From Spinactinospora alkalitolerans (GTDB lineage: Bacteria; Actinomycetota; Actinomycetes; Streptosporangiales; Streptosporangiaceae), in assembly GCF_013408795.1 (NCBI RefSeq), contig NZ_JACCCC010000001.1, positions 5,580,001 to 5,644,000 of the forward strand: a DNA stretch of 64,000 nucleotides, written 5' to 3'. The notes below the pieces were generated by a model. It was not told the DNA's origin and made no database searches. It saw only the letters and a list, made by a program, of their open reading frames with translations. Positions within the stretch are counted from its first letter, which is position 1, and each line of letters opens with the position of its first letter. Both the position numbers and the translations under genes were made by a program. Shown here in pieces: positions 1-64,000 of the stretch.

Positions 1-905
1 TCGAAGATCGGGCCGGAGCGCACGATGAGGTAGACGCCGGCCGTGACCATGGTGGCCGCGTGGATCAGCGCCGAGACCGGGGTCGGGCCCTCCATCGCGT
101 CCAGGAGCCACGCCTGCAGCGGAAGCTGCGCGGACTTGCCGCACGCGCCGAGCAGGAGCAGCAGGCCCACCGCGGTCATGACCGGGCTGCCGGCCTGGTC
201 GGAGGCGTTGAACACCGGGTTGAAGGCGACCGTGCCGAACGTGGTGAACAGCAGCATGATCGCGATCAGCAGGCCGATGTCGCCGACCCGGTTGATCAGG
301 AACGCCTTCTTGGCCGCGACCGCCGCCGACGACTTGTGCTGCCAGAATCCGATGAGCAGGTAGGACGCGAGACCCACGCCCTCCCAGCCCAGGAACAGCA
401 GCGCGTAGTTGTCGGCGAGGACCAGCACCAGCATGGCGGCCACGAACAGGTTCAGGTAGGCGAAGAAGCGCCGCCTGTTCTCGTCGTGCGCCATGTAGCC
501 CACCGAGTAGATGTGGATCAGTGAGCCCACACCGGTGATGAGCAGCGCGAAGGTGATCGACAGCGGGTCCAGCAGCAGGCTGACGTCGGCCCGGAAGTCA
601 CCGGCGGCGATCCACTCGTAGACCGGCACCGAGCGGCTGCGCTCCTCGGGGGCGTACCCCAGCAGCCGGACGAGGGCGAGCACGGCCCAGGCGAAGCTCG
701 CCAGCGACATCGCCACGGCGAGCCAGTGGCCCCACGCGTCGGTGCGTCTGCCGCCCAGCAGCAGGATCGCGGCCCCGGCGAGCGGGAGCGCGATCAGCAG
801 CCAGGCGTAGGAGTGGATCGCCCCGTCGGCGGCCGCGGTGACCGCGTGCGCCTCGGCGGCGAGGTGCCCCGGAGACATCGGGGGCACGCCTGCCATAGAA
901 GACAT
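1..905 (-). CDS. nuoL: NADH-quinone oxidoreductase subunit L (partial, N-terminal 301 residues)
   Basis: Large antiporter-like proton-pumping subunit of respiratory complex I in the cytoplasmic membrane. Only the N-terminal part is inside the window; the gene runs off the left edge. Several hydrophobic helices are visible. The segment around residues 170-185 ([19 protein letters not shown]) carries the family's conserved glutamate near residue 175. [12 protein letters not shown] near residue 285 is the conserved helix motif of this subunit. The ATG at 905 was chosen. A second ATG lies three codons downstream, and no strong ribosome site separates them. The gene begins 23 bp after nuoK and is co-transcribed with the rest of the nuo operon. 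Confidence 0.95.
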
Positions 906-928
906 GAAAGACACTGCCACGCCGCCCT

Positions 929-1228
929 CTAATGCTTCAGCAGGTTGGCGTCATCCACCGACGCCGACCTGCGGGTCCGGAAGATCTGCATGATGATCGC
1001 CAGGCCCACGACGACCTCCGCGGCGGCGACCACCATCACGAAGAAGGCGATGACCTGGCCCTCGATGCCGCCGTGCATCCGTGCGAAGGCGACGAACGCG
1101 AGGTTGCACGCGTTGAGCATCAGCTCCACGCACATGAAGACGATGATCGCGTTGCGCCGCACCAGGACGCCGACGGCGCCGATGCTGAACAGGATCGCCG
1201 CGAGGACGATGTAGTTCATCGGGTCCAT
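929..1228 (-). CDS. nuoK: NADH-quinone oxidoreductase subunit K
   Basis: Small three-helix membrane subunit of complex I (99 residues, the normal length) that takes part in proton translocation. The two family glutamates within helices are visible: E35 in [15 protein letters not shown] and E71 in [12 protein letters not shown]. The ATG at 1228 overlaps the end of nuoJ by 13 bp and has GGGAGG about 10 bp upstream. A second ATG four codons in would give [10 protein letters not shown], also a common start in the family. Subunits J and K overlap as in other actinobacterial nuo operons, which suggests coupled translation. Confidence 0.96.
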
Positions 1229-2142
1229 GAGCGGTCCGCCTCCCGTCCGCCGTTCTCACCGTCGTCGTCGCCGTTGTCGCCGGGAGCGCCGTCGTCACCG
1301 GCCTCGTGCCCCTCCTTGGACCACGCCGAGTCCGACGCGCCTCCGGGGACCGCGCCCGTGCCCAGTCGGATGTCCCTGGGGACCTGCGACTGGTCCCGCG
1401 GGTCGCGCGCCGCGAGCACCGGGTTGAGCGACAGCTCCGAGACCGACCCGTCGGGCAGCAGCGCCGGCATGTCGATCGCGTTGTGCCGCGCGTAGGTGCC
1501 GGGGCCGGGCAGCGGCGTGGGGTGGTCGCCGCGGATGCGCTCCTTGGACATCTCCTTCTGGGTGCGCTTGCGCCGGACGCGCTCGGTGTGCGCCATCACC
1601 AGCCCGCCGAGGACGGCGGTGATGAGCAGCGCGCCGGTGGCCTCGAAGGCGATGATGTAGCGGTAGATGATCTCGCCGGCGATCCACGGGATGCTGCCGC
1701 CCGCCGCGGCGACCCCCGCGTCCAGGCCGACCGGGTCGGCCAGCGTGATGCGGGTCATGCCGGTGGCCACGGCGCCGAGGAAGCAGATGGCGACGACGGC
1801 GGCGAGCAGCCGCTGCCCCTTGATCGTCTCGACGAGGGAGTCCGACGAGGTGACGCCCACGAGCATGAGGACGAACAGGAACAGCATCAGCACCGCGCCG
1901 GTGTAGACGACGATCTGGACGACCATCAGAAACGGCGCCTGGTTGATGCCGTAGAAGACCGCCAGGCCGATCATGACGACGGCCATCATCAGCGCGGAGT
2001 ACACGGCCTTGCGGCTGAACACCACGCCGAGCGCGGCGAGCACCACGATGGTGCCGATGATCCAGAAGGCCGCGCTCTCCCCACCGGAGATGGGGGCCGC
2101 CGCGGGCGCGGTCTGGAGTGGTTGGAGGGCGGTCGCGGTCAC
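1216..2142 (-). CDS. nuoJ: NADH-quinone oxidoreductase subunit J
   Basis: Membrane subunit of complex I, 308 residues if started at the GTG at 2142. That GTG overlaps the nuoI stop codon (GTGA) and reads [10 protein letters not shown]. Five hydrophobic helices fill about residues 25-200 (for example [17 protein letters not shown] and [20 protein letters not shown], with the Tyr-Thr-Gly-Ala motif of the family). The C-terminal hundred residues are a hydrophilic, charged tail ending near EADRSWTR. The tail makes the protein longer than enterobacterial NuoJ but is usual in actinobacteria. An in-frame extension up to 2388 exists but only runs antiparallel through nuoI and is not the start. Confidence 0.94.
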
Positions 2143-2690
2143 TGAGCGGCCTCGCTCTTCTGCTCCCCGGACCCGGAGGCGGGCGCGCCGTCGCGGCCCA
2201 TCCTGTAGTAGTCCTCCTCGGTCTCGCCGAGCCGCATCGGGTGCGGCGGCGCCTCCATGGCCTCCTGCAGCGGCGCGAGCAGCTGCTCCTTGGTCCAGAT
2301 GAGGCTCTCGCGGTTGTCGTCGGCGAGCTCGTACTCGTTGGTCATCGTCAGCGCGCGGGTCGGGCACGCCTCGACGCACAGCCCGCACAGGATGCAGCGC
2401 AGGTAGTTGATCTGGTAGACGCGGCCGTAGCGCTCACCCGGGGAGAAGCGCTCCTCCTCGGTGTTGTCGCCGCCCTCGACGTAGATGGCGTCGGCGGGGC
2501 AGGCCCAGGCGCACAGCTCGCACCCGATGCACTTCTCCAGGCCGTCGGGCCAGCGGTTGAGCTGGTGACGCCCGTGGAAGCGCGGCATCGTGGGCGGCTT
2601 CACCTCGGGATACTCGATCGTCGGCACCTTCTTGAACATGGTGTGGAAGGTGACGCCGAACCCTTTGACGGGGTTGAGCCAATCAAGCAC
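2139..2690 (-). CDS. nuoI: NADH-quinone oxidoreductase subunit I (2x[4Fe-4S] ferredoxin-like)
   Basis: Peripheral-arm subunit of complex I that carries clusters N6a and N6b and passes electrons to NuoB and quinone. Two canonical CxxCxxCxxxCP motifs are present: C54, C57, C60, C64 and C99, C102, C105, C109. The length of 183 residues fits the family, with an acidic C-terminal tail typical of actinobacteria. The ATG at 2690 overlaps the end of nuoH by 8 bp. The stop at 2139 overlaps the GTG start of nuoJ. Confidence 0.97.
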
Positions 2691-4059
2691 CGGTAACCTC
2701 CTCCCGCTTGCCGGTCGCGGCCGGTGGGGTCGTACGGGGTTCCTCCGCCGCCACGCTGCTGCCGTAGTGCGGAGCGTTCATGGGTGGCACGGGGAAACCG
2801 CCGTGCATCGGGTCCTCGCGCATCGCTTGGACCTCCTTGGCGTTCTCTTCGGCCTCCTCGGACCGCCTGCGCTCGGCCGCCCTGCCCCACGCGAGGAACG
2901 CCGCCAGGATCGCCACGAAGAACACCGCGACGACGGTGCCGGTGACGACCGGGGAGTAGCCCTCGTTGCGCAGCACCCGCAGGACCGCGACCGCGGTGAT
3001 CCAGACGAGCTGCACGGGGATGAGGATCTTCCAGCCGAGCTGCATGAGCTGGTCGTAGCGGACCCGGGGCAGCGATCCGCGCAACCAGATGAACATGAAC
3101 ATGACGGCCATGAACTTGAGCAGCCACCACAGCGCGGGCCACCAGGCCTCGTTGGCGCCGGCCCAGAACATGGTGATGGGCGGCGGCGCGTGGTAGCCGC
3201 CGAGGAAGAGCGTGACCGACAGCGCCGCGACGGTGACCATGTTGACGTACTCGGCGAGGAAGAACATCGTGAACTTCATCGAGGAGTACTCGGTCATGAA
3301 GCCGCCGACGAGTTCGCCCTCGCCCTCGGCGAGGTCGAAGGGCAGCCGGTTGGTCTCGCCCACCATCGTGATCAGGTAGATCACGAACGACGGGAACAGC
3401 ACGATCGCGAACCAGACGGGCTGCTGGGCCTCGACGATGCCCGAGGTGCTCAACGTCCCGGAGTAGATGAACACCGCCACGAACGACAGGCCCATCGCGA
3501 TCTCGTAGCTGATCACCTGCGCCGACGCGCGCAGCCCGCCGAGCAGCGGGTACGGGGAGCGCGACGACCACCCGGCGAGCACGATGCCGTAGACGCCGAT
3601 CGACGCGGTGGCCAGGACCAGCAGCACCGCGACCGGCAGGTCGGTCAACTGCAGCCGGGTCTGCACCCCGAACATCGACACCTCGGGTCCGATCGGGATC
3701 ACCGCGAACGCGATGAACGCCGGGATCGCCGAGACCATGGGCGCCGCGATGTAGACGACCTTGTCGACGCTGCGCGGGATGAGGTCTTCCTTCAGCGACA
3801 GCTTCACGCCGTCGGCCAGCGACTGCAGCAGGCCCCAGGGGCCGAACCGGTTGGGGCCGTGGCGCTGCTGCATCCGGCCCATGATCTTGCGATCCGCCAT
3901 GATCATCATCAGCACGCAGAGCATGAGGAAGACGAAGATCGCGACGGCCTTGATCAGGATGATCCACCACGGGTCGGAGCCGAACGCCTCCAGTCCCGGT
4001 TCGGCCGCCAGGGACACCCCGTCCCCGACGGTCAGGGGCGTCAGCGGAATGGACATCAC
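2683..4059 (-). CDS. nuoH: NADH-quinone oxidoreductase subunit H
   Basis: Membrane subunit at the junction of the two arms of complex I, forming part of the quinone chamber. The 458 residues include eight or more hydrophobic helices. Family landmarks are visible: [20 protein letters not shown] near residues 70-90, and the loop [19 protein letters not shown] near 255-275, whose acidic residues are conserved in the quinone site. A C-terminal hydrophilic tail of about 70 residues (after [17 protein letters not shown]) is typical of actinobacterial NuoH. The ATG at 4059 overlaps the nuoG stop (ATGA). Confidence 0.96.
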
Positions 4060-6542
4060 TCTTCGCTCCCAGTACTCGTTGCGGCGCCGACCGCGGCGGA
4101 CTCGGGCGCCAGGGCCACGACCGCCCCGGCCCCGACGCCGAGGTCCCGCCGTACGGCGCAGTCATGGGCGTTGGCGGGCAGCCACACCACGCGGTCCGGC
4201 ATCTCGGTGACGACGGCCGGCACCCGCACCGATCCGCGGTCGCCGGTGATCCGCAGGCCCCCGCCATCGGCGAGCCCGATCTCGGCGGCCGTCGCCGCGG
4301 AGATCCGGGCGACGGCGGGCCGCGCGGTCCCGGCGAGGTAGGGCTCGCCGTCCTCCATCCGGCCCCGGCCCAGGAGCTGGCTCCAGGTGGCCAGCACGGC
4401 CTGCCCCGGCTCCGGCGCGGCGGCGGGCGCGGGCCGGCTGAGCGGGTCGGGGACCCGGGCTCCGCTCCAGGTGCCGAGCTCGCCGAGCTCGCGGCGGGCC
4501 GCCGCGGCGTCGGGCAGCCCGAGGTGCACGTCCATCTCGTCGGCGATCGCGGCGAGCACGCGCAGGTCGGAGAGGACGCCGGGCACCTTCAGCGCGTCGC
4601 CGAACGGCTTGCCGCGGCCCTCCCAGTTGACGAACGTCCCGGACTTCTCGGCGACCGCGGCCACGGGGAGCACGACGTCGGCGCGGTCGGTGACGTCGCT
4701 GGCCCGCAGCTCCAGGCTGACGATGAACGGGACCCGCGCCAATGCGGCGCGGGCGCCGTCGGGGTCGGGCAGGTCGTCGAGCTCGACGCCCGCGACGAGT
4801 AGCGCGTCCAGCTCACCGGCGGCGGCCGCGGCCAGGATCGCCGCGCTGTCGCGGCCCTCCTCGGCCGGCAGGTCGCCGACCGACCAGAGCCGGGCCACCT
4901 CGGCGCGGGCCGTCGCGTCGGTGACGGGACGGCCGGCCGGCAGCAGGTTGGGCAACGCGCCCGCCTCGACGGCGCCGCGCTCCCCCGCCCTGCGCGGGAC
5001 CCAGGCCGTCCGGGCGCCGGTGCGGTCGGCCAACCGCGCCACCGACGACAGCGCGCCGGGGATCTCGGCGAGCCGCTCACCGGCGAGGATGATCGCCCCG
5101 GAGGCCCGCAGCGCCTCCATCGCACCGGGCTCGACCTCGCCCAGCTCGTTGAGGACCTCCGGCTCCCGCCCCGGCGCGGCCGGGACGAGGGTGCCGTTGA
5201 CCTTGGCCAGGCCGCGGCTGGCGTGCGGGGCCAGCGAGTAGACCTTCAGTCCGTTCTTGCGGGCCGCCTTGCGCAGCCGCAGGAAGATGATCGGGACCTC
5301 GTCCTCGGGCTCGACGCCGGCCAGCAGGACCGCGGGGGCCCGCTCCAGGTCGGCGTAGGTGACGTCGATCCCGGTGCCCGCGACCCGCGCGGCCAGGAAC
5401 TCGGCCTCCTCGGCGGTGTGCGCGCGGGCCCGCATGTCGACGTCGTTGGTGCGCAGCGCGACCCTGGCGAACTTCGCGTAGGCGTAGGAATCCTCCAGGG
5501 TGAGCCGACCGCCGGTGAGGACGCCGACGCGGCCGGTGCGGCCCGCGCGGGCGAGCCCCCGGGCCGCGACGCTCAGCGCCTCGGGCCACGACGCGGTCTC
5601 CAGCGCGCGGCTCTCGTCGTCGCGGACCAGCGGGTGGGTGAGCCGGTCGGGCTGCGTGGCGTAGGTGAACGCCCAGCGGCCCTTGTCGCAGTTCCACTCC
5701 TCGTTGACCTGCGGGTCGTCGCCGGCGAGCCGCCGGGTGACCTTGCCGCGCCGGTGGTCGGTGCGCAGGCTGCATCCGGCCGAGCAGTGCTCGCACACGC
5801 TCGGGGTGGACACGAGGTCGAACGGGCGGGACCGGAACCGGTAGGCGGCGCCGGTCAGCGCGCCCACCGGGCAGATCTGCACGGTGTTGCCGGAGAAGTA
5901 GGACTGGAAGGGCTGGCCTTCGGCGATGCCGACCTGCTCCTCGGCCCCGCGCTCCAGCAGCTCGATGAACGGGTCGCCGGCGATCTGCGCGGAGAAGCGG
6001 GTGCAGCGCGCGCACTGGATGCAGCGCTCGCGGTCCAGCAGCACCTGCGTCGACAGCGCGATCGGCTTGGGGAAGGTCCGCTTGGTCTCGGCGAAGCGGG
6101 TCTCGCCCTGCCCGGTGGACATCGCCTGGTTCTGCAGCGGGCACTCGCCGCCCTTGTCGCAGACCGGGCAGTCCAGCGGGTGGTTGATGAGCAGGAACTC
6201 CATCATCCCGCGCTGCGCCTTCTCGGCCACCGGGGAGGTCAGTTGGGTCTTGACGACCATGCCCTCCATGACGGTGGTGGTGCAGGACGCCTGCGGCTTG
6301 GGCATCGCCCGCCCGTTGCCGGCGTCGGGGACCTCCACCAGGCACTGCCGGCACGCGCCGACCGGGTCGAGCAGCGGGTGGTCGCAGAACCGGGGGATCT
6401 GGATGCCCAGGAGCTCGGCGGCGCGGATGATCAGGGTGCCCTTGGGGACCTTGACCTCGAATCCGTCGATGGTGACGGTGATGAGGTCCTCCGGCGGCAC
6501 CGCAGGGGTCCCGCCCGAGGTCGTGTTGGTCGTGACGGTCAT
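4056..6542 (-). CDS. nuoG: NADH-quinone oxidoreductase subunit G
   Basis: Largest peripheral subunit of complex I (828 residues), carrying several iron-sulfur clusters. A [2Fe-2S] domain holds C53, C64, C67 and C87. The His-Cys motif [14 protein letters not shown] holds H121, C125, C128 and C134. A [4Fe-4S] set begins at C174, C177 and C180, and CEHCSAGCS marks the additional N7-type cluster seen in some bacteria. The rest is a molybdopterin-oxidoreductase-like fold without an obvious cofactor role. The ATG at 6542 ([11 protein letters not shown]) follows GGAGGAGCGCG. It overlaps the stop of a 46-codon ORF that separates it from nuoF. In-frame codons upstream of this ATG are antisense noise. 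Confidence 0.95.
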
Positions 6543-6748
6543 CGCGCTCCTCCCCACACCGTGGACTTCGCGTGGTCGAACGGGCAGCCACCCTGTTCGA
6601 GGTGGTCGATGCGGTGCTCTCCCGCGCGGGGGGACGACCCCCCGGACCCCCCGGCGTGGCGGGCGTGGATCGTCGTCATCGCGCTCCTCCCCACACCGTG
6701 GACTTCGCGTGGTCGAACGGGCAGCCACCCTGTTCGAGGTGGTCGATG
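6538..6748. repeat. 74-bp perfect direct repeat spanning the nuoF 3' end and the nuoG start signals
   Basis: Positions 6538-6611 and 6675-6748 are identical over 74 bp (offset 137 bp) and are separated by a 63-bp unique spacer. Each copy holds, on the minus strand, the last 23 codons of nuoF ([19 protein letters not shown] and onward) and the stop. It also holds the ribosome-binding site GGAGGAGCGCG and an ATGA junction. The spacer contains a GC hairpin, GGGGGG-ACGA-CCCCCC. The perfect identity suggests a recent local duplication. Confidence 0.95.
6539..6679 (-). CDS. 46-codon ORF between nuoF and nuoG created by a tail duplication
   Basis: The frame starts at the ATG at 6679, which overlaps the nuoF stop (ATGA), and ends with a TGA overlapping the nuoG ATG. 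Its first 23 codons ([20 protein letters not shown] and onward) come from the repeat spacer. Its last 23 residues are an exact copy of the NuoF C-terminus. It has the same SD as nuoG would have. No known domain is present. It is either a translated linker that keeps nuoF and nuoG coupled after the duplication, or a by-product without a function. Translation is inferred from the start/stop coupling and SD, not proven. Confidence 0.5.
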
Positions 6749-7974
6749 TACTCCTGCCGGAAGTACTTGATCGACGACGTCACCGGGCTGGTCGCGCCGT
6801 CGCCGAGGGCGCAGAAGGAGCGGCCGAGCAGGTTGTCGCAGATGTCGAGCAGCTTGTCGAGGTCGGCCTCGGTGCCCTGCCCGTTCTCCAGCCGGTCCAG
6901 GACCTGCACCATCCAGAAGTTGCCCTCGCGGCACGGCGTGCACTTGCCGCAGGACTCGTGGGCGTAGAACTGGATCCAGCGGCCCACGGCGCGCACCACG
7001 CAGGTGGTGTCGTCGAAGATCTGCAGCGCGCGGGTGCCCAGCATCGAGCCCGCGGCCCCGACCGACTCGAAGTCCAGCGGGGTGTCGAGGTGCTCGGCCG
7101 TGAAGATCGGCGTCGAGGAGCCGCCCGGCGTCCAGAACTTCAGTTCGTGGCCGGCCCGGACGCCCCCGGCCATGTCGAGCAGTTCGCGCAGCGTGACGCC
7201 GAGCGGGGCCTCGTACTGGCCGGGCCGGGTGACGTGCCCGGACAGGGAGAAGAAACCGAAGCCGGCGGACTTCTCGGTGCCCATGGCGGTGAACCACTCG
7301 GTTCCGTTGGCCACGATGCTCGGCACGCTGGCGATCGACTCGACGTTGTTCACCACGGTCGGCGAGGCGTAGAGGCCGGCCACCGCGGGAAACGGGGGCT
7401 TGAGCCGGGGCTGGCCCCGGTAGCCCTCCAGCGAGTCCAGCAGCGCGGTCTCCTCGCCGCAGATGTAGGCGCCGGCCCCGGCGTGCACCACGACGTCGAG
7501 GTCGAAGCCCGAGCCGAGGACGTCCTTGCCGAGCAGGCCGGCCTCGTAGGCCTCGGCGACGGCGTGCCGCACCCGCCGGATGACGTGCAGCACCTCGCCC
7601 CGCACGTAGATGAAGGCCAGGTTGCTCTTGATCGCGTAGGAGGCGATCGCGACGCCCTCGACCAACGAGTGCGGGTTGGCCAGCATCAGCGGGATGTCCT
7701 TGCAGGTCCCGGGCTCGGACTCGTCGGCGTTGACCACGAGGTAGCGCGGGTTGGGGTTGTCCTTGGGCAGGAAGCCCCACTTCATGCCGGTGGGGAAGCC
7801 CGCGCCGCCGCGGCCGCGCAGCCCCGAGGACTTCACCATCTCCACCAGCGCGTCCGGCTGCATGCCCAGCGCGGTGCGCAGCGCCCGGTAGCCGCCGTCC
7901 TCGCGGTAGGCGCTCAGGGTGAAGGAGTCGGGCCGGTCCCAGTTCTTGGACAGGACCGGGGTCAGGGTGGTCAC
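6676..7974 (-). CDS. nuoF: NADH-quinone oxidoreductase subunit F (FMN and NADH binding)
   Basis: NADH-oxidising flavoprotein subunit of complex I, 432 residues. The glycine-rich NADH/FMN motif [10 protein letters not shown] lies at 54-63. FMN-binding residues are in [12 protein letters not shown] near 92, and [14 protein letters not shown] lies near 180. The N3 [4Fe-4S] ligands are CGKCTPC (C342, C345, C348) and C388. The ATG at 7974 overlaps the nuoE stop. The C-terminal 23 codons are repeated exactly downstream (see the 74-bp repeat), so the true end is the first TGA at 6676-6678. Confidence 0.97.
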
Positions 7975-8678
7975 TGCTGGCCCTCCTCATCGGCCGCCTT
8001 GGGCGGCAGGTTCGCGGGATCGGGCGCGGCCCAGCCCCGTTCGCGGGCCAGCTTCAGGCCGGTCAGCGACGGTTCACCGGCCTGCACGCCCTCGGCGCCG
8101 CGGCCGTCGGGGAACCCGGCCAGCACGCGGGAGGCCTGCTTCCAGGTGCACAGCGACCCGGGGCCGCGGGTCGGCCGGACGTCGCTGCCCAGGCGCAGGT
8201 CGTCGACCAGGCGCTTGGCGGACTCGGGGGTCTGGTTGTCGAAGAACTCCCAGTTGACCATGACGACCGGCGCGAAGTCGCAGGCCGCGTTGCACTCGAT
8301 GTGCTCCAGCGAGACCCTGCCGTCCTCGGTGGCCTCGTCGTTGCCGACCCCCAGGTGCTCCTTGAGCTCGGCGAAGATCTCGTCGCCGCCCATCACCGCG
8401 CACAGCGTGTTCGTGCAGACGCCGACGTGGTAGTCGCCGACGGGCCGCCGCTTGTACATCGTGTAGAACGTCGCGACCGCGGTGACCTCGGCGGTGGTGA
8501 TGCCCAACTGCTCGGCGCAGAACGCGATGCCGCTGGAGCTGACGAAGCCCTCCTCCGCCTGCACCAGGTGCAGCAGGGGCAGCAGCGCCGAGCGCTGCCG
8601 CGGGTAGCGGGCGACGATCTCCTTGGCGTCGACCTCCAGTCGCGCGCGGACCTCGTCGGTGAAGGTGTTCGTGCTCAC
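7971..8678 (-). CDS. nuoE: NADH-quinone oxidoreductase subunit E
   Basis: Thioredoxin-like [2Fe-2S] (N1a) subunit of the NADH dehydrogenase module. Ligands are C88, C93, C129 and C133 in VGVCTNTLC and IECNAACDF. The conserved FYTMY lies at 71-75. At 235 residues it carries a C-terminal extension (from about 165, ending DEEGQQ) longer than the enterobacterial protein, as is common in actinobacteria. It overlaps nuoD and nuoF by 4 bp each. Confidence 0.96.
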
Positions 8679-9967
8679 CTGTCAACGCCTCCCATCACGG
8701 GGTCGATGCTGGCCACCGCCGCGACGACGTCGGCCACCGTGCCTCCCTCGCACATCGCGGCCACCGCCTGCAGGTGGGTGAACGAGGGGTCGCGGAAGTG
8801 CACCCGGTACGGGCGCGGCCCGCCGTCGCTGACCGCGAGGCAGCCCAGCTCGCCCTTCGCGCTCTCCACCGACGCGTAGGCCTGCCCCGGCGGGACCCGG
8901 AAGCCCTCGGTGACGAGCTTGAAGTGGTGGATGAGCGCCTCCATCGAGCCGCCCATGATGTGCGCGATGTGGTCGGGCGAGTTGCCCAGGCCGTCGGGGC
9001 CGAGGGCCAACTGCGCCGGCCAGCCGATCTTGGCGTCCTCGATCATCACCGGTCCGGGCCGCAGCCGGTCCAGGCACTGCTCGATGATCCGCAGGCTCTG
9101 CTCCATCTCGGCGACGCGCACCCGGTAGCGGGCGTAGACGTCGCAGCCGTCGGAGACCGGGACGTCGAACTCGTAGTTCTCGTAGCCGCAGTAGGGCTTG
9201 GCCTTGCGCAGGTCCCAGGCCAGGCCCGAGGCGCGCAGCAGCGGGCCGGTGGCCCCCAGCGCCATGCACCCGGCGAGGTCGAGGTGGGCGACGTCGCGGG
9301 TGCGCTTGAGGTACAGCGGGTTCTCGTCCAGGAGTTTGCGCATGACCGTGATGCGCTTGGGCATCTCGGTCAGCAGCTCCTTGATCTTGCCGACCGCGCC
9401 GGCCGGGAGGTCCTGGGCCACGCCGCCGGGGCGGACGTAGGCGTGGTTCATCCGCAGGCCGGTGACCATCTCGAAGATGTCGAGGACCATCTCCCGCTCG
9501 CGGAAGCCGTTCGTCATGATCGTGGTCGCGCCGAGCTCCATCCCGAACGTCGCCATCGCCACGAAGTGCGAGGACATCCGGTTGAGCTCCATCATGAGCA
9601 CGCGGATGACGTCGGCCCGCTCGGGGATCCGCTCGGTGATGCCCAGGAGCCTCTCGACGGCCAGGCAGTAGGCCGTCTCGTTGAACATCGGCATGAGGTA
9701 GTCCATGCGGGTCACGAACGTGGTGCCCTGCGTCCACGTCCGGTACTCCATGTTCTTCTCGATACCGGTGTGCAGGTAGCCGATGCCGACCCGGGCGTCG
9801 GTGACGGTCTCGCCGTCCAGGGTCAGGATGAGCCGCAGCACGCCGTGCGTGGACGGGTGCTGGGGACCCATGTTGACCACGAGGCGCTCGGCGCCGCCCT
9901 TCTGCGCGGCGGCGACGACCTCATCCCAGTCGCCGCCCGAAGCATCGACGTAGGTCTCGGTACCCAT
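8675..9967 (-). CDS. nuoD: NADH-quinone oxidoreductase subunit D
   Basis: 49-kDa-type subunit of complex I that forms the quinone site with NuoB. Landmarks are [15 protein letters not shown] near residue 30, [16 protein letters not shown] near 60, and [12 protein letters not shown] mid-protein. The C-terminal region VESAKGELG and DPSFTHLQ is also present. The ATG at 9967 (MGTETYVD) was preferred because AGGAGG sits 11-12 bp upstream. A GTG at 9979, four codons earlier, directly abuts that SD and is less likely. Length 430 residues. nuoC ends 103 bp upstream. Confidence 0.95.
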
Positions 9968-10070
9968 GGTCGCGCTCACCTCCTCACTCCCTTCGCCGTC
10001 AAGGCGTACACGCTCCGCGAGGGGGCATCGGCGACTCCGCCCGCTCGTCGGCTCGGCGCTCCGGTCGTCG

Positions 10071-10825
10071 TCACGCGTACGACCTCCGCTCGTCCGGCGG
10101 CGGAATCTTGGCGCCCCGGTACTCCACCGGAATCCCGCCCAATGGGTAGTCCTTGCGCTGCGGGTGGCCGTGCCAGTCGTCGGGCATCTGGATGCGGGTC
10201 AGTCCGGGGTGGCCGTCGAAGACGATTCCGAAGAAGTCGTAGGTCTCGCGCTCGTGCCAGTCGTTCGTGGGGTAGACCTCCACGATCGAGGGGACGTGCG
10301 GGTCGGCGTCGGGGCAGCCGACCTCCAGCCGGATCTCGCGGTTGTGCGTGATCGACCGCATCTCATAGACCGCGTGCAGTTCCCGGCCCGTGTCGCTGGG
10401 GTAGTGCACGCCGGTGACGCCCAGGCACAGCTCGAAGCGCAGGGCGGGGTCGTCGCGCAGCCGCCGCGCCACGTCGCGCAGGCTCTCCCTGCGGACGTGG
10501 AAGGTGAGCTCGCCGCGGTCCACCACGACCCGCTCGATCGCGCCGTCGAAGTCGCCGCCCGCCTCCTTGAGCGCCTGCCCCAGCGCGTCGGCGACCTCGT
10601 CGAAGTGCGCGGTGCGCGGGTCGTCGGGGTCGGTGAAGGGGCGCTCGGAGCCCAGGGGCGCCGAACCCCTGACGGCGAGCCCCCCGTATCCTGAGGTGTC
10701 GCCCGAGGTCCTGGCGCCGAACATGCCCTGGCGCACCACGGGGGAACTGAGACGTTCCTCACCCGCCCGCTCGGGCGGGTTTCCCTCTTCGCCTAGGTTA
10801 GGCTTACCTTCATGGCTGTTGGGGC

Positions 10826-10829
<4 letters not shown>
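10071..10829 (-). CDS. nuoC: NADH-quinone oxidoreductase subunit C
   Basis: 30-kDa-type peripheral subunit of complex I, 252 residues. The actinobacterial signature [17 protein letters not shown] lies at 35-51. The family motif [20 protein letters not shown] lies near 190-210, and RKDYPLGG near the C-terminus. The ATG at 10829 overlaps the nuoB stop (ATGA). The first 35 residues are a variable leader that contains a near-consensus iron-box sequence and a 9-bp GC hairpin in the DNA. Confidence 0.95.
10793..10811. promoter_or_regulatory. IdeR/DtxR-type iron box inside the nuoC 5' coding region
   Basis: The 19-bp sequence CTAGGTTAGGCTTACCTTC has the core AGGTTAGGCTTACCT (10795-10809). The core fits the AGGTWAGSCTWACCT palindrome of the actinobacterial iron regulator at all 15 positions. 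It lies 18-36 bp inside nuoC (codons 7-13). Next to it is a hairpin ACCCGCCCG-CT-CGGGCGGGT (10771-10790 region). Binding is inferred only from the match. The box could act on an internal promoter or as a roadblock, or it could be chance. Confidence 0.45.
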
Positions 10830-11383
<554 letters not shown>

Positions 11384-11503
11384 CCGGCGAACCCCCTTTC
11401 CGGTTGTTCGATCTCTTCGGTGTCTTCGGTGTCACCGGGAGTGGGCGCCCGCGGCGGCGCGCACCCCGGCCCCGATCCCTCACGCCTGCGTCCATCGGCT
11501 CCC

Positions 11504-11863
11504 TCAGTCCCACTCCAGACCGCCGCGGCGCCATTCGTAGGCGTAGGCGATCGAGACGTTGACGAGGAAGAGCACCATCGCGACCAGGCCGAACATCCCG
11601 AGCGCGTCGAGATGGACCGCCCACGGCACGAGGAAGATGACCTCGATGTCGAAGACGATGAAGAGCATCGCCGTCAGGTAGTACTTGATCGTGAACCGGC
11701 CGCCGCCGACGGGCTGGGGCGTCGGCTCGATCCCGCACTCGTACGCCTGCAGCTTCGCGCGGTTGTAGCGCTTCGGCCCCGCGATCGACCCGACGACCAT
11801 CGAGACGACCACGAACGCCGCGCCGATCCCGCCGAGCACGAAGATGGGTGCGTACAGCTCCAT
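11504..11863 (-). CDS. nuoA: NADH-quinone oxidoreductase subunit A
   Basis: Small membrane subunit of complex I and first gene of the operon, 119 residues. Three hydrophobic helices are visible, with the conserved loop YECGIEPTPQP near residues 41-51 and KYYLTAMLFIVFDIEVIFLVPW near 59-80, which holds the conserved acidic pair. Start is the ATG at 11863. The 180-bp upstream region carries a Rex/CRP-like palindrome at 11947-11974 and is the probable operon promoter. Translation ends 120 bp before nuoB. Confidence 0.97.
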   Translation of the reverse strand: MELYAPIFVLGGIGAAFVVVSMVVGSIAGPKRYNRAKLQAYECGIEPTPQPVGGGRFTIKYYLTAMLFIVFDIEVIFLVPWAVHLDALGMFGLVAMVLFLVNVSIAYAYEWRRGGLEWD

Positions 11864-11946
11864 TGCTAGCCGTTCCCCTTCTCACCACGAGGCGCGCGAA
11901 GAGCAGGGGTCATGCGGCTTCTCGCGCCCGTGAATACGGTGATGTG

Positions 11947-11974
11947 CCCACATGTGATCGTTTTCACGTGTGGG
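11947..11974. promoter_or_regulatory. Imperfect palindrome upstream of nuoA, Rex- or CRP-like
   Basis: Two 11-bp arms, CCCACATGTGA and TCACGTGTGGG, differ at one position and are separated by 6 bp. The central part reads TGTGA-N6-TCACG. That fits a CRP-type site (TGTGA-N6-TCACA), and the inner half also fits a Rex operator (TTGTGAA-N4-TTCACAA) at 11 of 14 fixed positions. It sits 84-111 bp upstream of nuoA. Rex control of respiratory genes is known in Streptomyces. Which factor binds here cannot be decided from sequence. Confidence 0.5.
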
Positions 11975-12044
11975 GTTGGCCATTCAATCAGAGTTGGCAT
12001 GGCTGAAGATCCTCGGGGGTCCCTGGTGTCTCTCGGGCCGCTCG

Positions 12045-13361
12045 CTAGGCCGCCGGCGCCATCTTGGATAGGCCGTTGATCACCCGGTCCATCGCATCAC
12101 CGTGACTCGGCTCGGTAAGGTTGGCCAGCAGCTTCAACGTGAAGCGCATCAAGAGCGGCTGAGGCAGGCCGTACTTGGTCGCGTACTTCATGAAGTCGGG
12201 GTTGCCGATCATCTTCACGAAGTAGCGGCCCAGCGTGTAGTAGCCGCCGTAGGTGTCGCGCAGGATGCGCGGGTAGCCGAGCAGCGTGCGCTCGCGGGCC
12301 TGCCGGGTCGGGCGGGAGCGGGCCTGGACGATGACGTCGGCCGCGATGTGCCCGGCCTCCATGGCGTAGGCGATGCCCTCGCCGTTGAACGGGTTGACCA
12401 TGCCGCCGGCGTCGCCCACGAGCAGCAGCCCGCGGGAGTAGTGCGGTGTGCGGTTGAAGCCCATGGGCAGCGCCGCGCCCCGGATCCGGCCCCGCTGGTT
12501 GTCCTCGGTGAAGCCCCACTCCTCGGGCATGCTGGAGGTCCAGCGGCGCAGCAGGTTGCGGTAGTCGACGTCCTGGAAGGACGCGGTGGAGTTCAGGATG
12601 CCCAGGCCGACGTTGCTGGTGCCGTCGCCCACGCCGAACACCCAGCCGTAGCCGGGGAGCAGCACGTCCTTGCCGCCGCTGGAGTCCCACAGCTCCAGCC
12701 AGGACTCCAGGTAGTCGTCGTCGTGGCGGGGGCTGGTGAAGTACGTGCGCACCGCGACGCCCATCGGGCGGTCGTCGCGCTTGCGGATGCCCATGGCCAC
12801 CGACAGCCGCGAGGAGTTGCCGTCGGCCGCGACGACCAGCGGCGCCCGGTAGCTCACCCGTTCGCCGTCGGCGTTCTTCGCGCGCACGCCGACGATGCGG
12901 TTGCTGCGCGGGTCGATGACCGGCTCGGTGACGTTGGTGCGCTCCAGCAGCCTGGCCCCGGCCTCGACCGCCCGGCCGATCAGGATCTCGTCGAAGTCGT
13001 AGCGCGTGCGCACCAGCCCGAAGCCGGGGTACTCGGCGAGTTCGGGCCAGGGCAGTTCCAGCCGGACGCCGCCGCCGATGATCCGCAGCCCGTGGTTGCG
13101 GATCCAGCCCTTGTCCTCGAACGAGACGCCCATCGAGGTGAGCTGCTTGACCGCGCGGGGGGTGAGCCCGTCGCCGCAGACCTTCTCGCGCGGGAAGGCG
13201 GTCTTCTCCAGGACGAGCACGTCCAGCCCGGCCTGGGCCAGGTGGTACGCGGTGGTGGCCCCCGAGGGGCCGGCACCGACGACGATGACATCGGCCTCGT
13301 GCTGGGGGCACTCTCTGCTGGCGGACGGTGGTGTCGACACTGTCTCGCTTGTCTCGCTCAC
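12045..13361 (-). CDS. menJ: Geranylgeranyl-reductase-family flavoprotein, probable menaquinone saturase MenJ
   Basis: FAD-dependent reductase (438 residues) of the geranylgeranyl reductase family. The N-terminal FAD Rossmann motif VVGAGPSGAT is at 28-37. A second FAD contact, LLVGDAGGMVNPFNGEGIAY, lies near 315-335. CGDGLTPRAV near 60 is typical of this family. In mycobacteria the homologue saturates one isoprene unit of menaquinone; the neighbour menG supports that role here. The GTG at 13361 has AGGA 7 bp upstream. A perfect Rex operator lies about 94 bp upstream, so expression probably follows the NADH/NAD+ ratio. The nuo operon lies 180 bp downstream on the same strand. Confidence 0.85.
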   Translation of the reverse strand: MSETSETVSTPPSASRECPQHEADVIVVGAGPSGATTAYHLAQAGLDVLVLEKTAFPREKVCGDGLTPRAVKQLTSMGVSFEDKGWIRNHGLRIIGGGVRLELPWPELAEYPGFGLVRTRYDFDEILIGRAVEAGARLLERTNVTEPVIDPRSNRIVGVRAKNADGERVSYRAPLVVAADGNSSRLSVAMGIRKRDDRPMGVAVRTYFTSPRHDDDYLESWLELWDSSGGKDVLLPGYGWVFGVGDGTSNVGLGILNSTASFQDVDYRNLLRRWTSSMPEEWGFTEDNQRGRIRGAALPMGFNRTPHYSRGLLLVGDAGGMVNPFNGEGIAYAMEAGHIAADVIVQARSRPTRQARERTLLGYPRILRDTYGGYYTLGRYFVKMIGNPDFMKYATKYGLPQPLLMRFTLKLLANLTEPSHGDAMDRVINGLSKMAPAA

Positions 13362-13454
13362 GAGTGGTCCTGACTGCTCGGCGCGACTCTGCGCTGGGGG
13401 TGCACTGGCTGTGCCTTTGCGGCTGCGTCCAAATCAACGAAATGGCTCGTACGC

Positions 13455-13472
13455 TTGTGAAGAGCTTCACAA
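13455..13472. promoter_or_regulatory. Perfect Rex operator upstream of menJ
   Basis: TTGTGAAGAGCTTCACAA matches the Rex operator consensus TTGTGAA-N4-TTCACAA at every fixed base. It extends by one more complementary pair on each side (C...G). It lies 94-111 bp before the menJ GTG, in the only promoter-like stretch ahead of menJ-nuo. Rex is the NADH/NAD+ sensing repressor of actinobacterial respiratory genes. Confidence 0.8.
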
Positions 13473-13493
13473 GCTTTTGGGAAGAAGTCTAGA

Positions 13494-13659
13494 CCTTTCC
13501 CGTGCCGCACGCGAGGGGAGTGGCGCGCCCGGGTTTCGCCCACTGGAGATTCGGGAGCCCGCCCGAGGGGCTTTTGACGCCCACCCCAGGACGAAAGTGG
13601 CGTGCGGGACCGCGAGACTCCGACCTTCGGCTGAGGTTCACGACCCCCGGTGGCTGAGG
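13494..13659. repeat. Dispersed intergenic inverted element, copy 1
   Basis: The right terminal sequence at 13635-13659 (GACCCCCGGTGGCTGAGG at its end) matches the family terminus at 20 of 25 positions. The imperfect left counterpart lies near 13538-13555 (GCCCACTGGAGATTCGG). A CACGCGAGGGGA block near 13508 recalls the core of copies 2 and 3. The right end is 26 bp past the menG stop codon. This is the most diverged copy and its left limit is uncertain. Confidence 0.45.
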
Positions 13660-13685
13660 GAGACGGGCAGCTCAGCGGACGGCGC

Positions 13686-14396
13686 TCACCTGCGCCGCAC
13701 GCCCCGGTGCAGCGCCACGGCCCCCATGCTGAGGTTGCGCCAGGCGACCTCCGACCAGCCGGCCTCCTGCAGCCGCCCGGCCAGGGCGCGCTGGTCGGGC
13801 CAGTCGGCGATGGACTCGGAGAGGTAGGCGTAGGCGTCGGCGTTGGAGGTGAACCTACGCGCGACCGCCGGCAGCGCGCTCCTCAGGCAGGCGCTGTAGG
13901 CCTTGTCGAGCACCCCGACGGGGATGTGGCCGAACTCGCAGATGACCAGCCGACCGCCGACTCCGGTGACCCGCAGCAGCTCGCGCAGCGCCTGGTCGAC
14001 GTCGTTGACGTTGCGCAGCCCGAAGGAGATCGTCACGGCGTCGAAGGTCTCGTCGGCGAAGGGCAGCCGCAGCGCGTCGCCGGCCACGACCGTGACCCCG
14101 CGCCGGGAGGCTCCGCCGCGGCGCTCGGCCCCGACCTGCAGCATGCCCAGCGAGAAGTCGCAGGCGATGACCCGTGCGCCCTTGGCGGTGAAGGGCTCCG
14201 ACGAGGTGCCGGTGCCCGCCGCGAGGTCGAGCACGAGCTCGCCGCTGTAGGCTTCGACCGCCCTGACGACGGCGCGCCGCCAGATGCGGTCCTGGCCGAG
14301 CGAGAGCACGTCGTTGAGCAGGTCGTAGCGCCCCGCGATGCCGTCGAACATGGCGGCGACGTCCGTGGGCTTCTTATCGAGTTCGGCACGGGTCAT
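13686..14396 (-). CDS. menG: Demethylmenaquinone methyltransferase
   Basis: SAM-dependent C-methyltransferase for the last step of menaquinone biosynthesis, 236 residues. UbiE/MenG signatures: [20 protein letters not shown] at 17-36, the SAM motif [13 protein letters not shown] at 54-66, and [19 protein letters not shown] near 145-163. Start ATG at 14396 ([18 protein letters not shown]). It lies upstream of menJ on the same strand with a 324-bp gap that holds a repeat element and the menJ promoter, so the two genes probably have separate promoters. Confidence 0.93.
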
Positions 14397-14563
14397 GCGA
14401 CCACCCTAAAGCGGCGCGCGCACCCGGTGGACCGGTCGCACCACGCCGATCGGCGGCCCGTTGCCGCACCTCCGAGACACGAGCCGTTACTCTATGTAGT
14501 CACCCATGCCTCGTCAGTGATACGAGGTGGTCTCAGTCCCGACGTACCCCATGGAGACCGCTC

Positions 14564-15841
14564 GTGCCCCGTACCCGCCGTACCCGTCCGCTCCTCGCAA
14601 CCGCCCTGGGCGCGCTCGCGCTGACCGCCCTCGGCCCCCTCACTCCGACCGCGAACGCCGGCCTCCAGCACGCCGCCGTGGTGAGCGACCGGCCGGTCGG
14701 CTGGACGCCGCACGTCCTCGACGGCAGCGTCAAGGACATCCTCCGCGTCGGCGACACGATCGTCGTCGGCGGCGACTTCTCCCGGGTGAGCGACTTCCGG
14801 GGCAACGAACTCCGCAGGACGAACCTCTTCGCGTTCGAGCACGACAGCGGCCGGATCATCCACGACTTCGCGCCGCGCACCGACGGCACCGTGGTCTCGC
14901 TCGCCCCCGGCCCCGACGGCACCGTGTACGCGGGCGGGGCGTTCACCTCCGTCAACGGGCACGCCCAGCGCGGCATCGCACGGCTGTCGGTCTCCGACGG
15001 CGACCGGGACGCCGACTTCGGCGCGCGGCTGGACGACGGCGCGGTCAGCCGGCTGGAGTCGCACGGCGACCTGCTCTACGTCGGCGGGAGCTTCGGCTCG
15101 GTCAACGGCCAGGAGCGCACCGGCCTGGCCCGGCTCGACTCCGGCGGCGACCTGGACCGCGACTTCGACATCACGATCGCCGGGGCCCGCCGCTGGTCCC
15201 TCAGGCTCGAGGAGATCGCGCTCAGCCCTGCGGGCGACCGCCTGGTCATCAACGGGACCTTCACCGAGGTGGAGGGGGAGCGCCGACCCCAGATCGCGAT
15301 GATCCGCATCGGGTCCGACGGCGCGCGGCTCGGTGACTGGTCGACGGAGGCCTTCGCCGCGGAGTGCTCCTACGAGCGGACCAACACCTACATGCGGCAG
15401 ATGGACTTCGCCCCGGACGGGTCCTACTTCACCGTGGTGACCAGCGGCGGCCCGGACAAGAAGCCCGGCCTGTGCAAGACGGTGACCCGCTGGGAGGCCG
15501 ACGACCGGCCCGGGGCGCGGCCCACCTGGGCCAACCACACCGGGGGCGACGCGATCTACTCGGTCGAGGTCACCGGGGCCGCCGTCTACGTCGGCGGCCA
15601 CCAGAGGTGGATGGACAACCCGGAGGGCGACAAGAGCGCCGGCCCCGGGGCGGCCCCGCGCGAGGGCATCGCCGCCGTCGACCCGGAGACGGGGAAGGCG
15701 CTGGCGTGGAACCCGGGCCGGACCCGCGGCCACGGCGTCGAGGCCCTGACGGCCACGCCGGAGGGGCTCTACGTCGGCAGCGACACCAAGCGGCTCGCCG
15801 GCGAGTACCACGCCCGACTGGGGATGTTCCCGCTCGACTGA
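14564..15841 (+). CDS. Secreted beta-propeller-like protein with delta-60-type repeats
   Basis: Exported protein of 425 residues. The signal peptide has an Arg-rich start (MPRTRRTRP), a hydrophobic core (LLATALGALALTALG) and a likely cleavage after TANA near residue 31. The mature part has repeated VGGxFxxVNG units (VVGGDFSRVSDF, YAGGAFTSVNGHAQRG, YVGGSFGSVNGQERTG, NGTFTEVEGERR) alternating with DFAPRTDGTVVSLA-like strands, as in delta-60 repeat propellers. Cys pairs in the second half (AECSYERT, GLCKTV) may form a disulfide. Starts at a GTG with GGAG 8 bp before it. No catalytic motif was seen, so the substrate or binding role is unknown. It diverges from menG. Confidence 0.75.
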   Translation: MPRTRRTRPLLATALGALALTALGPLTPTANAGLQHAAVVSDRPVGWTPHVLDGSVKDILRVGDTIVVGGDFSRVSDFRGNELRRTNLFAFEHDSGRIIHDFAPRTDGTVVSLAPGPDGTVYAGGAFTSVNGHAQRGIARLSVSDGDRDADFGARLDDGAVSRLESHGDLLYVGGSFGSVNGQERTGLARLDSGGDLDRDFDITIAGARRWSLRLEEIALSPAGDRLVINGTFTEVEGERRPQIAMIRIGSDGARLGDWSTEAFAAECSYERTNTYMRQMDFAPDGSYFTVVTSGGPDKKPGLCKTVTRWEADDRPGARPTWANHTGGDAIYSVEVTGAAVYVGGHQRWMDNPEGDKSAGPGAAPREGIAAVDPETGKALAWNPGRTRGHGVEALTATPEGLYVGSDTKRLAGEYHARLGMFPLD

Positions 15842-15851
15842 TCCGGCCGAC

Positions 15852-16229
15852 TCAGGGGCGGGTGTCCTCCCGCGCCGGGGCGGACCCGTCGGTCCGTTCC
15901 GGCGCTTCACCGCGCCCGTCCTGCTCCGGCGTTTCACCGCGCCCGTTCTGCTCGGCGCGTCCGGCGTCCGCCCCCTGCTGGGCCTCGTCCTCCTTCGCCG
16001 CGCCCTGCTCCAGGCGTTCGCCCATGCCCCGCATTCCGGCGATGCCTTCGGCGACGGTCGCCGACATCGCGTCGCGCTGCTTGGACAGCAGGACGTAGCT
16101 GACGAGCCCGCTGACGAGGAACGCCAGCGCCAGGGCGAGGAAGCCCCTTGCGCCGAGGAGGTACAGCACGCCGAAGGTGACCGCGAACAGCAGAAGGCGG
16201 GCCCCGGTGTAGGCGATGACGCTGCGCAT
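15852..16229 (-). CDS. Small membrane protein, DUF4229 type
   Basis: 125-residue protein of the actinobacterial DUF4229 type. Two adjacent hydrophobic helices lie at residues 4-45 (YTGARLLLFAVTFGVLYLL and FLALALAFLVSGLVSYVLL), followed by LSKQRDAMS. A long hydrophilic tail rich in Glu, Gly and Arg contains a near-repeat (NGRGETPEQDGRGEAPERTD). The tail is encoded by tandem GC-rich DNA and may vary in length. Function unknown; homologues often sit near menaquinone genes. The 10-bp gap to the convergent propeller gene leaves no terminator room. Confidence 0.75.
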   Translation of the reverse strand: MRSVIAYTGARLLLFAVTFGVLYLLGARGFLALALAFLVSGLVSYVLLSKQRDAMSATVAEGIAGMRGMGERLEQGAAKEDEAQQGADAGRAEQNGRGETPEQDGRGEAPERTDGSAPAREDTRP

Positions 16230-16621
16230 GAAACTGCCTCACAACGGACGAGATGACTAATAGATTGGCTCTGGGAGCCCGGGGCCGGACGTGGCCACCG
16301 CCGGCGGTACGGCGGCGCCCCCTCGGAGCGCTGAGACGCCCATCGCCCCTCTTCACAGGGTAAGGGGCGTTCCCTCACCCGGGACACCGGCCCGGACCTG
16401 GGACGGCGCGATCCGGGATCCCGTGGCCGTCCGGGTGCGCGCGCACCCGGTCGTCCGCAAAGCGGAGGACCGAAACGCAGGTTACGTTCAGGTCACATAT
16501 GGTGCACTCCTCCACTGTTCCTTCTAATTTTTACGAAAACTAGGGAGGAAACGGACTAACTCGTGCACACTAGGGGATCAAACGCCCGCCTCCTATTCCG
16601 TGGCGGGCCCGAAGGGGGATT
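16230..16621. other. Intergenic region with divergent promoters (DUF4229 gene and bldC)
   Basis: 392 bp without a gene. It becomes locally A/T-rich near 16500-16570, where TTTTACGAAAACTAGG and CACACTAGGG look like promoter and leader sequence for bldC. An inverted block CGCCCGCC...GGCGGGCC spans 16583-16609 just ahead of the bldC GTG. No protein frame or RNA gene was found. Confidence 0.5.
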
Positions 16622-16822
16622 GTGAAGGTGGAAAGAGGAAGCGAACGCCTGCTGACTCCCGGAGAGGTGGCCTCCCTCTTCAGGGTCGACCCCAAGACCG
16701 TGACCCGCTGGGCCGCGTCTGGCCGGATCAGCAGCATCCGTACACCCGGCGGTCACCGCCGGTTCAGAGAGTCCGAGGTCCGGGCGCTACTGCACGGGGA
16801 GACCAGCGAGGCCCCACACTGA
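16622..16822 (+). CDS. bldC: Developmental regulator BldC (MerR-like HTH)
   Basis: 66-residue protein that is almost entirely a MerR-like winged helix: LLTPGEVASLFRVDPKTVTRW at 10-30, followed by SIRTPGGHRRFRESEVRALL. It matches the BldC family, which in Streptomyces binds DNA cooperatively and delays entry into development. The GTG at 16622 was chosen by length. The preceding GAAGGGGGA gives a fair ribosome site. It is read away from DUF4229, and the PLDc_N membrane protein follows 70 bp later. Confidence 0.9.
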   Translation: MKVERGSERLLTPGEVASLFRVDPKTVTRWAASGRISSIRTPGGHRRFRESEVRALLHGETSEAPH

Positions 16823-16892
16823 CCGGCGCGGACCGCCCGCGCGTTACACCGCGTCCGATCTTCGCCCCTGCCACAGCAGATAGTCTGGAAGC

Positions 16893-17255
16893 ATGGTGTG
16901 GCTCGGTGCCCTTATCACGCTGATCTCGATTGTGCTCTGGGTGTACGCGTTCTTTGACGCGCTCACCAGCTCCGCCGAGGAAGTCCGCAATCTGCCGAAG
17001 CTCCTCTGGCTGGTCATCATCCTGATCTTCATGCTGGTCGGCCCGCTGCTCTGGCTGTTCCTCGGTCGGCCGCGCGCATCGGTTCCCGAGGAGGCGGAGC
17101 CGGAGGACGACTCCGCTCCCATGACGGCCGCGTCGCTCGACGACCTGGATCCCTCGGACTTCCAGAAGCCGTCGACCCATCGGCCGCCCCTCGGCCCCGA
17201 CGACGACCCGGACTTCCTGCGCCGGTTGAACAAGCGCATCAACCCCGAGGACTGA
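16893..17255 (+). CDS. Membrane protein with phospholipase D nuclease N-terminal-like domain
   Basis: 120 residues with two transmembrane helices at about 4-25 (LGALITLISIVLWVYAFF) and 38-58 (LLWLVIILIFMLVGPLLWLFLG). The motif NLPKLLW between them and the short LGRPRA turn fit the PLDc_N-type two-helix domain common in actinobacteria. The hydrophilic C-terminal half (Asp/Pro rich, ending RRLNKRINPED) is probably cytoplasmic. No nuclease HKD motif is present, so enzymatic activity is not expected. A strong terminator follows. Confidence 0.8.
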   Translation: MVWLGALITLISIVLWVYAFFDALTSSAEEVRNLPKLLWLVIILIFMLVGPLLWLFLGRPRASVPEEAEPEDDSAPMTAASLDDLDPSDFQKPSTHRPPLGPDDDPDFLRRLNKRINPED

Positions 17256-17263
17256 AGAACCCG

Positions 17264-17308
17264 AAGCCGAAGGCCCGCCCCTTGCTCTGGGGCGGGCCTT
17301 CGGCTTTT
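17264..17308 (+). terminator. Strong intrinsic terminator after the PLDc_N gene
   Basis: A perfect 18-bp stem (arms 17264-17281 and 17289-17306) with a 7-nt loop TTGCTCT, followed by TT. The stem is AAGCCGAAGGCCCGCCCC with its exact complement. The upstream AA pairs with the T run, so it can work in both directions. Confidence 0.9.
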
Positions 17309-17458
17309 CCCGGTCCATCCGCGGCGGCGCGCCCGTCAAACGGGGTGCCCACAGCGGCCGCGCCCGCCTCGACCGGTGAGCGGCATAGGGCGCTGGTCTC
17401 GGTGATCGTGGCGGCATGGGGGCGTTTGTGCGTGGTGGTTCCGGATAGCCGTCGGCGT

Positions 17459-17938
17459 ATGAACATTGCGAATGGGAAGAAGCTGAACGTGGCGACGGCT
17501 GTCGGCCGGGGCGTTCTCGCCGGTCTGGGCGGAACCATGGTGATGACGGCATTCCAGAAACTGGCCGAGATGCCCATAACCCAGCGAGAGGAGAGCTACG
17601 CGCCGGCGATGTTCGCCGAGAGGATCCTTCCCGTCCGGCCGGCGAACCGGCAGCAGGAGACCAGCCTGAACTACGTCGCCCACTACGGGATCGGGGCCAT
17701 GTGGGGGAGCGCCTACGGTGTGGCCGCCAGCACCGGGTTGCGGGGGAAACGGGCGGTGGTGACGGTGTTCGGCGTCGTCTTCACCGGCGATCTCCTGCTG
17801 AACGTGATGCTGGGACTGTACGAGCCGCGGAAGTGGTCGAAGCAGGATGTCGCCGTCGATGTCCTGGACAAGTTCGTCCAGGCCGCGGCCACGGGAATGA
17901 TCTTCGATCGCTACCTGGACCCGGCGCGCCCGTCCTGA
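17459..17938 (+). CDS. Conserved small membrane protein of unknown function
   Basis: 159 residues from the ATG at 17459 (MNIANGKKLNVATAVGRGVL). Hydrophobic stretches lie at 18-35 (VLAGLGGTMVMTAFQKL), near 75-95 (YGIGAMWGSAYGVAAS) and 100-125 (AVVTVFGVVFTGDLLLNVML). The pattern MTAFQK...REESYAP...NYVAHYGIGAMWG...DRYLDPAR recurs in actinobacterial hypothetical proteins; I know no assigned function. It resembles membrane proteins related to DUF1440 only loosely. In-frame codons upstream belong to the terminator region and are not used. Confidence 0.65.
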   Translation: MNIANGKKLNVATAVGRGVLAGLGGTMVMTAFQKLAEMPITQREESYAPAMFAERILPVRPANRQQETSLNYVAHYGIGAMWGSAYGVAASTGLRGKRAVVTVFGVVFTGDLLLNVMLGLYEPRKWSKQDVAVDVLDKFVQAAATGMIFDRYLDPARPS

Positions 17939-18184
17939 CGGAACCCGGCCGCCGGCATCCATGATGGGCTCCGCACATGGACGGCCGAGCCAGTCGCCGG
18001 CGGCGCGAAAGGCCGCGCCGCGCTTGTCCGTGCCGGTCACCCGCCACAGACGGCCGGGGACCTGCACGGCGGAGATCCCGCGGCCTTTCGCGTCGCCGGA
18101 CGCTGTGCGCTGACAACAGCCCCACCGGGCCCGCGCAACCACAGCAGGGACCGGAGACGGTCCCGGCCCTCTCCCATCAACGGT

Positions 18185-19204
18185 CTAGGCGTAGGAGTGC
18201 AGGCCGCTGAAGAGGTAGTTCACGCCGAAGAAGTTGAACAGCAGGCAGGCGAAGCCGATGAGACCGATCCAGGTGGCCTTGTTGCCGCGCCAGCCGGCGG
18301 TGGCGCGGGCGTGCAGGTAGGCGGCGTAGACGACCCAGGTGATGAAGGACCAGACCTCCTTGGGGTCCCAGCCCCAGAACCGGCCCCACGCCTCGTCGGC
18401 CCAGATCGCGCCGGCGATGACGCCGAACGTCCACAGCGGGAACCCGAGCACGATGAAGCGGTGCGAGATGCGGTCCAGCAGTTCGGCGCTGGGCAGCTTG
18501 GCCGCGATGCCGCTGACCCTCTCGCCGATGGCCCGCTTGAACTCGGTGCGCCGGGCCACCAGGTAGGTGATGGCCGCCGACCCCGACACCATGAAGGCGC
18601 CGGTCGCGAGGATGGCGGCCGAGACGTGAATGGCGATCCAGTAGGAGTCCAGCGCCGGAACGACCGGACCGGCCTCGCTGTAGAGCCACTTCGCCGCGAC
18701 ACCCAGCAGCAGCAGCACCGGGACCAGGACGAACGTGCCGAGGTAGCGCGCCTTGTACCGGATCGCGGCGAACAGGAACGCGGCCACCGAGCACATGCAG
18801 ATGGCGACAACGAACTCGAACATGTTGCCCCACGGCCAGCGGTCGGCCGCGAGGCCGCGCGTGGCGATCTGCGCCACGTTGAGCAGGAAGCCCACGACGG
18901 TGACGCCCAGCGCCACCGAACCGAGGACGTGCCGCGAGGCCTTGGCCTCGGGCTCCTCGGTGCGCAGGTTGACCTTGATGTCGTCGGTGCCGCCGCCCGG
19001 CCCGGCGCCCGCACCGACGGTCGCACCGGCGCCCGCCATGACGAGCCCGCCGCCCTTCAGCGCCTCGCGCCGCCCGTAGGCCGCCTCGATCGCGAAGAGG
19101 AACATCGCGATCGCGTAGGCGAAGATCATGGCGATGATCAGGGTGTCGCTGACGGACGCCATCTGCTGGTCGATCGCCGTTTCCGCGGCGAGAACGTGCA
19201 CCAC
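18185..19204 (-). CDS. ccsB: Cytochrome c biogenesis protein CcsB (heme handling)
   Basis: System II cytochrome c synthase partner (ResC/CcsB type), 339 residues with about eight transmembrane helices. The tryptophan-rich heme motif WGRFWGWDPKEVWSFITW near residues 275-292 is diagnostic. Conserved histidines flank it (SHRFIVLGFPLW, YLHARATAGW). A soluble loop at 70-95 is Gly/Ala rich (AGAGATVGAGAGPGGG). Starts at the ATG at 19204, 3 bp after resB. Works with ResB to move heme and attach it to apocytochromes outside the membrane. Confidence 0.95.
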   Translation of the reverse strand: MVHVLAAETAIDQQMASVSDTLIIAMIFAYAIAMFLFAIEAAYGRREALKGGGLVMAGAGATVGAGAGPGGGTDDIKVNLRTEEPEAKASRHVLGSVALGVTVVGFLLNVAQIATRGLAADRWPWGNMFEFVVAICMCSVAAFLFAAIRYKARYLGTFVLVPVLLLLGVAAKWLYSEAGPVVPALDSYWIAIHVSAAILATGAFMVSGSAAITYLVARRTEFKRAIGERVSGIAAKLPSAELLDRISHRFIVLGFPLWTFGVIAGAIWADEAWGRFWGWDPKEVWSFITWVVYAAYLHARATAGWRGNKATWIGLIGFACLLFNFFGVNYLFSGLHSYA

Positions 19205-19207
19205 CGG

Positions 19208-20803
19208 CTACTCCTTCTCGGTGCCTGTGTCGGAAGCGGGCCGATCCCGCAGCCTGTCTCTCAGCCGGAGGCTGAGTTCGTGGAACTCCACGGCCGAGCC
19301 GGCGTTCTCGGTCTTGCCCAGTCCGCCCACCTCGACCACGGTACGTCCGTCCTCGCCGGTCCTGGCGCGCACCCAGGCGCGGCGCGGGCGCACGAACAGC
19401 GTGGCCAGCAGCCCCAGCACGGCCGCTGCGGCGGAGACCAGCGCGGGCAGTCGGCCGGGGTCGCTGTTGACCTGCATGGCGATGTAGTCGCTGTAGCCGG
19501 TGAACGTGATGATCGACCCGTCGGGCAGCTCCCAGCTCTCGCCGGGCGACAGCTCCGGCGACTCGCCGATCTCGGTCATCTGGTCGGTGTAGAGCTGGTA
19601 CACCGACTGCGAGTCGCCGCTGTCCAGGCCGAGGTCGCCCTTGAACCCGGTGAGCGTGACGACGGGGTCGCGCGGGGCCGGGAAGTCGGAGACGAGCTCC
19701 CCGTTCGGGGTCTCGGCCGCCGAGGGCAGGAAGACGCCGGTGAAGCCGAGCTGCTCGGGGGCGATGTCGGGCACCTTCACCACGCCGTCGGAGGTGAACA
19801 CGCCGTCCTCCCGGTTCAGGAAGGGCACGGGCTGGTCGAAGACGACGTTGCCGTCGGCGTCGGTGACCTCGAAGCCCGGCGCGTAGCCGTGGCCGAGCAG
19901 GTAGACCTGGGCGCCGTCCACCGACAGCGGGTGGTTGACCTCCAGCCGGTGGTCGCGCTCCGGCGCCTCGGGGGACTCCCGGTAGCTCAGCTCGGCCGTG
20001 AAGGACTCGGCCTGCCCCGCAAGATCGCCCTCCTCGATGAAGGCCGCCTCGAAGTCCTCCACCCGCAGCGAGAACGGCTGCAGGTCGCCGGCGTCGACGG
20101 CGGTGCCCGGATAGAAGGCGTCGTAGGACGGCAGGGTGTTGGCGAAGCCGTCGCCCTCGACCACCAGCATGTTGCCCCGGTAGCCGAGGAACGAGCCGAT
20201 CCCCAGCGAGACCAGCAGGGCGAGCAGCGCCAGGTGGAACACGACGTTTCCGGTCTCGCGCAGGTAGCCCTTTTCGGCGGCGACCGATTCGCCGTCGGCG
20301 TCGATCCGGTAGCCCTTGAGCACCGCCCTGGCCTGCTCCAGCGCGGTCCGCGGGCTCGCGTCGGTGCTGAAGCTCGCCGAGTAGGGCAGCCGGTCGAGGT
20401 TGCGCGGCGTCCTGGGCGGGCGGGCCCGCATGGCGCGGTAGTGCGCCGCGGCCCTGGGCAGCACGCACCCGGTCAGCGATACGAACAGCAGCAGGTAGAT
20501 CGCCGCGTACCAGGGCGAGGAGTAGACGTCGAACAGGGAGAACCGGTCCAGCCACGGCGCGAGGTCGGGGTGCTCCAGGTAGTAGTTCTGCACCTGCTCG
20601 GTGCTGACCGAGTGCTGCGGCAGGACCGACCCGGGAATGGCGCCGATGGCCAGCAGGAACAGCAGGATCAGCGCGGTGCGCATCGACGTCAGGATGCGCC
20701 AGGCCCAGCGCGCCCAGCCGAGCGCGGAGAGCGCGGGGGCCCCGGAGCCGGTGGATCCGCCGTTCGGGGACCCCTTCGATGAGGTCGTTTCGAGTGAGGT
20801 CAC
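19208..20803 (-). CDS. resB: Cytochrome c biogenesis protein ResB
   Basis: 531-residue ResB-family membrane protein, partner of CcsB in system II cytochrome c synthesis. N-terminal helices include MRTALILLFLLAIGAIPGSVLPQ near 42-64, followed by a third helix and a large extracytoplasmic domain (about 130-445, with a Trp/Gly-rich HLLxLGxG part). A last helix lies near 455 (ALVSAAAAVLGLLATLFV). The GTG at 20803 overlaps the A/T-rich junction with ccdA (2-bp gap). Order resA, ccdA, resB, ccsB with tight spacing makes one operon. Confidence 0.93.
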   Translation of the reverse strand: MTSLETTSSKGSPNGGSTGSGAPALSALGWARWAWRILTSMRTALILLFLLAIGAIPGSVLPQHSVSTEQVQNYYLEHPDLAPWLDRFSLFDVYSSPWYAAIYLLLFVSLTGCVLPRAAAHYRAMRARPPRTPRNLDRLPYSASFSTDASPRTALEQARAVLKGYRIDADGESVAAEKGYLRETGNVVFHLALLALLVSLGIGSFLGYRGNMLVVEGDGFANTLPSYDAFYPGTAVDAGDLQPFSLRVEDFEAAFIEEGDLAGQAESFTAELSYRESPEAPERDHRLEVNHPLSVDGAQVYLLGHGYAPGFEVTDADGNVVFDQPVPFLNREDGVFTSDGVVKVPDIAPEQLGFTGVFLPSAAETPNGELVSDFPAPRDPVVTLTGFKGDLGLDSGDSQSVYQLYTDQMTEIGESPELSPGESWELPDGSIITFTGYSDYIAMQVNSDPGRLPALVSAAAAVLGLLATLFVRPRRAWVRARTGEDGRTVVEVGGLGKTENAGSAVEFHELSLRLRDRLRDRPASDTGTEKE

Positions 20804-20805
20804 TG

Positions 20806-21627
20806 CTAAATCACCGTCGTGAAGTTGGCGGTCCAGCCCTGCATGATGGCCGTGATGCCGCTCCAGACACCGGTGACCAGGAGCAGGCCGACGAGCACGA
20901 GCATCGCGCCGCCGATCAGCATGACGGCGCGGTGGTGGCGCCTAATCCAGCCGAACGCGCCCAGGGCGCGCCGGTAGGCCAGTGCCGCCGCGACGAACGG
21001 CAGGCCCAGGCCGATGCAGTAGAAGAGCGACAGCAGCGCGCCGCGGCCGGCGCTGCCCTCGGTGAAGGCCAGCGACTGCACGGCGGCCAGCGTCGGGCCG
21101 ATGCACGGCGTCCAGCCGAGCCCGAACAGCACCCCCAGCAGCGGGGCGCCGGCCAGTCCGGCCCCGGGGAGCCGGTGCAGGCGGAACTCGCGGTTGAGCC
21201 CGGGGATCACCCCCATGAACGCCAGGCCCAGCAGGACGGTGACCGCGCCGAGGACGCGGGTGATGACGTCGGCGTGGTCGAGGAGCAGGCCGCCGACGCC
21301 GCCGACGAACACGCCCACGGACACGAACACCGCGGTGAACCCGGCGATGAACAGCAGGCTGCCGGCGAGCATGGTCCAGCGGCGCGCCGCCAGGGCCTCG
21401 TCGACCGACACCGCGGCCCGGGTGCCGCCACCGCCGTCACCACCGCCCTCGGCCGCGGCCGCGCGGCGGTGGGCGGCGATCTCGGCGCCGCTCATCCCCG
21501 TCACGTAGGAGAGGTAGCCCGGCACCAGCGGCAGGACGCAGGGCGACAGGAACGACACCAGCCCGGCCGCCATCGCGAGCGGGACGGCGAGGAGGAGCGA
21601 GCCCGTGAAGACGGTTTCGGCGATCAT
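20806..21627 (-). CDS. ccdA: Cytochrome c biogenesis thiol transporter CcdA
   Basis: 273-residue DsbD/CcdA-type membrane protein that carries reducing equivalents from cytoplasmic thioredoxin to ResA. Six helices and the two redox cysteines of the family are visible: [18 protein letters not shown] near 24-42 and [14 protein letters not shown] near 170. The ATG at 21627 overlaps the resA stop (ATGA). A Gly-rich loop ([15 protein letters not shown]) sits near residue 60. Confidence 0.93.
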
Positions 21628-22250
21628 GCCGGACCGGTGTCCCCGCCGCCCTCGTCGAGAACCGGTTCGACGAGTTCGGTCAGGTCGCTGTAGTCGGTCG
21701 CGCCGATGACGCGGGCGGCGATGCGGCCCTCGCGGTCGATCACCAGCGTGCTCGGGATGGCCTGGGGCGGCACGGTGTCGCGGAACGCCTGGGAGACCTT
21801 GCCGGGCTGGTCGTACAGGCTCGGGTAGCTGATGTCCTGGTTGCGCTCGAACGCCTCGGCCGCGGTCCGGTTGTCCTTGATGTTGATGCCGAGGAACTCC
21901 AGGCCGGCGTCCTGGTGCTCGCCGTAGACCTCCTCGAGGACGGGGGTCTCCGCGCGGCAGGGCGCACACCAGCTCGCCCAGAAGTTGAGGACGACGACGC
22001 TGCCCTCGTAGTCGGACAGGCTCACCTGCTCACCGTCGAGCGTCTCCCCGCTGACCTCGGGCGCGGCCTGGCGCTCGTCGGGCGCGAACGCGGTGCTGGC
22101 CCCGCTGCCCTCGACGTAGCGGTTGTCGGAGCCGTCGGTCTGGGCGTCGACTCCCCCGGCGCAACCGGCGAGGACCGCCGCGGCCGCCAGGGCGGCGGCG
22201 CCGCGTCGCAGTACCGAGCGCATGCGGGTGCCGGATTCGGTGAAGGGCAT
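21624..22250 (-). CDS. resA: ResA/TlpA-type thioredoxin-like lipoprotein
   Basis: 208-residue exported thiol-disulfide protein. An N-terminal signal ends in the lipobox VLAGC with C30, so it is probably lipid-anchored outside the membrane. The thioredoxin fold has the active site [14 protein letters not shown] near residues 90-103. The cis-Pro segment [14 protein letters not shown] lies near 165. It reduces apocytochrome c cysteines using electrons from CcdA, its overlapping neighbour. The ATG at 22250 was chosen because GAGG lies 9 bp upstream. A later ATG (22223) lacks an SD. Confidence 0.9.
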
Positions 22251-22389
22251 CGTGAAGAACCTCAAAAGAGGAGGTGAAGCAGGCAATGTGTCGATAACGA
22301 CACAGTGTAGTAGATGCCCTGCGGGCCGGGATTCAGGCCCCGTGAAAGCCGTACCGCACCCTGCGGGAGGGCCCGGCACGACGAATTTC

Positions 22390-22416
22390 GGGGCGATGGT
22401 GGAGGGCCACCGCCCC
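22390..22416 (-). terminator. Stem-loop after the small HTH gene
   Basis: GGGGCG-ATGGTGG...CCACCGCCCC forms a GC hairpin 19-45 bp past the stop of the HTH gene on the minus strand. No T-run follows, so it could be a pause or processing hairpin rather than an intrinsic terminator. Confidence 0.4.
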
Positions 22417-22434
22417 GCTGTGACGTGCCCGCGC

Positions 22435-22638
22435 TCAGCCGGCCTCTACGAACGCCTCGCGGAGGTAGTCGTGGACGGCACGCTCGGGCACCCGGTAGGA
22501 ACGCCCCACGCGGATCGCGGGGAGCACTCCCGAGTGGACCATTCGGTAGACCGTCATCTTCGAGACCCGCATGATCGTGGCCACCTCGGCCACGGTCAGG
22601 AACCTGACCTCTTCCAGAGGAGCCTTACTCCCACTCAT
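22435..22638 (-). CDS. Small helix-turn-helix DNA-binding protein (excisionase/BldC family)
   Basis: 67 residues forming one MerR/Xis-like winged helix: FLTVAEVATIMRVSKMTVYRM at 13-33, followed by HSGVLPAIRVGRSYRVPERAV. The family is widespread in actinobacteria next to the phosphatase-like gene seen here. It is not linked to any integrase in the window, so a phage excisionase role is unlikely. The ATG at 22638 has GAGG 10 bp upstream. It could be a regulator of the phosphatase-proC-acuC cluster, but that is inference. Confidence 0.8.
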   Translation of the reverse strand: MSGSKAPLEEVRFLTVAEVATIMRVSKMTVYRMVHSGVLPAIRVGRSYRVPERAVHDYLREAFVEAG

Positions 22639-22891
22639 GTTCCGACGCCCTCTTTTCCGGACGTGACCGTACTCGTCCCTGCCTGTCTCACCTCGCCGGC
22701 GCGGCCATCCCCACGTGGCCGGGCCACGCCCCATCGCCGTACCGGTGTGTCGTTCGGTAACTGGTGTCACGTCCGGTTTCAGAGTAAATCCGGGCGGACG
22801 GCTTTGAAAGGTCGGGTTTGCTGTCTCTGCAGCTACATGAGGGAAACGGGTCGCGTGAGGTTTAAGGGATGGGTATAAACGGTCCCCCGCC

Positions 22892-23689
22892 TCAGCCCAT
22901 CCCGGCCCGGCGGAGCACGTAGTCCGACAACGGACGGTAGTGATGCGGCAGGTAACCGTCGTCCAAAGGCACCGTGGTGTGCAGTTTGCCCTCGTGCTCG
23001 GCCAGGAACAGGGCCGGGTCGTTGCTGTCGGCGAACCCGATCGTCGGAATTCCCGCTTCGCCCGCCGCGCCCGCGAAACCGTGGTCGGCGATGACCAACT
23101 GCGGCCATGGCTCGTCCCGCTCGGTGAGGTCCTCCAGGATCGCCCGCATCGCGAAGGGGTGGTGGCTGTGCCGCGGACTGCTGCCGTCGGTGACCAGGCC
23201 CACCTCGTCGCGCCACACCAGCACGCGGCGCGAGGGCGGGTACTCGGTGGAGACGTCGTAGGAGTAGCCGGCCGCGGCGGTCAGGATCCGGCAGCCGCGC
23301 TCGGCCAGCGCCCGCTTCCAGCCCTGGTAGGTCTGCAGCAGGTTCTTGGGGTGCCCGGTGGCGAACAGCACCCGCTGCCCCTCGCGCGCGGCCTCGGCCA
23401 GCCGGTCGGCCACCGACTCCAGCGCGTCGACGGTGCGGTCGGGGTCGATCGTGTCGATGCCCCACAGGTAGCTCTCGTCGGCGACCACGCCGCAGCGCTT
23501 CGACATCAGGGCCAGCACGGCGCCGAACGACCACTCGTGCGTGAAGGTGAGACCGAACTGGTAGTAGGGGTCGCCTTGGACGAGCCGCCGGTAGTGCTTG
23601 AGGTTGTTCTGCCGGGGCGTGTCGACCTGGCCGGCGATGCCGGTGCGCACCAGGTGCTCGACGAGTTCCGCACGGGAGGGCGGCGTCAC
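22892..23689 (-). CDS. Phosphatase-like conserved actinobacterial protein
   Basis: 265 residues. Homologues are annotated as phosphatases in actinobacteria. The visible conserved features are FATGHPKNLLQTYQGW near 117-132, ADHGFAGAAGEAGI near 205-218, and GFADSNDPALFLAEHEGK near 222-239. His, Asp and Gly are spread over what looks like an alpha/beta hydrolase-like or HAD-like fold. I cannot assign the fold securely, and no substrate is visible. The ATG at 23689 starts at MTPPSRAEL. Lies between the small HTH gene and the acuC 3' repeat region. Confidence 0.55.
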   Translation of the reverse strand: MTPPSRAELVEHLVRTGIAGQVDTPRQNNLKHYRRLVQGDPYYQFGLTFTHEWSFGAVLALMSKRCGVVADESYLWGIDTIDPDRTVDALESVADRLAEAAREGQRVLFATGHPKNLLQTYQGWKRALAERGCRILTAAAGYSYDVSTEYPPSRRVLVWRDEVGLVTDGSSPRHSHHPFAMRAILEDLTERDEPWPQLVIADHGFAGAAGEAGIPTIGFADSNDPALFLAEHEGKLHTTVPLDDGYLPHHYRPLSDYVLRRAGMG

Positions 23690-23856
23690 CAGTAGTCCCC
23701 CTTTTCGTCAGCGAATCCGTGAATGCCGACATTCACGGATCATCGAGGCACGGTCATACCCGGTTCACGCCCCGTTCAACTCTGCCACAGTGAACGCGCT
23801 CACAGCGTCGGAGCACCCCGGGAGGGGAAACCCTCCGGGAGGCGCACGGCTGACGT

Positions 23857-23971
23857 CCGCTCACAGCGTCGGGTCGATCCCATGACACGGCAGCACCACC
23901 CAGGGGGCGACCCCCTTCGACCCCCGAGCGCGGCCCGCACCCGCTCACAGCGTCGGGTCGATCCCATGACA
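23857..23971. repeat. 31-bp echo of the acuC 3' end, 84 bp downstream of itself
   Basis: Positions 23857-23887 and 23941-23971 are identical over 31 bp. They include, on the minus strand, the last codons of acuC (CHGIDPTL), its TGA stop and a few bases after it. A third, shorter fragment (CGCTCACAGCGTCGG) lies at 23797-23811. The intervals contain GC-rich spacers. This resembles the duplicated nuoF tail. Confidence 0.85.
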
Positions 23972-25123
23972 AGGGAAGACCGCCTTGCGGGTGGCCTGGA
24001 TCGCCCGGTCCACGGGGTCGTCGGGGTCGAGGCCCTCCTCGAAGGGCGCATGGTCGGGGCTGCGCCCGTCGGTCATCGACAGCGGCGCGTGCTCACCGGT
24101 GCGCTCGAGGGCGAAGTCCCGCCAGGCCGCCGGGGTGGCGGTGTCCGGGGCGAGCGGGACGCCCGCCGCCTCGGCGAGCAGGTGCGTCCAGGCCCGCGGA
24201 ACGACCTGGACCAGCTCGTAACCGCCGCCGCCCAGCAGCACCCAGCGCCCGCCGGCCGTCTCCTTGGCGAGCCGGTGCAGCGCGGCGTAGGTCTGGCGCT
24301 GGCCGTCGAGGCTCAGCATGAGGTTGGCGAGCGGGTCGAGCGCGTGCGTGTCGCAGCCCTGCTGGGTCACCAGCACCTCGGGCTGGAACTCGTGCAGCAG
24401 CGGCGGCACGACCGCGTGGAAGGCGCGCAGCCACATCCGGTCGTTGGTGCCCGCGGGCAGGGCCACGTTGACGGCGTAGCCCTCGGCGTTGGGCCCGCCG
24501 GTCTCGTCGGGGCGGCCGGTGCCGGGGAACAGGGTCAGCGGCGACTCGTGCAGGCTGATCGTGAGCACCCGCGGGTCGTCGTAGAACATCGTCTGCACGC
24601 CGTCGCCGTGGTGCACGTCGACGTCGACGTAGGCGACCCGCTTGGCGCCCTGCTCCAGCAGCCAGGCGACGGCCAGCGCCGCGTCGTTGTAGACGCAGAA
24701 GCCCCAGGCGCTCTTGGGCATGGAGTGGTGCAGTCCGCCCGCGATGTTGGCGGCGTGCTCGGCCTCGCCGTTCCACACCGCGCTCGCGGCGGCGACCGAG
24801 GCCCCCGAGATCAGCGCCGCGGCGTCGTGCATGTGCGGGAACACCGGGTTGTCCGGGGTGCCCAGGCAGTAGGGGTCGTCGGGCACCAGCGTGCTGCCGG
24901 CGCGCTTCACCGCGGCGATGTAGCCGGGGTCGTGGATGAGCTCCAGGAGGTCGTCGCCCGCCGGTTCCACGTCGGCGAACGAGACGCCCGGCGCGTCGAA
25001 GACGCCGAGCTCCCTGGCCAGTGCCATCGTGAGCTCCACCCGGACCGGCGCGAGCGGGTGCTGCGGACCGAAGTTGTAGGTCGTCAGCGCCTCGTCCCAC
25101 GCCACGCGCAGTGAACAGCCCAT
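23945..25123 (-). CDS. acuC: AcuC-type class I histone-deacetylase family protein
   Basis: 392 residues, histone-deacetylase fold with a Zn site. Visible motifs: ISLHESPLTLFPGTGRPDETGG near residues 180-199, VDVDVHHGDGVQTMFYDDPRVLT near 158-180 (the DVDVHHGDG tyrosine/His core), and ALLPGLHHSMPKSAW-like segments. AcuC deacetylates acetyl-CoA synthetase in other bacteria, giving control of acetate use. Start ATG 25123 has GGGAGGGCGC just upstream and fits the family length. It lies between the phosphatase-like gene and proC. Its 3' end is duplicated downstream. Confidence 0.85.
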   Translation of the reverse strand: MGCSLRVAWDEALTTYNFGPQHPLAPVRVELTMALARELGVFDAPGVSFADVEPAGDDLLELIHDPGYIAAVKRAGSTLVPDDPYCLGTPDNPVFPHMHDAAALISGASVAAASAVWNGEAEHAANIAGGLHHSMPKSAWGFCVYNDAALAVAWLLEQGAKRVAYVDVDVHHGDGVQTMFYDDPRVLTISLHESPLTLFPGTGRPDETGGPNAEGYAVNVALPAGTNDRMWLRAFHAVVPPLLHEFQPEVLVTQQGCDTHALDPLANLMLSLDGQRQTYAALHRLAKETAGGRWVLLGGGGYELVQVVPRAWTHLLAEAAGVPLAPDTATPAAWRDFALERTGEHAPLSMTDGRSPDHAPFEEGLDPDDPVDRAIQATRKAVFPCHGIDPTL

Positions 25124-25207
25124 GCGCCCTCCCGACGGTGTTGTGTCCACCACCACACATTAACCAAACCGGACGGATGCGGGCGCTGCCGGGTGCGGGG
25201 TGGGCAC

Positions 25208-26002
25208 CTACCCCTCCGACAGCTCGCGGCTGCGGTCGCGGGCGGCCTCGATGGCGTCGGTGAACGCCGTGCGGACGCCGTGGCGCTCCAGCTCCCGGAC
25301 CGCCGCGGACGTGGTGCCGCCGGGCGAGCTGACCGCCTCGCGCAGCACGACCGGGTGCTCCCCGGATTCGCGCAGCATCGTGGCCGAGCCGACGATGGTC
25401 TGGGTGACCAGCTTCTCCGCCGTCTCCCGCGGCATGCCCATGAGGACGCCGGCCTCGATCATGGTCTCGGCGATGAAGTAGAAGTAGGCCGGTCCGCTGC
25501 CCGAGAGGGCGGTGACGGTGTCCATGTGCCGCTCCGGCACCCGCAGCACCTCGCCGACCGTGCTCAGCAGCCTCTCGGCGCGGTCGAGGTGCTCGTCGGC
25601 GGCGTAGTGGCCCGCGGCGACGGCGGTCATGCCCCGGCCGACGAGGGCCGGGGTGTTGGGCATGGCGCGGACGACCGGGACGCTGCCGGACAGGTGCTTC
25701 TCCAGCACGGACGTGGTGATGCCCGCCGCCACGGAGACCACCAGCCGGTCGGCGGTGAGCTTGGGGCCGATGTCGTCGAGCAGACCGATCATGTCCTGCG
25801 GCTTCAGCGCGAGGATGAGGGTGTCGGCCCGCTCCGCCGCGGAACCGGCGGGGACGACCTCGACGCCGTAGCGGGCGCGCAGCTCCTGCGCGTGCTCGTG
25901 GCGGGGCTCGGTGACGAGCACGTCGGCCGGATCGTGTCCCGTGCTCAGCAGTCCGGCGAGCAGGGCCTCGCCCATCTTTCCGGCGCCAATGATCGCGATC
26001 AA
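25208..26002 (-). CDS. proC: Pyrroline-5-carboxylate reductase
   Basis: NADPH-dependent last step of proline synthesis, 264 residues. N-terminal nucleotide motif MIAIIGAGKMGEALLAGLL at 1-19. The family motif TALSGSGPAYFYFIAETMIEAGV lies near 165-188, and SPGGTT near 230. Ends with a short basic/acidic tail (RDRSRELSEG). ATG at 26002 is preceded by GGAGGA. Together with the upstream proline dehydrogenase it forms a proline metabolic pair. Confidence 0.95.
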   Translation of the reverse strand: MIAIIGAGKMGEALLAGLLSTGHDPADVLVTEPRHEHAQELRARYGVEVVPAGSAAERADTLILALKPQDMIGLLDDIGPKLTADRLVVSVAAGITTSVLEKHLSGSVPVVRAMPNTPALVGRGMTAVAAGHYAADEHLDRAERLLSTVGEVLRVPERHMDTVTALSGSGPAYFYFIAETMIEAGVLMGMPRETAEKLVTQTIVGSATMLRESGEHPVVLREAVSSPGGTTSAAVRELERHGVRTAFTDAIEAARDRSRELSEG

Positions 26003-26080
26003 GGTCAGTCCTCCTCCGGGGCTGCTACCACGGTATCGGTTCGCGGCGGGTCGGCACGCGGGCGGAGGGCGGGGCCTCGG

Positions 26081-27013
26081 TCAGGATCGGCTGACCAGCG
26101 ACCGGGCGGCGAAGGCCAGGTTCGCCGGGCGCTCGGCGAGCCGGCGGGCGAGGTAGCCGTACCAGTCGCGGCCGTAGGGGACGTAGACGCGGACCCTGGC
26201 GCCGAGGTCGACGAGGCGGAGCTGCTCGTCGGGGCGGACCCCGTAGAGCATCTGGTACTCGAACTCCTCGGTGGAGCGGTGGGCGAGCGCGGCCAGCGTC
26301 CCGGCGATCTCGATCAGGCGGGGGTCGTGGGTGGCGACCATCGGGAGGGCCGGGCCGGTCATGAGGCGGCGCAGCGCGCGGACGTAGGCGGCGTCGACGT
26401 CGCGGCGGTCGGTGTGGGCGCTGCCCGGATCGGGGGCGTAGGCACCCTTGCACAGCCGGATGCGGGCTCCCGGCCGGGCCATGGCGGCGAGGTCGCCCTC
26501 GGTGCGGCGCAGGTAGGACTGGAGCACGCAGCCGAGCCACGGGAAGTCGCCGCGCAGGCCGTTGACGATCCGCAGCGTGGCGGGGACGGCGTCCTCGGCC
26601 TCCATGTCGACGGTGACGGTGGTCCCGGCGTCCCGGGCCGCGGCGCAGATCCGGGCGATGTTGGCCGCCGCCAGCGACTCGCCCTCGGCGCCCAGCCCGA
26701 GCCCGACGGCGGTGGGCTTCACCGAGACCTCGGCCGCCGGGGTGAGCCCCTCTTCGGCGAGGCGCTCCAGCAGCCGGACGTAGCCGCGGGTGACGCCGGT
26801 GGCCTGCTCGGGGTGGAGGGTGTCCTCGCCGAGGTGGTCGATCGAGGCGAGCAGTCCCCGGCCGGTCAGGTCGCGCACCGCCGCGACGACGGAGTCGGCG
26901 TCCTCCCCGGCGACGAAGCGGTTGACGACGCCGCGCGTGACGCCCGAGCCGGAGACGAGGGACCGCAGCCGGTCACTCCTCGCGACCGAGAGCACGGTTC
27001 GCCGGAAGACCAT
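26081..27013 (-). CDS. Proline dehydrogenase (PutB-type, monofunctional)
   Basis: FAD enzyme oxidising proline to pyrroline-5-carboxylate, 310 residues as in other monofunctional bacterial enzymes. Conserved features: DHLGEDTLHPEQA near residue 57, KPTAVGLGL near 95, MEAEDAVPATLRIVNGL near 130, RLCKGAYAPDP near 190, ATHDPRLIEI near 230, and the C-terminal YGRDWYGYLARRLAERPAN that sets the substrate pocket. The ATG at 27013 has GAGGAGCGACGCG before it. Longer in-frame translation upstream is spurious. The enzyme sits 78 bp before proC on the same strand. Confidence 0.9.
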   Translation of the reverse strand: MVFRRTVLSVARSDRLRSLVSGSGVTRGVVNRFVAGEDADSVVAAVRDLTGRGLLASIDHLGEDTLHPEQATGVTRGYVRLLERLAEEGLTPAAEVSVKPTAVGLGLGAEGESLAAANIARICAAARDAGTTVTVDMEAEDAVPATLRIVNGLRGDFPWLGCVLQSYLRRTEGDLAAMARPGARIRLCKGAYAPDPGSAHTDRRDVDAAYVRALRRLMTGPALPMVATHDPRLIEIAGTLAALAHRSTEEFEYQMLYGVRPDEQLRLVDLGARVRVYVPYGRDWYGYLARRLAERPANLAFAARSLVSRS

Positions 27014-27199
27014 CGCGTCGCTCCTCGCCTGGCGCTGGGATTGCCCCGCTGGCCCCGACCCTACCGGTCCGGACCCGCGCGCGACGGGGTCCGACCGGGC
27101 CGGGCACGGTGGTTCTCCGAGCACGCGGCGGCAGGGCCGCGAGCCCCGATTCCTCTTCCGGGGCGCGGGGCTCCCGGTCCGGGGCGAAGGCTCCGCCTC

Positions 27200-27367
27200 C
27201 TACCCGCCGCCTTCTTCGTCGCCGATCATGCCCGCGATCTTGTCACGGAGCTCCAGAGAGGTCTCACGTACCCGACCGAGCCAGAACTCGCGGTCGTCCG
27301 TTGCCGAGATCAGTTCATCGAGGAGGGCGGTCAAGGCGTCGCGCTCCGCGGGGGTCAGCGGACTCAC
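27200..27367 (-). CDS. Small acidic protein of unknown function (55 residues)
   Basis: Read from the GTG at 27367: VSPLTPAERDALTALLDELI and then SATDDREFWLGRVRETSLEL, ending DEEGGG. It is an alpha-helical, acidic mini-protein with no match I recognise. The GTG overlaps the stop of the neighbouring upstream mini-gene (GTGA), so the two are coupled. The pair diverges from the HTH/DUF5753 regulator at 27706. This arrangement recalls the WhiJ/BldB/AbaA-like accessory clusters of Streptomyces, but the correspondence is only positional. Confidence 0.55.
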   Translation of the reverse strand: MSPLTPAERDALTALLDELISATDDREFWLGRVRETSLELRDKIAGMIGDEEGGG

Positions 27368-27531
27368 GAGGCGGCTCCGGTCAGCACTCGCAGGGCGTTC
27401 CGCTGCCGCCGGGCGAAGGAGGCGGCACGGCGCACGTCGGCTTCCCGCTGCCGTCGCTCGTGGGCGATCAGGTAGGGCCGGATCATCGACGCCTGCCGGG
27501 CGTGCCGGGGTTGGTAGCGTGGGTTCGTCAT
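27364..27531 (-). CDS. Small basic protein of unknown function (55 residues)
   Basis: MTNPRYQPRHARQASMIRPYLI and onward, Arg-rich, ending RVLTGAAS. The ATG at 27531 has GGGAGAG 4-5 bp upstream. The stop overlaps the GTG of the acidic mini-gene by 4 bp. The basic/acidic pair could be a complex, such as a toxin-antitoxin or anti-factor pair. That is a guess from charge and coupling only. The region upstream is shared with the divergent regulator. Confidence 0.55.
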   Translation of the reverse strand: MTNPRYQPRHARQASMIRPYLIAHERRQREADVRRAASFARRQRNALRVLTGAAS

Positions 27532-27668
27532 CAGCTCTCCCGTAGCTGGTGGCCGCGCCCCGGGACTGTTACCGCAGTCGCCGGGGCTTCTGTCTGTTGA
27601 CCAGCGTTCCGGACCGTTCGGCGACGTTCCATGAGTTGCACACAACCGTGAGGCTTTTGTACATCCCA

Positions 27669-27693
27669 GTACTAGACAGGGTCTGCCTAGTAC
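27669..27693. promoter_or_regulatory. Operator-like palindrome in front of the HTH/DUF5753 regulator
   Basis: Arms GTACTAGACAG and CTGCCTAGTAC are complementary except for one base, with a 3-bp spacer (25 bp in all). They lie 13-37 bp before the regulator ATG and in the shared divergent region. Autoregulation by the regulator is plausible but not shown. Confidence 0.5.
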
Positions 27694-27705
27694 ATACTCG
27701 GATTC

Positions 27706-28515
27706 ATGGGAGAGAAGCAGCTACCCGATTGGGTCGCATTCGGTCGCGAACTCCGTCGTCTGCGCACGTCATCTGGCTTATCCCTACACGAGGTAGGAGG
27801 GCGGCTGTCGATCACACCGGGCATGCTGTCCAAGCTGGAGCGGGCAACTCGGGCACCGAAACGGGACACCGTAGGAGAATTAGACCAGGCGTTCAGTACA
27901 AACGGTGCTCTGCTCCGTCGCTGGTCAGACGTGACCCGAAAAGCAACGGACCCGGATTGGTACCGGCGCGTAGAAGACGCGGAAGCCGCCGCCGTTGAAC
28001 TACGAGTCCACCACCCGTCCCTGATCCCGGGATCACTGCAGACGGAGGACTACGCGAGGACCGTTGTCACCTACGGGCGACCGCTGGACACTACGGAGGA
28101 GATAGACGCGATTCTGGGACTGAAAACGAAGCGTGTTGAGCGGCTTCTGAGACCGGGTGACCCCGCACTCTCGGCGGTGATCCCCGAAGAGGTGATCAGA
28201 AGCTGTCTGGGGGATGCCGAAACAGTTGCCGGGCAGCTGGACCACCTGGTGAACCTGGCAGAATCGAACTTGCTGCGGCTCTACGTCATCCCCCATGGCG
28301 TACCGACTCACATCGGTCAGGCGGCAGGAGCGTTCTCCGTGATCTCGTTCACGGACCGGCTCCCGTTGGCGTTCACGGAGAGTGCCAGCGGCGGCGAGTT
28401 GGTGGACCAGCCGAGAGAGGTTCAGCGGTTCGTGAGCCTCTTCGGGATCTTGCAAGGGTGGGCACTCTCCCCGGCAGACTCCATAGAGTTGATTAGAAGG
28501 GCACAACCGGCATGA
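27706..28515 (+). CDS. HTH (XRE-type) regulator with DUF5753 ligand-like domain, WhiJ-like
   Basis: 269 residues. An N-terminal XRE-type HTH lies at about 12-65 (FGRELRRLRTSSGLSLHEVG, SITPGMLSKLERATRAPKRDT). A DUF5753-type domain fills about 90-265 (AAAVELRVHHPSLIPGSLQTEDY, VIPHGVPTHIGQAAGAF). Similar regulators in Streptomyces (WhiJ type) pair with BldB-like DUF397 proteins, as here. Two codons are TTA (codons 25 and 59), rare in this GC-rich genome and often a sign of bldA dependence. A/T-richer than neighbours. The ATG at 27706 follows a palindromic operator. Confidence 0.85.
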   Translation: MGEKQLPDWVAFGRELRRLRTSSGLSLHEVGGRLSITPGMLSKLERATRAPKRDTVGELDQAFSTNGALLRRWSDVTRKATDPDWYRRVEDAEAAAVELRVHHPSLIPGSLQTEDYARTVVTYGRPLDTTEEIDAILGLKTKRVERLLRPGDPALSAVIPEEVIRSCLGDAETVAGQLDHLVNLAESNLLRLYVIPHGVPTHIGQAAGAFSVISFTDRLPLAFTESASGGELVDQPREVQRFVSLFGILQGWALSPADSIELIRRAQPA

Positions 28516-28688
28516 TGACTGAAGAGTGGAACAAGGCCAGCTACTCGAATGCAGGCAGTGAGTGTGTCGAGTGCCGTACGGAGTCCGGCCGGGTGAGCGT
28601 CCGTGACACCCGGAACAGAGACCTCGGACACCTGTCGTTCCCCGCACCCGAGTGGCGCGCATTCCTGGCGGACATCGAAACGCTGTAG
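28512..28688 (+). CDS. DUF397 (BldB-like) small protein
   Basis: 58 residues: MMTEEWNKASYSNAGSECVE and onward, with SGRVSVRDTRNRD and SFPAPEWRAFLADI, the usual DUF397 sequence. The ATG at 28512 overlaps the regulator stop (ATGA), so translation is coupled. DUF397/BldB-like proteins bind WhiJ-type regulators in Streptomyces. Confidence 0.9.
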   Translation: MMTEEWNKASYSNAGSECVECRTESGRVSVRDTRNRDLGHLSFPAPEWRAFLADIETL

Positions 28689-28715
28689 CGAGTACCGCCC
28701 CTCGGTCGGGCGGTC

Positions 28716-29288
28716 CTACTCCTCGATCACGGCTCGCAGGGCCGGGGCGTAGAGGGCGATGACCTCGTCCGGCGCCGCCGAGGCGAGCGGCTCGACCTGG
28801 ATCACGTAGCGGACCAGGACCATGCCGAACAGTTGGGAGGCGACGAGGGCCGCGCGCAGGGCGGGGATGCCGAGCTCACCGGCCACGTGGTGGAAGAGGA
28901 TGTCCTTCATGAAGCCGCGGACCGTCGTGGCCGCCTGCTCCTGGGTCGCCGCGGAGCGCACGAGGGCGAGCATCGGGGCCCGGGTCCGCGGGTCCTCCCA
29001 CACGTCCAGGAAGAACCGGACGATGGCCTCGGCGCGGTCGTGCCGGGTGTCGGCGATGATGCGCCGCAACACCTCGCCCGGGTCGTAGGGCAGCCGCATC
29101 GCGGCGATGAAGACCTGGTCCTTGGCCCCGAAGAAGTGGTGCACCAGCGCCGGGTCCACTCCGGCCTCCCGCGCGATGCCGCGGATCGTGGCGCCGTCGT
29201 AGCCCTTCTCGCTGAACTGCGCCCGGGCCGCCTCCAGGATCTTCTCCCTGGTCTGCGTCGCGCCGGGCCGCCGTCCCGTACGTGCCAT
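28716..29288 (-). CDS. TetR-family regulator
   Basis: 190 residues. The HTH near 25-50 is IRGIAREAGVDPALVHHFFG. The rest is a helical ligand-binding domain with FMKDILFHHVAG and GMVLVRYVIQVEPLASA. Starts at the ATG at 29288 (MARTGRRPGATQTREKILEA); longer in-frame translation is antisense to the isomerase. It begins 14 bp after the isomerase on the same strand, so it may share that gene's promoter and regulate it. Ligand unknown. Confidence 0.85.
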   Translation of the reverse strand: MARTGRRPGATQTREKILEAARAQFSEKGYDGATIRGIAREAGVDPALVHHFFGAKDQVFIAAMRLPYDPGEVLRRIIADTRHDRAEAIVRFFLDVWEDPRTRAPMLALVRSAATQEQAATTVRGFMKDILFHHVAGELGIPALRAALVASQLFGMVLVRYVIQVEPLASAAPDEVIALYAPALRAVIEE

Positions 29289-29302
29289 GGGTGTTCGTTC
29301 GT

Positions 29303-30280
29303 TCAGGACTCGCCGACGACGATGCCGTCGGACCCCACCGCGAACACGCGCGGCTCCTCGTCGGAGGGCCGGTGCCGCATGGCGATCCGCTCGCGGCGGT
29401 CCCGCCGCACGCCCTCGGGTCCGCCGTTGGCGGAGGCGGTCCGCCGGGACTCCCCCGCGGCACCCTCCCGGGCGCCCGCGAAGTGCAGGCGGGTGAAGGC
29501 GAGCGCCTCGGCGAGGTCCAGCCGGCGGGCCGCGCTGTCGGGCGCCTTGCGGGTGTTGACCTCCAGGACGATCTGGCGGTCGTAGCCGGAGCCGGCCAGG
29601 TGCTCCAGCAGCTCGGCGCAGGGCTGGCCGCCGCGGCCGGGGATCAGGTGCTCGTCGAAGTTCTGCCCGCCCATGCCGTCGGCGAGGTGGATGTGGGAGA
29701 GCCGGTCGCCGAGCTGCTTGGCCATGCCCATGGCGTCGGAGCGGGACATGGCGGTGTGCGACAGGTCCAGGGTGACGTCGGGGTAGTCGCGGTCCAGCGG
29801 GTTCCAGCTCGGCGAGTAGGGCACGACCTCCTTGCCGCGCATGTGCACCTGGTACATGTTCTCCACCGCGAACACGACGTCGGTCTCGTCCTGCATGCGC
29901 GCGATGCCGGTCTCGAAGTCCTTGGCGTACTCGCGCTGCCACTTGAAGGCCGGGTGCACGACGATGGTCCTGGCCCCCAGGGCCTCGGCCATCTCCTTGG
30001 AGCGCACCAGCTTGCCCCACGGGTCGCGGCCCCACACCCGCTGCGTGAAGATCAGGCACGGGGAGTGCACGGCCAGGATCGGGACCTGGTGGTAGTCGGA
30101 CAACCGGCGGAGCATGTCGATGTCCTGGCTGACCGGATCGGTGGAGACCAGGACTTCGACGCCGTCGTAGCCGAGCTGCGCGGCGATCTCGAAGGCCGCC
30201 GGGGTCTTCTCCGGGTAGACCGACGCCGTCGAGAGGACGACGGGCGCGTCTGGGACCTGGATAGCGCTCACTCCATCCAC
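29303..30280 (-). CDS. Sugar-phosphate-isomerase/epimerase-like TIM-barrel protein
   Basis: 325 residues. AP-endonuclease-2/xylose-isomerase-like TIM barrel over residues 1-275, with conserved metal-site pieces: [11 protein letters not shown] near 68, [15 protein letters not shown] near 105, [13 protein letters not shown] near 136, [10 protein letters not shown] near 167, [11 protein letters not shown] near 196, [18 protein letters not shown] near 213 and [10 protein letters not shown] near 240. A basic C-terminal extension ([19 protein letters not shown]) is longer than usual. The start could be the GTG at 30280 or the GTG at 30271; neither has a clear SD. The protein is common near proC in actinobacteria. 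Substrate unknown. Confidence 0.8.
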
Positions 30281-30327
30281 CCTATGCGGTACCGGCGGGA
30301 TTTGGCCCGCGCACCCGGGATACGGCT

Positions 30328-31038
30328 ATGGTCCCTCGCGTGAACAGCGCCGTGTCGGGGGCGATTCCCAGCCCCAACATCTGGAACAGCCCGCAGGTCT
30401 ACGAACTGGAGAACCGGGCGGTCGATCCCGACGGTGTGATCGAGGCGGCCATGCGGGAGATCCGCGGCTGGGACGGCGCGCACGTCCTGGACATCGGCTG
30501 CGGCACGGGCTTCCACCTGCCCCGCTTCGCCGAGCGCGCCCGCTGGGTCACCGGCGTCGAACCGCACGCCGAACTCGCGGGCGTGGCCGGAGCGCGGACG
30601 CACGGGCTGGCCAACGTCACCGTGCGCACCGGCGTCGCGCAGCGGCTGCCGGTCGCCGACGCCTCGGTGGAGGTGGTGCACGCGCGCTGGGCGTACTTCT
30701 TCGGCCCCGGATGCGAACCGGGACTGGCCGAGCTGAGGCGGGTGGTGCGCCGCGGCGGCGTCGCGTTCGTCATCGACAACGACGCCACGCGCAGCACGTT
30801 CGGCGGCTGGTTCCGGCGCTTCCTGCCCCGGTACGACCCCGCTGCGGTCGAGCGCTTCTGGGCCGCGCAGGGCTTCGAGCGCAGGCCCCTGGAGATGCGG
30901 TGGCGGTTCCGGCGGCGGGAGGACTTCGAGGCGGTGGTACGCATCGAGTTCTCCCCGGAGCTCGCCGAGGAGGTCGTCTCGGCACATCCCGGCCTGGAGG
31001 TCGACTACGCGGTCAACCTCTGGTGGCGGGAGTACTGA
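30328..31038 (+). CDS. Class I SAM-dependent methyltransferase
   Basis: 236 residues. Motif I VLDIGCGTGFHLPRFAE at about 53-69. The acidic residue at the end of strand 2 is in TGVEPHAELAGVA, and motif II-like residues are in GVAQRLPVADASVEVVHARW. The second half (RRVVRRGGVAFVIDNDATRS) is Arg-rich. Start ATG 30328, or a GTG 12 bp later. It is read divergently from the isomerase. Acceptor unknown. Confidence 0.8.
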   Translation: MVPRVNSAVSGAIPSPNIWNSPQVYELENRAVDPDGVIEAAMREIRGWDGAHVLDIGCGTGFHLPRFAERARWVTGVEPHAELAGVAGARTHGLANVTVRTGVAQRLPVADASVEVVHARWAYFFGPGCEPGLAELRRVVRRGGVAFVIDNDATRSTFGGWFRRFLPRYDPAAVERFWAAQGFERRPLEMRWRFRRREDFEAVVRIEFSPELAEEVVSAHPGLEVDYAVNLWWREY

Positions 31039-31216
31039 GCGGGCGCACCCGGCCGGGGACGCGGACCGCCGGGCGCGGGCCGCACGACGCCGAAGGGGCG
31101 CCCCGCGACGCGGGACACCCCTGGGCGGGTCGTCGAAGACCGATGGTCCGCGCGTACTCCGCCGCCGCTCTCCGGGAGTCCGGCCGCCCCGAGCGCGGCG
31201 CCGCGGCCCCGCGGCG

Positions 31217-31903
31217 CTACATCGAGTAGAAGTACAGGGAGCCGTAGGCGGAGGACTCCATGGTGTAGGTCTCCAGTCCGTACTCGGTCTGGGCCTGGCA
31301 GGTGAACCCGGTGTCGACGCCGGGGGTGACCAGCTCGTACTCCTGCATGTCGCAGGCGACGGCCTCGGCGTCGTAGGAGTAGCGCAGCGACTCCTCGGCG
31401 ATCTCGCGGGACATGACCAGCTCGTCGGCCTGGTACTCGTAGCTGAAGAAGTACTCGCCGCCGGTGATGTCGACGGTCCAGGTGCTGGTCATCCCCTGGT
31501 AGGTGGAGGTGCAGGTGATCGTCTCGTCCACCGAGGCCGTGGTGTCCGGGCAGTCCGCCGTGGACGACGGGTCGTAGACCATCGCGAACGAGTTCACCTC
31601 CGAGAGCAGGTTCCACTCGATCTGCTCGGCCGGCGAGGCGCTGTCGCCCGGCTCCGGCGGCAGTTGGCTGTCGTCGAACTCCGGCGCGGTCGCGGGGATC
31701 GGCCCGCTCCGCAGCTCGCCGGCCGGGGCCTCGGCGGCCGTCTCCTCCGGGGCGGCCGTGTCCATGGAGACCTCGGGCGGGGGCTGCTGCCTCTGGCCGA
31801 ACGGGAAGAGCACGCTGCACCCGGAGATCGCGACGGCCGCGCCCGCCGCGGCCAGGCCGAAGGTGACGCGGGAAAACGTTTTGAAAGCAGGGGGAGCCAC
31901 CAC
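31217..31903 (-). CDS. Hypothetical lipoprotein, DUF4333-like in part
   Basis: 228 residues with a lipobox VAISGC (C29), so probably lipid-anchored. A Pro/Glu-rich linker (PPPEVSMDTAAPEETAAEAP) spans about 40-70. The remainder contains two Cys pairs (ADCPDT...ITCTST and VACDMQ...FTCQAQ), consistent with two disulfides, with segments of DUF4333 flavour (TCTSTYQGMTSTWTVDI). Function unknown. It is terminal on this strand before the methyltransferase gene. Confidence 0.7.
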   Translation of the reverse strand: MVAPPAFKTFSRVTFGLAAAGAAVAISGCSVLFPFGQRQQPPPEVSMDTAAPEETAAEAPAGELRSGPIPATAPEFDDSQLPPEPGDSASPAEQIEWNLLSEVNSFAMVYDPSSTADCPDTTASVDETITCTSTYQGMTSTWTVDITGGEYFFSYEYQADELVMSREIAEESLRYSYDAEAVACDMQEYELVTPGVDTGFTCQAQTEYGLETYTMESSAYGSLYFYSM

Positions 31904-31926
31904 GGGGGTCCTCTCTCACAAGGGGG

Positions 31927-31953
31927 GCGCGGGCGCCGGAGGAGCGCCCGCGC
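31927..31953. terminator. GC hairpin between the SGNH hydrolase and lipoprotein genes
   Basis: Arms GCGCGGGCGC (31927-31936) and GCGCCCGCGC (31944-31953) form a perfect 10-bp stem with a 7-nt loop. It lies in the leader of the lipoprotein gene, about 105 bp past the hydrolase stop on the minus strand. It may end transcription of the hydrolase or be part of a leader structure. No T-run. Confidence 0.35.
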
Positions 31954-32058
31954 GCGGGGCCGGCGCGGGCCGCGCCCCGAAAAGAGTCGATTTTCCCTTG
32001 TAAGACCGGTGCGGGTGTGATCCGGTTCCGCCCGCCGGTGCTGTTTTTCGCGCCGCCT

Positions 32059-32964
32059 CTAAACCAGCGGGGCCGGGGCCGCGCCGCCGAGGGCCTCCAC
32101 GACCCTGGCTCCGGCCTCGGCCATCCCCGTCTCGTTGGGGTGGACCGGCGCGGCCGGCTTGGTCGGGAAGATGCCCTCGACCCACTTGTCGTCGCGGGCG
32201 GAGCACACGTCGTGGCCGCGTTCGAAGACGTCGACGAAGACGGCGTCGGCGTTGGCGGCCTCCTTGGCCAGCGTCTCGTTGAGCCGGGTCTGGGTCCGGT
32301 CCAGGTAGGCGACGTCCTCCTCGGCGATCGGCACGACCGGCCAGCAGCCCTGCGACTCGGGCAGGATCTGCAGGTAGCCGACGACCGCCACCGTCGCGTC
32401 GGGACTGCGCTCGCGGATCCCGGCCAGCACCTCCGCGACCTCGGCGCCGGTCTCGTCGAGCCGGTCGGCGAGCCGGTCGCCGCCGTCCCCGTCGGTGTAG
32501 TAGGTGCGGCAGGGGTCGCCGGTGGGGTCGATGGCGCTGAGCCCGACGCACGTGAGCAGGATCTCGCCGAATCCGAGGTCGTTGCCGCCGACGCCCAGCG
32601 TCACCAGCGTGGTGTCCTCGGTCAGGGCGTCGAACTGCGGGTCGTTCTCCGTCCCCAGCGGGAGCTCCTGGGGGTCGGTCATGTGCTCGGTGGTCGCCCC
32701 CGAGCAGCTCGCGTCCTGGAAGTCGGCGACGCCGAGCGCCCGCGCCACGACGTTGGGGTAGTTCTTGCGGGAGCGCAGGCAGAACACCGGGTCGCCGTAC
32801 TGGTCGGGGATCAGCGGGCCTGCGGTGAAGGAGTCGCCGAGGGCGACGTAGCGGGAGGTGAGGTCGGAGTCGGCGGCTTGGGCCGGGGCGGCCGCGACGG
32901 TGACGGCACCGGCGAGGCCGAGGGCCGCCGCGACGACGCGGCGTGCGGTCCTGTCAGGCGACAC
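32059..32964 (-). CDS. Secreted SGNH/GDSL hydrolase
   Basis: 301-residue exported lipase/esterase-like protein. A signal peptide (VVAAALGLAGAVTVAAAPAQA, about 10-31) precedes YVALGDSFTAG, the block I serine motif near residue 40. Block III LGVGGNDLGF lies near 150, and the catalytic HPNETGMAEAG lies near 275. It is probably an esterase on lipids or acetylated polysaccharides, but no substrate is visible. The GTG/ATG choice fits the signal peptide. Confidence 0.88.
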   Translation of the reverse strand: MSPDRTARRVVAAALGLAGAVTVAAAPAQAADSDLTSRYVALGDSFTAGPLIPDQYGDPVFCLRSRKNYPNVVARALGVADFQDASCSGATTEHMTDPQELPLGTENDPQFDALTEDTTLVTLGVGGNDLGFGEILLTCVGLSAIDPTGDPCRTYYTDGDGGDRLADRLDETGAEVAEVLAGIRERSPDATVAVVGYLQILPESQGCWPVVPIAEEDVAYLDRTQTRLNETLAKEAANADAVFVDVFERGHDVCSARDDKWVEGIFPTKPAAPVHPNETGMAEAGARVVEALGGAAPAPLV

Positions 32965-33267
32965 GCGGTTCTCCTCGGAGTGAGAATGAGCGGGGCCACT
33001 CGAACGTGACCGAATTCACACGCTCGGTCAACACCCGCAACCGACCGTGACCGACTGCGGCCAATCACTTGACGCAGCAGTAGCAATACGCAGAGTAGGC
33101 AGAAGGGCACGCGGTGTCCACGCACCACGCGAGGCCGCGGACCGCGGATCCCGGAGCCCGGCCCGGAAGAGCGGGGGAGGCACGGCCCGGTCCCCCCGGA
33201 GCCCGATTCCGCCGGGTGCGCCGCGGACGGCCGCCGGATTGTCGGTGGCGGGCGCTAGCGTGCGGGT
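32965..33267. other. Divergent promoter region between the SGNH hydrolase and radA
   Basis: About 300 bp without a gene. On the minus strand TTGACC with downstream A/T-rich sequence (GAATTCGGTCACG) may be part of the hydrolase promoter. A near-repeat ACCGACCGTGACCGA lies near 33040. Immediately before radA the sequence is very GC-rich. No RNA or operator was identified. Confidence 0.4.
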
Positions 33268-34629
33268 ATGGCCAGGTCTGCGAAAAGTACGTTCCGGTGT
33301 GCCGAGTGCGGTTGGACGACCCTGAAGTGGGTCGGACGCTGCGGCGAATGCCAGGCATGGGGCACCGTCGAGGAGGCCGGGGCCCCGGCCTGGGGCGGGG
33401 TGGAGCCGGTCAGGGTCGGCTCCCCCGCCCTGCCCATCAGCGAGATCGACGTCGAGGCCGCGCACGCGTCGGCCACCGGACTGGACGAGCTCGACCGCGT
33501 GCTCGGCGGCGGCGTCGTCCCCGGCGGCGTGCTGCTGCTCGCGGGCGAGCCCGGCGTGGGCAAGTCGACGCTGCTGCTGGAGGTCGCCGCGCTGTACGCC
33601 GACGCCGGCCCCGTGCTCTACGTCACGGGCGAGGAGTCCACCGGCCAGGTCCGGCTGCGGGCGGAGCGGCTGGGCGCGCTGGCGCCGAAGCTCTACCTCG
33701 CCGCCGAGACCTCCGTGGCGGCCTTGGCCGGCCACGTCGACGCCGTCGCGCCCGGGCTGCTGATCGTCGACTCGGTGCAGACCATGAGCGCGCCCAACGC
33801 CTCCGGCGTCCCCGGCGGGGTGACCCAGGTGCGCGAGGTCGCCGGGGCGCTGATCCGGCTGGCCAAGGAGCGCGGCATCGCCACCGTCCTGGTCGGCCAC
33901 GTGACCAAGGACGGCTCCATCGCCGGCCCCAGGATGCTGGAGCACCTGGTCGACGTCGTCCTGCAGTTCGAGGGCGACCGCCACTCCCAGTTGCGCATGC
34001 TGCGCGCGGTGAAGAACCGCTACGGCCCCACCGACGAGATCGGGTGCTTCGAACTCACCGACTCCGGCATCATCGGCCTGCCCGACCCCAGCGGGCTGTT
34101 CCTGACCCGCCGCAACGAGCCGGTGCCCGGCACCTGCGTCACGGTCACCCTCGAAGGCCGCCGACCGCTGATCGCCGAGGTGCAGGCGCTGGTGGCGCCC
34201 ACGGCGCTGCCCCAGCCGCGCCGCGCCACCTCCGGCCTCGACTCGGCGCGGGTGGCGATGGTGATGGCCGTGCTGGAACGCCGGGCGAACCTGCGCGTCG
34301 GCGCCTCCGACGTCTACGCCTCCACCGTGGGCGGCGTCCGGCTGGGCGAACCCTCGGTCGACCTCGCCCTGGCCCTGGCGCTCGCCGGTTCCCACACCGA
34401 CCTTCCGCTGCCCCGCGGCCTGGTCGCCGTCGGCGAGGTCGGCCTGGCCGGCGACGTCCGCGCGGTCAGCGGCGTGCAGCGCCGCCTGATGGAGGCCCAG
34501 CGACTCGGCTTCACCAAGGCGATCGTGCCCCGGCACAGCGAGGAACCCGTTGAGGGCATCGAGACCATCGGGGTGGACGACCTCGGCGAGGCCCTGCGCC
34601 TGGCCCTGCCGGCCAAGCGCAGGTCGTGA
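33268..34629 (+). CDS. radA: DNA repair protein RadA
   Basis: RecA-like ATPase for recombination intermediates, 453 residues. N-terminal zinc finger C11, C14, C25, C28 (CAECGWTTLKWVGRCGEC). Walker A LAGEPGVGKST at 91-101, and Walker B LLIVDSVQTM near 168. The RadA-specific KNRYG motif (AVKNRYGPTDE) lies near 250. A C-terminal Lon-like domain (VGGVRLGEPSVDLALALALA) completes the family. ATG at 33268 (MARSAKSTFRC). A conserved membrane protein is convergent downstream. Confidence 0.97.
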   Translation: MARSAKSTFRCAECGWTTLKWVGRCGECQAWGTVEEAGAPAWGGVEPVRVGSPALPISEIDVEAAHASATGLDELDRVLGGGVVPGGVLLLAGEPGVGKSTLLLEVAALYADAGPVLYVTGEESTGQVRLRAERLGALAPKLYLAAETSVAALAGHVDAVAPGLLIVDSVQTMSAPNASGVPGGVTQVREVAGALIRLAKERGIATVLVGHVTKDGSIAGPRMLEHLVDVVLQFEGDRHSQLRMLRAVKNRYGPTDEIGCFELTDSGIIGLPDPSGLFLTRRNEPVPGTCVTVTLEGRRPLIAEVQALVAPTALPQPRRATSGLDSARVAMVMAVLERRANLRVGASDVYASTVGGVRLGEPSVDLALALALAGSHTDLPLPRGLVAVGEVGLAGDVRAVSGVQRRLMEAQRLGFTKAIVPRHSEEPVEGIETIGVDDLGEALRLALPAKRRS

Positions 34630-34656
34630 CGGTGCGGGGCCGTCCGGGCCGATCCG

Positions 34657-35427
34657 CTAGTTCAGCCGGAACACCTGGTCCTCGGCTTCGTTGTCGTAGT
34701 CGGACTTCAGGGACGCGACGTAGGTGCCGGCGCGGGCGTTGACGTCGGAGTCGCGGCAGTCCTCCCAGGAGCGCTCGCGGTCCCACTCGACGGTGACCGT
34801 GTGGGGGACGCCGCGGCGCAACTGCTCCTTGTCGGTGCCGTCGCCCCGCACGCAGTCGGCGGTGGAGAAGACCCGATCTTCGCCCGATGTGATCCGCAGC
34901 TCCATGGCCTTGGGGCCCACATCGACGGTGCAGGTCTGGTCGTCGGTGTTGACCACGGTGATGTCGAACCGCGGTTCGACGCCCGAGGAGTAGTCCTCCC
35001 GGTCCGCCGACAGCGTCGTCACGACGTCATCGGGCCGGCAGAGGTCCTCCGGCTGCTCCGGCGCCGGGATCGCGCCGTCCTTGCCGGCTCCCCTGTTCTC
35101 GTCCCCGTCGTCGGAACCGCCGCCGGATCCGCCGCCCGAGTCGCCGCCGGAGTCCCCGCCGCCCTCCTCGCCTCCCGGGGCCGGGCTCGCGCTCGGGGCG
35201 TCGCTCGCGGACGGGGAGGCTGGGATACTGGGGGAGGCGGACTCGTCCGGGGTCTCCTCGGTGGCGGCGCCGGAGTCGGCGGCCCGCTGCCCCTCGTCCG
35301 AGGACGGCCTCGAACACGCGTAGACGATCAGCGCCACGACCACGAGTAGCCCGGCCAGCACGAAGACACGTCGTTTCCAGTACGTCTCAGGGCTCACGGG
35401 TCCCGGGTGTCCAGTGCTTGAGGCCAT
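34657..35427 (-). CDS. Conserved membrane-anchored protein with Gly/Ser/Glu linker
   Basis: 256 residues. A single N-terminal helix at about 20-40 (VFVLAGLLVVVALIVYACSR), then a low-complexity Ser/Pro/Gly/Asp linker (ASPSIPASPSASDAPSASPA and GGDSGGDSGGGSGGGSDDG). A compact C-terminal domain (about 135-256) follows, with Cys pairs (LCRPDDV, CTVDV, DCVRG, DCRDSD). The C-terminal domain resembles beta-sandwich extracellular domains of actinobacterial proteins beside radA. Function unknown. The protein is probably anchored with its C-terminal domain outside. Confidence 0.7.
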   Translation of the reverse strand: MASSTGHPGPVSPETYWKRRVFVLAGLLVVVALIVYACSRPSSDEGQRAADSGAATEETPDESASPSIPASPSASDAPSASPAPGGEEGGGDSGGDSGGGSGGGSDDGDENRGAGKDGAIPAPEQPEDLCRPDDVVTTLSADREDYSSGVEPRFDITVVNTDDQTCTVDVGPKAMELRITSGEDRVFSTADCVRGDGTDKEQLRRGVPHTVTVEWDRERSWEDCRDSDVNARAGTYVASLKSDYDNEAEDQVFRLN

Positions 35428-35492
35428 GGGCGTAGTATCCCGGCTTTCAAACTTTGCACCTACTCAACCCGCCGTTGGACATCTGATTGCGT

Positions 35493-36368
35493 ATGAACGA
35501 AAACCCTTACAGCGCAGCGGTTCTAGCGTGGTATGAGGCCAATGCGCGCGACCTCCCGTGGCGCCGTGCCGACACCACCCCCTGGGGCGTTCTGGTCAGC
35601 GAGGTCATGCTCCAGCAGACGCCCGTGGCGCGGGTACTGCCTGCCTGGGAGGCGTGGATGCGGCGCTGGCCGACGCCGGCCGACCTGGCCGCCGAGCCCG
35701 CCGGCGAGGCCGTACGCATGTGGAACAGGCTGGGATACCCCCGCCGCGCCCTGAACCTGCACGCCTGCGCCCGCGCGATCGTGGAGCGCCATGGGGGCCG
35801 GGTCCCCGACTCCCACGCCGACCTGCTGGCGCTGCCCGGCGTCGGCGCCTACACCTCCGCCGCCGTGGCCGGCTTCGCGTTCGGCCAGCGGCACGCGATC
35901 CTCGACACCAACGTCCGCCGGGTGCTCGCTCGCGTGGAAACCGGAGTTGAGTACCCGCCGAAAACCCCGACACGGAGCGAGGCGCGCCTCGCCGAGTCGC
36001 TGCTCCCGCCGGAGCCGGCGGTCGCCGCGCGCTGGGGTGTGGCGGTGATGGAACTGGGCGCGCTGGTGTGCACGGCCCGCTCCCCCAAGTGCGCGGAGTG
36101 CCCCGTCATCGACGGGTGCGCCTGGGTGCTGGCCGGCAGGCCGGCCCATGACGGCCCGCCCCGGCGCGGCCAGACCTACGCGGGCACCGACCGGCAGGTG
36201 CGCGGCAGGCTGCTGGCCGTCCTGCGGGACGCCACCGGCCCGGTGCCCAAGTCGGCGCTCGACGCGGTGTGGGACGAGCCGGTGCAACGCGAGCGCGCGC
36301 TGGACGCCCTGGTCGCCGACGGCCTGGTGGACCCCTTGGAGGACGGTGACTACGCCCTGCCGGCCTGA
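35493..36368 (+). CDS. mutY: A/G-specific adenine glycosylase
   Basis: 291 residues, base-excision repair enzyme removing adenine opposite 8-oxoguanine. HhH-GPD core: VSEVMLQQTPV with catalytic E37, LPGVGAYTSAAVAGF near 114-128, and LDTNVRRVL with D138. The FeS loop ligands are C193, C200, C203 and C209. The NUDIX-like C-terminal domain seen in longer MutY is missing, as often in actinobacteria. The ATG at 35493 is preferred over the TTG two codons upstream. Confidence 0.92.
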   Translation: MNENPYSAAVLAWYEANARDLPWRRADTTPWGVLVSEVMLQQTPVARVLPAWEAWMRRWPTPADLAAEPAGEAVRMWNRLGYPRRALNLHACARAIVERHGGRVPDSHADLLALPGVGAYTSAAVAGFAFGQRHAILDTNVRRVLARVETGVEYPPKTPTRSEARLAESLLPPEPAVAARWGVAVMELGALVCTARSPKCAECPVIDGCAWVLAGRPAHDGPPRRGQTYAGTDRQVRGRLLAVLRDATGPVPKSALDAVWDEPVQRERALDALVADGLVDPLEDGDYALPA

Positions 36369-36440
36369 CTCAGGGCACCGGATCCGTTGACGGGAAAGGT
36401 GGGTGTTTCCAGGCCCCGCCGGACCACTGCGGGCCTGGGG

Positions 36441-36476
36441 AGGCTGTTGTCAGCGCGCCAGCGCTGACGACAGCCT
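36441..36476. terminator. Bidirectional stem-loop between mutY and the DUF3105 gene
   Basis: A 16-bp stem with one wobble pair: arm AGGCTGTTGTCAGCGC, loop GCCA, arm GCGCTGACGACAGCCT. It lies between convergent genes and probably stops both transcripts. No long T-run, as common in actinobacteria. Confidence 0.6.
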
Positions 36477-36560
36477 GACCCCGCAGATTTCGGCCGAGGG
36501 AGCCCCGGACTCGCAACACCCTCGACAACCCCACCCACTTCTCAACTCGCGGCACTAGCC

Positions 36561-37430
36561 CTAGGCGGGCTGCCCCGTCTCGCCGCCGAGGGCGCCGGAG
36601 CAGGGGGCGCCGGGTTCCAGGGTCTGCGGGCCCTGCTCGTAGGCGGCGAGGAAGTCCAGCAGCCGCTCGTCGTCCGCGGAGTCGACGCCGAGCTGCTTGC
36701 CCCACGCGGAGGCGACGACCGGCGCCGGAAGTCCGGACACCGGGCTGACCAGGACGTAGGAGCCGGGCGAGTACAGCGAGCGCAGAGTGTCGATGTCGGC
36801 CTGCGGGATCGTGGGGTCGTAGGTGATCCACACCGCGCCGTGCTCCATGGAGTGCACGGCGTTCTCCTCCGGCACCTCCTCGTCGTAGACGCCGCAGTTC
36901 AGCCATTCCGGCGCGTGCTCGCCGCCGGTCGGAGGGCTCTGCGGGTAGCTCACATCGCCGGGGGTGTGGTCGTAGGACAGCCCGTCGAAGGTCTGCACAC
37001 CGGGGACGTCACCGGACTCCTCCCGTCCCTGGGCGAGCCCGGGGTGGGCGCCGGCCCCGCTGCCGGAGCCGTCCATGAAGAAGACGACCGCACTCGTGCC
37101 GGCCAGCAGCACCAGAAGGAACGCGCCCGCGCCGAGGGCCCACCACAGCGAGACGCCGGACTTGCGTTGCGGCGGCGGCGGACCCTGCGGCGGGTACGGG
37201 CCCGTGTGCGGCGGTCCGGGCGGCCCGGGCGGGAACTGCCCGGAAGCGTGCGGCCCCTGACCGGGCTGCGGCGGACCGGGCATGCCTTGACCAGGGGGAA
37301 CCTGACCGTAGGGGCCCTGGCCGGGCGGCGGGCCCTGCGGGGGCGGCCCTTGGGGCGGACCCTGCGATGGTCCCTGAGGCGGGCCCCACTGCGGGCCGTT
37401 GTGGGGCGGCGGCTCTGACGGATTCGACAC
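36561..37430 (-). CDS. DUF3105 membrane protein with Pro/Gly/Gln-rich N-terminus
   Basis: 289 residues from the GTG at 37430. Residues 1-90 are a low-complexity PPQG/PPGQ-rich cytoplasmic tail. One transmembrane helix is near 98-118 (LWWALGAGAFLLVLLAGTSAVVFF). The extracellular part carries the DUF3105 signature HSMEHGAVWITYDP near 190-203 and Cys residues (LNCGVYDEE, APCSGALGG). Function unknown. Conserved near clpC/radA in actinobacteria. Confidence 0.8.
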   Translation of the reverse strand: MSNPSEPPPHNGPQWGPPQGPSQGPPQGPPPQGPPPGQGPYGQVPPGQGMPGPPQPGQGPHASGQFPPGPPGPPHTGPYPPQGPPPPQRKSGVSLWWALGAGAFLLVLLAGTSAVVFFMDGSGSGAGAHPGLAQGREESGDVPGVQTFDGLSYDHTPGDVSYPQSPPTGGEHAPEWLNCGVYDEEVPEENAVHSMEHGAVWITYDPTIPQADIDTLRSLYSPGSYVLVSPVSGLPAPVVASAWGKQLGVDSADDERLLDFLAAYEQGPQTLEPGAPCSGALGGETGQPA

Positions 37431-37551
37431 GCTGCGGACCCTACCCTGTTCTCCCCCGGTCCGGAATCCGGGAGACCGCATCGCGGCGGTGTCCCCGGAC
37501 ATGCGGGAGGGGCGGCCGGGTGGGCCGCCCCTGCCGCGGGTGGGGTGGTGC

Positions 37552-40059
37552 TCAGTCGGTGTTGGTTGCGGCCTGCTCGACCCGGGGGGTGTCGGGCACC
37601 GCCTCGGGCTTGGGCACGCCGCGGAAGGTGAAGGCGGCCTCGGCGCCTTCGCCGGCGGTGTCGACGATGATGATCTGGCCGGCCCTGACCTCGCCGTAGA
37701 GGATCTTCTCCGAGAGCTGGTCCTCGATCTCGCGCTGGATGGTGCGCCGCAGCGGCCGCGCGCCCAGCACCGGGTCATAGCCGCGCTCGGCCAGCAGGCT
37801 CTTGGCCGCGGGCCGCAGCTCCAGGCCCATGTCGCGGTCCTTGAGCCGCTCGTCGAGCTTGTCCACCATCAGATCCACGATCGAGACGATCTCGTCCTCG
37901 GTGAGCTGGTGGAACACGATGGTGTCATCGACCCGGTTCAAAAACTCCGGGCGGAAGTGCGACTTGAGCTCCTCGGTGACCTTGGCCTTCATCCGGTCGT
38001 AGTTGGTCTTGGAGTCGTCCTCCTTGGCAAAGCCCATCGCCTGGCCCTTGGAGATGTCGCGGGTGCCCAGGTTGGTGGTCATGATGATCACGGTGTTCTT
38101 GAAGTCGACGTTGCGGCCCTGGGCGTCGGTGAGCCGGCCCTCCTCCAGCACCTGCAGCAGCGAGTTGAAGATGTCGGAGTGGGCCTTTTCGATCTCGTCG
38201 AACAGCACCACCGAGAACGGCTTGCGCCGCACCTTCTCGGTCAGCTGACCGCCCTCCTCATAGCCCACATAGCCGGGCGGCGACCCGAACAGCCGCGACA
38301 CGGTGTGCTTCTCCATGAACTCGCTCATGTCGAGCTGGATCAGCGCCTCCTCATCACCGAACAGGAACTCCGCCAGCGTCTTGGACAACTCGGTCTTGCC
38401 CACCCCCGACGGCCCGGCGAAGATGAAGGAACCCCCCGGACGCTTGGGGTCCTTCAACCCCGCCCGGGTGCGCCGGATCGCCTGCGACAGCGCCCGGATC
38501 GCGTCCTCCTGGCCGATCACCCGCTTGTGCAGCTCCTCCTCCATCCGCAGCAGCCGCGAGGACTCCTCCTCGGTGAGCTTGAACACCGGGATCCCGGTCG
38601 CGGTGGCCAGCACCTCGGCGATCAACTCCTCGCCGACCTCGGCCACCACGTCCATGTCCCCGGCCTTCCACTCCTTCTCCCGCTGGGCCTTCCGGCCCAG
38701 CAGCTGCTTCTCGTCATCACGCAGCGACGCGGCCTTCTCAAAGTCCTGGGCGTCGATGGCCGACTCCTTGTCCCGGCGCACCCCGGCGATCTTCTCGTCG
38801 AACTCGCGCAGATCCGGCGGCGCCGTCATCCGCCGGATCCGCATCCGCGAGCCCGCCTCATCGATCAGATCGATCGCCTTGTCCGGCAGGAACCGGTCGG
38901 AGATGTAGCGGTCGGCCAACTGCGCCGCGGCCACCAGCGCCGAATCGGTGATGGAGACCCGGTGATGGGCCTCATAGCGGTCCCGCAGCCCCTTCAAAAT
39001 CTCGATCGTGTGCGCGATCGTGGGCTCATCGACCTGGATCGGCTGGAACCGGCGCTCCAGCGCCGCGTCCTTCTCCAAATGCTTGCGGTACTCATCCAAC
39101 GTGGTCGCCCCGATGGTCTGCAGCTCCCCCCGGGCCAGCATCGGCTTCAGAATCGAGGCCGCGTCGATCGCGCCCTCGGCCGCCCCCGCCCCGACCAGGG
39201 TGTGCAGCTCATCAATGAACAAGATGATGTCGCCGCGGGTCCGGATCTCCTTGAGCACCTTCTTCAGCCGCTCCTCAAAATCCCCCCGATACCGCGACCC
39301 GGCCACCAGCGCGCCCAGATCCAGGGTGTAGAGCTGCTTGTCCTTCAACGTCTCCGGGATCTCGCCCTTGACGATCTTTTGGGCCAGGCCCTCCACCACC
39401 GCGGTCTTGCCCACCCCCGGCTCACCGATCAGCACCGGGTTGTTCTTGGTGCGCCGCGACAGCACCTGCATCACCCGCTCGATCTCACTGTCGCGCCCGA
39501 TCACCGGATCCAGCTTGGACTCACGCGCCGCCTGGGTCAGGTTGCGGCCGAACTGATCCAGCACCAGCGACGTCGACGGCGCCGACTCCGACGCCGCCCC
39601 CGCCGCCTGAGGCTCCTTGCCCTGATAACCGTGCAGCAGCTGAATCACCTGCTGGCGCACCCGGTTCAGATCAGCCCCCAACTTCACCAGCACCTGGGCC
39701 GCCACACCCTCACCCTCACGGATCAGACCAAGAAGGATGTGCTCGGTACCGATGTAGTTGTGCCCCAGCTGCAGCGCCTCCCGCAACGACAGCTCCAACA
39801 CCTTCTTGGCCCGCGGCGTGAACGGAATATGCCCCGAAGGCGCCTGCTGGCCCTGCCCGATGATCTCCTCAACCTGCTGACGCACCGCCTCCAGGCTGAT
39901 CCCCAGACTCTCCAACGCCTTGGCAGCGACGCCCTCACCCTCATGGATCAGACCCAGCAGGATGTGCTCAGTCCCGATGTAGTTGTGGTTCAACATCCTG
40001 GCCTCCTCCTGGGCCAGAACCACCACCCGCCGCGCGCGGTCGGTAAACCTCTCGAACAT
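37552..40059 (-). CDS. clpC: ATP-dependent Clp protease ATP-binding subunit ClpC
   Basis: AAA+ unfoldase, 835 residues. Two Clp_N repeats at about 1-75 and 80-150 ([39 protein letters not shown]). D1 Walker [10 protein letters not shown] near 210. A UVR-like middle segment lies near 430 ([20 protein letters not shown]). D2 Walker [11 protein letters not shown] near 545, with Walker B in LFDEIEKAH. The ATG at 40059 has GAGGAG upstream. The preceding 460 bp hold a ClgR-like box and two stem-loops. ClpC feeds substrates to ClpP. Confidence 0.96.
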
Positions 40060-40355
40060 CTCTCGTCGCTCCTCACACAGCAGCCGGCCAGGACCAGGCG
40101 ACCCCCGGTCCCACACACCCACCACACACAACGGCGCCAACGGTGAAGGCCACGGACCCCCACAGGAGAAAAACCTCCCGGGAGCGGCACCGCACCCGTT
40201 CGCCGCACCACCCGGCTTTCCGGCCGACCCGGCGAACACATCCCGCACGGATGTTCTACTACCACCCGTGCAAGAGACTTTCCCCGACGATAGGGCGTTC
40301 ACCCTCATCCAACTACCAATCGGGCCTTCGCTGTTCCGGAGTACGCCGCAAGCGA

Positions 40356-40395
40356 ACGGCCCGCGCCCCTCACCAACTGAGGGAACACGGGCCGT
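40356..40395. promoter_or_regulatory. Two-part stem-loop upstream of clpC
   Basis: Outer arms ACGGCCCG and CGGGCCGT (8 bp) enclose an inner stem CCCTCA-CCAAC-TGAGGG. It lies about 300 bp upstream of the clpC start and about 130 bp past the lsr2 stop. It could be part of the clpC leader or a terminator remnant. Confidence 0.35.
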
Positions 40396-40413
40396 GCTGC
40401 GTGTTCGTGATGC

Positions 40414-40431
40414 TATTTGCTCTGAGCGAAC
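40414..40431. promoter_or_regulatory. ClgR-like operator upstream of clpC
   Basis: TATTTGCTCTGAGCGAAC fits the published actinobacterial ClgR motif (WNNWCGCYNANRGCGWWS) at 12 of 14 fixed positions. ClgR activates clp genes in actinobacteria, and the box is in the clpC upstream region. No experimental support here. Confidence 0.35.
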
Positions 40432-40490
40432 AACGTTTTTCGCCGGGCGGAACTCCACCGGATCGCGCTTCGCCGGGCCGGCGGAGGCCC

Positions 40491-40519
40491 CTTCCGCACC
40501 GTCGGCGACGGTGCGGAAG
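40491..40519 (-). terminator. Stem-loop just after lsr2
   Basis: 13-bp perfect stem CTTCCGCACCGTC...GACGGTGCGGAAG with a 3-nt loop, 5 bp past the lsr2 stop. No T-run, but placement and strength fit a terminator for lsr2. Confidence 0.7.
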
Positions 40520-40523
40520 CGCC

Positions 40524-40859
40524 CTAGCGCTGGGCCGCCTCGTATTCGGCGACGATCGACGCCGGGATGCGGCCGCGCTCGTTGACCTGCTTGCCCGCCG
40601 CTTTGGCCCAGGCGCGGATTTCCGCGCTGCGCTCACGGCTGGGCGCGTTGCGCTGCTGGCGACGGCCGCCGCGGCCGCCCTTGGCCGGAGCCTTGCGGGC
40701 GGCATCGACGAACGGAGCCAGAGCGTCGCGAAGCTTGGCGGCGTTGTCGCCGCTGAGGTCGATCTCGTAGGAGGAACCGTCGACCGCGAACGAGACCGTC
40801 TCCTCTGCCTCGCCACCGTCGAGATCGTCGACGAGAAGAACCTGAACCTTTTGCGCCAT
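40524..40859 (-). CDS. lsr2: Lsr2 nucleoid-associated protein
   Basis: 111 residues from the ATG at 40859 ([20 protein letters not shown]). The N-terminal dimerisation domain ([12 protein letters not shown]...[17 protein letters not shown]) is typical. A Gly/Arg-rich linker ([15 protein letters not shown]) separates the C-terminal DNA-binding domain, whose AT-hook-like [18 protein letters not shown] ends the protein. Lsr2 is an H-NS-like xenogeneic silencer that binds A/T-rich DNA. The frame upstream of the ATG is not used because AAAGG lies 9 bp before it. Confidence 0.95.
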
Positions 40860-40907
40860 GGATACGGACCTTTCAGCAGAGAAGTGCGATGGCACTATAA
40901 AAACAAA

Positions 40908-40935
40908 GCTATACCGGATACAGCGGGAAAGACAA
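40908..40935 (-). promoter_or_regulatory. Candidate lsr2 promoter
   Basis: On the minus strand TTGTCT (40930-40935) is followed after 16 bp by TATAGC (40908-40913). They lie 49-76 bp before the lsr2 ATG in locally A/T-rich sequence. Fits the vegetative promoter pattern. Confidence 0.4.
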
Positions 40936-41079
40936 TTCTCGGCGTGGCAAAACCGCCTCCGCTATCCCGGATCCGGGAGCGTCTCGATAACTCCGGCCGT
41001 GCGGCCGATACGCCCCTGGCCGAGGGGGCCAGGGGCCTATAACGCCGGGGAGGCGTGTCCCATTCCCTAACGTTGCCGG

Positions 41080-41355
41080 TTAGCGGTTGCCAGGACCGCG
41101 TTCGGCGCCCGGGACTTCACTCGAAGAGCCCCGTGCACCCTTTGCCCCGTCCTCCGACGTAACGGCATCGGTATCGGCCCGCGACGCCGTTTCGGCCTCC
41201 GGGGCGCCGGTACTCGGCGCGGCGCCTGCTTCACCGATCAGCCGCCCATCCGACGTTCTCGGAGCCATCTCCTTGCGGAGCAGCCGGTAGATGAACGTGC
41301 AGAAGACCGTCGCGACAACAGCAGGGGGGATCAGCGCCGACAAAACATCCCACAT
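41080..41355 (-). CDS. Small conserved membrane protein
   Basis: 91 residues from the ATG at 41355 (MWDVLSALIPPAVVATVFCT). One transmembrane helix at 4-24 followed by a basic LLRKEM, then a hydrophilic tail (SADTDAVTSEDGAKGARG type). SD GGAAGGGG lies about 10 bp upstream; a TTG three codons earlier is an alternative. Similar one-helix proteins are found beside lsr2 in actinobacteria. Function unknown. Confidence 0.65.
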   Translation of the reverse strand: MWDVLSALIPPAVVATVFCTFIYRLLRKEMAPRTSDGRLIGEAGAAPSTGAPEAETASRADTDAVTSEDGAKGARGSSSEVPGAERGPGNR

Positions 41356-41924
41356 CGCACGCAAACCCCTTCCTTGTTGTTACTTTATGCAGTAATTACC
41401 CCCGTTGGGGCTCTGGCCAGCTTACGCCCACGTCGTGTCGTCTCCTCACGCCCCCCGTGGATGGCCTCGGCGGCCCGGACCCGGCAACCTCTCACCCCGG
41501 CACCGCGGACGGCGCGGGGCGGGGTTTCGGTCCGGGCCGCCTTAACTCCGGCCCCAAAGAGGTCCGGTATCGCGGCGGGTTCCCGATCGCCCTTAAACAC
41601 GGGGATCGCGACCGGAAAGACGACTCCCCGTAGCCGCCGGGGAACACAAACGTTCGGCCCCGTGCCGGTCGACCGCCCCAGAATATCCAACTGGTTCCCA
41701 AACCGCCCGCGCCACGTGCAGGGCGAACAAGACGACCGTGACTTCTTGGTCGCGATGCACAGATTACCTCGATCTATACTGCTCCCCGCCTCCGTGGGCA
41801 TTAGGCCTAAGAGGATGCCGAGTTGTGGGATCGTGGCACCGTAACGGAGAAGAGTCAAGCACCCCGCCTAAGAGTGGCGTAAGTGCCGACAAGCCCGTCA
41901 CTGTGGGCATTGGGAGGCCTCGTC
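41356..41924. other. Intergenic region ahead of the EndoQ-helicase gene
   Basis: 569 bp. A/T content rises near 41755-41780, where CGATCTATACTGC gives a TATACT -10-like hexamer. Near the end, GTGGGCATTAGGCCT and GTGGGCATTGGGAGGCCT form a short imperfect direct repeat (about 41800 and 41903). Two overlapping frames on opposite strands run through most of it but look like chance. No RNA gene recognised. Confidence 0.4.
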
Positions 41925-45143
<3,219 letters not shown>

Positions 45144-45259
45144 CAGCGGTTTCACGGAGATCGCCCTCGCGCGCGAAGCAGACCTGTCGCCTCGGGTACA
45201 CGCCGACATCATGGTTTCGGTCTGGCACCCGTGGTGGCGGCGTGGGCGGCGCGGCGCCG

Positions 45260-45388
45260 GGGCGATCCCTTTGGGGGGCCTTCGGCCACGCGAGAGGATC
45301 GCCCGGTCACCGCGAAGCTCCGGCTCGGGGCTCAGGTCGAAAACTCCCGGTGACTGAGGCCGACGTGCGCCATCGCCCGGTCACCGCG
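45260..45388. repeat. Dispersed intergenic inverted element, copy 2
   Basis: Core hairpin arms GGGCGATCC (45260-45268) and GGATCGCCC (45296-45304) enclose GGCCTTCGGCC and CACGCGAGA. The right terminal sequence is at 45335-45359 (18 of 25 positions match the family terminus). A 17-bp direct repeat (ATCGCCCGGTCACCGCG) occurs at 45298-45314 and 45372-45388. The terminus lies 45 bp past the argA stop on the minus strand. Confidence 0.7.
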
Positions 45389-45404
45389 GGCTCACGGCCT
45401 CGGC

Positions 45405-45929
45405 TCAGGCGTCCAGATGCACCAGCATCCGGACGTTGCCGAGGGTGTTGGGCTTGACGCGCTCCAGGTCGAGGAACTCCGCGACGCCCTCGTCGTAGGA
45501 GCGCAGGAGTTCCTCGTACACCCGCGGCGGCACGGGGGTGCCCTGGATCGGCCGGAAGCCGTGCCTGCCGAAGAAGTCCGTCTCGAAGGTGAGGCAGAAG
45601 ACCCTGCGCACCCCGAGTTCGCGGGCCGTGTCGAGCAGGTCGGCGACGATGCGGTGGCCCACGCCGGTCCCTTGGACCGCGGGGTCGACCGCGACCGTGC
45701 GCACCTCGGCGAGGTCCTCCCAGAGGACGTGGAGGGCGCCGCAGCCGACGACGGTGCACTGCTCCCCGTCGTCGGCCTCGGCCACCCGGAACTCCTGGAC
45801 GTCCTCGTAGAGGTTGACCGTGCTCTTGGACAGCACCCGGCGCTCTCCGCTGAAGGTGTCGACGAGTCGGCGGATGCGGGCGACATCGTGTGTCCGCGCA
45901 CGGCGGATGGTGACCTGGATGGGCGACAT
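45405..45929 (-). CDS. argA: Amino-acid N-acetyltransferase (ArgA-type GNAT)
   Basis: 174-residue GNAT protein closely following the mycobacterial ArgA arrangement: DVARIRRLVDTFSGERRVLS near 15, VAEADDGEQCTVVGCGALHV near 49, and the acetyl-CoA motif RTVAVDPAVQGTGVGHRIV near 77-95. FETDFFGRHGF near 118 and EFLDLERVKPNTLGNVRMLV at the C-terminus complete the match. It makes N-acetylglutamate for arginine synthesis. The ATG at 45929 fits the family length. Copy 2 of the repeat element follows its stop. Confidence 0.85.
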   Translation of the reverse strand: MSPIQVTIRRARTHDVARIRRLVDTFSGERRVLSKSTVNLYEDVQEFRVAEADDGEQCTVVGCGALHVLWEDLAEVRTVAVDPAVQGTGVGHRIVADLLDTARELGVRRVFCLTFETDFFGRHGFRPIQGTPVPPRVYEELLRSYDEGVAEFLDLERVKPNTLGNVRMLVHLDA

Positions 45930-45998
45930 AACCGGCCAGATTACCCCCGGGTCCTCCTCTGCGCCGCGGGGACCGGGCCGGGTCGCCCGGGAATGGAT

Positions 45999-46304
45999 TC
46001 AGATGAGCTGCCTGCGGGCCGCCCACACGACGGCCTCGATCGGGGTGTTGACCCCGAGGCGGTCGCAGATGGAGCGCAGTCGGCGCCGCAGCGTGCGTGC
46101 GCTCAGCTCGAGTCGGCGCGCCGCGACATCGGTGGTGACACCGGTGGCAATCTCCGCCAGCAACTGGATCTCGTCATCGCTCAGGTTCGGGTGCACGCTC
46201 GGCCCTCCGTCACGCGGCGAAGCGAGAGGCGGCACGATGGCCTCCCGCAGCGACGGGACGCTGGGCTCTTTGATGGCGTGACGCACGAGTGTGGCCTGTT
46301 CCAC
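45999..46304 (-). CDS. Orphan LuxR-type HTH regulator
   Basis: 101 residues from the GTG at 46304. LuxR/GerE-like HTH in the C-terminal half (NLSDDEIQLLAEIATGVTTD, LSARTLRRRLRSICDRLGVN). The N-terminal stretch has no receiver domain. The GTG at 46304 has GGGAGGA 4 bp before it. An ATG 15 bp upstream (46319) without an SD is an alternative. A promoter candidate lies about 340 bp upstream. Regulated genes unknown; it lies between argA and lysS on the same strand. Confidence 0.75.
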   Translation of the reverse strand: MEQATLVRHAIKEPSVPSLREAIVPPLASPRDGGPSVHPNLSDDEIQLLAEIATGVTTDVAARRLELSARTLRRRLRSICDRLGVNTPIEAVVWAARRQLI

Positions 46305-46954
46305 TCCGTCCTCCCTCATCCGTGGTGAGTGCGGAACAACAACTCGTCGCCGCAGGGACCTCGGAAGAGCGCAGGCCGGAGCCTTCTGCCGCGCGCGCCT
46401 GGGCCTCGCCCCGAACACCGCCCCCGGCACCCTCGTCCTCGTTTCCCTGGCACGGAAACGAGGATCGGAGCGCGGGGAGGGTTCGAGCGCCCGGTCGCCG
46501 CGATCTGGGACGGACAGATCGCGCGAAGACGCACTCGGCAATGGATGCTGGAAACCGCCGGAGCCGCTCTCAGCCATCCTCACTCACCGTCATGGTAGAT
46601 CCGCTACGACAAACACGCGGAATTCTCCGCTCGCTTCGAAACGCTAAGCGGATGACGACGGACCGTCAAGGTCTATTTATTGACACAGCGTGGTCAAACG
46701 GCTCACCTCTGTCACGAAAAGTAATCGCGAGAACCTACGACACGCGTACTGACCTGCGGAGATAATCTCCGTCTCCCAGACGGGAAAGAGAGCTCCAGAG
46801 CCTCAAAGAGTATTCTCAAAGTGACCATGAAGACAGGCCCATTGGCCAGCGGATTCAACATTGGCCGTCCCCGGCCAGCCGCGGAACGTGGTCTCGGACA
46901 CATCGGCGGTGGCCACGGGCCTCCTCCGCGCAGGGCACGGGGGAGGCCCGCCCG
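46305..46954. other. Intergenic region between the LuxR-type gene and lysS
   Basis: 650 bp. The half near 46600-46830 is distinctly A/T-richer than its surroundings and includes a promoter candidate for the LuxR-type gene. TTGACACAGCGTGGTCAAACGG (46679 onward) also looks promoter-like on the plus strand. The part near the lysS stop is GC-rich. No frame is convincing. Confidence 0.4.
46641..46669 (-). promoter_or_regulatory. Candidate promoter for the LuxR-type gene
   Basis: On the minus strand TTGACG (46664-46669) and TAGCGT (46641-46646) are 17 bp apart, a good vegetative spacing. The distance to the coding start is about 337 bp, leaving a long leader. Confidence 0.45.
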
Positions 46955-48451
46955 TCAACCGGGCTTCACCAACGGGAACAGAATGGTTTCGCGGATGTTC
47001 TTTCCGGTGAACGCCATGAGAAGGCGATCGACGCCCATTCCGACGCCGCCGGAGGGCGGCATGGCGTATTCGAGTGCCCGGAGGAAGTCCTCGTCGAGCT
47101 GCATGGCCTCGGGGTCGCCGCCGGCGGCCAGCAGCGACTGCTCGGTGAGTCGGCGCCGCTGCTCCACCGGGTCGACCAGCTCCGAGTAACCGGTGCCCAT
47201 CTCCATGCCGAACCCGATGAGATCCCACTTCTCGGTCAGCAGCGGGTCCTCGCGGTGCCGGCGCACCAGCGGGCTGGTCTCCACCGGGTAGTCCCGGACG
47301 AACGTCGGCCGGACCAGGGTGTGCTCGACCAGCTCCTCGAAGAGGTGCTCGACCAGCTTGCCCTGGCCCCAGTCGGGGCTCCACTCGACCCCGCGGGCGT
47401 CGGCGGCCTTGCGCACCGCCTCAAGGGCCGTCCGCGGGGTGACCTCCTCGCCCAGCGCCTCGGAGACCGCACCGTAGAGCGTGACCGAGGGCCACTCGCC
47501 GCCGAGGTCGACCTCCTCCTCGCCGCGCCGGACCACGGTGCCGCCGAAGACCGCCCGCGCGGCGCTCAGGACGAGCTCGCGGGTGAGGTCGGCCATCACG
47601 TTGTAGTCGGCGTAGGCCTGGTAGAACTCCAGCATCGTGAACTCGGGGTTGTGCGTGGAGTCCGCGCCCTCGTTGCGGAAATTGCGGTTGATCTCGAAGA
47701 CCTTCTCGATCCCGCCCACGACCATGCGCTTGAGGTAGAGCTCCGGCGCGATGCGCAGGTAGAGGTCGAGGTCGTAGGCGTTGATGTGGGTGGTGAAGGG
47801 GCGCGCCGTCGCGCCGCCGTGCACCTGCTGCAGCATCGGGGTCTCGACCTCGGTGTAGCCGCGCTCCTGCAGCGTCTCGCGCAGCGCGCGGACGGCCCGG
47901 GAGCGCTGGTACACCATGTCGCGCGACTCGGGGTTGACGATCAGGTCGACGTAGCGGCGGCGGACCCTGGCCTCGGGGTCGGTGAGCCCCCGGTGCTTCT
48001 CCGGCAGCGGACGCAGGCACTTGGCGGTCAGCGTCCAGGACTCGACCATGACCGACAGCTCACCGCGCCGCGACGTGATGACCTCGCCCTCGACGCCCAC
48101 GTGGTCGCCCAGGTCGACGTCGCCCTTCCACGAGGCCAGGGAGTCGGCGCCGAGCCGGTCCAGCGACAGCATGATCTGCATGTCGCCGGAGGAGTCGCGG
48201 ATGGTGGCGAAGCACAGCTTGCCGCCGGTGCGGTAGAGCATGACCCTGCCGGCGATCCCGACCCGCTCGCCGGTGGTCTCGTCCGGAGCGAGGTCCCCGT
48301 GTTTCTCACGGATCGCGGAGATGGAGGTCGTGCGGGGAAAGGTGACGGGGTAGGGGTCGACCCCGCCCTCCCGCAGGCGGTCCAGCTTCTCGCGGCGGAC
48401 CCGCATCTGTTCGGGCAGGTCCTCGTAGGAATCGTCCAGCGCGTCACTCAC
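46955..48451 (-). CDS. lysS: Lysine--tRNA ligase (class II)
   Basis: 498-residue class II lysyl-tRNA synthetase. N-terminal OB-fold (VGIAGRVMLYRTGGKLCFAT near 60-80). Catalytic core signatures: motif 2 NRNFRNEGADSTHNPEFTMLE near 260-280 and motif 3 GVGMGVDRLLMAF near 470. TSPLVRRHREDP near 380 is LysRS-specific. The GTG at 48451 gives MSDALDDSYEDLPEQMRVRR. A further in-frame GTG at 48475 lacks better signals. Confidence 0.95.
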   Translation of the reverse strand: MSDALDDSYEDLPEQMRVRREKLDRLREGGVDPYPVTFPRTTSISAIREKHGDLAPDETTGERVGIAGRVMLYRTGGKLCFATIRDSSGDMQIMLSLDRLGADSLASWKGDVDLGDHVGVEGEVITSRRGELSVMVESWTLTAKCLRPLPEKHRGLTDPEARVRRRYVDLIVNPESRDMVYQRSRAVRALRETLQERGYTEVETPMLQQVHGGATARPFTTHINAYDLDLYLRIAPELYLKRMVVGGIEKVFEINRNFRNEGADSTHNPEFTMLEFYQAYADYNVMADLTRELVLSAARAVFGGTVVRRGEEEVDLGGEWPSVTLYGAVSEALGEEVTPRTALEAVRKAADARGVEWSPDWGQGKLVEHLFEELVEHTLVRPTFVRDYPVETSPLVRRHREDPLLTEKWDLIGFGMEMGTGYSELVDPVEQRRRLTEQSLLAAGGDPEAMQLDEDFLRALEYAMPPSGGVGMGVDRLLMAFTGKNIRETILFPLVKPG

Positions 48452-48520
48452 GCAGTCGATCCTATCGGCGATCACGGAAACGGCTGACGCTCGCTCTCAG
48501 TGAATGTGTATCCTTGGCAC

Positions 48521-48733
48521 ATGGGTCGCACAAATATCGACATCGATGACGAGTTGATCGCTGTTGTCATGGAGAAGTACCACCTCAAAACCAAGCGCGA
48601 GGCCGTGGACTTCAGCCTGCGCCGCCTGGCGGGATCGGGTCTTAGATACCAGCTAATGGAGGAGCTCGAAGGGAGTGGCTGGGAGGGCGACCTCGACCAG
48701 ATGCGCCGCAGCAAGATCCAGGATTGGGAGTAG
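48521..48733 (+). CDS. vapB: VapB-type antitoxin
   Basis: 70 residues, ribbon-helix-helix/AbrB-like actinobacterial VapB: MGRTNIDIDDELIAVVMEKY then TKREAVDFSLRRLAG. The ATG at 48521 has no strong SD. The stop is 6 bp before vapC. Antitoxins of this type bind their own promoter and neutralise VapC. A/T-richer than neighbours, consistent with a mobile accessory module placed between lysS and coaX. Confidence 0.88.
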   Translation: MGRTNIDIDDELIAVVMEKYHLKTKREAVDFSLRRLAGSGLRYQLMEELEGSGWEGDLDQMRRSKIQDWE

Positions 48734-48739
48734 GCCGGC

Positions 48740-49159
48740 GTGGGAAAGACGTTCCTGCTCGACAGCTCGGCGTGGATCGAGTACCTGAAGGGCACCGGAT
48801 CCGATACGCATCTCTTCGTCCGTGAGCTCCGCGACGCCAGGAGTGACATCGCCACCACCGAGCCCGTCATGGCCGAGCTGCTGATGGGCACGAAGGGCGA
48901 GAAGCAGTTCCTCCTCGTCGAGCAGATGCTCAACGAGCACACATTGCTGAGCGTCGAGCCCCACCTGGATTTCCGTGATTCGGCCGTCATCTATCGGGAG
49001 GCCCGGTCAAAGGGGAAGACCATCCGAAAGGCCTACGACTGCCTGATCGCAGCGGTCGCTCTCCGCACCGATGCGGTCCTCGTCCACAGCGACCGTGATT
49101 TCGACCATTTGGCCGAGGTCGTCCCGAAACTACGCACTCAACGCCACAACCGCTGTTGA
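48740..49159 (+). CDS. vapC: VapC-type PIN-domain toxin
   Basis: 139-residue PIN ribonuclease. Acidic metal residues are visible: D8 in FLLDSSAWIEYL, E45 in TTEPVMAELLM, D102 in KAYDCLIAAVA, and SDRDFDHLAEV near 118-128. The GTG at 48740 follows vapB by 6 bp. It ends next to the coaX stop, which is convergent. Target RNA not predictable. Confidence 0.9.
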   Translation: MGKTFLLDSSAWIEYLKGTGSDTHLFVRELRDARSDIATTEPVMAELLMGTKGEKQFLLVEQMLNEHTLLSVEPHLDFRDSAVIYREARSKGKTIRKAYDCLIAAVALRTDAVLVHSDRDFDHLAEVVPKLRTQRHNRC

Positions 49160-49939
49160 TCAGGCGTTGCGCTCGAAGACCAGGCGCAGGCCGATGAGGG
49201 TCAGCCACGGCTCGTGGACGTCGACCGTCTCGCACTCGTTCACGACCAGCGGGGCCAGGCCGCCGGTGGCCACCACCGTGACGTCGTCGACGTTGTCGTC
49301 GAGCTCCTGGGCCATCCGGTCCACGATGCCGTCCACCTGGCCGGCGAAGCCGTAGACGATGCCCGACCGCAGCGCCTCCGTGGTGTTCTTGGCGATGACC
49401 GAACGCGGCCGGACGATCTCCACCATGTGCAACTGGGCGCCGCGCCGCGAGAGCGCCTCCACCGAGATGTCGATGCCCGGCGCGATCGCGCCGCCGACGT
49501 ACTCGCCCCTGCCGCTCACCGCGTCGAACGTGGTCCCCGTGCCGAAGTCCACGACCACGCACGGGCCGCCGTAGAGGTGGACGGCCGCCAGCGCGTTGAC
49601 GATGCGGTCGCTGCCGACCTCCTTGGGGTTGTCCATGCGGATCGGCACGCCGGTCTTGACCCCCGGCTCGACGATGACCGCGGGGACGTCGCCGTGGTGC
49701 CTGCGGAACATCTCGCGCATCTCGTGCTGCACCGTCGGGACGGTGCAGCACATGGCGATGCCGTCGATCCCCGCGGAGTCCACGACCGCGCTGCCGGCGA
49801 TCAGGCCCTGCAGGACCACGGCCCATTCATCGGCGGTGCGCCGCGCCTCCGTCGCGACGCGCCAGTGCTCCAGGAGCTCCCCGCCGTCGAAGAGGCCGAG
49901 GACCGTGTGGGAGTTGCCGACGTCCATCGCGAGCAGCAT
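49160..49939 (-). CDS. coaX: Type III pantothenate kinase
   Basis: 259-residue ASKHA-fold enzyme catalysing the first step of CoA synthesis. MLLAMDVGNSHTVLGLF has D6 of the phosphate site. GVKTGVPIRMDNPKEVGSDR near 95 and FGTGTTFDAVSGRGEYVGG near 128 are family motifs. PGIDISVEAL lies near 152. The ATG at 49939 is preceded by a 27-bp gap from nadBC. Beside panC it forms a short CoA route. Confidence 0.93.
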   Translation of the reverse strand: MLLAMDVGNSHTVLGLFDGGELLEHWRVATEARRTADEWAVVLQGLIAGSAVVDSAGIDGIAMCCTVPTVQHEMREMFRRHHGDVPAVIVEPGVKTGVPIRMDNPKEVGSDRIVNALAAVHLYGGPCVVVDFGTGTTFDAVSGRGEYVGGAIAPGIDISVEALSRRGAQLHMVEIVRPRSVIAKNTTEALRSGIVYGFAGQVDGIVDRMAQELDDNVDDVTVVATGGLAPLVVNECETVDVHEPWLTLIGLRLVFERNA

Positions 49940-49966
49940 TGGTGGCCTTGTCCATGGTCGTTGCGG

Positions 49967-52588
49967 TCAGGGGGTGCCCCGGAGGTCGAGGGCGATGTCG
50001 AGGGCCGGGCTGGAGTGGGTGAGCGCGCCAACCGCAAGATAGTCCACCCCGGTCGCCGCGACGTCGGCGGCGACGCCGAGGGTGAGCCCGCCGCTGGACT
50101 CCAGCCGGGCGCGGCCGTCCACCAGCGCGACGGCCTCGCGCAGCTCCTCGACGGTGAAGTTGTCGAGCAGGATCTCCTCGGCCCCCGCCTTGAGCGCGGG
50201 TTCGATCTGGTCGATCCGGTCGACCTCGACCTCCAGCGGGACGCCGGGGAACGCCTCGCGCACCGCCAGCACCGCCTCGGCGACGCCGCCGGCCGCCACC
50301 ACGTGGTTGTCCTTGATCAGGGCCGCGTCGCCGAGTCCGTAGCGGTGGTTCACGCCGCCGCCGCAGCGCACCGCGTACTTCTCCAGCGCGCGCAGCCCCG
50401 GGTGGGTCTTGCGGCTGTCGCGGATGCGGGCCCGCGTCCCGCTGACGGCCGCGACCCAGGCCCGCGTCGCCGTGGCCACGCCCGACAGGTGGGTGAGCAG
50501 GTTCAGCGCCGTGCGCTCGGCGGTGAGCAGGTCGCGCGTGCGGGCGGTGACGGTCATGAGCGCGTCGCCCCTGCGGACCGGATCGCCGTCGGCGACGTGC
50601 CGCTCGACCTCGACCACGCCCTCGGCGACGGTCCAGAAGACCAGCTCGGCGACTGGCAGACCGGCCACGACACCGTCGGCGCGGGCCACCACGTCGGCGG
50701 TGCGGACCTGGAGGGCCGGGACGGTGGCGACGCTGGTCACGTCGATCTGCTCGCCGCCGGTCAGGTCCTCGCCCAGCGCGGTCACCACCGTGTCGATGTG
50801 GGACGCGTGCGGCACGCTCACCCGGTGCAGCAGCTCGGGGCGGCTCCCGGGGCGGAAGCCGGTGAAGAGCGGCATGCCGATCCCGTCGAGTTCGGCCCGC
50901 AGCTCCGGGGGCGGATCGACCGACCACCACCGCAGCTCGGTGTCGATCCCCTCCTCCGAGAGCTCCAGCACCAACGGGCGGCGCAGGTGCGGGAGGGACT
51001 CGGGCCGGTCGGCGCGCCGGTGCGACCCCCGACTCTCCCTGCGGCGCCGCGCCGCGGCCACCAGCAGCCACGCGACCGTGAACAGGTTGGTCGCCTCCCA
51101 GGACTCGACGCCGGGTGCCGCGGCGCGCTCGCCGACGGCGACGGCCTCCAGCGCGCTCGCCGCCTCCGACAGCGACCGGGCGCTGCGCAGCACGCCGACG
51201 TTGCGCGACATCGCCGCGCGCAGCCCGGGCACCGCCTCCGGCGCGACGAGGCCGGCGGCGCGGTCCTGCCGCGCGGCGGGCTCGACCGGCTCGGGGAGCC
51301 CGCTCGCCAGGGCCGCCGCGATCCGATCGGCGAAGACCAGGCCCTCCAGCAGCGAGTTGGAGGCCAGCCGGTTCGCGCCGTGGACGCCGGTGCGGGCCGC
51401 CTCCCCCACGGCGAACAGCCCGGCCACGCTGGTGCGGCCGTCGAGGTCGACCTCGACGCCGCCCGAGGCGTAGTGGGCGGCCGGCGCCACCGGGATCAGC
51501 TCGCGGACCGGGTCGACGCCGTGCTCGCGGCAGCCGGCCAGGATGGTCGGGAAGCGCCGCTGCCACTTCTGCTCGCCGAAGCCGCGGGCGTCCAGGTAGA
51601 CGTGGTCGGTTCCGGTGTCGGCCATGGCCCTGGCGATCTCCCCGGCGACGACGTCGCGCGGCGCGAGGTCGGCCAGTTCGTGCACGCCCTCCATGAAGCG
51701 GCGGCCTTCGGCGTCGACGAGGAACGCGCCCTCGCCGCGGACGGCCTCGGAGACGAGCGGCTGCTGCCCGCGGGCGTCGGGGCCGAGCCAGAGCACGGTC
51801 GGGTGGAACTGCACGAACTCCAGGTCCGCCAGGCGCGCCCCCGCGCGCGCCGCGAGCGCGACGCCGTCGCCGGTGGACACGCCGGGGTTGGTGGTGGCGG
51901 CGAAGACCTGGCCCATTCCGCCGGTGGCCAGGACGACGGCCCTGGAGCGGACCGCGCCCACGCCGTCGCGCTGTCCCTCGCCCATGACGTGCAGCGTCAC
52001 GCCGCAGACCGACTCGACGAGGTCCTCGTCGCCGCCGGGGTGGCCGAGGAGCGCGTCCAGCGCCAGCGCGTGCTCGATCACCTCGATGCGCGGTTCGGCC
52101 CGGACCGCCGCGATCAGCGCGCGCTGGATCTCCGCGCCGGTCGCGTCGCCTCCGGCGTGCGCGATCCGGTCGGCCCGGTGCCCGCCCTCGCGGGTCAGCG
52201 CCAGCTCCCCGTCGTCGGTGCGGTCGAAGGCCGCGCCGAGGCCGATCAGCCAGCGCAGTGCGTCGGGCCCCTCGGTGACCAGCGTGCGCACGGCGAGCGG
52301 GTCGCACAGGCCGGCGCCGGCCTCGACGGTGTCGACCATGTGCGCGAGCGGGGCGTCGCCCGGATCGACCGCGGCGGCGATCCCGCCCTGGGCCCAGCGG
52401 GTGGACCCGGTGGAGAGCACGTCCTTGGTGACGAGCACGACCCGGCCTTCGGGGCTGTGCCGGACGTAGTGCAGCGCGGTGCTGAGCCCGGCGATGCCGG
52501 ACCCGACGATCACGACGTCGGTCTCGGTCTGCCAGCCGGGCTCCGGCGCGGCCAGCCGGAGCGGTAACGACGACGGGATCGTGCTCAC
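49967..52588 (-). CDS. nadB: L-aspartate oxidase fused to nicotinate-nucleotide pyrophosphorylase (NadB-NadC)
   Basis: 873 residues in one frame. Residues 1-585 are L-aspartate oxidase: FAD motif VGSGIAGLST at 28-37, LATGGMGQVFAATTNPGVS, FVQFHPTVLW near 250 and GANRLASNSLLEGLVFA near 390. Residues about 595-873 are NadC: GEDLTGGEQIDVTS near 606, ERTALNLLTHLSGVAT near 685, RDSRKTHPGLRALEKYAV near 715, IKDNH and the C-terminal AVGALTHSSPALDIALDL. Both domains look complete. The GTG at 52588 has GGGAG 6 bp before it. Normally nadB and nadC are separate genes, and nadA is not nearby. Confidence 0.9.
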   Translation of the reverse strand: MSTIPSSLPLRLAAPEPGWQTETDVVIVGSGIAGLSTALHYVRHSPEGRVVLVTKDVLSTGSTRWAQGGIAAAVDPGDAPLAHMVDTVEAGAGLCDPLAVRTLVTEGPDALRWLIGLGAAFDRTDDGELALTREGGHRADRIAHAGGDATGAEIQRALIAAVRAEPRIEVIEHALALDALLGHPGGDEDLVESVCGVTLHVMGEGQRDGVGAVRSRAVVLATGGMGQVFAATTNPGVSTGDGVALAARAGARLADLEFVQFHPTVLWLGPDARGQQPLVSEAVRGEGAFLVDAEGRRFMEGVHELADLAPRDVVAGEIARAMADTGTDHVYLDARGFGEQKWQRRFPTILAGCREHGVDPVRELIPVAPAAHYASGGVEVDLDGRTSVAGLFAVGEAARTGVHGANRLASNSLLEGLVFADRIAAALASGLPEPVEPAARQDRAAGLVAPEAVPGLRAAMSRNVGVLRSARSLSEAASALEAVAVGERAAAPGVESWEATNLFTVAWLLVAAARRRRESRGSHRRADRPESLPHLRRPLVLELSEEGIDTELRWWSVDPPPELRAELDGIGMPLFTGFRPGSRPELLHRVSVPHASHIDTVVTALGEDLTGGEQIDVTSVATVPALQVRTADVVARADGVVAGLPVAELVFWTVAEGVVEVERHVADGDPVRRGDALMTVTARTRDLLTAERTALNLLTHLSGVATATRAWVAAVSGTRARIRDSRKTHPGLRALEKYAVRCGGGVNHRYGLGDAALIKDNHVVAAGGVAEAVLAVREAFPGVPLEVEVDRIDQIEPALKAGAEEILLDNFTVEELREAVALVDGRARLESSGGLTLGVAADVAATGVDYLAVGALTHSSPALDIALDLRGTP

Positions 52589-52649
52589 CAGTGACTCCCA
52601 GTTCCGCCGGTTTTCGAGCGGTATCGGCAATATCGGTGGTATCGGGTCA

Positions 52650-53522
52650 TTACAGCGTGAGCGGCACGTTATCAATCAGCCGGGTCTCCCCCACCCACGC
52701 GGCCACCACGAGCACGGCCTCACCCCGGTGGTCCGCCGACACGTCGGTGAACGTCTCGGGGTCGACGAGCGCGAGGTAGTCGACGACGACGGGCGGCGTC
52801 GCCGTCACCGCCTCCTTCAGCACGGCGCGCGCGGCGCTGAGGATGCCGACCGGGCCGGTCACCGAGGCGTCGGCTCCGGCCAGCAGCGCGCGGGAGAGCG
52901 CGAGGGCGCTGCGGCGCTCCTGCGGGCCGAGGTAGACGTTGCGGCTGGAGGTGGCCAGGCCGTCGGCGTCGCGCACGGTGGGCACGCCCACGATCGTGAT
53001 CGGCATGCACAGGTCGCGCGTCATCCGCCGGATCACGGCGAGCTGCTGGGCGTCCTTCTGGCCGAAGAACGCGATGTCCGGGCGGATCAGGTTGAACAGC
53101 TTGCTCACCACGGTCAGCACGCCCTCGCAGAAGCCGGGCCGGAACTCCCCCTCCAGCACCGCGCCCATCTCCCCGGGGTGCACGGTCACCGTCTGCGGCC
53201 CCGGGTACATCGTCTCGACGTCGGGCGCGAACACCACGTCGACGCCCTCTTCGGCGCAGACCGCCAGGTCGGAGTCGAGCGTGCGCGGGTAGCGGTCGTA
53301 GTCCTCGTTCGGGCCGAACTGCAGCGGGTTGACGAAGATGCTGACCACGACGGAGTCGGCGCGGCCTCGGGCGGCCGCGATGAGGCCGCGGTGCCCGGAG
53401 TGCAGCGCTCCCATGGTGGGGACCAGGGCGGTGCGGCCCGCGGAGGGGCGGAGCTCGGCCAGCTCCTCGCGGGTGCGGACCACAACGGGGGCCGTGCGGG
53501 GGGAGGTGGTCGGTTCGGTCAT
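52650..53522 (-). CDS. panC: Pantothenate synthetase
   Basis: 290 residues, joins pantoate and beta-alanine. HIGH-like MGALHSGH at 37-44, VVVSIFVNPLQFGPNEDYDRYPR near 58-80, FFGQKDAQQLAVIRRM near 155 and LATSSRNVYLG near 187. The ATG at 53522 has GGAGG 6 bp upstream. It sits between DUF2520 and nadBC. Confidence 0.95.
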   Translation of the reverse strand: MTEPTTSPRTAPVVVRTREELAELRPSAGRTALVPTMGALHSGHRGLIAAARGRADSVVVSIFVNPLQFGPNEDYDRYPRTLDSDLAVCAEEGVDVVFAPDVETMYPGPQTVTVHPGEMGAVLEGEFRPGFCEGVLTVVSKLFNLIRPDIAFFGQKDAQQLAVIRRMTRDLCMPITIVGVPTVRDADGLATSSRNVYLGPQERRSALALSRALLAGADASVTGPVGILSAARAVLKEAVTATPPVVVDYLALVDPETFTDVSADHRGEAVLVVAAWVGETRLIDNVPLTL

Positions 53523-53554
53523 GCCTGGCCTCCGGTTCATGGGGGTTCGAGGGG

Positions 53555-54448
53555 TCACGACTGGAGGGCGTCCAGCAGGCGCTCGGCGTCCTGCGGCTTG
53601 AGCAGGCCGGCGGCGAGCGCGCGGTCGGCGGTCAGGCGGGCCAGCGCGACGTAGCTCGCGACGCTCTCGGGGGAATGGGCGCGCAGCTCGGCGATGTGGC
53701 CGGCGACGGTCTCGGCGTCGCCGCGCAGCACGGGCCCGCTGAGCCCGTCGATGCCCAGCCGCAGCGCGTTGTCCAGTGCGGCGCCGAGCAACGGGCCGAG
53801 CATCCGCCCCGGGTGCTCCACGCCCGCGGCACCGAGCAGCGAGGCGCTCTCGGCGACCAGCGTGACCAGGTGGTTCGCTCCCCCGGCCAGCGCAGCGTGG
53901 TACAGCGTCCTGTGCTCCTCGGTGATCCACACCGGTTCGGCGCCCATCTCCACGACCAGCGCCTCGGCGATCGGCCGCAGCGGCTCCGGGGCGGTCGCCC
54001 CGAAGGAGCAACTGGCCAGCCGGCTGAGGTCCTCGTCCCGGCCGGTGAACGTCATGACCGGGTGCAGCGCGAGCGGCAGGGCCCCGATGGTCGTCAGGGG
54101 TGTGAGCACGCCGTAGCCGTGGCAGCCGCTGGTGTGCGCGACGAGCTTGCCCTCGACCCGGGTCCCGGTCTCGGCCAGCCCGTGCACCAGCGGGCCCAGG
54201 GCGTCGTCGGGGACCGTCACCAGGACGAGGTCGGCCGCGGCGACGACCTCGGCCGGCTCGCACACCCTGGCGCCGGGCAGGCGCTCGGCGACGCGGGCGC
54301 GGGAGTCCTCGGAGACGGCGGAGGCCGCGACGACGGCGTGCCCGGCGCGTTCCAGCGCGGCTCCCAGGACGGAGCCGACGCGCCCCGGGCCGATGACGCC
54401 GACGGAGAGGCGGGCCGGCCGCTGCCGGGTCGCTTCGGATGGGTCCAT
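53555..54448 (-). CDS. Rossmann-like DUF2520 oxidoreductase
   Basis: 297 residues. N-terminal GVIGPGRVGSVLGAALERAG at 17-36 is an NAD(P)-binding motif. The C-terminal DUF2520 part has MTFTGRDEDLSRLASCSFGAT and HAALAGGANHLVTLVAE, typical of the family. Close to panC, it might supply ketopantoate reduction where PanE is lacking; this is conjecture. Start ATG at 54448 (MDPSEATRQRPARLSVGV). Confidence 0.8.
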   Translation of the reverse strand: MDPSEATRQRPARLSVGVIGPGRVGSVLGAALERAGHAVVAASAVSEDSRARVAERLPGARVCEPAEVVAAADLVLVTVPDDALGPLVHGLAETGTRVEGKLVAHTSGCHGYGVLTPLTTIGALPLALHPVMTFTGRDEDLSRLASCSFGATAPEPLRPIAEALVVEMGAEPVWITEEHRTLYHAALAGGANHLVTLVAESASLLGAAGVEHPGRMLGPLLGAALDNALRLGIDGLSGPVLRGDAETVAGHIAELRAHSPESVASYVALARLTADRALAAGLLKPQDAERLLDALQS

Positions 54449-54679
54449 GTTCGTCCTCGTTCCAGTCCATTGAGGTACCGGACGCTGCGCAAAGCCTACT
54501 GCCCGCGACCACCCGCATCGGTCCAGGGGTCCGCGGTGGCCAGACCGCCGTGCCAGCGCCTCTCGGCCACGGTGACCGCGGAGTGCGGGGCGGGGCGCGG
54601 GGCCGAAAAAGAACCGGCGCCGACCCGCATGGGTCGGCGCCGGGGACTCAGCCGCACGTGGAGCGTGCGCGCGAGTGGG

Positions 54680-54943
54680 TTACCACTTGTGCCAGTGGCT
54701 GTGGTGCTCGATGACGGCGGCACCGGAGTCCTCGCAGTACGCACCGGCGTTGCCGATGATCGCGATGGCGTTGCCGCAGACGTTCACCGGAGCGTCGGCG
54801 TCGACGACGACCTGGTTGCCGCTCAGGACGGAGCCGTCACCGGAGGTCTCGACGTCGTCGACGGCGAAGGCGGGGGTGGCCGTGAACAGGACACCGGCAG
54901 CGGCGGCGGCCACGGCACCCGCGGCGAAGGTCTTCTTCAGCAC
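54680..54943 (-). CDS. Short chaplin-like secreted protein with His-rich tail
   Basis: 87 residues. Signal peptide ends AFA at 25-27 (AAGVLFTATPAFA). The mature part has SGDGSVLSGNQVVVDADAPV then NVCGNAIAIIGNAGAYC, a single chaplin-type domain with C56 and C70. The tail HHSHWHKW adds five His/Trp-rich residues of unknown purpose. Chaplins coat aerial structures of streptomycetes. The GTG at 54943 has GAGGTGA 8 bp upstream. A 27-bp palindrome lies upstream. Confidence 0.8.
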   Translation of the reverse strand: MLKKTFAAGAVAAAAAGVLFTATPAFAVDDVETSGDGSVLSGNQVVVDADAPVNVCGNAIAIIGNAGAYCEDSGAAVIEHHSHWHKW

Positions 54944-55004
54944 AGCAAATCACCTCTCAAAGCCGGTCGTTGGGGCCGACCGACTGCTATTGACTTTGCG
55001 TTCC

Positions 55005-55031
55005 ACTCCGAACACGAACCGTGTTCGGAGT
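55005..55031. promoter_or_regulatory. Perfect 27-bp palindrome upstream of the chaplin-like gene
   Basis: Arms ACTCCGAACACG and CGTGTTCGGAGT (12 bp each, perfect) with spacer AAC. It lies 62-88 bp before the GTG start on the minus strand, in the promoter or leader. Could be an operator for a developmental regulator or an RNA hairpin. Confidence 0.55.
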
Positions 55032-55229
55032 CCATGTAGCCACATCTCGCCAAGAGTTGCCGGGGTTTTTACGAAAGTGAATGACTAAGAGAAGTTGATC
55101 AGTGACTGAACGTAGTTACCTATGTCTGGATTTAGGCCCGCGAACACCCCTCACGAGAGCCGTGTCGAGTGGCGTAGATCACACTCGAGTTCCGCGCCTG
55201 CTGCCCAGTCCCTTGACTTTGAGTTTCGG

Positions 55230-55382
55230 CCTCAAGCCCAGGGAGTCTGTGACCTCAGCCGCAAACCGGAGCTCCGCGGTGACTGGGCGATCCCTGTAGG
55301 GGCCTTCGGCCGCGCGAGAGGATCGTCCGCCCGCGCGCCTACTCCGCCTGGGGCCGAGGCCAAAGACCCCCAGTGGCCAAGG
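55230..55382. repeat. Dispersed intergenic inverted element, copy 3
   Basis: Core hairpin arms GGGCGATCC (55285-55293) and GGATCGTCC (55320-55328) around GGCCTTCGGCC. Core similarity to copy 2 is high. The right terminus (55358-55382) matches the consensus at 22 of 25 positions; the left counterpart near 55230-55260 (GAGTCTGTGACCTCAGCC) is imperfect. The right end is 31 bp past the stop of the large PH-domain gene. Confidence 0.7.
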
Positions 55383-55413
55383 TCGGAATAGGCGGCAACG
55401 CGGCTGCGTACCG

Positions 55414-58338
55414 CTACTCCTCCGGGTCCGCGCTCTCGCTGCGGGTGGCCCAGCGCTCCGGGCCGGCGGTGCTCGACCGGGCCCTGTGCGCGCGTTCGGC
55501 CACGCCGTCGAGGACGCGGCGCGCCTCGGTGAGCTCGCGACCGGCGGCGCGGGCCCGCACCGGGCCGGGAGGGGTGTCGACCTCCACCGTGGCGACGCCC
55601 AGCCGACGGCTGAGCGGCCCGGCGGTCATCCGCAGGCTCTGCGCCCTCGCGTGCGGAACGATCTCGATGACCTTGCAGAACAGGCCGCGGCGGGTGACGA
55701 ACGCGGTCTCGTCCACGCCGAGGGCGTCGTCGCCCAATCCGCCGAGCTGCGCCGGGTGCAGCCTGACCGTGGCGGTCTCCGTCCCCGGGAACAACTCGTT
55801 CACCAAGGCGAACGCCAGGTTCCGCGGGACCACGGGGAGCAGCGTCGAGGAGTCCATCTGCCGCTCGCCCACGTACCCGGCGACGTTGGCCTCGACGCGC
55901 ACCACGCCCAGGGAGCGCCACAGCAGCGGCTCCACGATGCGGACCGCCTGCACCCGGCCCGGCGGCACGGTCTGCATCCGGGCCTGGAAGACGCCGTAGC
56001 GCAGCCGCAGCCCGTCGGGCGAGAACGAGGCGTAGAAGTCCGTGTAGCGCAGCAGCGGGCCGAGGAAGCTGCGCATCAGCCCGAGCAGCAGCGGGACAGC
56101 CCCGCCGAGCACGCCGAACTCGATGAACGCGATCCCCGCCACGATCAGCAGCAGGAACAGCAGGAACGCCGACAGCACCGGGATGCGGAACGCCAGGGCC
56201 CCCAGCAGCAGGCCGAACGGCAGTTTGTAGAACGGCCGCTCCGGCGCCTCGGGCGTCCGGCCGGACAGGCCGGCCGCGTGCGCGAGCAGGCTGGCGCGCA
56301 GCCGCTCGGCCGTGCGGCGGCCCAGGTAGCGCAGCCGGATCTCGCTGTTGTCGCCGCCGGCCAGCTCCACGCGCAGTTCGGCCAGGCCGAGGACCTGCAT
56401 CAGCAGCGGTCGCACCACGTCGACGGCCTGCAGCCGGCTCAGCGGGATCTCGCGGGAGAGCCGCCGGGCCAGCCCGGTGTGCACGACCAGGTGGTCGCCC
56501 CGCAGGCCGAAGGACACGTTCCACCAGGACACCAGGGCGTACGCGCCGGCGCCGAGGGCGACGGAGAGTGTGAGCAGCAGCACCCAGCCGATCCCGAACT
56601 GCATGAGCAGCACGCCGGGCATCGCGAGGAACACCAGCGCGATGACGGTCACCTGGAGCGGGATCGTCGCCCAATGCAGCCGGTGCGCGCCTTTCGTGAC
56701 GTCGACCTCCGGCTTGGCCGGCGCGGCGGGGTACTGCCGGGGCATCGGAGGGGGCCCGCCGTGCGGCCATGGGCCGCCGCCGTGGGGCGGTGCGGGCGGC
56801 AGGAAGCGTACGGGCCCGCCGGGCCGGGGGGCCGGGTGCTGCGGCGGTCCCGCGGGATGCGGGGGAGGCGGAGGCGGTCCCGCGGGGTGCGGGGGAGGCG
56901 GAGGCGGTCCGGAAGGCCGCATGGGCGGCGGCTGGTGGGCCGCCCCCTGCACGGGGCCGGGCGGCGGCGGAGCCTGGGTCTGCGAGGGCGGAGGGGCCGG
57001 CGGAGGCGTCGGACCCCCGTTGCCGGGCGGCGGACCGTACGCGGAGGGGCCCTGACCGGGCTGCGCGGGCGGCGGGCCGGGCCTCGGCGGGGCGTAGGGC
57101 CGACCGTACCCCTGCGGGGCGGGAGGCTGCGGCTCATAGGCGGAGACGAACCGGGGCCTGCGGCCGCGCGGCGGCTCCCCGCCGGGCCGCGGCGGACCGG
57201 ACTCGGCCGATCCGGGGGGCTGGGCCGCCGCGTCCGACCACAGCGGTGCGGACGTCCCCGGCGCGGGTCCGCCGCCCCCCGGTGGCGACGCGGGGGCGTC
57301 GTGGGCGTCCGGAGGCACCGGGCCTGGGGAGCGTTCCCGCCCTGAGGGGGCTCCCTCACGCGGGGGCCGCCCGGTGGACGCGGTCCCCGAAGGCCCTGCG
57401 GACCACAGCGGAGCAGCGGCGACGGGCGGCCCTTCCGCCCCGGGCGGGCCGTGACGCCCGGCGTCTCCGTTGAGGGCGGTGGCGGGTGACGGATGATCGG
57501 ACTCGCGACGCCCAGCGTCTCCGTTGAGGGCGGTGGCGGGTGACGGGTGGGCGGATTCGTCCCCGCTCCCCGAATGATCGGGCCCGTCACCGGTCTCGGG
57601 TGCGGCGAAAGAGGGCGGCCGCTGTGCCCGACCGGCACCGGCCGGGGCGTCCGGCTCGGCGGCGGGGTGGCCGGCGGGTGGCTGCGACGTACCGCCGTGG
57701 TCGGCGCGCCCGCCCGGTGTGTTCTGCTCGCCTCCGGAGGCGTCCTGACGGCCGCTGTCCTCGGCTGACATGGGGTCCACTCCCTCGTCGGTGCGCGTTC
57801 GGGCGGCCCGGCGCAGGTCGGCGAACGACCATCCGGCGATCGGGGGCGATGCGGTGGAATCGGCGAAGTTGACGTCCGTCGGCGCGGTGACCTCGCGCAG
57901 CGCGGGCGCCGGCTCGGCCGACTCGTCGAAGGGCCATTCGCCGTCCGCGTCCCCGGATCGCCGCCCACCGGGCTCGGATGCGGCCGGGCGCGGCTCGGGG
58001 GTCTCCGGATCCGACTCCGGCGCACCCGGCTCCGCGGGAATCGGCTCAGGCGCCTCCGGCTCCTGCTCTGCAAGGGCCGACTCCGGTGTCTCCGGCTCCG
58101 GCGCGGCGGAGGCCGGCTCTTCCGCGTCCGGCTCCGGGGCGCCGCCGGGTGCCCGATCGCCGGGGTCGGCGTCTCCGGGCCGCCATTCGAACCAGCCCCG
58201 GCCGGTCGAGGGCGCGCGCTGCCCCGGCGCGGTGTTCTCGGCGGTGCGGCGGCTGTCACGCTCGCCGGAGGCCTCCGCCTGCTGCTCGGGCCCGTCCTGC
58301 GGGTACGGCGTCACCGGTTCCCGGTTCGCGTCGTTCAC
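55414..58338 (-). CDS. Large bacterial PH-domain (YdbT-like) membrane protein with Pro-rich N-terminus
   Basis: 974 residues. Residues 1-570 are a low-complexity Pro/Ser/Gly/Glu-rich cytoplasmic arm. Within it lie PPPPHPAGPP repeats and an 18-residue tandem duplication (HPSPATALNGDAGR unit, twice). Residues about 575-974 carry three bacterial PH-like (bPH2) domains with hydrophobic helices (VTVIALVFLAMPGVLLMQF, LLLTLSVALGAGAYALVSW). Motifs such as EIPLSRLQAVDVVRPLLMQV and GRVQAVRIVEPLLWRSLGVV are typical of YdbT. Membrane-located. The GTG at 58338 is 3 bp after the ydbS-like gene. Function unknown. Confidence 0.8.
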   Translation of the reverse strand: MNDANREPVTPYPQDGPEQQAEASGERDSRRTAENTAPGQRAPSTGRGWFEWRPGDADPGDRAPGGAPEPDAEEPASAAPEPETPESALAEQEPEAPEPIPAEPGAPESDPETPEPRPAASEPGGRRSGDADGEWPFDESAEPAPALREVTAPTDVNFADSTASPPIAGWSFADLRRAARTRTDEGVDPMSAEDSGRQDASGGEQNTPGGRADHGGTSQPPAGHPAAEPDAPAGAGRAQRPPSFAAPETGDGPDHSGSGDESAHPSPATALNGDAGRRESDHPSPATALNGDAGRHGPPGAEGPPVAAAPLWSAGPSGTASTGRPPREGAPSGRERSPGPVPPDAHDAPASPPGGGGPAPGTSAPLWSDAAAQPPGSAESGPPRPGGEPPRGRRPRFVSAYEPQPPAPQGYGRPYAPPRPGPPPAQPGQGPSAYGPPPGNGGPTPPPAPPPSQTQAPPPPGPVQGAAHQPPPMRPSGPPPPPPHPAGPPPPPPHPAGPPQHPAPRPGGPVRFLPPAPPHGGGPWPHGGPPPMPRQYPAAPAKPEVDVTKGAHRLHWATIPLQVTVIALVFLAMPGVLLMQFGIGWVLLLTLSVALGAGAYALVSWWNVSFGLRGDHLVVHTGLARRLSREIPLSRLQAVDVVRPLLMQVLGLAELRVELAGGDNSEIRLRYLGRRTAERLRASLLAHAAGLSGRTPEAPERPFYKLPFGLLLGALAFRIPVLSAFLLFLLLIVAGIAFIEFGVLGGAVPLLLGLMRSFLGPLLRYTDFYASFSPDGLRLRYGVFQARMQTVPPGRVQAVRIVEPLLWRSLGVVRVEANVAGYVGERQMDSSTLLPVVPRNLAFALVNELFPGTETATVRLHPAQLGGLGDDALGVDETAFVTRRGLFCKVIEIVPHARAQSLRMTAGPLSRRLGVATVEVDTPPGPVRARAAGRELTEARRVLDGVAERAHRARSSTAGPERWATRSESADPEE
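57453..57560 (+). repeat. 54-bp in-frame tandem duplication inside the PH-domain gene
   Basis: Two 54-bp units starting at 57453 and 57507 differ at a few bases and keep the frame (18 codons). They encode the duplicated HPSPATALNGDAGR segment on the minus strand. This kind of local slippage may change arm length between strains. Confidence 0.85.
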
Positions 58339-58341
58339 GCG

Positions 58342-58941
58342 TCACAGCCCCGTGGAAAAGGTCTCGCTGCGCGCCGCGAGCCGGTCGCGCAGCGCCGTGG
58401 CCTCATCGAGGCGCAGCCCGGGGATCCGCGCGTCGGCGGTGGTGGCGGCCGTGCGCACGCGCACCGTGGCGGTCCCCAGCGCCTGCTCCAGCAGGTTCGC
58501 GGTGACGTCCACCACCTGCATCCGGCCGTAGGGGACCACGATGAGCTGGCGGACCGCCACACCGTAGGTGAGGTAGAAGTCGGTGCGGCCCTCGGCGTAG
58601 CCCCATGAGCGCTGCTCCTGCGCGGCGCTGAACCACCAGGCCGCGCCCGCGGCGGCCGCCAGGACGACCCAGACCGCCGCCCAGCCCCACCCGGACCACG
58701 CCCACGCGCACACGCCGCCGATGACGGCAACGGGCACCAGCACCGCGAGCACGGTCAGCCTGCGGTACCACGTCAACGTCGGGGCGACGCGGTTCCATGA
58801 CGTTCCGGCGGGCGCGGCGAACGCCGCCTCCACCGGCGGGACCGGCGGGGCCGGAGCGTCCCCGGTCCCGCTGTGGGCGGCCTCCGGCTCGACGGCCTCG
58901 GGCGACTCTTCTGAAGCGGCAAACTCCACGATTCCAGTCAA
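58342..58941 (-). CDS. Bacterial PH-domain membrane protein, YdbS-like
   Basis: 199 residues. N-terminal Glu/Ala/Pro-rich leader (1-45), two helices near 60-105 (LTVLAVLVPVAVIGGVCAW, AAVWVVLAAAAGAAWWF), then one bPH2 domain (YLTYGVAVRQLIVVPYGRMQ and VVDVTANLLEQALGTATVRV). It pairs with the downstream YdbT-like gene, as in other bacteria. ATG at 58941. Function unknown. Confidence 0.8.
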   Translation of the reverse strand: MTGIVEFAASEESPEAVEPEAAHSGTGDAPAPPVPPVEAAFAAPAGTSWNRVAPTLTWYRRLTVLAVLVPVAVIGGVCAWAWSGWGWAAVWVVLAAAAGAAWWFSAAQEQRSWGYAEGRTDFYLTYGVAVRQLIVVPYGRMQVVDVTANLLEQALGTATVRVRTAATTADARIPGLRLDEATALRDRLAARSETFSTGL

Positions 58942-59078
58942 TCATCCCGGAGCGGATAAGGCGCACACTTACGTCCCGGGGTCGCTACCCACCCCGTACC
59001 TGTTGAAGCCCCACCACTCGCCAGAACCTCGAGCACCGGAGGGTTTCGGGGCCTCGGCCTCGGAGAGTTCAGAGGAGG

Positions 59079-59361
59079 CCTTGGCCACCGGAGGTCTGTC
59101 ACCTCAGCCCAAGGAAGAGGTTCGTGCGGGTGCGGCTCCCTCGTGTGGCCGAAGGCCCATTGAGGAAACCGCGCACCCGTGCGCGAAGCAGACCGGCACC
59201 TTGAGTGCGAGTCGACACCGCGGTTTCGGCCTGGAGTACAGAACATCCGATGTGCTTCGCGCGGAGCCGGGCATCCCACACATGGGCCTTCGGCCACACA
59301 ACGGGCCGCCCGTTCACCGCGAACCCTTGTGGCCGGGGTGAAAGACCCCCGGTGGCCAAGG
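59079..59361. repeat. Dispersed intergenic inverted element, copy 4 (283 bp, bounded by 25-bp inverted ends)
   Basis: Left end 59079-59103 and right end 59337-59361 are complementary at 23 of 25 positions (right end begins GGTGAAAGACCCCCGGTG). Subterminal perfect 18-bp inverted pair GTGTGGCCGAAGGCCCAT (59143-59160) and 59282-59299, with a further pair at 59181-59190 / 59253-59262. No open frame stands out. This is the most complete copy and has the architecture of a miniature inverted-repeat element. Confidence 0.8.
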
Positions 59362-59428
59362 GCGGCGGACACGGCCCCCGACGGCCGAGGACAGCGTGCA
59401 GGCCGCCCCTCGGGTCTCGGAGACATCC

Positions 59429-59923
59429 TCATGCCGGATGCCGGGGATCCTCGTCGTCCTGGCCCGGCACGCGGCAGGCGTACTCCAGGAAGATCGCGGC
59501 TCCCAGCAGCAGGGCACCGGCCAGTGCGGTGCCCGCCGCGGTGAGCGCGTCGGTGCGCGGTGAGGGGATGTCCAGCATGTCCACGAGCGCCAGCGCCATC
59601 CCGCCGAACAGGCCGATCGCCAGCGCGCCGAGCAGTGCGCTCGCCTTCGCCAGCGCCACCAGGCGGGCGGCGCTCAGCGGCTCGATCGGTTCGGTGCCGG
59701 GCATCCGCCGGATGCGCCTGCGTGTGTGCACGGCCGTGACGATCTCGCCCAGCGCGAGCAGCAGCAGGGTGGGGATGGCCGTCCAGGGCAGCAGCGGCAG
59801 ACTGCCGTAGAACCGCTCGACCACCAGGTAGGCGATCAAGCCGCTGACCACGACGATCCCCAGCGGCAGCCGCCATCCGGTCGGGCGGACGCTGCCTTCG
59901 TGCTCGTTGTGCTGCCGACTCAT
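59429..59923 (-). CDS. DUF3180 membrane protein
   Basis: 164 residues with four hydrophobic helices (LPLGIVVVSGLIAYLVVERF, LLPWTAIPTLLLLALGEIV, ALLGALAIGLFGGMALALV, LTAAGTALAGALLLGAAIF). This matches DUF3180, usually the last gene of actinobacterial folate operons. Between the second and third helix it has RRRIRRMPGTEPIEPLSAAR, a conserved linker. ATG 59923 is 16 bp past folK. Function unknown. Repeat copy 4 follows its stop. Confidence 0.9.
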   Translation of the reverse strand: MSRQHNEHEGSVRPTGWRLPLGIVVVSGLIAYLVVERFYGSLPLLPWTAIPTLLLLALGEIVTAVHTRRRIRRMPGTEPIEPLSAARLVALAKASALLGALAIGLFGGMALALVDMLDIPSPRTDALTAAGTALAGALLLGAAIFLEYACRVPGQDDEDPRHPA

Positions 59924-59939
59924 CTGGGTCCCGGGTCTC

Positions 59940-60461
59940 CTAGTGCGGTACCTGCAGGACGAGGTCGTCGCGGCGCTGCAGCTCCTGGTCGCGCACCGCG
60001 CCGAGGAGTTCGCTCACGCTCCCCCGGCCCTCGATCTCGGCGTCGGGGTCGACGTCGGCCCAGGGCCGGAGCACGAACGCGCGCTCGTGCGCCCGGGGGT
60101 GCGGCAGGGTGAGGTCCGGATCGGCCGATGTCTCGCCACCGTAGGAGATGATGTCGACGTCGAGCGTCCGCGGCCCCCACCGCACGTCGCGGACCCGCTG
60201 GAACGCCTCTTCGACGCTCTGGGCGCGCTCCAGCAGGGTCACGGGCGTCAGCAGCGTGTCGGCCACGACGACGACGTTGAGGTAGGCGTCCTGCTCCGGG
60301 CCTCCCACCGGCGCGGTCTCGTACACCGGTGACAGCGCCACCAGCCGCAGCCCGCTCGCGTCGAACAGGCTGTCGACCGCGCCCTGCAGGTTGTCCAGCC
60401 GCTCGCCGAGGTTGCTGCCGAGCGAGAGGACGACCCTGCGGGCGTCGTCCCAACTCTTCAT
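59940..60461 (-). CDS. folK: 2-amino-4-hydroxy-6-hydroxymethyldihydropteridine diphosphokinase
   Basis: 173 residues, folate synthesis. LSLGSNLGERLDNLQGAVD near residues 12-30 and VRWGPRTLDVDIISYGGE near 93-110 are the pterin/ATP motifs, and PHPRAHERAFVLRPWADVDP near 119-138 is conserved. ATG at 60461 overlaps folB by 4 bp. Confidence 0.96.
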   Translation of the reverse strand: MKSWDDARRVVLSLGSNLGERLDNLQGAVDSLFDASGLRLVALSPVYETAPVGGPEQDAYLNVVVVADTLLTPVTLLERAQSVEEAFQRVRDVRWGPRTLDVDIISYGGETSADPDLTLPHPRAHERAFVLRPWADVDPDAEIEGRGSVSELLGAVRDQELQRRDDLVLQVPH

Positions 60462-60841
60462 GGGCGCCTCCGTTGGATCGTGACGGTCACGTCGTCGAAT
60501 TCGTGCGGGACGGGCGCCTGCGGCTTGTGCACCGTCACCTCCGCCTCCAGCACCTGGGGTTCGGCCAGGCAGACGGCGGCCAGTCGGTCGGCCAGCGTCT
60601 CGATGAGGTTCACCGGTTCACCTTCGACGACCTCGACCAGGCGGCTGCTGAGGAGCCCGTAGTGCACGGTGTGCGCGAGGTCGTCGGTGCGCGCCGCCTC
60701 GCCGGTGTCGACGCCGAGGACGACGTCGACCACGAACTCCTGCCCGTCGCGGCGCTCGTGGTCGAAGACGCCGTGGTGGCCCCGCGCGCGCAGCCCGCGC
60801 ACGGCGATCCGGTCCGGCGGTTGCCGGGGGTCCCGCGCCAA
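60458..60841 (-). CDS. folB: Dihydroneopterin aldolase
   Basis: 127 residues. DRIAVRGLRARGHHGVFDHER near 10-30 and DLAHTVHYGLLSSRLVEVVEG near 57-77 mark the active site. NLIETLADRLA near 80 and EVTVHKPQAPVP at the end are typical. Overlaps folK by 4 bp and begins 1 bp after the NTF2-like gene. Confidence 0.95.
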   Translation of the reverse strand: MARDPRQPPDRIAVRGLRARGHHGVFDHERRDGQEFVVDVVLGVDTGEAARTDDLAHTVHYGLLSSRLVEVVEGEPVNLIETLADRLAAVCLAEPQVLEAEVTVHKPQAPVPHEFDDVTVTIQRRRP

Positions 60842-60842
60842 A

Positions 60843-61280
60843 TCAGTCCTCGTCTTCCTCGTCGCCGAGCATGACCGGGGAGGCGTGGTGCGACCACAGG
60901 CGCCAGCCCTGCTCTGTGCGGATGAACAGGTTCGTGGTGACGACCTGGCCGCCCGCGACGAAGCCGGGGCTGTCGTCCTCGGCGGTCAGGACGTTCTCCT
61001 CGCACGTCACCATGGCGACGTCGCCGTTGACCCCGATGTGGGTCTCGGTGAGCACGTACTGGATGTAGGGCACGTTCGCCATGATCAGCGACCACGCCCG
61101 CATGATCTCGGCGCGGCCGCGCAGCAGCGGCCAGCCCGGGTTGACGCAGACGAGATCGGGCGCCTGGTCCTCCTCCGCCCAGACGCGGCGCATCAGGTCG
61201 ATGTCGCCGTTCTCGATGGCACCGTAGAAGTCGGCGTTGGCCTCGGCCACGCGCTCCACGATCTCGTTGCGGGCCCTCAC
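60843..61280 (-). CDS. NTF2-like (SnoaL-type) small protein in the folate operon
   Basis: 145 residues with the NTF2/SnoaL cone fold pattern (VAEANADFYGAIENGDIDLMRR, TNLFIRTEQGWRLWSHHASPV). The GTG at 61280 overlaps the folP stop. Such proteins are regular members of actinobacterial folate operons. Their role there is not established. Confidence 0.8.
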   Translation of the reverse strand: MRARNEIVERVAEANADFYGAIENGDIDLMRRVWAEEDQAPDLVCVNPGWPLLRGRAEIMRAWSLIMANVPYIQYVLTETHIGVNGDVAMVTCEENVLTAEDDSPGFVAGGQVVTTNLFIRTEQGWRLWSHHASPVMLGDEEDED

Positions 61281-62188
61281 CGGCCGCCCCGGCCGACGGG
61301 TCGGGCGCGGCCCTCGTCGAGGTCCTCGCCGCCGCTGCGCCAGGCCTGCGCGACGCGGACGGCGTCGGCGTTGGGGGCGACGTCGTGCACGCGCGCGCAC
61401 CACGCACCGCGTTCGGCCGCGAGCGCGGTGAGCGCGACGGTGGCGGCGTCGCAGTCGGTGAAGTCCCTGGGCTCGCCTTCGGCGTCGCTGAGCAGCCGAC
61501 CGAGGAAGCGCTTGCGGGAGCCGCCGATCAGCAGGGGCCGGCCGAGTTCGTGGAAGCGGTCGAGGTGGGCGAGCAGCGCCCAGTTGTGGCCCTGTTCCGG
61601 GCGCTTGGCGAAGCCGAGCCCGGGATCGAGCACGATCTGGGCGGGGTCGACCCCCTCTCCGACCATCGCCTCCATGCGTTTTTGCAGCTCGTCGTGGACT
61701 TCCTGGACGACATCGGTGTAGACCGCGCGGGTTTGCATGTCATGACTATGCCCACGCCAGTGCATCAGCACGTATGCGACACCGGTCCGCGCGACCAACC
61801 GCGCCATCTCGGGGTCGGCCATTCCGCCGCTGACGTCGTTGACCAGCAGCGCTCCCGCCTGGACCGCGGCATCGGCGACCTCGGCGCGCATGGTGTCGAC
61901 GCTGACCGTCACCCCCTGGCGCGCGAGCTCCCGCACCACCGGGCCGACGCGGCGCAGCTCCTCATCCTCGGGCACCCGCTGGGCCCCCGGCTTGGTGGTC
62001 TCGCCGCCGACGTCGACGATGTCGGCGCCCTCCTCGACGAGGCGCAGCCCGTGCTCGACCGCGCGCCCGTGGTCGAACCACCTGCCGCCGTCGGAGAAGG
62101 AGTCGGGTGTGACGTTGACTACCCCCATGACGAGGCAGCGTCCGGGATCGGGCAGGCCGGGCGGTGCGGCGGTGGAGCGAGGACTCAT
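61277..62188 (-). CDS. folP: Dihydropteroate synthase
   Basis: 303-residue TIM-barrel enzyme. VMGVVNVTPDSFSDGG near 20-35, VDVGGETTKPGAQRV near 58, LVNDVSGG near 115, LMHWRGHSHDMQ near 141, LDPGLGFAKRPEQG near 185, GGSRKRFLGRLL near 220 and VHDV at the end. All are standard DHPS elements. ATG at 62188 lies 106 bp past folE. Confidence 0.96.
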   Translation of the reverse strand: MSPRSTAAPPGLPDPGRCLVMGVVNVTPDSFSDGGRWFDHGRAVEHGLRLVEEGADIVDVGGETTKPGAQRVPEDEELRRVGPVVRELARQGVTVSVDTMRAEVADAAVQAGALLVNDVSGGMADPEMARLVARTGVAYVLMHWRGHSHDMQTRAVYTDVVQEVHDELQKRMEAMVGEGVDPAQIVLDPGLGFAKRPEQGHNWALLAHLDRFHELGRPLLIGGSRKRFLGRLLSDAEGEPRDFTDCDAATVALTALAAERGAWCARVHDVAPNADAVRVAQAWRSGGEDLDEGRARPVGRGGR

Positions 62189-62294
62189 ATCGACCAGCCT
62201 ATGAGACGGCGGTGACGGCGGGAAACGCCCGGGACGAACGAAACCCGCCGCAGCGCGGTGGCCGCGGCGGGCGCGCGTGTCGGCGGGCGGTTCG

Positions 62295-62918
62295 TCAGCG
62301 GCCCAGGATGAGGCTCATCGCCTCGGCCCTGGTGCGGTCGCGGTCGCGGAAGTCGCCGCGGACCGCCGAGGTGACCGTCTTGGCCCCGGGCTTGCGCACG
62401 CCTCGCATGGTCATGCACAGGTGCTCGGCCTCGATCACCACGATCACGCCCCGGGGGTCCAGGTTGGCCATGACCGCGTCGGCCACCTGCGTGGTGAGCC
62501 GCTCCTGGACCTGCGGGCGCCGGGCGTAGACGTCGACCAGGCGGGCCAGCTTGGACAGGCCGGTGATCCGCCCCTTGCTGTTGGGGATGTAGCCGACGTG
62601 CGCCGAACCGTAGAAGGGCACCAGGTGGTGCTCACAGGTGGAGTACAGCTCGATGTCCTTGACCAGCACCATTTCCTCGTGCCCGGCCTCGAACACCGTG
62701 GTCAGCACGTCCTCGGGCTCCTGGCTCAGGCCCGCGAACTGCTCGCTGTAGGCCCGGGCCACCCGCGCCGGGGTGTCCCTGAGGCCGTCGCGGTCGGGGT
62801 CCTCGCCGATGGCCAGCAGGATCTCCCTGACCGCCTTCTCGATCCTCGGCTGGTCGACGTTCCCGGGGGCCAGGCCGGCCTCCGGGAAGTCGCCGATGTA
62901 CTCGCTGTTCGCGCTCAA
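62295..62918 (-). CDS. folE: GTP cyclohydrolase I (TTG start)
   Basis: 207 residues. [16 protein letters not shown] near 110-125 and [15 protein letters not shown] near 175 hold the Zn and catalytic residues. Start is the TTG at 62918, which overlaps the ftsH stop (TTGA) and has GGACAGGGA before it. A longer frame (from 63005) reads antiparallel to ftsH and is not used. First committed step of folate synthesis. Confidence 0.93.
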
Positions 62919-64000
62919 TCCCTGTCCTCGGGCTCGGAGCCGCCCTCGCGACCGGAGTCGCCGTTGCGGCCGCCGGTCGCCTCTGACTCGTCGGCCTCCG
63001 GCCACGCCTGCTGGGCGTGCCGACTGGACTGGCCGTTGCCGCTACCCAGCTCCTGGACGTCCTTCGGCCCCATGAGAGCGAGCTCCTTGGGCGTCAGAAC
63101 GGGGGGCTTGTCGGAGGGCAGCCGCTTGCCGTAGCCCTTGTAGGAGCCCCGCGACGGCCGCTTGCGGATCGGCTCGAAGATCTCCAGGACCTCCTCCTTG
63201 GACAGGGTCTCCTTGTCCAGCAGGTTGAGGACCAGGTCGTCGAGCACCTCGCGGTACTCCACCAGGATCTCCCACGCCTCGTCGTGCGCCGACTCGATGA
63301 GGCGGCGCACCTCCTCGTCGATGAGGGAGGCGATCTCCTCGGAGTACTCGCGGCTGTGCGACATCTCGCGGCCCAGGAAAGGCTCGGTGTTGCCGTTGCC
63401 GAACTTGCGGGCGCCCAGGCGCTCGCTCATTCCGTACTCGGTCACCATGTTGCGCGCGAGGCTGGTGGCCTTGTCGATGTCGTTGGCCGCGCCGGTCGTG
63501 GGCTCGTGGAAGACGAGCTCCTCGGCGGTGCGGCCGCCCAGCATCATGGCGAGCTGGTCCATCATCTCCGAGCGCGAGGTGAGGAACTTGTCCTCCATCG
63601 GCACGGACATGGTGTAGCCCAGCGCGCGGCCGCGCGGCAGGATCGTGATCTTGTGCACCGGGTCGGCGTTGGGCAGCGCGTGCCCCACCAGGGCGTGGCC
63701 GCCCTCGTGGTAGGCGATGACCTTCTTCTCCGCGTCGGACATGACCCGGGTCTTGCGCTCGGGACCGGCCATGACGCGGTCGATGGCCTCCTCCAGCGTC
63801 TCCATGTCGATCTGGTTGCGCCCGCCGCGGGCCGACAGCAGCGCGCCCTCGTTGAGGACGTTGGACAGGTCGGCGCCGGTGAACCCGGCGGTCCGACGGG
63901 CGATCACGTCGAGGTCGACGTCGGGGGCGATGGGCTTGCCCTTGGCGTGCACCGACAGGATGCCCTTGCGGCCCTCCATGTCGGGCCGGTCGACGACGAT
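62915..64000 (-). CDS. ftsH: ATP-dependent zinc metalloprotease FtsH (C-terminal part)
   Basis: C-terminal 361 residues of the AAA+ membrane protease; the start lies beyond the window. The frame is open to the edge ([20 protein letters not shown]). The Zn motif HEGGH is encoded at 63695-63709 within [44 protein letters not shown] and a Glu/Gly-rich acidic tail ([20 protein letters not shown]) are seen. It precedes folE with a 4-bp overlap. Confidence 0.97.

Follow-up and report, generated by a model that had tools for sequence, protein, structure and literature searches.

The window, as we call the whole 64,000-nucleotide stretch of Spinactinospora alkalitolerans DNA analysed here, carries on its minus strand a menJ-type gene that lies between menG and a run of complex I genes beginning with nuoA (Table 1). 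The product of the menJ-type gene scored 269 bits against TIGR02032 (cut-off 159), and it is the only full-length geranylgeranyl-reductase/MenJ-type protein encoded in the genome. Like mycobacterial MenJ (Rv0561c type), it belongs to the FAD-dependent geranylgeranyl-reductase family, for which saturation of menaquinone isoprene units is the expected activity; unlike that protein, it scored 251 bits against the NCBIfam model MkRedMenJ (NF045655), whose curated cut-off is 700, and its gene stands first before nuo and has a predicted Rex operator. Since the score falls below this cut-off, menJ is a name given by homology and by the neighbours, menG upstream and nuoA downstream, and the presumed role of the protein in this organism is to reduce the side chain of menaquinone. 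MenJ of mycobacteria saturates one isoprene unit and is dispensable for laboratory growth (PMC6305584). The upstream neighbour menG is located 324 bp before menJ and is outside the downstream side of the operator; the adjacency of menJ and nuoA, on the same strand and with a short gap, is conserved. Near nuo, at 18185–22379 of the window, a cytochrome c maturation order was also observed, consisting of a thioredoxin-like lipoprotein, a CcdA-looking membrane protein, ResB, and CcsB.

Table 1. Features of the menG–menJ–nuo region, in coordinates of the window
Feature	Position	Strand	Remarks
menG (demethylmenaquinone methyltransferase)	13686–14396	−	NF001241, 354 bits (cut-off 327)
Putative −10 element TAGACT	13486–13491	−	13 nt from the operator; from the alignment of relatives
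Rex operator (ROP), predicted, TTGTGAAGAGCTTCACAA	13455–13472	−	exact TTGTGAAN4TTCACAA; minus-strand reading TTGTGAAGCTCTTCACAA
menJ-type gene, FAD-dependent geranylgeranyl-reductase family	12045–13361	−	GTG start; predicted first cistron
Second, weak Rex-like site ACGTGAAAACGATCACAT	11952–11969	−	4 mismatches; between menJ and nuoA
nuoA (complex I)	11504–11863	−	NF005922, 209 bits (cut-off 155); 181 bp after menJ
nuoB	10826–11383	−	NF005012, 249 bits (cut-off 116)
nuoC	10071–10829	−	4-bp overlap with nuoB; reading frame, name from position and sequence
nuoD	8675–9979	−	reading frame, name from position and sequence
nuoE	7971–8678	−	reading frame, name from position and sequence

The 18-base palindrome ahead of the menJ-type gene ends 94 bp from its GTG start. 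The original prediction had described it as agreeing with the Rex consensus at every fixed base, which was borne out: 14 of the 14 fixed bases are matched, the position is exact, and no second exact TTGTGAAN4TTCACAA was detected in the 6,684,050-base genome, for which the reversed-pattern control gave no match at all. When up to two mismatches were allowed, it was the sole match within the window, where shuffles give an expectation of 0.01. The palindrome had further been described as one pair longer than the consensus. Such an extension does exist, though the pair count was slightly low, as the dyad comprises 8 of the 9 pairs in the 18-mer and then continues for two further pairs (GC...GC), and the central A/G pair of the 18-mer is the only non-symmetric one. 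It can almost certainly be regarded as a genuine binding site of Rex, a repressor that senses NADH.

A generic sigma-70 scan detected no promoter at menJ, and no good −35 element was visible in the window genome. The hexamer TAGACT, which 56 of 60 relatives have 12–15 nt ahead of the operator, was read as a −10 box, which would place the transcription start near position 13479 and the operator at approximately +7 to +24. This conserved spacing suggests that Rex would sit just downstream of the transcription start. A similar position is seen at cydA1 of Streptomyces avermitilis, where Rex protects the DNA from −3 to +25, providing a precedent for repression from the position of the menJ operator. 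A scan for terminator-like structures between menJ and nuoA found none.

The operator was then traced through the order to which the window genome belongs, sampled with 121 genomes of 35 genera, 120 of which encode a menJ protein. It was present upstream of menJ in all of the 117 members tested (34 genera), 114 of them having an exact site and 3 a site with one mismatch; 39 of these genomes were assessed by comparing the coordinates of two genome searches for overlap, 60 from the 400 bp preceding menJ, and 18 from individual loci (L113–L142). Among the 60 tabulated genomes, all but one of the 14 fixed bases are invariant, the exception being position 2, which is kept in 57, while the N4 spacer occurs in 16 versions and the conservation of the flanks is mostly 0.4–0.7. 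The conservation of the operator thus exceeds that of its flanks.

Outside the order, 69 of 88 genomes of the class, coming from 28 families, have a site upstream of menJ that deviates from the consensus at no more than two bases, and none of 3000 shuffles reached two mismatches. The form is here mostly TCGTGAAN4TTCAC(A/G)A. The 19 site-less genomes comprise 4 of family f20, 4 with no detectable rex, 6 in which nuoA is distant, and 5 that are unexplained. Family f20 was taken as Streptomycetaceae by comparison with named loci, and only matches with 5–8 mismatches were obtained at menJ in the 65 named loci of Streptomyces and Kitasatospora. All four of the best rex-less genomes (G126, G141, G295, and G361) are without the site, and nuoA was undetected within 1.5 kb of menJ in the six nuoA-distant ones. 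Five genomes (G160, G175, G199, G142, and G197) have rex and a menJ-adjacent nuoA but no site at menJ. Conversely, the site is kept in six genomes in which rex was undetected (G184, G186, G192, G232, G326, and G400), which are fragmented or incomplete drafts from families that contain rex.

The window genome has one rex gene, recognised as the single match to PF06971 (73 bits), and its product scored 386 bits against the Rex equivalog NF003992 (cut-off 226). Beyond the menJ site, a genome-wide pattern search, the source of all weaker Rex-like sites described here, gave ten more sites at one or two mismatches. The rex-hemA genes are preceded by their own one-mismatch operator TTGTGCATGCATTCACAA; a Rex-like pair 104 bp apart (genome positions 702506 and 702610; L004/L007) lies ahead of an Ndh-2-like dehydrogenase gene; a one-mismatch site (genome position 954527) precedes a WhiB-like (wblE-like) gene by 43 nt (L005, 1195–1518); and another Rex-like site lies in an apparent atp region, where the gene has no Pfam match. 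Verified targets of Rex in S. avermitilis include rex-hemA, ndh2, wblE (with the same 43-nt distance), and atpI (PMC5355995), so that the window genome resembles Streptomyces in having Rex-like sites before rex-hemA, Ndh-2-like, and wblE-like genes and near the atp region. In the sampled relatives, the other exact site is mostly found before an Ndh-2-like gene, often with a second site in tandem; the tandem arrangement recurs in L299, L300, L302, L303, L305, and L306, and an exact site at a WhiB-like locus is also present in L301. Two TGTGA-N6-TCACA palindromes, 43 bp apart, were observed near TetR and ABC transporter genes (L006, 1458–1518; genome positions 3580993 and 3581035), and these could be sites of Rex, of Crp, or of the TetR protein itself. 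For the three cydA-like genes (L143–L145; genome positions 1081000, 521000, and 1368500), the upstream DNA fetched contained no Rex-like site within four mismatches, although cydA is a classic target of Rex. The menJ operator resembles that of S. avermitilis cydA1 in its inferred location downstream of the start, but the gene it precedes is a different one and cydA of the window genome lacks such a site.

We considered two ways in which the palindrome may be something other than a Rex operator. That it arose by chance and has no function is barely conceivable: nothing speaks for it, and it was rejected on the shuffles, on the genome-wide uniqueness of the sequence, and on a conservation in every order member tested that coexists with a variable spacer and variable flanks. 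Binding by a regulator of the CRP/FNR type in place of Rex has more in its favour. The consensus of such regulators is TGTGA-N6-TCACA, in which CRP places no constraint on the inner six bases. The core of the menJ site, TGTGAAGAGCTTCACA, is an exact fit to this form, and at least two of the seven such palindromes in the genome are at places unlike Rex targets. However, the inner bases are not free in the 60 tabulated genomes, among which AA...TT is invariant, and genomes beyond the order mostly carry C at the second base (TCGTGAA...), as in the hppA Rex site TCGTGAATCAATTCACGA that was verified by EMSA (PMC5355995). The preference of the other exact sites for Ndh-2-like genes also argues against CRP. 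We therefore rejected a CRP-type binder, on the invariance of the inner bases and on the co-occurrence with rex, and regard it as highly improbable.

If Rex is the ligand, the operator may still be a dedicated switch of menJ for quinone saturation, with nuo under its own promoter and a weak Rex site. The window's family offers some support for this, as a second Rex-like site lies before nuoA within the menJ–nuoA gap (102–236 bp in this family), and of the two sites the one near menJ is by far the stronger. The weak site of the ACGTGAAAACGATCACAT type has 2–3 mismatches in 12 of 13 relatives and 4 in the other one, and 3 mismatches were reached in only 2 of 2600 shuffled menJ–nuoA gaps; nuo may thus have a Rex-controlled promoter of its own in this family. 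In most families, in contrast, the menJ-proximal site is the sole Rex site of the menJ–nuo region, since nuoA lacks a separate Rex-like site (4–7 mismatches) in the genomes read outside Nocardiopsaceae and Streptomyces. Every site-bearing member of the class with readable downstream DNA has nuoA on the same strand, 34–419 bp after menJ. Where menJ stands apart from nuoA, the site is missing, both in Streptomycetaceae, where the gap amounts to 1.6–4.5 kb, and in G122, G377, G391, G324, G349, and G240. The reverse case is given by G080, a member of the order with no menJ match, in which menG is followed by the promoter and an exact operator and then by nuoA and nuoB. Its element, GGTCTAGACT-N-TTGTGAAGTCGTTCACAA, is the same promoter/operator as that at menJ (L304, G080:C3:540400-544400, 994–3171), and in G080 menJ has been deleted naturally from the predicted operon. 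The separated menJ genes without a site and the retention of the site before nuoA in G080 indicate that the operator tracks nuoA, not menJ. A dedicated menJ switch is disfavoured by these genomes, and we consider it unlikely.

The palindrome is thus very likely the Rex operator of a promoter that would read menJ and then nuoA–N as one transcription unit. The best reading is that menJ is the first cistron of a Rex-controlled complex I operon and not the target of a switch of its own. The original prediction had proposed that menaquinone saturation may respond to NADH/NAD+ jointly with complex I; the Rex operator stands, given a near-invariant site and the presence of rex, and the target was redefined as the complex I operon. 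Sequence comparison strongly supports a Rex operator through which menJ and complex I would be controlled jointly. Across most families of the class, rex, the promoter-like element, the operator, and the menJ–nuoA order co-occur. Counted against this reading are the 181-bp gap with its weak Rex-like site, the five site-less genomes that have rex and an adjacent nuoA, the six drafts without detected rex that keep the site, and the MenJ score below the curated cut-off. At a low NADH/NAD+ ratio, the menJ site just downstream of the start would be occupied by a Rex dimer, and RNA polymerase would be blocked; when respiration slows, NADH would rise and Rex would leave, and the co-transcription of menJ and nuoA expected from their arrangement would allow MenJ, the presumed reductase of the menaquinone side chain, to be made together with complex I. 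In the window's family, the weaker Rex-like site before nuoA may provide nuo with an additional level of control. For S. avermitilis, it was reported that Rex binds its consensus, is released by NADH, and represses nuo (PMC5355995).

Rex control of nuo is established for the nuoA1–N1 operon of S. avermitilis, with the consensus TTGTGAANNNNTTCACAA that is identical to the one given in the original prediction (PMC5355995). This consensus, the regulator, and the downstream nuo operon are common to the window genome and the Rex regulon of S. avermitilis and S. coelicolor. The Streptomyces nuoA site TTGTGACCTGCTTCACAT, which is visible in many Streptomyces loci, was footprinted in S. avermitilis at −42 to −16, between the −35 and −10 elements (PMC5355995). 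Unlike this arrangement, in which the operator is directly before nuoA, the operator of the window lies before menJ, has the full consensus, and is probably located downstream of the start. A reductase gene directly beside nuoA is also known from Actinomyces oris (ANA_1625), where insertions in ANA_1625, nuoA, nuoJ, and nuoG fall into one class of coaggregation mutants, although neither Rex nor an operator is described for that locus (PMC5478893). The shared mutant class is consistent with one menJ–nuo unit. menJ is missing from the table of Rex targets of S. avermitilis (PMC5355995), and the paper on Rex of Saccharopolyspora spinosa contains no operator or nuo data. Rex control of menJ had been thought undescribed, and the literature searched indeed gave no report tying Rex to menJ or to menaquinone saturation; a 2012 comparative study of Rex regulons was outside this search, leaving priority uncertain. 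Rex control of complex I is hence known, and the inclusion of menJ appears to be new.

The putative Rex–nuo operator is placed so as to take in menJ too, an arrangement that is widespread in the class and absent in Streptomyces. In most of the class Actinomycetia, menaquinone side-chain saturation may be hard-wired to NADH/NAD+ via a Rex-controlled menJ–nuo operon, the quinone changing with complex I, and Streptomyces may be a derived exception that split both, which would explain why menJ was overlooked as a Rex target; we see this broader proposal as evenly balanced between right and wrong. A switch shared by menJ and complex I would also mean that maps of the Rex regulon based on Streptomyces lack a target found widely elsewhere in the class. 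The reason for the partial saturation of menaquinone in actinobacteria is poorly understood, and an NADH-sensing switch common to menJ and complex I leads to the hypothesis that the saturated quinone would be made when the electron input through complex I rises.

Follow-up and report, generated by a model that had tools for sequence, protein, structure and literature searches.

The window analyzed here is a 64,000-nt stretch (positions 5580001-5644000) of a genome that consists of one 6.68-Mb contig. It contains a 283-bp palindromic element (59079-59361) in the 3' region of a DUF3180 gene (59429-59923, minus strand), with 67 nt between the element and the stop codon of that gene. On the same strand, the DUF3180 gene is followed downstream by a gene for a bacterial PH-domain protein (58342-58941, minus strand). 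Genes were called with a purpose-made codon-usage caller and not with a published program; within the window, its calls for the neighbouring genes are consistent with Pfam. As described below, the element is an A-type copy of a composite palindromic repeat, and all copies were oriented as the plus strand of this one. Other pieces of the same family are present in the window. A partial, B-like piece (45157-45316) is flanked by two convergent genes, one for a UvrD-type helicase (plus strand, ending at 45143) and one for a GNAT acetyltransferase (45405-45929, minus strand). A second partial piece (55212-55383) is 30 nt behind the stop codon of a called gene (55414-56745, minus strand), and a short piece (13609-13659) is 26 nt behind that of another (13686-14396, minus strand).

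We found that the inverted repeats of the element are far beyond chance. The sequence-only reading had described 25-bp ends (59079-59103 and 59337-59361) that match at 23 of 25 positions, and two perfect internal pairs (59143-59160 with 59282-59299, and 59181-59190 with 59253-59262). All three pairs are as described, and each extends further. The outer arms (59079-59109 and 59331-59361) pair over 31 nt at 87%, the middle arms (59138-59160 and 59282-59304) over 23 nt at 91%, and the inner arms (59181-59196 and 59247-59262) over 16 nt at 88%. The sequence GCTTCGCGCGGAGCCGGG, which adjoins the inner arm at 59181-59196, is nearly invariant between copies. Folded as RNA, the 301 nt from 59070 to 59370 have a predicted energy of -177.1 kcal/mol on the plus strand (z -9.31) and -189.8 kcal/mol on the minus strand (z -10.54). 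None of 100 dinucleotide shuffles matched the fold energy of the element on either strand. We considered a strand-specific RNA on the basis of a GT/AC imbalance and rejected it. The imbalance is a product of the fold itself and is nearly gone among pairs common to both strands (18 vs 13; 8 vs 6).

In line with the sequence-only reading, the element does not appear to encode a protein. None of the reading frames stays open throughout the copies; the best single frame is open in 11 of 25 A-type copies, and a different frame in 12 of 20 B-type copies. No Rfam family reached its gathering score anywhere in the 64,000-nt window, and none was found at E≤1 between 58900 and 59500. The lone h2cR match in the Rfam tests (18 bits, E 0.65) was far under the threshold of 70.

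The element is repeated and not a single occurrence. Searching the genome with the 283-bp sequence gave 54 matches on at least 40 distinct places, a lower bound obtained by joining strands and pieces with 40 of 150 candidates scored. Consensus sequences of the A and B types gave 212 and 237 candidates, respectively (40 scored each). We examined 69 copies, comprising the 40 places from the 283-bp search and 29 further ones, and distinguished three types: A (as in the window), B, and C. The A and B consensus sequences are 78% identical over their full length. C-type copies are about 440-580 bp long and have a duplicated centre and duplicated outer modules. In 684 kb of the genome, 21 of 389 gaps of at least 30 nt contained a family piece (E≤1e-3). 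Scaled up, this gives perhaps 200 copies per genome, a rough figure that may be high because the stretches were picked at round coordinates and some contained known copies. Clustering by any shared repeat linked 41 gaps.

The family is old. The best pair of A copies is 88% identical (median 80%) and the best pair of B copies 92%; there were no near-identical or young copies among those compared. Trees of the copies are star-like; internal branches account for 15% of the tree length in A and for 18% in B.

Copies of the element are located close behind genes. Of 69 copies, 34 were between convergent genes, 33 between tandem genes and 2 between divergent genes. In the sample of gaps that was not selected by copy, pieces were present in 9/59 convergent, 11/249 tandem and 1/81 divergent gaps. 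A total of 53 of the 69 copies were within 60 nt of a stop codon, compared to a mean of 12 (range 3-23) for random placement in 304 element-free intergenic gaps. Among the 67 elements with a neighbouring stop codon, the nearest one was a median of 24 nt away. In tandem gaps the element was closer to the 3' end of the upstream gene in 29/33 cases, and in the 34 convergent gaps only ~56 nt of non-element sequence was left in total. Elements in tandem gaps showed little preference for one orientation over the other with respect to the genes (19 vs 14). Flanks with an element showed no clear lack of other hairpins (4/34 vs 7/26). At four loci in this genome (L139, L144, L150 and L152), the called gene next to the element appears to take its stop codon from the element end CGCCGATCTTGA (or the complement), which overlaps that codon. 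Ends of GTAG REPs that supply the stop codon of a neighbour have been reported (PMC3733652, in excerpt).

The position bias could be due to selection against insertions elsewhere. In one explanation, the repeats would have no function: gene ends would simply be the only places where they are tolerated, and template-switch correction would keep their hairpins perfect. Selection against insertion alone does predict few divergent and few coding locations. However, proximity to stop codons is far beyond random placement, and this includes the tandem gaps. Further evidence on this explanation comes from the small hairpin and from the pattern of change among copies, described below.

The long forms of the repeat share their core with the element, and in many cases their ends are formed by a palindrome of 56 nt, GATCTTGA...TCAAGATC. 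The outermost sequence of long copies, CGCCGATCTTGACCTTG, had 164 matches in the genome with at most 2 mismatches, compared to 2 for a reversed control. Several of these matches are inverted pairs ~64 bp apart, forming lone hairpins, mostly directly behind stop codons. A 17-mer from the end of the hairpin was found within 130 nt of 7/23 B copies and 10/18 C copies, and once in 138 controls. It was found at none of 28 A copies. (This test replaced a looser search with a 14-mer and 3 mismatches, which had matched 24/69 controls.) The A copy in the window is linked to the lone hairpin only via the B and C forms, with which it has its core in common. A hairpin of 56-64 nt with an invariant GATCTTGA/TCAAGATC clamp looks like the basic unit of the family.

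In several long forms of this genome (L141-L147 and L153), the core seems to be nested in the small hairpin, with TTGAC or TTGACCTTG flanking it on both sides. Judged from these flanks, a single ancient insertion with a short duplication is possible.

The clamp word itself is not abundant. There were 30 occurrences of GATCTTGA in 684 kb, and three words of the same composition were commoner; by site, 19 were in genes and 12 intergenic, the two counts differing by one match. In view of these counts, we rejected a DNA uptake sequence.

We found the small hairpin in other actinomycete genomes. The pattern GATCTTGA-N28-58-TCAAGATC matched in 29 of 341 genomes of the family, and a reversed control in none. 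Fourteen of the 341 contained 3-110 exact copies (110 in G062, 58 in G159, 47 in G091 and 43 in G010). The other 15 matching genomes had 1-2 copies each, many of them probably chance. The family hairpins listed were mostly 54-58 nt long. In a sample of the class, 35 of 394 genomes matched the clamp pattern, while four genomes had a single match each to the reversed control. Nine genomes outside the family had 3-29 copies resembling real palindromes (49, 55-56 or 66 nt), and a tenth, G637, had three matches that seem to be coding. G424, G364 and G484, from further families of the class, have palindromes of 49 or 66 nt within the same clamp, in place of 56 nt, so clamp spacing appears to be limited to a few fixed sizes. 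A genome with no exact octamers, G008, gave five strong hairpins in 200 kb with covariance model R1; these have GATCTCG in place of the exact octamer. Therefore, a count of zero exact octamers does not mean absence.

Hairpins in other genomes are also mostly located behind genes. At 40 loci in eight genomes, 23 were convergent, 13 tandem and 2 divergent, and for 2 no neighbouring gene was called. A stop codon was a median of 26 nt away, and 23 of 37 hairpins were within 60 nt of one. A repeat search of 400 kb of G091, from another genus, recovered hairpins with the same ends and a different stem. The same genome (L166-L185) contained a second dispersed intergenic repeat, partly tandem, in five gaps of the 400 kb (e.g., L168:16687-17373 and L172:13844-14595).

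The stems of the small hairpin are genome-specific and covary across genera. For the alignment we took the 41 hairpins with a length of exactly 56 nt, 6 of them from this genome and 35 from others, and omitted other lengths. The clamp octamer is required by the search and was not counted as evidence. In the alignment 91% of cells pair. There were 242 double-changed cells, compared to 89 ± 9 after shuffling (none of 500 shuffles was as high) and 49-78 when the partner was slid by 1-3 columns. When sequences were shuffled within genomes only, the variable stem still had more pairs (550/656 cells) than any shuffle (at most 520). The outer flanks did not pair above within-genome shuffles (259 vs a mean of 254). 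Correction of imperfect palindromes by template switching, a known mutational process, could yield such covariation without selection, and counts in favour of the explanation without function.

The arms of the 283-bp element behave differently from the stems of the small hairpin. Copy by copy, the arms do not covary (p=0.55 for A copies, p=0.05 for B copies), and on the A alignment covariation was barely over shuffles. We dropped the idea of a covarying core after these tests, and the lack of covariation in the core arms also fits the explanation without function. Changes among copies are spread unevenly over sites. A model with rate variation among sites fitted better, by 154 log units for A and 82 for B. 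Of 264 A columns, 91 had no change on terminal branches, compared to 43 expected and a maximum of 62 in 5000 simulations; for B, the number was 100 of 230, compared to 61 expected. The avoided columns include unpaired ones. Therefore, the resident copies seem to be under selection, with site-specific mutation rates as a possible alternative. The avoidance of particular columns, the recurrence of the octamer clamp in many genera, and the concentration near stop codons all argue against repeats that are merely tolerated, and we consider a family without function quite unlikely.

The window locus was compared with the corresponding locus in relatives. The gap behind DUF3180 is 499 bp here and 91 bp in G092, the closest relative compared by DUF3180 identity (77%). 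Among ten relatives with a measurable gap, five had 88-156 bp and five had 236-1128 bp; in one further relative the gap runs to the contig end. None of these relatives had a long match to the element. Judged from gap lengths, the locus is consistent with an insertion, without proof of one. In G091 a 56-nt clamp hairpin lies ~310 nt behind the DUF3180 stop codon (L156, L212).

None of 40 relatives, with up to 18 candidates scored in each, gave a match to the element. In 48 of the 341 family genomes a match passed E 0.001 (2 candidates scored per genome), and none of the best matches outside its own genome exceeded ~49 bits or ~65 nt. An exact core pattern had no matches in IMG/VR and 4 stray matches in GTDB 220, where its own genome was possibly left out. 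We rejected an origin from plasmids or phages. Plasmids had no match for the element or for two lone hairpins, and among phages a third lone hairpin matched only three Gordonia records, over 37 nt at E 0.3.

The sequence-only reading had proposed a MITE-like element. The description as a dispersed, non-coding palindrome with terminal inverted repeats stands; a classical MITE is not supported. A classical MITE would be a non-autonomous element moved by a DDE transposase that is now lost, found behind genes through harmful insertions elsewhere or through targeting of terminators. Besides the dispersed copies and inverted ends, such an element would account for copies that range from ~64 to 580 bp and share their ends but not their middles, for a core that interrupts the small hairpin in long forms with a possible short duplication, and for a DUF3180 gap of 499 bp here compared to 88-156 bp in five relatives, although the other five have 236-1128 bp. 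However, no target-site duplication was visible by eye, as had been noted from the letters, and there was no excess of duplications among the 69 copies, in a test that would reveal 7-9 bp but not 5 bp. The ends of copies are variable and mosaic and are often extended by repeated modules, no young copies are present, and compensatory changes in stems are unexpected for decaying MITEs. No transposase was seen, in a profile search for Y1_Tnp. We consider a classical MITE unlikely, but with appreciable weight.

Our results are more consistent with the notion that these are old, high-copy, composite extragenic palindromes, similar to REPs and BIMEs, that act at the 3' ends of mRNAs; in our judgment this is about evenly poised between right and wrong. 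Together, the position, the symmetry and the preservation of the hairpin suggest that the elements act on the 3' ends of mRNAs arriving from either side, and such action has been proposed for REPs (PMC3733652, in excerpt). The element would sit in 3' UTRs right behind stop codons, often between converging genes, where it could be transcribed from either side and fold into a long hairpin. It may then end or protect the 3' end of the upstream mRNA, most likely at the level of RNA. Between convergent genes, one element might serve both mRNAs and separate the two transcripts. The alternative description of the element as a large RNA foldback gains weight from the copies directly behind stop codons and from the covariation, across genera, of the hairpin that ends its long relatives.

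Ordinary intrinsic termination is not supported, because only 1 of 80 tails behind the hairpin contained TTTT (mean of 1.7 T in 12 nt). The 80-nt hairpin has a mean predicted energy of -54 kcal/mol, and these predictions are better explained if the hairpin protects 3' ends, or terminates transcripts without needing a U-tract, than by U-tract termination. U-tract terminators are thought to be scarce in GC-rich bacteria.

We infer that the family spread by a copying mechanism. REPs and REPINs are moved by RAYTs, which are Y1 transposases, and the location habit and composite architecture of the family are like theirs (PMC3733652 and PMC2817692, in excerpt). However, the Y1_Tnp profile (PF01797) had no match in the genome of the window, and of the 18 genomes with three or more exact hairpins, 12 lacked it. 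The genomes without it include the four richest but one (G062, G159, G010 and G156). It was present in G091, G064, G060, G001, G343 and G007, which are also hairpin-rich. In genomes chosen as hairpin-poor it was found in 4/8, two of them weakly, but this group is not a clean control, since G008, one of the weak matches, later showed variant hairpins. The missing Y1_Tnp largely refutes a RAYT as the general mechanism, and we consider movement by one very improbable.

We compared the family with known systems. ERIC and Correia MITEs are intergenic palindromic repeats of 100-300 bp that are non-coding and present in many copies. The family described here is like them in these properties, and differs in the lack of duplications of at least 7 bp, the mosaic ends, the nested modules and the extreme bias towards stop codons. 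In Neisseria and Haemophilus, DNA uptake sequences occur as inverted pairs that form terminator hairpins (PMC2267715, in excerpt). These also combine a constant short word with inverted pairs in hairpins behind genes; in contrast, the hairpins here have a long variable stem outside the word, and the word is not abundant alone. Streptomyces clavuligerus, also an actinomycete, has bidirectional transcript 3' ends at convergent genes that share their 3' ends. There, RNA ends were mapped, and the excerpted text describes no repeat family (PMC8269248).

The closest likeness is to REPs and BIMEs. These are high-copy palindromes with a constant tag, genome-specific stems and larger composites, located between convergent and unidirectional genes downstream of coding regions, with palindromy preserved (PMC3733652 and PMC2817692, in excerpt). 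The family shares these features and the ends that supply stop codons, and consists of extragenic palindromes in tens to hundreds of copies that lie behind genes and avoid divergent promoters. It differs in its tag, which is GATCTTGA (or GATCTCG) on both arms and not GTAG or CGTC at one end, in a small unit of about 56-64 nt compared to 20-40, in composites of 280-580 bp, and in the lack of a Y1 transposase in most hairpin-rich genomes. The open-access full-text literature searched contained no paper on such a family. It is possible, although we lean against it, that GATCT(T/C)G-clamped hairpins are mobile 3'-end elements found across actinomycetes, with a copying machinery of their own that is not a RAYT, with lineage-specific paired stems, and, in some genomes, with nested composites of 280-580 bp that bound convergent genes. 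REP-type repeats have been described mainly via the GTAG and CGTC super-families and their RAYT transposases. If our suggestion is correct, it raises the questions of what copies such hairpins, most of whose carrier genomes lack a RAYT, and whether they set 3' ends in GC-rich bacteria, and the lone hairpins, with their exact and searchable definition, make both questions testable.
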